Source: Rhodospirillaceae bacterium (GTDB taxonomy: Bacteria > Pseudomonadota > Alphaproteobacteria > Rhodospirillales > Magnetovibrionaceae). From it: a stretch of 17,071 nucleotides of DNA. The stretch is from positions 1 through 17,071 of the forward strand of contig NVTL01000031.1 in assembly GCA_002401565.1 (NCBI GenBank), read 5' to 3'. The stretch's first letter is position 1; each line of letters opens with the position of its first letter. Below are positions 1-17,071 of this stretch, piece after piece. Under the pieces are notes generated by a model. The model did no database searches, had not been told where the DNA came from, and was given only the letters and a program-made list of their open reading frames with translations. A program made the translations under genes and the position numbers.

Positions 1-432
1 ATTTCCGATGCCTTGGATGGCTTTATCGCCAAACGTTATGATTTGGAAACCGAACTGGGCAAATATTTAGACCCCTTGGCCGACAAAGCCTTGTTGGTGT
101 CGATTTTTATCAGTCTGGGCATCGAAGGCTATATTCCCAGTTGGTTGGTGATTTTGGTGGTGTTTCGCGACATTGCCATTGTCAGTGGCGCGTTGTTGTT
201 GGAAACCCTGACCCATTCGCTGAGCATGCATCCGTTGATGATCAGCAAGATCAACACCGTGATGCAGATCGTTTTGGCCGCTATTGTACTGGCCGATGCG
301 GGCTATGATCTTGCTTTAAATGGTGGAATGGATATCCTGTTGGGCCTGACCGCCATAACAACGGTTGTTTCCGGATTTGCCTACGCAGGTACATGCATTC
401 GACGAGGAAGTCAGTTGGAGAAAAAGAAATGA
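1..432 (+). CDS. CDP-alcohol phosphatidyltransferase family protein, 3' part
   Basis: The reading frame is open from base 1, so the N-terminus lies outside the window and 143 residues are visible. It begins inside the family signature: D-A-L-DG-F-I-A-K-R, then G-K-Y-L-D-P-L-A-D-K, matching DxxDG..A(R/K)..G...D...D, whose aspartates bind Mg2+ and the CDP-alcohol. The rest has about four hydrophobic helices (around WLVILVVFRDIAIVSGALLL, VMQIVLAAIVLA and the C-terminal ILLGLTAITTVV), as expected for an inner-membrane enzyme that transfers a phosphatidyl or similar group from a CDP-activated donor to an alcohol. The PgsA type (glycerol-3-phosphate acceptor) is the closest general match, but the substrate cannot be fixed from this fragment. 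Its stop overlaps the next gene's start (ATGA), which suggests translational coupling. Confidence 0.88.
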   Translation: MSDALDGFIAKRYDLETELGKYLDPLADKALLVSIFISLGIEGYIPSWLVILVVFRDIAIVSGALLLETLTHSLSMHPLMISKINTVMQIVLAAIVLADAGYDLALNGGMDILLGLTAITTVVSGFAYAGTCIRRGSQLEKKK

Positions 433-1514
433 GCATAGACAAACAGCTAGCCAGACAACGCCACCGCCAAGGTCAGGCATGGTTTTGGATGAGCAGTTTA
501 GCCGTATTTATGGGCCTGCTTTATGTACTTTCCAGCGTGCTGATGCCGTTTGTGGCGGGCTTGGCCGTGGCGTATTTCCTTGATCCTTTGGCGGATCGTG
601 TGGAAATCGTTGTGAAATCCAGATCACTCGCCACCGCCTTAATCTTGTTGGTGTTTTTCTCTGTTATTGTTGGCGCCTTGGTGGCCTTGTTCCCGTTGTT
701 GCAAAATCAAGTGACCGGATTAATCGCGGCAATTCCCGCCGGTGTGGATGTGGTGCGGGCGTTTGTTCAGCCGTTTGTCGAACATTTGGAAAGCCAGTTG
801 GGTTCAGATGAAGTGCAAGCCTTAAAAAGCAATGCCGGGGCCTTTGCCGGGGGCGCTGTGGCGTGGCTGGGTAGTATTTTAAAAAGCATCTTTCTGGGCG
901 GAAAGGCGTTTATCAACACCTTGTCCATGATGTTCATTATGCCCATCGTGGCGTTTTTCCTGTTGCGCGATTGGGATGTTTTGGTGACGAAGGTGGATGA
1001 GCTTCTGCCCCGAAAGTCTGCCGATACCATCCGTGCACAATTTAAAGAAATCGATACCACTATTGCCGGTTTCGTGCGTGGACAAGCCACGGTTTGCCTG
1101 TCTTTGGGCGTGATTTATGCGACGGGTTTAACGATTATCGGTTTGGATTTTGGCTTGCTGATTGGACTGGGTACTGGATTGATGGCGTTTGTGCCGTATG
1201 TGGGCATGTTGATCGGCCTGATGATCGCTTTTGGTGTGGCTATGCTGCAGTTTCAAGAGTTAATGCCGTTTGTCATGGTGGCCGCCGTGTTTGGTTTTGG
1301 TCAAACGTTGGATGCGGCCTTTTTAACCCCCAATTTGGTGGGGGGACGTGTGGGCCTGCACCCGGTGTGGATTATATTTGCCCTGATGACCGGAGCCGCC
1401 CTGTTTGGCTTTACCGGCGTTCTGTTGGCAGTGCCGTTGGCATCTGTGATTGGGGTTTTGGTGCGGTTTTCAATTGGACGGTATACCGAAAGCGTCCTGT
1501 ATACGGGCGAATAA
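429..1514 (+). CDS. AI-2E family transporter (PerM/YdgG-like permease)
   Basis: A 361-residue integral membrane protein with about eight hydrophobic segments. They include an N-terminal pair (WFWMSSLAVFMGLLYVLSSV; ALILLVFFSVIVGALVALF), a central soluble/amphipathic stretch, and a C-terminal cluster with the family-typical PYVGMLIG and HPVWIIFALMTGAALFGFTG segments. Family members export autoinducer-2 or act as ion/proton antiporters; the substrate here is unknown. I chose ATG 429 rather than the longer frame from 393. It has GGAG at 417-420 with 8-base spacing, it overlaps the upstream stop by the ATGA arrangement, and the extra 12 residues would lie inside the previous gene. hdaA follows after one base, so the three genes form one operon. 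A permease of this family next to hdaA is common in alphaproteobacteria. Confidence 0.9.
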   Translation: MSIDKQLARQRHRQGQAWFWMSSLAVFMGLLYVLSSVLMPFVAGLAVAYFLDPLADRVEIVVKSRSLATALILLVFFSVIVGALVALFPLLQNQVTGLIAAIPAGVDVVRAFVQPFVEHLESQLGSDEVQALKSNAGAFAGGAVAWLGSILKSIFLGGKAFINTLSMMFIMPIVAFFLLRDWDVLVTKVDELLPRKSADTIRAQFKEIDTTIAGFVRGQATVCLSLGVIYATGLTIIGLDFGLLIGLGTGLMAFVPYVGMLIGLMIAFGVAMLQFQELMPFVMVAAVFGFGQTLDAAFLTPNLVGGRVGLHPVWIIFALMTGAALFGFTGVLLAVPLASVIGVLVRFSIGRYTESVLYTGE

Positions 1515-1515
1515 A

Positions 1516-2178
1516 GTGTCGCAAATCCCCTTTGATTTTGATCCTCGCCCGGCTCTTGGCGGCGAAGATTTTTTGGTCGCCCCTTCAAATGCCCAAGCCG
1601 TGAAATGGGTCGAAATGTGGCCCAATTGGCCGCGTCCGGTGTTGGTTATTGTGGGCTTGGAAGGCTCTGGAAAAACCCATCTGGCGAACGTCTTTTTGGC
1701 TCAAACAGGTGCTCGACTTATTACCCCCGAAGACTTGAAATTAGGCGCCGATAAAGCCCTGGACGGACAATCTGCAGTGGTGCTTGAAGATATACAGGGC
1801 TTTGTGGACGCCGGGCTGTCTGACGATCTGTTCCATCTGTATAATTTAGCGGTCGAAGACGATAAAAAGATTTTGATGACGTCCAATCAAGCCCCGGCGC
1901 GCCTAAGCATCGCCCTCAAAGATTTAAGCTCTCGGCTGAACACCGCCACCGTGGCAGAAATTTTGCCGCCCGACGATGCGTTGTTGGCGGCGTTGATCGT
2001 GAAACAGTTTTCCGACCGCCAACTCAGCGTCAGTCAGGACGTTTTAGATTATATGATGACGCGCATGAACCGAAGCTTTTCAGGTGTCCGTGATTTGATT
2101 AAAGCCGTCGATACCTTGGCCTTGGCGGAAAAACGGGCCATCACCAAGCCGTTGGTGCGCCGCGTGCTCAGCCTTTAA
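1516..2178 (+). CDS. hdaA: HdaA, DnaA-homologous regulatory inactivator
   Basis: A 220-residue AAA+ protein related to DnaA domain III. In alphaproteobacteria HdaA works with the sliding clamp to stimulate ATP hydrolysis by DnaA and so limits re-initiation of replication. The N-terminus carries QIPFDF (residues 3-8), which fits the clamp-binding motif of Hda proteins. The Walker A is GLEGSGKT (47-54), the Walker B-like strand is AVVLEDI (87-93), a sensor I region reads LMTSNQAP, and an arginine-finger-like DLSSRLNTA follows. The start is GTG at 1516: the clamp motif must lie at the extreme N-terminus, and the codon sits one base after the upstream stop, consistent with coupled translation and the lack of a strong Shine-Dalgarno. 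Length matches the short Hda/HdaA class. Confidence 0.93.
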   Translation: MSQIPFDFDPRPALGGEDFLVAPSNAQAVKWVEMWPNWPRPVLVIVGLEGSGKTHLANVFLAQTGARLITPEDLKLGADKALDGQSAVVLEDIQGFVDAGLSDDLFHLYNLAVEDDKKILMTSNQAPARLSIALKDLSSRLNTATVAEILPPDDALLAALIVKQFSDRQLSVSQDVLDYMMTRMNRSFSGVRDLIKAVDTLALAEKRAITKPLVRRVLSL

Positions 2179-2191
2179 ATAGGGAAAAAAC

Positions 2192-2237
2192 AAAAAAATA
2201 AGACCGCTAACCAGGGGGGGTGAGGTTAGCGGCCTTA
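2192..2237 (-). terminator. Strong intrinsic terminator reading on the minus strand
   Basis: Minus-strand stem of 14 pairs (2237-2224 with 2212-2199, one G-U), an 11-nt loop rich in C, then U7 at 2198-2192 and a second U6 at 2190-2185. On the plus strand the same stem has a mismatch and is followed by GTCTTGTCG rather than a T-run, so it is a poor terminator for hdaA. Confidence 0.75.
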
Positions 2238-2302
2238 GTCTTGTCGTAACGCTTCTCTTCATTGAGGGAGGGGGGTCCCAAACGAGGAGTATCTTAGCGT
2301 TT
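2192..2302 (-). ncRNA. Candidate small RNA, two hairpins with C-rich (anti-Shine-Dalgarno) loops
   Basis: Read on the minus strand, a TATAAC -10-like box (2314-2309) precedes a candidate start near 2302. The RNA would then contain AACGCU (2301-2296) pairing with AGCGUU (2253-2248). Inside this stem are CUCCUC (2289-2284) and a small hairpin GGGA-CCCCCC-UCCC (2279-2266). After a short linker comes a 14-bp terminator stem (2237-2224 with 2212-2199) whose loop holds seven C, followed by U7. The stem is fully paired only in the minus-strand RNA, where one pair is G-U; the plus-strand copy has an A-C mismatch. No minus-strand gene needs this terminator. Two hairpins of about 110 nt with anti-SD loops resemble the CCUCCUCCC (cuckoo) sRNAs of alphaproteobacteria, though that exact motif is absent. 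There is no convincing -35. The transcript is inferred. Confidence 0.5.
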
Positions 2303-2464
2303 TAGTCAGTTATACCTAATTTATGTGGGCACCATTTGGGGCATTACAATGGTTAATTTGCTTTTATTTAGATATGTATTCTTTTTTTATGCGGGTGAAG
2401 CGTGATACGTTAGGTGTCATTGGTCGTAAGCGTTGAAATGAATGTAAATTTTATGGATTTTTAA
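2238..2464. other. Intergenic region upstream of ppk
   Basis: With the terminator next to it this makes a 286-bp gap between hdaA and ppk. The part near hdaA holds the candidate minus-strand RNA. The remainder (about 2303-2464) is AT-rich and should carry the ppk promoter, but no -35/-10 pair stands out. A partial Pho-box resemblance near 2413 (GTGTCAT) is too weak to call. The ppk start has only GGA (2455-2457, 7 bases upstream) as a Shine-Dalgarno. No small ORF with a credible ribosome site was found. Confidence 0.5.
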
Positions 2465-4603
2465 ATGAGCCCTTCAAAAACACCTGCTGTTTCCCTGACC
2501 TCAACCGATCGATTTAACAATCGGGAGTTGTCGTGGCTGGCGTTTAATACGCGGGTTTTGGAAGAAGCCATGAACAAACACCATCCGTTGTTGGAGCGGG
2601 TGCGTTTTCTCAGCATTTCTGCGGCCAACCTGGATGAATTTTATATGGTGCGTGTGGCCGGACTGAAAGGCCAAGAACGCGCAGGTGTATCGACAATCAG
2701 CCAAGACGGCCTGACACCATCCCAACAATTAGAAGCCATTAACGAAGCCGCTCAACGCCTGATGGTGGAACAGCAGCGCATTTGGGTGGTTTTAAAAGAC
2801 GAACTGTCGACCGAAGGTATTCAGGTTTTGGGCCGCGAAGAATTATCTGCGCGCGATAAAAAATGGTTGGATAGCTATTTTATGGATCATATCTTTCCGG
2901 TGCTTATCCCGCTGGCGATTGATCCGGCTCACCCCTTCCCGTTTATTCCCAATTTGGGCTTTTCGTTGGTGATGTTGTTAAAACAACGTAAATCCGGCCA
3001 AATGTTGAGAGCCTTGTTGCCGATTCCGCATTTGTTGACCCGCTTTGTCCGTTTGCCCGGTGCGTCCATTCGCTTTATTCCCATCGAAGAACTGGTGGTG
3101 TTGTTTTTAGACCGTCTGTTTCCGTCTTATGATCCGGTGCAAATCGCTAATTTCCGGCTTATCCGCGACAGCGAAATGGAAATCGATGAAGAAGCCGAAG
3201 ATTTGGTACGAACCTTTGAAAGTGCTTTAAAACGGCGGCGCCGGGGCTCGGTCATTCGCCTGTCCGTGAACGTGGACATTCCCGAAGACTTAGAAACCTT
3301 GGTCATGGACGCGATTAACGTCGAAGAAGACGATGTGTTCCGCCTGAGCGGTATTTTGGGTATGGCCGATTTGTCGAAATTGATCGTCAAAGAACGCCCG
3401 GACTTGCAGTTTGAGCCGTTTAGGGCGCGTTTTCCCGAACGGGTGCGTGATTTTGGCGGCGATGTGTTCGAAGCCATCCGCAAAAAAGATTTGGTGGTTC
3501 ATCACCCGTACGAAAGTTTTGACGTGGTGGTACAGTTTGTGCGCCAAGCCGCCCGCGACCCTAAAGTCGTCGCCATCAAACAAACCCTGTACCGCACATC
3601 CAATGACAGCCCGATTGTCGAGGCTTTGATCGAAGCCGCCGAATTGGGCAAATCGGTCACCGCCATGGTGGAATTAAAAGCCCGCTTTGACGAAGAAGCC
3701 AACATCCGCTGGGCACGGGATTTAGAACGCGCGGGCGTGCAGGTCATTTATGGATTTATGGACAAAAAAACCCACGCCAAGGTCAATTTAGTGGTGCGCC
3801 GCGAAGGCAAAGGCTTGAAGTCTTATGTGCATTACGGCACCGGAAATTATCACCCGATCACGGCCAAGGTTTATACCGACCTGTCGTTTTTCACACAAGA
3901 TCCAAAGCTGTGTGCCGATGCGACCCGATTGTTTAATTATATGACCGGATACGCCAAACCCGAAGGCATGGAAAAACTGGCTTTTTCCCCCATTACGTTG
4001 CGCGATTCCCTGTTGGCTTACATCGATGTTGAAATCAAAAATGCCAAGGCCGGAAAACCTGCGGGCATTTGGGCAAAAATGAATTCCGTGGTGGATGTCA
4101 CCATGATTGATGCTTTGTATAAGGCTTCTCAAGCCGGCGTTAAAATCTATTTGGTGGTGCGGGGTATTTGTTGCCTACGCCCCGGCGTTAAAGGGCTTAG
4201 CGAAAATATTCAGGTCAAAAGTATTGTTGGGCGGTTTTTGGAACATGCGCGCATTGTCGCGTTTGCCAATGGTCAGGATTTACCATCACGCGAAGCCAAA
4301 CTGTATATTTCTTCGGCCGATTGGATGTCTCGAAACTTAGACCGCCGGGTCGAAACCTTGGTACCGATTGAAAACCCAACCGTGCACCGTCAAGTGTTGG
4401 ACGAAATTATGGCCTTAAACATCAAAGACACCGAACAAAGTTGGATGCTGACCTCTGATGGACGTTATGAACGGGTATCTGTAAAAGATGGTCTTAATGT
4501 TCACCATTATTTGATGAACAATATCAGCCTGTCGGGGTTGGGGACAAAACAGGGCAAAGTGAAAACAAAGTCTAAATCTAAGTCTAAGAAAAAACGGTCA
4601 TAG
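2465..4603 (+). CDS. ppk: Polyphosphate kinase 1
   Basis: A 712-residue cytoplasmic or membrane-associated enzyme that reversibly polymerises the gamma-phosphate of ATP into inorganic polyphosphate through a phosphohistidine. All PPK1 parts are present: the N-terminal [17 protein letters not shown], the head region [19 protein letters not shown], and the two PLD-like catalytic domains. The phosphoacceptor is His437 in KKTHAK and the second catalytic His is His456 in [10 protein letters not shown]. Their 19-residue spacing equals that of E. coli H435/H454. The length is usual for the family apart from a C-terminal Lys/Ser tail. ppx follows after 26 bases in the same direction, giving the classical synthesis/degradation pair. 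The start ATG 2465 is the only one that keeps the conserved N-terminus, though its Shine-Dalgarno is weak. Confidence 0.97.
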
Positions 4604-4629
4604 AGTTAGATTGAGTTAGGGTAACGGGC

Positions 4630-6150
4630 ATGAGCAACATTTCCTCAGATACTGAAAAGACTAAACCGGGCCTGCCTTCTGGCCGGATTGCGGTGGTTGA
4701 TATTGGGTCGAATTCGGTGCGGTTGGTGGTCTATGATGCGCCCACGCGTCTGCCGATCCCCATGTACAACGAAAAATCACAATGTGCCTTGGGCAGTGGC
4801 CTTGGCGAAAGCGGTGTGTTGAACCCAGACGGCGTAAAATGTGCCTTGCGCAGCCTGCGTCGTTTTGTGGGTTTGGCGAAATCCATGGGCGTGGCGACTT
4901 TGGATATGGTGGCCACGGCGGCCATCCGCGAAGCCAAGGACGGTCCGGCCTTTGTCGAAAAAGTTAAAGATACATTGGGCATCGACATTGAAGTGCTCAG
5001 CGGTGAAGACGAAGCCAAATATGCGGCTTTGGGGTTGTTGATGGGGGTTCCGGATGCCGATGGTGTGATTGGCGATTTGGGCGGCGGCAGTTTGGATTTG
5101 GTGGGCCTTGATCAAGGCAAATTCAGCAAATCTTCGACCTTTGCCTTGGGGCATTTGCGGTTGTCAGAAGTGTCGGACGGCAACCCGGAACGAGCCCGCG
5201 AAATTGTCGGTGAAACGCTGTCGGGTCTGAAATGGCTGAAAAAGGTCAAAGGCCGTACTTTGTATGCGGCAGGTGGATCATGGCGCGCCATCGCGCGCAT
5301 ATTAATCGACCAAACCAGCCATCCTTTGCATGTGGTCGATAATTTCGCCATGGACGCCGAAGCCGCCCGCAATATTTTGCATTTGATCAGTGGTGCCGGA
5401 CGTCATTCGTTGGAATTGATACCGGGCATTCCTAAAAAACGTATTGAAACCTTGCCCTTTGCGGCCGCCGCGTTAGAAGGCATGTTGATCGCCAGCCGCG
5501 CCAAAACCTTGCAGTTTTCGGGCTTTGGCATGCGCGAAGGGGTGCTGTTAACGGCCTTACCAAGCAGTCTGCAAAATCAAGACCCCTTGATCAGTGCGTG
5601 CAAGACCATGGTCGAACGCACCGGGCGCTTTGCCCTGCATGGCAGCGAAATTCGCGAATGGTTGGCGCCCTTGTTTCCAGACGAGACCGACGCTGAAAAA
5701 CGTCTACGCTATGCCGCGTGTTTGATGAGCGATATCGGCTGGAACGAACATTCCGATTATCGGGCCGAACATACGTTTATGCGGTCTTTGCGTATTCCCT
5801 TTGCGGGCTTAAGTCATCCGGACAGGGCATTGATTGCCTCCACATTATACGTGCGCCAAGGCGGCGATATGAACGATCCTTTGATCCGGCCTATTTTAGG
5901 CCTGTTGGATATGGGGCAATTGGCGTGGATCAGGGGCACCGGACAAGCGTTGTTGTTGGCCCACACCATTTCCGGCGGTGCACCCGATTTGTTGTCGCGG
6001 ACCGAATTGGAAGTCACCAAAGAGAAAATTTATCTGTGCGTGACCAAAAAAGATCGTGCCGCGCTGATCAGCGACGCGGTCGAACGCCGCCTGAAAAGCG
6101 TCGCCAAGGCCTTTGGTAAAAAGAGCAAGGTTAAGGTGCTGGACGACTGA
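4630..6150 (+). CDS. ppx: Exopolyphosphatase (Ppx/GppA family)
   Basis: A 506-residue member of the actin-like ASKHA phosphatase family, which removes terminal phosphates from polyP; some members also hydrolyse pppGpp. The first phosphate loop is VVDIGSNSVRL (DIGSNS at 24-29). The conserved acidic segment is SGEDEAKYA from Ser124, the second phosphate loop is GDLGGGSLDL (148-157), and the adenosine-side motif is YAAGGSWRAIA. A C-terminal HD-like helical region follows (ACLMSDIGWNEHSDYRAEHTF), as in longer Ppx forms. It is expected to be cytoplasmic. The ATG has an AGGG-type Shine-Dalgarno 8 bases upstream, and the gene is probably co-transcribed with ppk. The frame converges with rnd, leaving 8 bases between the stops. 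Ppx is preferred over GppA because of the ppk linkage and length. Confidence 0.94.
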   Translation: MSNISSDTEKTKPGLPSGRIAVVDIGSNSVRLVVYDAPTRLPIPMYNEKSQCALGSGLGESGVLNPDGVKCALRSLRRFVGLAKSMGVATLDMVATAAIREAKDGPAFVEKVKDTLGIDIEVLSGEDEAKYAALGLLMGVPDADGVIGDLGGGSLDLVGLDQGKFSKSSTFALGHLRLSEVSDGNPERAREIVGETLSGLKWLKKVKGRTLYAAGGSWRAIARILIDQTSHPLHVVDNFAMDAEAARNILHLISGAGRHSLELIPGIPKKRIETLPFAAAALEGMLIASRAKTLQFSGFGMREGVLLTALPSSLQNQDPLISACKTMVERTGRFALHGSEIREWLAPLFPDETDAEKRLRYAACLMSDIGWNEHSDYRAEHTFMRSLRIPFAGLSHPDRALIASTLYVRQGGDMNDPLIRPILGLLDMGQLAWIRGTGQALLLAHTISGGAPDLLSRTELEVTKEKIYLCVTKKDRAALISDAVERRLKSVAKAFGKKSKVKVLDD

Positions 6151-6158
6151 TCGGGTGA

Positions 6159-7319
6159 TTAATCGTCTGAATTGTCCAGCAACACGACTTTTTTGTTTTT
6201 AATCGCCAGACCCATTTCGCCGTTGCGAATTTTTACGGCGGCTTTTCCGAACAGCTCGAACCGCCAGCCTTCCATGGATTTGACCTTGGCCTTTTCCCCA
6301 TAAGCGGCGATTTGGTCAATGTCAGACGCATTGGCAATCAGTTTTTGCGCGACTTCGGTTTCTTCGCAGATCATCTTTAAAAAGACTTTCAGCAAATCTG
6401 AAACCGGGCCGATGCCCTGTGGCAGGTCTTTGCGTTTTTCCTGAACGGGCAGGTCGGCGTCGGGAATATCCAGCCCGCGCTGTACGGCTTGTAAAATCTT
6501 GGCCCCGGCTTGACCATTGGCCATGCGATCGCCAAGACCGCGTGTGCGGGCCAGATCGGCGGGCGTTTTGGGGGCGTGGTGGCAAATTTCTAAAATTGCA
6601 TCGTCGCGCAAAACACGGTTGCGCGGCACGTTGCGATTTTGCGATTCGCGTTCACGCCAAGCCGCGACTTCGCGCAAAATTGCGGCGACCCGTGGTTTGG
6701 GATTGCGGGCTTTGATGCGTTTGTATGCTTGTTCGGGGTCACCTTTATAGGTGTCGGCGGAACGCAAAATGGCCATTTCCGCATCCAACCAGCTTTCACG
6801 GCCATTTTTCTTTAAGGTCGCCACCAGTTTTTTATAGGCATCGCGCAGATGGGTGACATCTGAAATGGCATAAGTGATTTGGCGATCTGACAAGGGCCGT
6901 CTGGACCAGTCGGTAAAGCGAGAGGATTTATCGACGCTCGCCGTGGTCAGTTTGGCAATGAGGTTTTCATAACCGACTTGATCGCCAAAGCCACAAACCA
7001 TGGCGGCGATTTGGCTGTCAAACAGCGGTGCTGGGACTTCACCCATTAATTGATAAAATATTTCCAAATCTTGGCGCGCCGCATGAAACACTTTCAGGGT
7101 TTCGGGCGAACGCATAAGGGTAAACAGCGATGATAAATCGATGTCTGGGGCCAAAGTATCAATCGCAACCGCTTCGTCCGGGCTGGCCACCTGAACCAAG
7201 CAGAGCAGGGGGTAATACGTGCTTTCGCGCATGAATTCCGTATCAACCGTAACAAAAGGCGTGCCTTTTAGGCGTTCACAGAATTCGACTAAGTCTTGGG
7301 TTTTTGTTATCATTTGCAT
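6159..7319 (-). CDS. rnd: Ribonuclease D
   Basis: A 386-residue 3'-5' exoribonuclease that trims tRNA and other structured RNA 3' ends. The DEDDy catalytic set is complete: D26 and E28 in VDTEFMRE, D84 in FHAARQDLEIF, and Y150/D154 in YAISDVTHL. An HRDC domain follows at about residues 205-290 (AWRERESQNRNVPRNRVLRD...), then a second helical RNA-binding segment, which is the usual RNase D layout and length. Two starts are possible, ATG 7319 and ATG 7313 (residue 3). Neither has a good Shine-Dalgarno, and 7319 is used here. It is divergent from the kinase-like gene across only 54 bases (7320-7373), so the two promoters must sit close together or partly within the coding regions. Confidence 0.96.
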   Translation of the reverse strand: MQMITKTQDLVEFCERLKGTPFVTVDTEFMRESTYYPLLCLVQVASPDEAVAIDTLAPDIDLSSLFTLMRSPETLKVFHAARQDLEIFYQLMGEVPAPLFDSQIAAMVCGFGDQVGYENLIAKLTTASVDKSSRFTDWSRRPLSDRQITYAISDVTHLRDAYKKLVATLKKNGRESWLDAEMAILRSADTYKGDPEQAYKRIKARNPKPRVAAILREVAAWRERESQNRNVPRNRVLRDDAILEICHHAPKTPADLARTRGLGDRMANGQAGAKILQAVQRGLDIPDADLPVQEKRKDLPQGIGPVSDLLKVFLKMICEETEVAQKLIANASDIDQIAAYGEKAKVKSMEGWRFELFGKAAVKIRNGEMGLAIKNKKVVLLDNSDD

Positions 7320-7373
7320 GACAATGCTTTTACACGATTTTTCCCAAACTGGAAAACATCAAAGTTATAAAAA

Positions 7374-9167
7374 ATGAAAAAACAAATTATTAAACTGAAA
7401 GATGTTCTGGGTCGCGCGGTTTCAAAGGACGAGGCCGAAGACGTCGTTGATTACCTTTTGGCGTGTTTGACCCATGTCACCAATGCTCGGCCCTTGTTTG
7501 GTATTGTGAATACGCAGACCGGTGAATTGGATTGGATGGCGGGCGGCGCAGACTTTAAAAGTCTTTTCCAAGCCCACCAAAACAACCCAGCCGCGACGGA
7601 TGTGACCCGTTTGGCTCAGCTGTTTGAGTGTTTGGAATTGTCGGCGTCCGATTTAACAGGGATGCAAAACCACATGGATACTCTCATCCCCCGCGGTGTC
7701 GCACACATTCAACAGCACATGACCGGGCGGCAAGGCCACAGTTTTCGCATCGTTTTGCGCCGCCGCAGCGTGCCCAATGATCATCAGGTGCAATTTTCCT
7801 TTTTGGACATTACCCCTTTTGAAGTCACCCTCAAACGGACCCAAGAAATGGCCAAGGGACTGTGGGCAGAAATGGGCAAAAGCATCAAAGGCAGTGGGGG
7901 GGCTAAAAACGTATTAATTAACATCATCAATAAATTCGATACGTTATTCAGATTGACGGGTGATGAGGAAATCCGGGCCATGACCGAAGATATGAGCCAT
8001 TGTGTGACCTTGTTGAATGAGCGCATGGTGGGCTTGTTGTTGGACATTGAAAAACGCTATGGCAGTCAGCATTGGCAACCCGAAGACTTAGACCCAGCCT
8101 TAGCCCCCAGCATTTCCGTGCACCGTACATCGCTTCAAGATTGGAACGAACAACGCAGTCGCGTAATGACCCTTAAAGACGGCGAACCTGCGGTGTCTGG
8201 TGTGGATGTTGATGGTTTAAAACAGGCTTATGCTTTTGTTCAGCACGCACAAAGCCTGTTTGTCATTTCGCCCACGCCGGGAACCATTTATGTTTTAAAT
8301 GGACCCATGGGGGGGCAGAAATTTGCCACGGTCGAAGACTTTGTCGCGGCCATTCATGTCGAAGAAAATTCAATTTCGACCGCCACTGACTTTTTTAAGA
8401 GCTTGGATCAAAAAACCGCGCTCAGCTTGTTTGCCATTGCCGACCAAAACGTAGAAGTCTGGGGGCGTCCGGGTCTTTATAAGGGCTGGCAGGCCATGAT
8501 GGCCTCCAGTTTTGAACGTACCGTGGATGTGCGGGGGGTGTTCCATGGCCTGAAAAACCTGTTGTTGCATTTGCAAGTTCTGTATGTGGTAAAAACCCGC
8601 GCCGATGTTGATGAGGTGAAATCGGCCTTATCTGAATCAGCCGATAAAATCCGCAAACGTTTGGCTGATCTGGAAACCATCGCTCTGACCGGACATCGTG
8701 AACATGACACTGTCAAAGAATCCGTTGGACAGTGGTTGAACACGGTTCGTCGTTTAGGCGAAGGCGTGGATGCTGACATTCCTGTGAACAGTCCTGACGT
8801 AGATCAGATCCTGTTTTTAACGTCCCCCGGTGAAATGGAAGACACCTTGGAAGAATTGGTGCGCAATGCGCTGCAACACGGGGCATCCCAAGTGAATGTC
8901 AAAGCGAGCCAACAAGACGGTTACCTGAAAATATCGGTTCTGGATAATGGCCGGGGCATGACGGAAGAAAAACTTAAACAGGTCCTTAAAGTTTTGAAAT
9001 CAAAAAGATATGATGAAACATTATCCACCCGCAAGGGCGGCACAGGCAACGGTCTTTTGGCGGCGTCTAACGTGATTTTAAATTTTGTGGATGGGGCCTT
9101 TGAAATCAAACATGGCGCGCATGGCCACGGCACCGAAGTGCTGATTTCCATAAAGCTTCCGGCGTGA
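7374..9167 (+). CDS. Soluble histidine-kinase-like protein with unassigned N-terminal half
   Basis: 597 residues with no transmembrane segment. The C-terminal third is a GHKL ATPase: N-box ELVRNALQHG (Asn498), G1 box DNGRGM (Asp524) and G2 box GGTGNGL (555-561). About 107 residues before the N-box lies FHGLKNLL with His391, which resembles the phosphorylated H-box H-x-L-K-N of sensor kinases. So it is probably an active atypical kinase. Residues 35-155 look PAS-like (FGIVNTQTGELDWMAGG ... QFSFLDITPF) and are followed by a helical stretch. Residues about 275-385 may be a second PAS-like segment. I cannot name the N-terminal family. There is no receiver domain and no adjacent response regulator. 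The ATG at 7374 lacks a clear Shine-Dalgarno. aspS lies 81 bases downstream and seems to have its own promoter. Confidence 0.8.
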   Translation: MKKQIIKLKDVLGRAVSKDEAEDVVDYLLACLTHVTNARPLFGIVNTQTGELDWMAGGADFKSLFQAHQNNPAATDVTRLAQLFECLELSASDLTGMQNHMDTLIPRGVAHIQQHMTGRQGHSFRIVLRRRSVPNDHQVQFSFLDITPFEVTLKRTQEMAKGLWAEMGKSIKGSGGAKNVLINIINKFDTLFRLTGDEEIRAMTEDMSHCVTLLNERMVGLLLDIEKRYGSQHWQPEDLDPALAPSISVHRTSLQDWNEQRSRVMTLKDGEPAVSGVDVDGLKQAYAFVQHAQSLFVISPTPGTIYVLNGPMGGQKFATVEDFVAAIHVEENSISTATDFFKSLDQKTALSLFAIADQNVEVWGRPGLYKGWQAMMASSFERTVDVRGVFHGLKNLLLHLQVLYVVKTRADVDEVKSALSESADKIRKRLADLETIALTGHREHDTVKESVGQWLNTVRRLGEGVDADIPVNSPDVDQILFLTSPGEMEDTLEELVRNALQHGASQVNVKASQQDGYLKISVLDNGRGMTEEKLKQVLKVLKSKRYDETLSTRKGGTGNGLLAASNVILNFVDGAFEIKHGAHGHGTEVLISIKLPA

Positions 9168-9183
9168 AATGTATTTAAGGCTT

Positions 9184-9228
9184 GGATAGTCCGCTATCCC
9201 TTGATAAACACTCCCCTAACTGTATTTT
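9184..9228 (+). promoter_or_regulatory. Hairpin and possible promoter before aspS
   Basis: A perfect 6-bp stem GGATAG/CTATCC (9184-9189, 9194-9199) with loop TCCG lies 16 bases after the kinase-like gene. No T-run follows, so it is at best a weak terminator. Just downstream, TTGATA (9201-9206) and TATTTT (9223-9228) with a 16-base spacer form a plausible sigma70-type promoter. The aspS Shine-Dalgarno AAGGA (9238-9242) is 6 bases from its ATG. Confidence 0.3.
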
Positions 9229-9248
9229 ATTTAATGTAAGGATAACCG

Positions 9249-11036
9249 ATGCACCCGTACCGTACACACACTTGTGGAGAACTTCGCGCCGAACATGCGG
9301 GCAGCGAAGTCCGTCTTTCTGGCTGGGTCCACCGTAAACGCGATCATGGCGGTTTATTGTTTGTTGATGTTCGTGATCATTATGGCCTAACCCAAGTGGT
9401 GATCGATGAGTCCAGCGACCTGTTCAAAGCCATCGAAGACACCCGCCCCGAAAGCGTCATCACCGTCACCGGTAACGTTGTTAAACGCAGCGCGGAAACG
9501 ACAAACCCAGATTTGCCCACGGGTGAAGTCGAATTGGTGGTGGAAAGTTTCCATTTGGAAAGTGCCGCCGACGTTCTGCCTATGCAGGTTGCGGGCAACG
9601 AAGATTATTCCGATGAAATGCGTTTGACGCACCGTTATTTGGATTTGCGCCGCGAAAGTGTGCACGCCAACATCGTGTTGCGCAGCAACGTCATTGCGTC
9701 GATCCGCACACGTATGGTGGCGCAGGGTTTCTTGGAAATGCAAACACCGATTTTGACCGCGTCATCGCCCGAAGGGGCTCGTGATTATTTGGTGCCTTCG
9801 CGCCAGCATCCCGGTAAGTTTTATGCTTTGCCTCAGGCTCCGCAACAATTCAAGCAATTGTTGATGGTTTCTGGCTTTGATAAATATTTCCAAATCGCAC
9901 CCTGTTTTCGTGACGAAGACGCCCGTGCGGACCGTTCACCCGGTGAATTTTATCAGTTAGATTATGAAATGGCGTTTTGCACACAAGACGAAGTGTTCGA
10001 AGCCATTGAACCTGTATTGCACGGTATTTTCGAAGAATTTGGCGGCGGAAAAGACGTTACCCCGTTCCCCTTCCCCCGCATTGCATATAAAGAGTCCATG
10101 TTGAAATATGGTTCTGACAAGCCCGATCTGCGCAACCCGTTGATCATCACCGATGTCACCGAACACTTCGCGGGCGGCGGCTTTGGTTTGTTTGCGTCCA
10201 ACATTGAAAAAGGGTCCGTTGTTCGCGCGATTCCGGCCACGGGTGCCGCAGGACGTTCCCGCAGCTTCTTTGATAAACTGAACAGCTGGGCGCGGGACGA
10301 AGGCATGGGTGGCCTTGGTTACATCATCTATAACGCTGATGGCACCACCAAAGGCCCAATTGCCAAAAATCTAGACGCTGACCGCGTGGCGGCCATTAAG
10401 GCCCAGGCCGGAGCCTCGGACGGTGACGCCGTATTCTTTGTTTGCCAAAAAGAAAGCATCGCCGCTAAATACGCAGGATTTTCCCGCGATAAAATCTGTG
10501 ACGAATTGGATATCCGCGAAGACGGTCGCTTTAAGTTCTGTTGGATTGTTGATTATCCCATGTACGAAATGGATGAAGAAACCGGCAAACTTGAATTTTC
10601 GCACAACCCGTTTTCCATGCCCCAAGGCGGCCTAGAGGCGTTGTTGTCCGGCGATCCTTTAGAAGTGTTGGCCTACCAGTATGACATCGTTTGTAATGGT
10701 ATCGAGCTGTCGTCTGGGGCGATCCGGAACCACTTGCCGGAAATCATGTACAAAGCGTTCGAAATCGCTGGGTATTCCAATGATGTCGTGGAAAAAGAAT
10801 TTGGCGGCATGTTGTCGGCGTTTAAATTCGGCGCACCGCCGCACGGTGGATCGGCTCCGGGCATTGACCGTATGGTCATGATGTTGGCGGACGAACCCAA
10901 CATTCGCGAAGTCATTGCGTTCCCCATGAACCAACAGGCTCAGGACTTGCTGATGAATGCTCCGGCTCCGGCTAATCCCGATCAGTTGAAAGAATTGCAG
11001 TTGAAACTGGCACCGCCGCCCAAAATTGAGACGTAA
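9249..11036 (+). CDS. aspS: Aspartyl-tRNA synthetase, predicted non-discriminating
   Basis: A 595-residue class IIb synthetase of the bacterial type, charging tRNA-Asp with aspartate. It has an N-terminal OB-fold anticodon domain ([20 protein letters not shown]), the catalytic core with motif 2 [19 protein letters not shown] (Arg221, equivalent to E. coli R217), a GAD insertion (about residues 290-420), and motif 3 GSAPGIDRM (Arg541, equivalent to E. coli R537). Length is normal. Residue 33 is His, at the position of E. coli Leu30. His here marks non-discriminating AspRS enzymes that also aspartylate tRNA-Asn, which then needs GatCAB. The start is well supported by AAGGA 6 bases upstream. A strong terminator follows, so the transcript ends here. 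Confidence 0.97.
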
Positions 11037-11074
11037 AGTGCTTATAATATAAGTAAAAAAATAAAAAGTCATAC

Positions 11075-11114
11075 AAAAAGCCCCGTAACATGTTCATGTT
11101 ATGGGGCTTTTTTT
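11075..11114 (+). terminator. Rho-independent terminator of aspS
   Basis: The stem AGCCCCGTAACAT / ATGTTATGGGGCT (left arm from 11079, right arm to 11108) has one G-U pair and loop GTTC, and a run of seven T follows (11108-11114). A run of A on the left side lengthens the stem and would also let it work in the reverse direction. Confidence 0.95.
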
Positions 11115-11193
11115 GTTTGGAATCTTGGCTTGTCTTTATAGTATAAAATAACTAGTTTTAAAATGTGGTGATTACAAAATACAAGGAAAAACA

Positions 11194-11730
11194 ATGGCTC
11201 GAGATTTAACATTAACAGGCGTCGAACGTACGTTTGATTCTTCGGATATTATTGTGAGTAAAACCGACCTTAAGGGGCGGATGACGTATGTTAATGACAC
11301 GTTTTTGAAAATGGCGGGCTATACCATTGATGAATGCATCGGTGAGCCCCACAGTAAAATCCGTCACCCCGATATGCCCAGATGTGTCTTTAAATTGTTG
11401 TGGGATACCATTGCTAAAGGGTATGAAATTTTTGCTTATGTGATCAATCGGTCCAACAACGGCGATCATTATTGGGTCTTGGCCCACGTCACGGCGACCA
11501 TGGCCGAAGACGGTACAACGATCACTGGTTATCATTCCAGCCGACGTTCGCCCAGCACGGCCGCCATCAGCGCCATCAAGCCTATTTATGCAAAATTAAA
11601 AGCAGAAGAAGACCGCCACTCAAATGCCAAGGAAGGCATGGCCGCGTCAACGGCAATGTTGGTCGGTATCTTGACAGACGCGGGCATCAGTTATGACGAA
11701 TTTGTCTTTTCGGTCATTAACGCGAGCTAA
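11194..11730 (+). CDS. Aer-type PAS domain protein (predicted FAD redox sensor)
   Basis: A 178-residue soluble protein. Residues 1-125 align by eye with the PAS domain of the E. coli aerotaxis receptor Aer, even in numbering: NDTF, GY, RHPDMP, NGDHYWV and GYHSSR are shared. Aer positions linked to FAD binding are kept (R57, H58, D60, W70, N85, Y93); W79 is replaced by Ile. The last 50 residues (AEEDRHSNAKEGMAASTAMLVGIL...) form amphipathic helices, with no membrane segment, HAMP or signalling domain. The protein therefore probably senses redox or oxygen and passes the signal to another protein, most likely the chemoreceptor encoded 46 bases downstream. The ATG has AAGGA (11183-11187) 6 bases upstream. 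A weak promoter (TTGTTT 11113, TATAGT 11137) is possible. Confidence 0.88.
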   Translation: MARDLTLTGVERTFDSSDIIVSKTDLKGRMTYVNDTFLKMAGYTIDECIGEPHSKIRHPDMPRCVFKLLWDTIAKGYEIFAYVINRSNNGDHYWVLAHVTATMAEDGTTITGYHSSRRSPSTAAISAIKPIYAKLKAEEDRHSNAKEGMAASTAMLVGILTDAGISYDEFVFSVINAS

Positions 11731-11776
11731 TACTTAAAGCACAACAGCTTAAATCAATAAACGGCAGGGTATAAAA

Positions 11777-13597
11777 ATGTTTAATCTTAAAACTATTCGC
11801 GGCAAAGGCTTACTGGCTTCGGCATTCACATTGCTGATTTTTCTTTCTGTTGCGGCGAATGGCATGTGGGGGATGTTTCAATTATCCAACAACATGAAGA
11901 GCCTGTCCAAGGAAGTCGTTGTTAGAAGCGAATACATTGCGCCCTTGTTGCAGGTCTCAAATGACATCAAAAACGATGTTGTGCAAATCCAACAATGGCT
12001 GACCGATATTTCCGCCACTCGGGCTCTGGATGGCTTGAATGATGGCATGGACGTGGCTGCCCAATTTGCCCAAAAGTTTGAAAAAGATACAACATTGGCC
12101 TTGGCCTTGGCGGGTCACCTTGAACTCACCAAAGTTACGGCGGTTTTGAACGAAATGAGATCAGCCTTTCCGGCTTATTATGCCACCGGCCAAAAAATGG
12201 CGAAGGCCTATATTGATGAAGGCCCCACGGGTGGCAATACGATGATGGGAAAATTTGATGGAACGGCCGAACGTATTGGTAATTCTGTTGATCAATTGAT
12301 GAAGGTTGTTGTGGCCTTGGACCTTGAAGAAACACAGGCCATTCACAATGAAGTCGTGATGGGTACCGAAGATGCTTATTCCAAAATTATTATGCTCGGC
12401 GTGTTCACGCTTGTAGGTTTTGCCCTTATTTTGTGGATTGCCAAAAGATCAGACCAAATGATGAGCGTCATCGCGGTTGTTTCAAAAGCCTTGGTTCGCG
12501 CGAAAAAAGGCGACTTGGATAGCCGCATTACCCGTGTCACAGGTTCCGATGAAATCGAAGAAATTCAACACAGTCTGAACCATTTGTTGGATGTTGCAGA
12601 ATGTTATGTCCGCGAAGTGCGCGCATCAATGGCCTTTGTCAGTCAGGGTAAATATTTTCGCACCATTCAAGAAGGCGGCTTGGGCGGAGCCTTTTTGGCC
12701 AGTGCGCGGCGCATTAATGGGGCTGTGGCCTTCACCAAAAAGCAAAAGGATGATTTTGCTGTTGTCGCAAAAGCCTTTGAAGACAACATGAATACCGTTG
12801 TGCAAACCGTGACCACGGCGGCGACAGAATTGCAAAGCACCGCCAAAAGTATGGAAACCACGGCCTCGTTGACCAGTGAAAAATCTCAGGCGGTTTCAAA
12901 CGCTGCAGAAATGGCATCGAACAATGTGCAAACCGTGGCGTCTGCTGCCGAAGAATTATCCAGTTCGATTTCAGAAATCAGCGGTCAAGTGAGCCAATCT
13001 GCAAGTATTGCCAGTCAGGCTGTTGAGGATGCTGAAAAGAGTGGTGAAAACGTACGGGGGCTTGCCGAGTCAGCTTCGAAAATTAGTGAAGTTGTAAGCT
13101 TGATTTCTGATATTGCCGACCAAACCAACCTGTTGGCGTTGAACGCCACCATCGAAGCGGCGCGGGCCGGGGACGCGGGTAAAGGCTTTGCCGTGGTGGC
13201 GTCAGAGGTGAAAAACCTGGCCAATCAAACAGCCAAAGCCACCGAAGACATCAGCCTGCAAGTGGGCGATGTTCAAAGTGCGACGGATGAAGCCGTAAAG
13301 GCCATCCAAAGCATCGGTGTGACCATTGGTAAAATCAGTGAAGCTTCGACCACCATTGCCTCGGCGGTTGAAGAACAAGGCGCGGCTACGCAAGAAATCG
13401 CGCGCAACGTTGAACAAGCCGCAACCGGCACCAACGAAGTGACCGCACACATTTCAGAAGTGACCCAAGGGGCCACGGAAACCGGTCGTGCGGCATCCGA
13501 AGTTCTGAGCGCTGCTGATGAACTTGCCAAACAAGGTGATGCAATGACCCGCGAACTCTCAACGTTCTTGGTCGCTATGCAAAAGGTCATCAAATAG
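11777..13597 (+). CDS. Methyl-accepting chemotaxis protein
   Basis: 606 residues. TM1 is at about 11-34 and TM2 at 204-222; between them lies a helical periplasmic domain of about 170 residues without Cys. A HAMP domain follows (about 224-280, VRAKKGDLDSRITRVTGSDEI), then a second HAMP-like segment (VSQGKYFRTIQEGGLGGAF) as in tandem-HAMP receptors. The cytoplasmic coiled-coil signalling domain follows, with the conserved CheA/CheW-binding hairpin tip QTNLLALNATIEAARAGD from Gln449. No C-terminal CheR-tethering pentapeptide (NWETF type) is present. It probably controls CheA through CheW at the pole. The Aer-type PAS gene immediately upstream suggests the receptor acts as the transducer of that sensor. 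The Shine-Dalgarno CAGGGT ends 6 bases before ATG 11777. There is no terminator after the gene. Confidence 0.95.
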   Translation: MFNLKTIRGKGLLASAFTLLIFLSVAANGMWGMFQLSNNMKSLSKEVVVRSEYIAPLLQVSNDIKNDVVQIQQWLTDISATRALDGLNDGMDVAAQFAQKFEKDTTLALALAGHLELTKVTAVLNEMRSAFPAYYATGQKMAKAYIDEGPTGGNTMMGKFDGTAERIGNSVDQLMKVVVALDLEETQAIHNEVVMGTEDAYSKIIMLGVFTLVGFALILWIAKRSDQMMSVIAVVSKALVRAKKGDLDSRITRVTGSDEIEEIQHSLNHLLDVAECYVREVRASMAFVSQGKYFRTIQEGGLGGAFLASARRINGAVAFTKKQKDDFAVVAKAFEDNMNTVVQTVTTAATELQSTAKSMETTASLTSEKSQAVSNAAEMASNNVQTVASAAEELSSSISEISGQVSQSASIASQAVEDAEKSGENVRGLAESASKISEVVSLISDIADQTNLLALNATIEAARAGDAGKGFAVVASEVKNLANQTAKATEDISLQVGDVQSATDEAVKAIQSIGVTIGKISEASTTIASAVEEQGAATQEIARNVEQAATGTNEVTAHISEVTQGATETGRAASEVLSAADELAKQGDAMTRELSTFLVAMQKVIK

Positions 13598-13609
13598 GTT
13601 TTGGCGTAA

Positions 13610-13641
13610 TTTACGAATTTTCAAGTTTACGAATTTTCAAG
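13610..13641. repeat. Perfect 16-bp tandem duplication over a stop codon
   Basis: TTTACGAATTTTCAAG occurs twice without a gap (13610-13625 and 13626-13641). The second copy contains the last codons and stop of the minus-strand hypothetical gene; the first copy repeats them beyond the stop, between it and the convergent chemoreceptor gene. It looks like a replication-slippage duplication and does not change the protein. Confidence 0.95.
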
Positions 13642-14127
13642 GCTGTTGATACGGCGCAACACCGACAGAATATGCAAAGCCCGTTTGTGTTTTGCTCCTT
13701 TGGGGGCATAACGATTTTCAAAGGCGAGGCGTTGTTCCCATTCTTTGACAAAATCACGCGGTTGGTCGGGCAGGGGGGCTTCCCCGGTCAAGGCCCCTAT
13801 GGTGTGGGGAAAGTCCGGGTGTAAATCAACTTGAAAAGCCAAGTCTTCGTGTTCTTCCCAACTGAGAATAGCTACGGCGTATAGCTCTAAGCTCAGCTCT
13901 TGTAACGCGCGCGGTGATATGGACCGGGCATTCACGTCTAAAATCATTGCTTTCAGCGGGCTTTCAGAATGATTTGTACGTCCGCCCGGAATGATCTTCA
14001 GCGGGCTGTTGCGGCGAAATACGACAACTTCGCGCCCGGTCGTGCGTCTTGTTTTGGGACTTGATGAATGCATCGAAATGGACATGGGCAAAGTCATTTG
14101 TGTAAGCGATGAGTTTTGAGTTTTCAT
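13627..14127 (-). CDS. Hypothetical protein with conserved-looking C-terminal two thirds
   Basis: 166 residues and no family I can name. The first 55 residues are Ser/Thr/Arg-rich and probably disordered. From about residue 58 the protein looks folded and mostly helical: AMILDVNARSISPRALQELS, ELYAVAILSWEEHEDLAFQ, HPDFPHTIGALTGE, then RDFVKEWEQRLAFENRYAPKG and a helical end. There is no signal peptide or membrane segment. I have the impression of similar uncharacterised alphaproteobacterial proteins near motility genes, but this is unverified. The ATG at 14127 is chosen over the nearby internal ATGs because AAGGA (14140-14136) sits 8 bases upstream. That site lies inside a glycine-riboswitch-like sequence. 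The upstream minus-strand GGDEF gene is separated from it by a terminator hairpin, and the chemoreceptor gene converges on its 3' end. Confidence 0.75.
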   Translation of the reverse strand: MKTQNSSLTQMTLPMSISMHSSSPKTRRTTGREVVVFRRNSPLKIIPGGRTNHSESPLKAMILDVNARSISPRALQELSLELYAVAILSWEEHEDLAFQVDLHPDFPHTIGALTGEAPLPDQPRDFVKEWEQRLAFENRYAPKGAKHKRALHILSVLRRINSLENS

Positions 14128-14216
14128 GACAAATTCCTTTTGCCTGAGAGGTTCAAAAAAAGTCCGCCCGGACCCCGAAGGGACACGGGCGGGAGTTTGG
14201 GCTTGAGTCTCATCGT
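14128..14216 (-). promoter_or_regulatory. Glycine-riboswitch-like leader, 3' half conserved, 5' half degenerate
   Basis: On the minus strand, 14155-14135 contains CTCTCAGGCAAAAGGA preceded by TGAAC, which matches the 3' half of glycine (gcvT) aptamers at nearly every base. UGAGA (14212-14208) can pair with UCUCA (14149-14145), which would stand for the helix GAGAG/CUCUC of the aptamer. The stretch between is a GC-rich hairpin with a T-run instead of the expected conserved GCCGAAGG(A/G)GCAA, which I cannot find. The AAAAGGA of the motif is also the Shine-Dalgarno of the hypothetical gene. It may be a variant, a relic, or a hybrid of terminator and aptamer half. Confidence 0.5.
14155..14193 (-). 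terminator. Intrinsic terminator after the GGDEF gene
   Basis: Minus-strand stem CCGCCCG (14192-14186) with CGGGCGG (14170-14164), a small internal loop, then CCC-TTCG-GGG with a UUCG-type tetraloop, followed after GAC by seven T (14161-14155). It lies 25 bases after the GGDEF stop and 28 bases before the hypothetical gene start, so it could end one transcript or control the next. Confidence 0.85.
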
Positions 14217-14217
14217 T

Positions 14218-15033
14218 TCACTTTACCGTGTCCATTCGCATCCGTTTTGATTGGTACATAGCGTCGTCAGCCCCCGCCAACAAGGTGTGGGCATCGGCGT
14301 TCGCGCCATAACATTGAAAGCCCAGGCTTGCGCGCATGGCGATGTGTTTGTCGTTCCAGCTGAGATAGTGGGTGTTGAGGATATGTTTGATCCGCTCGGC
14401 TCGTTTTAGACCGTCTTTCCAGTCCGTGCGGGTGAGCAAGATTGCAAACTCATCTCCGCCAAGTCGGGCCACCATGTCTTGGGGGCGGATGTGGTCGTTC
14501 AGCACGCGCGCCACTTCGGTCAGCATTTTATCACCCGCAGCATGGCCGTACGTATCGTTGATGGGCTTGAATCCATCCAGATCGATATAGATTAAAACGC
14601 CGGTTTCGCCGTAACGGGTGGCGGCGGATAAAACGCGTTGAAACTCTTGTTCAAATCCGCGGCGATTGTAAACACCCGTCAGTTGATCTGTGCTGGCCAG
14701 GCGGGCCATTTCTTCGATGCGCAGGGTTTGTTTTAAAATGGTCCGTTCCAAATCCATTGCCGCATCCAAAGCAATACGGGTGGCTTCGACACAGGTTTGC
14801 AGGGTGGTGGTGTCTAGGCCATCTTTGGTGTTGCCTAGGTTATCTTGCAAAAAGGACAAGGTGGTCAGCAGGCGGGCTTGTTGGTTGGCGCTGATCTCAT
14901 CGGCGGGCTTGCCCTGAAGGGGAGCCATAGAGGGAGTGGGAGCCGGGACCTCTGTGGCCTCAGGGACTTCAACACTATTTTTCTTTTTCAAATCCCAAGC
15001 GTTCATCGGAAAACTCAATACATTGCTCATCAT
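14218..15033 (-). CDS. GGDEF diguanylate cyclase
   Basis: 271 residues. The N-terminal 110 residues are a Pro/Ala-rich linker and a helical segment (ISANQQARLLTTLSFLQDN ... LERTILKQTLRIEEMARLA) that probably dimerises. The GGDEF domain follows, starting at STDQLTGVYNRRGF. It has DLDGFKPINDTYGHAAGD, an intact active-site GGDEF (14460-14446) in ARLGGDEFAIL, and RPQD five residues before it, the RxxD inhibitory site for c-di-GMP. So it is expected to make c-di-GMP from two GTP under product inhibition. It has no signal peptide, membrane segment or EAL domain. Two ATGs overlap at the start (15033 and 15030); GGAAGGA (15045-15039) serves either, with spacing of 5 or 8 bases. It is divergent from the Panacea gene across 285 bases. 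Confidence 0.94.
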   Translation of the reverse strand: MMSNVLSFPMNAWDLKKKNSVEVPEATEVPAPTPSMAPLQGKPADEISANQQARLLTTLSFLQDNLGNTKDGLDTTTLQTCVEATRIALDAAMDLERTILKQTLRIEEMARLASTDQLTGVYNRRGFEQEFQRVLSAATRYGETGVLIYIDLDGFKPINDTYGHAAGDKMLTEVARVLNDHIRPQDMVARLGGDEFAILLTRTDWKDGLKRAERIKHILNTHYLSWNDKHIAMRASLGFQCYGANADAHTLLAGADDAMYQSKRMRMDTVK

Positions 15034-15318
15034 TTAAATCCTTCCAACGGTTCTGGTTGGTTTGGCCTGATCGAACCTCACGCTTCTCGTGGAGTTGCCT
15101 ATACATAAAGGCAATGTGCGTGCCAGTTTATAAATTCTTTGTTATCAATACGTTACGGATAAAGGTTGGGGGGAAGATTTTGCCTAGTCGGTAAAAATTG
15201 CCGGGTGTTTTGTTGGCGCGAAAGGTCAGGAAAATATTGCGATTTGTCTTAACCCTTTGCTGGGGAAGTCGTGTTAAAATAAGTGGTTCACAAGATCAAA
15301 GAATAGGCTTTTTTAACG
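15034..15318. promoter_or_regulatory. Divergent intergenic region with two inverted repeats
   Basis: This should hold the promoters of the minus-strand GGDEF gene and the plus-strand Panacea gene. It contains TTGCCT (15095-15100) / AGGCAA (15109-15114) with an 8-base loop, and beside it CACG/CGTG within 15077-15094. Both lie within about 80 bases of the GGDEF start and could be operators or leader hairpins. A further small repeat CGGTAA/TTGCCG is at 15189-15203. No firm promoter was identified. Confidence 0.35.
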
Positions 15319-15882
15319 ATGACTTTTGCGTCCAATTCGACCTTTGATGTTGCGTTTTGGTTTTCAGATCAGGCTTTGAATGAAAACGAGTATCTGCAAC
15401 CCCAAAAACTGCACCGCTTGCTGTATTTGTCGCAGGGCTTTTACGCGATTGCTTATGATGGTCAAAAATTGATGCCGGCGGTATTTGTCGCCGAAGAAAT
15501 GGGACCTATTGAACCCACCCTGTTTCAGGCGTTTGCCAATGGCCGCCCCGACATTGAAGTGGAATTGTTTCTGCCGTCGGATGTTGAATTGTTTTTAAGT
15601 TCGATCTGGCGCCGCTTTGGCCATTTAAAGACTGAGCAATTGTCGAAACTCACCACAAAAAATGCAGCTTATGCCTTGGCTTTGCGCAAAGGCCCCGGCA
15701 CGGAAATCCTTTTGGACGCCATGGTGGCGACGTTAAAAGCCGAAACGGAAAAGAAAGCCGCCGATCCGGTGCGCGCACCCCATCCAGACGCGCGCGTTCT
15801 GCGCACGCAACATGGATCAGAGGTCAAGGTGAAGTCATGGGCTCCCGGTGCGGCTCCCGGTGCTGCTCCCGGCCTTAAATGA
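15319..15882 (+). CDS. Panacea domain (DUF4065, SocA-like) protein
   Basis: 187 residues. Residues 8-115 fit the Panacea/DUF4065 fold: FDVAFWFSDQALNENEYLQP, QKLHRLLYLSQGFYAIAYDG, then the EEMGPIEPTLFQAF segment, which corresponds to the conserved GP(V/I)xPxLYxxF core. Known members include Caulobacter SocA, an antitoxin that delivers the toxin SocB to ClpXP, and many antitoxins of diverse toxin-antitoxin pairs; others are stand-alone. Here no small toxin gene is adjacent: the neighbours are two GGDEF genes on the other strand. The C-terminus is a low-complexity tail ending in APGAAPGAAPG, encoded by repeated GCTCCCGGTGC units. The Shine-Dalgarno is weak (AGG, 15305-15307). The domain is cytoplasmic; its role is unknown. 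Confidence 0.8.
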   Translation: MTFASNSTFDVAFWFSDQALNENEYLQPQKLHRLLYLSQGFYAIAYDGQKLMPAVFVAEEMGPIEPTLFQAFANGRPDIEVELFLPSDVELFLSSIWRRFGHLKTEQLSKLTTKNAAYALALRKGPGTEILLDAMVATLKAETEKKAADPVRAPHPDARVLRTQHGSEVKVKSWAPGAAPGAAPGLK

Positions 15883-15893
15883 GCCTTAAATAA
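15872..15893. repeat. 11-bp tandem near-duplication over a stop codon
   Basis: GCCTTAAATGA (15872-15882, containing the Panacea stop) is followed at once by GCCTTAAATAA (15883-15893), identical at 10 of 11 positions. It gives a second in-frame-like stop context and looks like a slippage duplication. No terminator is visible between the two convergent genes here. Confidence 0.85.
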
Positions 15894-15907
15894 CCTTCAG
15901 TTCCCGT

Positions 15908-17071
15908 TTAATATTCTTCTTGATCCAGCCACATATCTTTCTGAAAACGGAGCACTTTGTTGCGGCCGCCTTCTTTGGCTTTATACAGGGCAATATCGGA
16001 ATATTTGACACATTCCCAAAATCCGTCACCATCATCGGGGAACATCGATACACCGATAGACAGGGTCTTTTTCAAGGGCCCCATAGGGGTCTGAAAGGTG
16101 AAGCCTTCTAATTCGGCACGAATGCGTTCGGCCAACAACATGGCGCCTTCTTCGTCGGTGTGGGGCAACAACAAGATGAATTCTTCGCCACCATACCGAA
16201 TGGCCAGATCGGCATCACGCACGGCCTTGGCCAAGATGTCGGACAGGCCTTTGATGACTTCATCGCCCACATCGTGACCATAATCGTCGTTGACCTTTTT
16301 AAAGAAATCAACGTCGCACATCAAAATGCCCATGCTGGCTTTTTGGCGCACAAGCCCGGCCAGCATGCTGTCGATATAGTCTTCCAAGAAACGACGGTTA
16401 TATAGCCCGGTCATAGGATCGCGCATGGCGGTTTCTTTTAACGATTGCATCAATTGACGAGCTTCGATAACCGGTGCCGCTTGGTTCAGATAAATTTGCG
16501 CCATTTGTTCTATACCGGGGCGAGCCTTTGCGCCTTCTTCGGACATCACCAATTGCAAAATACCGCCAATATGCCCAGAAAGCATCATCGGCATGCAAAC
16601 ATGAACCATGTTACCTATGTCCTTGGTATTTCCTGAAAAACGCGGGCAAATGTTGTCGTTTTCGATGCTTGATACGTCGGCCGCGGTGCGTTTGCACCGA
16701 CACGCTTCGGCATTGACCATGATATCTGGGTCACACCACAAATCAGCTGGGTTTTTCAGGCCGCCGACAAAAATCGTCTCGAGGTTCTTTCCATTATCGG
16801 TGACTTCATAAAACGAAAAATTCTTCACTTTAAAGTGATCGGTCACCACACATTTAATGCGGCTATAAATTTCTTCGATGTTGAGGTCATTTTCAACGGT
16901 TTGTTTGAACCGTGTTGCGCCAACCATTTCTTCGACCACGTTGACGGTGTGGGCCAAAAGATTGGTGTCTTTGTCAAAGCTGCGCGTTTGATTGCCAAGG
17001 GATTGAATTTTCGAAGAAATTTTACCCATGCTTTGGTCAAGCGTTTCCAACAACAGGTTTGTGCTGTCGGC
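15908..17071 (-). CDS. GAF-GGDEF diguanylate cyclase, N-terminus outside the window
   Basis: The frame is open to the window edge, so 387 residues are seen and the start is missing. The first visible part is a coiled coil (LETLDQSMGKISSKIQSLG). A GAF-type sensor follows (NLNIEEIYSRIKCVVTDHF ... MVHVCMPMMLSGHIGGILQLV), containing C-R-C-K (Cys codons at 16702-16700 and 16696-16694) and a third Cys in NICPRF (16648-16646). The C-terminal cyclase domain starts at RDPMTGLYNRRFLED and contains CDVDFFKKVNDDYGHDVGD and an active GGEEF (16193-16179), with RDAD five residues upstream as the c-di-GMP inhibitory site. It should synthesise c-di-GMP in response to a ligand or redox change at the GAF domain. 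Upstream domains could include a receiver or membrane sensor; this cannot be told here. Confidence 0.93.
   Translation of the reverse strand, partial: ADSTNLLLETLDQSMGKISSKIQSLGNQTRSFDKDTNLLAHTVNVVEEMVGATRFKQTVENDLNIEEIYSRIKCVVTDHFKVKNFSFYEVTDNGKNLETIFVGGLKNPADLWCDPDIMVNAEACRCKRTAADVSSIENDNICPRFSGNTKDIGNMVHVCMPMMLSGHIGGILQLVMSEEGAKARPGIEQMAQIYLNQAAPVIEARQLMQSLKETAMRDPMTGLYNRRFLEDYIDSMLAGLVRQKASMGILMCDVDFFKKVNDDYGHDVGDEVIKGLSDILAKAVRDADLAIRYGGEEFILLLPHTDEEGAMLLAERIRAELEGFTFQTPMGPLKKTLSIGVSMFPDDGDGFWECVKYSDIALYKAKEGGRNKVLRFQKDMWLDQEEY

Follow-up and report, generated by a model that had tools for sequence, protein, structure and literature searches.

What does a strong minus-strand terminator end when it lies in the 286 bases between an hda-like gene and ppk, both of which are read from the plus strand? 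The question arises in the window, the whole stretch of 17,071 nucleotides of Rhodospirillaceae bacterium DNA that was analysed, where the hda-like stop ends at 2178 and ppk starts at 2465. A sequence-only reading had proposed that the terminator closes an unannotated minus-strand small RNA with two C-rich hairpin loops, and comparison supports this candidate, which is kept in G007 and G009, the nearest two species whose assemblies include the locus. As judged from sequence, the element is very probably an uncatalogued small regulatory RNA encoded between two housekeeping genes. The interpretation favored here, which we consider probable, is that of a stand-alone gene whose sRNA acts in trans, belongs by function to the C-rich, anti-Shine-Dalgarno class and represents a new family of a narrow clade.

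The element and its strand

Read directly on the minus strand, the interval runs from a TATAAC box through a hairpin with a C6 loop and a 14-bp hairpin with a C7 loop to a U7-G-U6 tract. The features of the locus are as follows.

2343..2350, minus strand: upstream promoter element ATTGTAAT (family form ATTGAAAT), 28 nt upstream of the -10 box, or about -48 to -41 if the start is 2302
2309..2314, minus strand: -10 box TATAAC, followed by TGACTAAA; the motif used in the search was TATAACYGACTAA
2192..2302, minus strand: predicted sRNA of about 110 nt, its start placed from the -10 box
2248..2301, minus strand: hairpin 1, with C6 (2275-2270) and then UCCC in the apical loop
2199..2237, minus strand: terminator hairpin of 14 bp, whose 11-nt loop UCACCCCCCCU includes C7
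2185..2198, minus strand: U tract, consisting of U7 (2198-2192), one G and U6
1519..2178, plus strand: hda-like gene (DnaA-like ATPase with an Hda lid), start putative, convergent with the predicted sRNA
2465..4603, plus strand: ppk, polyphosphate kinase 1, divergent from the predicted sRNA
2412..2441, plus strand: probable ppk promoter region, which aligns with the clearer TGACA...TTAAGCT form of G009

The minus-strand fold of 2314-2185 has an energy of -44.2 kcal/mol (z -7.12), equaled by none of 200 shuffles, and all 14 terminator pairs form in it. The plus-strand fold has an energy of -36.9 (z -1.46), equaled by 17 of 200 shuffles, and contains a mismatch in the terminator stem. The folds of the two strands thereby bear out the proposal that the 14-bp stem, followed by U7, is fully paired only as minus-strand RNA, while direct reading and the fold confirm the description of a second, upstream stem with a C-rich loop and of the TATAAC box. 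A bidirectional terminator is ruled out, since the plus strand has no U tract after the stem. A short coding ORF within the transcript was also rejected: the frame that begins with an ATG in hairpin 1 runs through the terminator, and this ATG is absent in G009 (by eye). A scanner for consensus promoters and terminators listed neither the candidate terminator nor its promoter, in the first case because its loop limit is 8 and in the second because there is no TTGACA-like -35 at the usual distance. The same element is found on a second, partly masked contig of the genome (C97 of G000), with 96% identity over 310 bases, masked letters included; this copy is taken for a strain variant of the window locus.

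Conservation and distribution

The nearest named relatives, as judged by Ppk, are Rhodospirillaceae bacterium NORP128 (G007, 96%) and Magnetovibrio sp. NORP274 (G009, 87%), with Magnetovibrio blakemorei MV-1 (G011), a cultured magnetotactic bacterium, more distant at 79%. Compared with G007, identity is 118/124 (95%) in the element (2191-2314), 118/150 (79%) in the spacer from 2315 to ppk and 126/136 (93%) at the start of ppk; compared with G009, the values are 83/120 (69%), 72/136 and 98/136 (72%), with gapped positions omitted from these counts (0, 3 and 0 for G007; 5, 22 and 0 for G009). The element is kept slightly better than coding sequence in the first comparison and slightly less well in the second. 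The G009 sequence alone folds into both hairpins, with CCCCC in each loop.

The full-length alignment of three species contains 32 pairs, with 93.8% of cells paired, as compared to 31-50% when the partner is slid; three pairs have changed on both sides, a number reached by 20 of 500 shuffles, with slid versions giving up to 2. The terminator hairpin could be aligned from eight species, in an alignment fitted to its own structure, and here both-sided change is seen in 12 cells, with a covariation score of 0.436; none of 500 shuffles reached either value. Both-sided change affects five of the 10 terminator pairs (reached by 38 of 500 shuffles; slid alignments give 0 or 1), and the 6 further pair types are no excess over shuffles, 489 of 500 reaching as many. 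The terminator loop, at the same place in all eight species, has a run of at least five C in seven of them and CCUCCCC in G014, and hence at least four C throughout. The C-rich loop of hairpin 1 is present in three of the six stand-alone forms (G000, G007 and G009); by eye, G010 has a different hairpin with a CUCCUC stretch, and a C-rich hairpin 1 is absent from G011 and G015. The terminator hairpin is the sole part common to all eight carriers.

A model of the terminator hairpin, built from six species, was run on the 18 genomes of the family, with up to 150 first-look candidates scored in each. Nine matches reached at least 38 bits, and all lie at the hda-ppk locus: those in G000 (two contigs), G007, G009, G010, G011 and G015, and those in two genomes absent from the model, G012 (42.7 bits) and G014 (38.0 bits). 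The best match elsewhere in the family, among the matches listed, was 31.8 bits. The element is carried by eight of the 18 genomes; wherever a contig holds both neighbors, it faces hda and has ppk behind it. The G014 match is located in the hda-ppk interval, the G012 contig has hda and further neighbors and stops before ppk, and the G007 contig begins at the element. A terminator with no C-run in its loop occupies the same place in G001, G002, G004 and G005; none was found at the locus in G003, G006, G013, G016 or G017, and the hda-ppk locus itself was not found in G008. Outside the family, ordinary terminators are among the matches of 30-40 bits, and the match in one genome (G143, 39.6 bits) outscores that in G014, so that the membership of G014 stands on place and not on score.

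An order-wide scan of 317 genomes, under stricter filters, used a full-length model from three species and gave matches in 12 genomes. The three model members scored 118-150 bits by construction, followed by G015 (34.9) and G010 (27.0), and seven genomes of other families fell at 23-33 bits, overlapping the range of these two. Four of the seven were read, and each proved to lack the rest of the element, having just a terminator hairpin, ordinary or C-rich. Neither model recovered the Thalassospiraceae-like loci of G001, G002, G004 and G005, where a CCUCC stretch (CAUCC in G005) precedes the terminator at the same place; these are perhaps a diverged version of the same RNA, or possible relatives. 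Upstream of ppk in the loci L040-L043, this Thalassospiraceae-like form shows CCUCC (CAUCC in L042) in a hairpin on the minus strand, together with a strong terminator.

Promoter, neighbors and alternative origins

In the six stand-alone forms, ATTGAAAT-like letters lie 25-29 nt upstream of TATAAC-like letters. The two-part motif of 21 letters was defined post hoc, after looking at the sequences and after pairwise alignments, and it is found with one mismatch in G000, G010 and G015, three in G007, four in G011 and five in G009; six of 300 shuffles match as well in G009, and none in the other five. G014, which is outside the set that defined the motif, has four mismatches (1 of 300 shuffles as good) at a site preceding a chemoreceptor gene. 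Nine other genomes have 6-9 mismatches, with 31-214 of 300 shuffles as good; the values for G003 are 7 mismatches and 61 of 300. A looser pattern gave eight matches over nine genomes, of which five are at the locus (G000 twice, G010, G014 and G015) and three elsewhere in G015, with none in G007, G009, G011, G013 or G016; its reversed control gave four over the same genomes. The locus site is the sole match of the looser pattern in the G014 genome, where the reversed control also gives one. When the G014 promoter was aligned pairwise with those of four species, no alignment was significant (71, 173, 280 and 409 of 500 shuffles scored as well); the alignment of the non-carrier G006 with G000 was better than these (26 of 500).

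The position of the element within the hda-ppk interval, in a spacer common with ppk, raises the possibility that it acts on ppk in cis, as an antisense RNA or as a regulator, and the sequence-only reading had indeed placed it antisense to the presumed ppk leader. That placement was not borne out, as the probable ppk promoter lies between the element and ppk. Using a pattern that was loosened after inspecting sequences, a TGACA-spacer-TAAACT-like promoter was found 60-175 nt upstream of ppk in 13 of 16 genomes (G003 included), the point used as the ppk start in G001, G002, G004 and G005 being taken from the alignment and lying a few codons into the gene. The pattern is unmatched in G000, G007 and G017; G000 and G007 align with the G009 promoter site, the window stretch 2412-2441 itself having no pattern match. 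Wherever both are known, the ppk promoter lies nearer to ppk than the sRNA start does, and transcription of ppk therefore likely begins on the far side of the sRNA start. Furthermore, other frames intervene between hda and ppk (or the contig end on that side) in G010, G011, G012, G014 and G015, and the element is nonetheless retained, making a cis role in ppk expression very improbable.

A more modest view is that the hairpin is a plain terminator, shielding the ppk region as well as the hda unit that converges with it, with its C-rich loop incidental. Such a role would suit a hairpin that sits on the 3' side of hda and is the only part shared by every carrier, but the U tract is confined to the minus strand, on which the window has no ORF of at least 90 aa between the element and ppk, and the terminator is accompanied by a shared promoter motif. 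In addition, none of 94 background terminators has C5 or CCUCC in its loop. These were collected from 76 other ppk-bearing loci, mostly Rhodospirillales and some of the same family, with a custom detector strict enough to recover the C-loop terminator in only four of the eight carriers. Taken together, these points leave the plain-terminator explanation quite unlikely.

The most suggestive neighbor is a PAS-MCP chemoreceptor gene, found on the sRNA strand in G012 (502 aa) and G014 (497 aa), the two proteins being 78% identical. It ends about 50 nt upstream of the C-loop terminator in G014, and in G012 about 540 nt separate the two, with a short globin-like frame between (by eye). An ortholog in G017, 55% identical over about 500 aa and with a globin domain at its end, occupies the same place, and neither the promoter motif nor the C-loop terminator was found there. 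The gene thus lies between hda and ppk in G014 and G017, and beside hda in G012. With its C-terminal globin domain, the PAS-MCP at L187 (3328-5448), between hda and ppk, is a possible gas or redox taxis receptor; the globin part in G012 is apparently a separate frame. In a FastTree phylogeny of four neighbor genes from 16 of the 18 family genomes (some nodes 0.82-0.97), G017 is the earliest branch, and the free form of the element is found in one group made up of G000/G007/G009/G010 and in another, apart from it, made up of G011/G015, suggesting that this form arose at least twice. The simplest story from these sequences would be that an ancestral chemoreceptor gene was lost several times, gain in several lineages being also possible, and the arrangement suggests that the sRNA is a leftover of, or alternates with, a chemoreceptor transcription unit. 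In G012 and G014, the terminator 3' of the chemoreceptor gene need not be a stand-alone sRNA.

Two readings follow from this history. The element might be the mere remnant of a lost unit in which a PAS chemoreceptor once stood between promoter and terminator, with the leftover transcript having little or no function. The orthologous same-strand genes described above, one of them in the earliest branch, fit this explanation, as do the C-loop terminators 3' of the gene in G012 and G014 and the promoter motif upstream of the G014 gene. A junk remnant is unlikely, however, to hold 95% identity in G007, where the coding start of ppk holds 93% (69% against 72% in G009), and the both-sided pair changes and the kept C-run in the loop also argue against it. 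Coding remnants of the chemoreceptor were searched for near free forms and not found (best E 0.2), and an inert remnant is accordingly considered rather unlikely. The other reading, conceivable if somewhat doubtful, is of one promoter-terminator cassette with two contents, either a PAS chemoreceptor mRNA with a C-rich-loop 3' hairpin or, after gene loss at least twice, a free sRNA; the hairpin would have been a regulator first as a 3'UTR-derived RNA and would have outlived its gene. The locus offers a compact natural case for the birth of an intergenic sRNA, in which one can ask whether a 3'UTR hairpin outlives its gene.

Relation to known RNAs and proposed action

The favored reading, a stand-alone trans-acting sRNA, can be set against the known families. 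No Rfam family reached gathering in the window, nor in nine related loci. The suggested kinship to the cuckoo RNAs was not supported. The loops of these RNAs, and of the alpha-r14 / NfeR1 / suhB RNAs, are described as carrying CCUCCUCCC (PMC10746234, PMC3927594), which has no match on either strand of the window, and neither a cuckoo-like nor a suhB (RF00519) match was found at 2000-2600 with E up to 10. The likeness is in layout: both groups are alphaproteobacterial RNAs in which several hairpins expose anti-Shine-Dalgarno loops on drifting stems. The CcsR cuckoo RNAs are further reported to be cotranscribed with a DUF1127 gene and to have an RpoH promoter (PMC10253847), and DUF1127 is absent among the 14 window proteins scanned against Pfam (small ORFs were outside the scan). 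Elsewhere in the G000 genome, a weak suhB match (C31, 28494-28573, minus strand; 31.4 bits against a cut-off of 41) lies near a GGGGGGAGGGGGGATG stretch.

GsrN is of about the same size class as the candidate. The consensus used for sigma-EcfG, GGAAC-N15-18-CGTT, does not occur at the element, and its two matches in the window are 1.0 and 1.9 kb off, with a chance mean of 0.85. GsrN is described as a general-stress sRNA of Caulobacter with six tandem C in a 5' loop that pair with G-rich leaders (PMC5869019), and the loop of hairpin 1 likewise contains C6. The same report gives BLASTn homologs only in Caulobacteraceae, with further candidates assigned by their place at the ecfG/phyR locus (PMC5869019). 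Apart from C. crescentus itself, the GsrN-type locus is ecfG-nepR-phyR, whereas the element lies at hda-ppk in the window and in other carriers.

The C-rich loops of 6C RNA are reported to bind several mRNAs (PMC9569102, which cites Mai et al. 2019). This family (RF01066) was the Rfam lead with the most bits (24.9 against a gathering value of 47, E 0.45; a microRNA family in the same search had E 0.25), but it belongs to Actinobacteria, another phylum, and the likeness is probably convergent. PmaR, for which the report describes a C-rich loop shown to act on targets, has one spoon-like stem, unlike the two hairpins of the window element, and is reported there only from Agrobacterium species and one Rhizobium strain (PMC6234868). 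By the tests run, the element is not a cuckoo RNA, alpha-r14/suhB, GsrN or 6C RNA. It has the stable hairpins and conserved unpaired C-runs of the C-rich-loop regulatory sRNAs, and since cuckoo and alpha-r14 fail on the loop motif, and GsrN on promoter and place, it would form a new family of sRNAs whose functional class is known, in an evolutionary setting that is out of the ordinary. The earlier guess of a divergent or new family is to that extent supported. Literature searches for a published sRNA at the hda-ppk place found nothing relevant, which is not proof of absence.

In the proposed mechanism, minus-strand transcription would begin at the TATAAC promoter, with the ATTGAAAT-like element replacing the usual -35, and would end at the C-loop terminator. 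By analogy with GsrN, alpha-r14, PmaR and 6C RNA, the C6 of hairpin 1, together with its UCCC, and the C7 of the terminator loop would then pair with G-rich Shine-Dalgarno or leader stretches, altering the translation or decay of target mRNAs. G6 or G7 before ATG occurs 156 times in G000, against 58 for the reversed pattern (overlapping matches counted several times), and G7 alone 28 times against 13; G7 before ATG is commoner than its reverse in each of six genomes. This excess is slight and unspecific, and it fits pairing with the C-runs while hardly discriminating. Among 14 G-run places inspected, one G7, before the start of what is presumably an ABC-transporter ATPase-like gene, is kept in both G000 and G007.

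Little work has been done on this clade, and the element gives it an sRNA family that is not yet catalogued. Magnetovibrio blakemorei MV-1 has a related locus (L184/L052), between ppk and a peroxidase gene (L184, 6647-8848; Pfam peroxidase) which we take to be of the katG type. This gene is convergent with the sRNA and some 80 nt away. In Caulobacter, katG is described as a GsrN target (PMC5869019).

A second sRNA candidate was seen at a different locus, in genomes of a different family of the order (G143, G144, G137, G141 and G148), near 1460-1555 in L159, L160, L164 and L168 and on the reverse strand in L167. It consists of a CAGAYGTTGRCCT hairpin, a CAGCCUCCCUCUCU stretch shared by the five, and a terminator whose loop includes a C-run, and no Rfam family reached gathering in the four loci searched. 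Where the neighborhood was read (L176 and L177), it lies downstream of genes that we take to be hisI-like and CobW-like. Finally, the window itself encodes, at 15319-15882, a SocA/Panacea-domain (antitoxin-like) protein flanked by two GGDEF genes.
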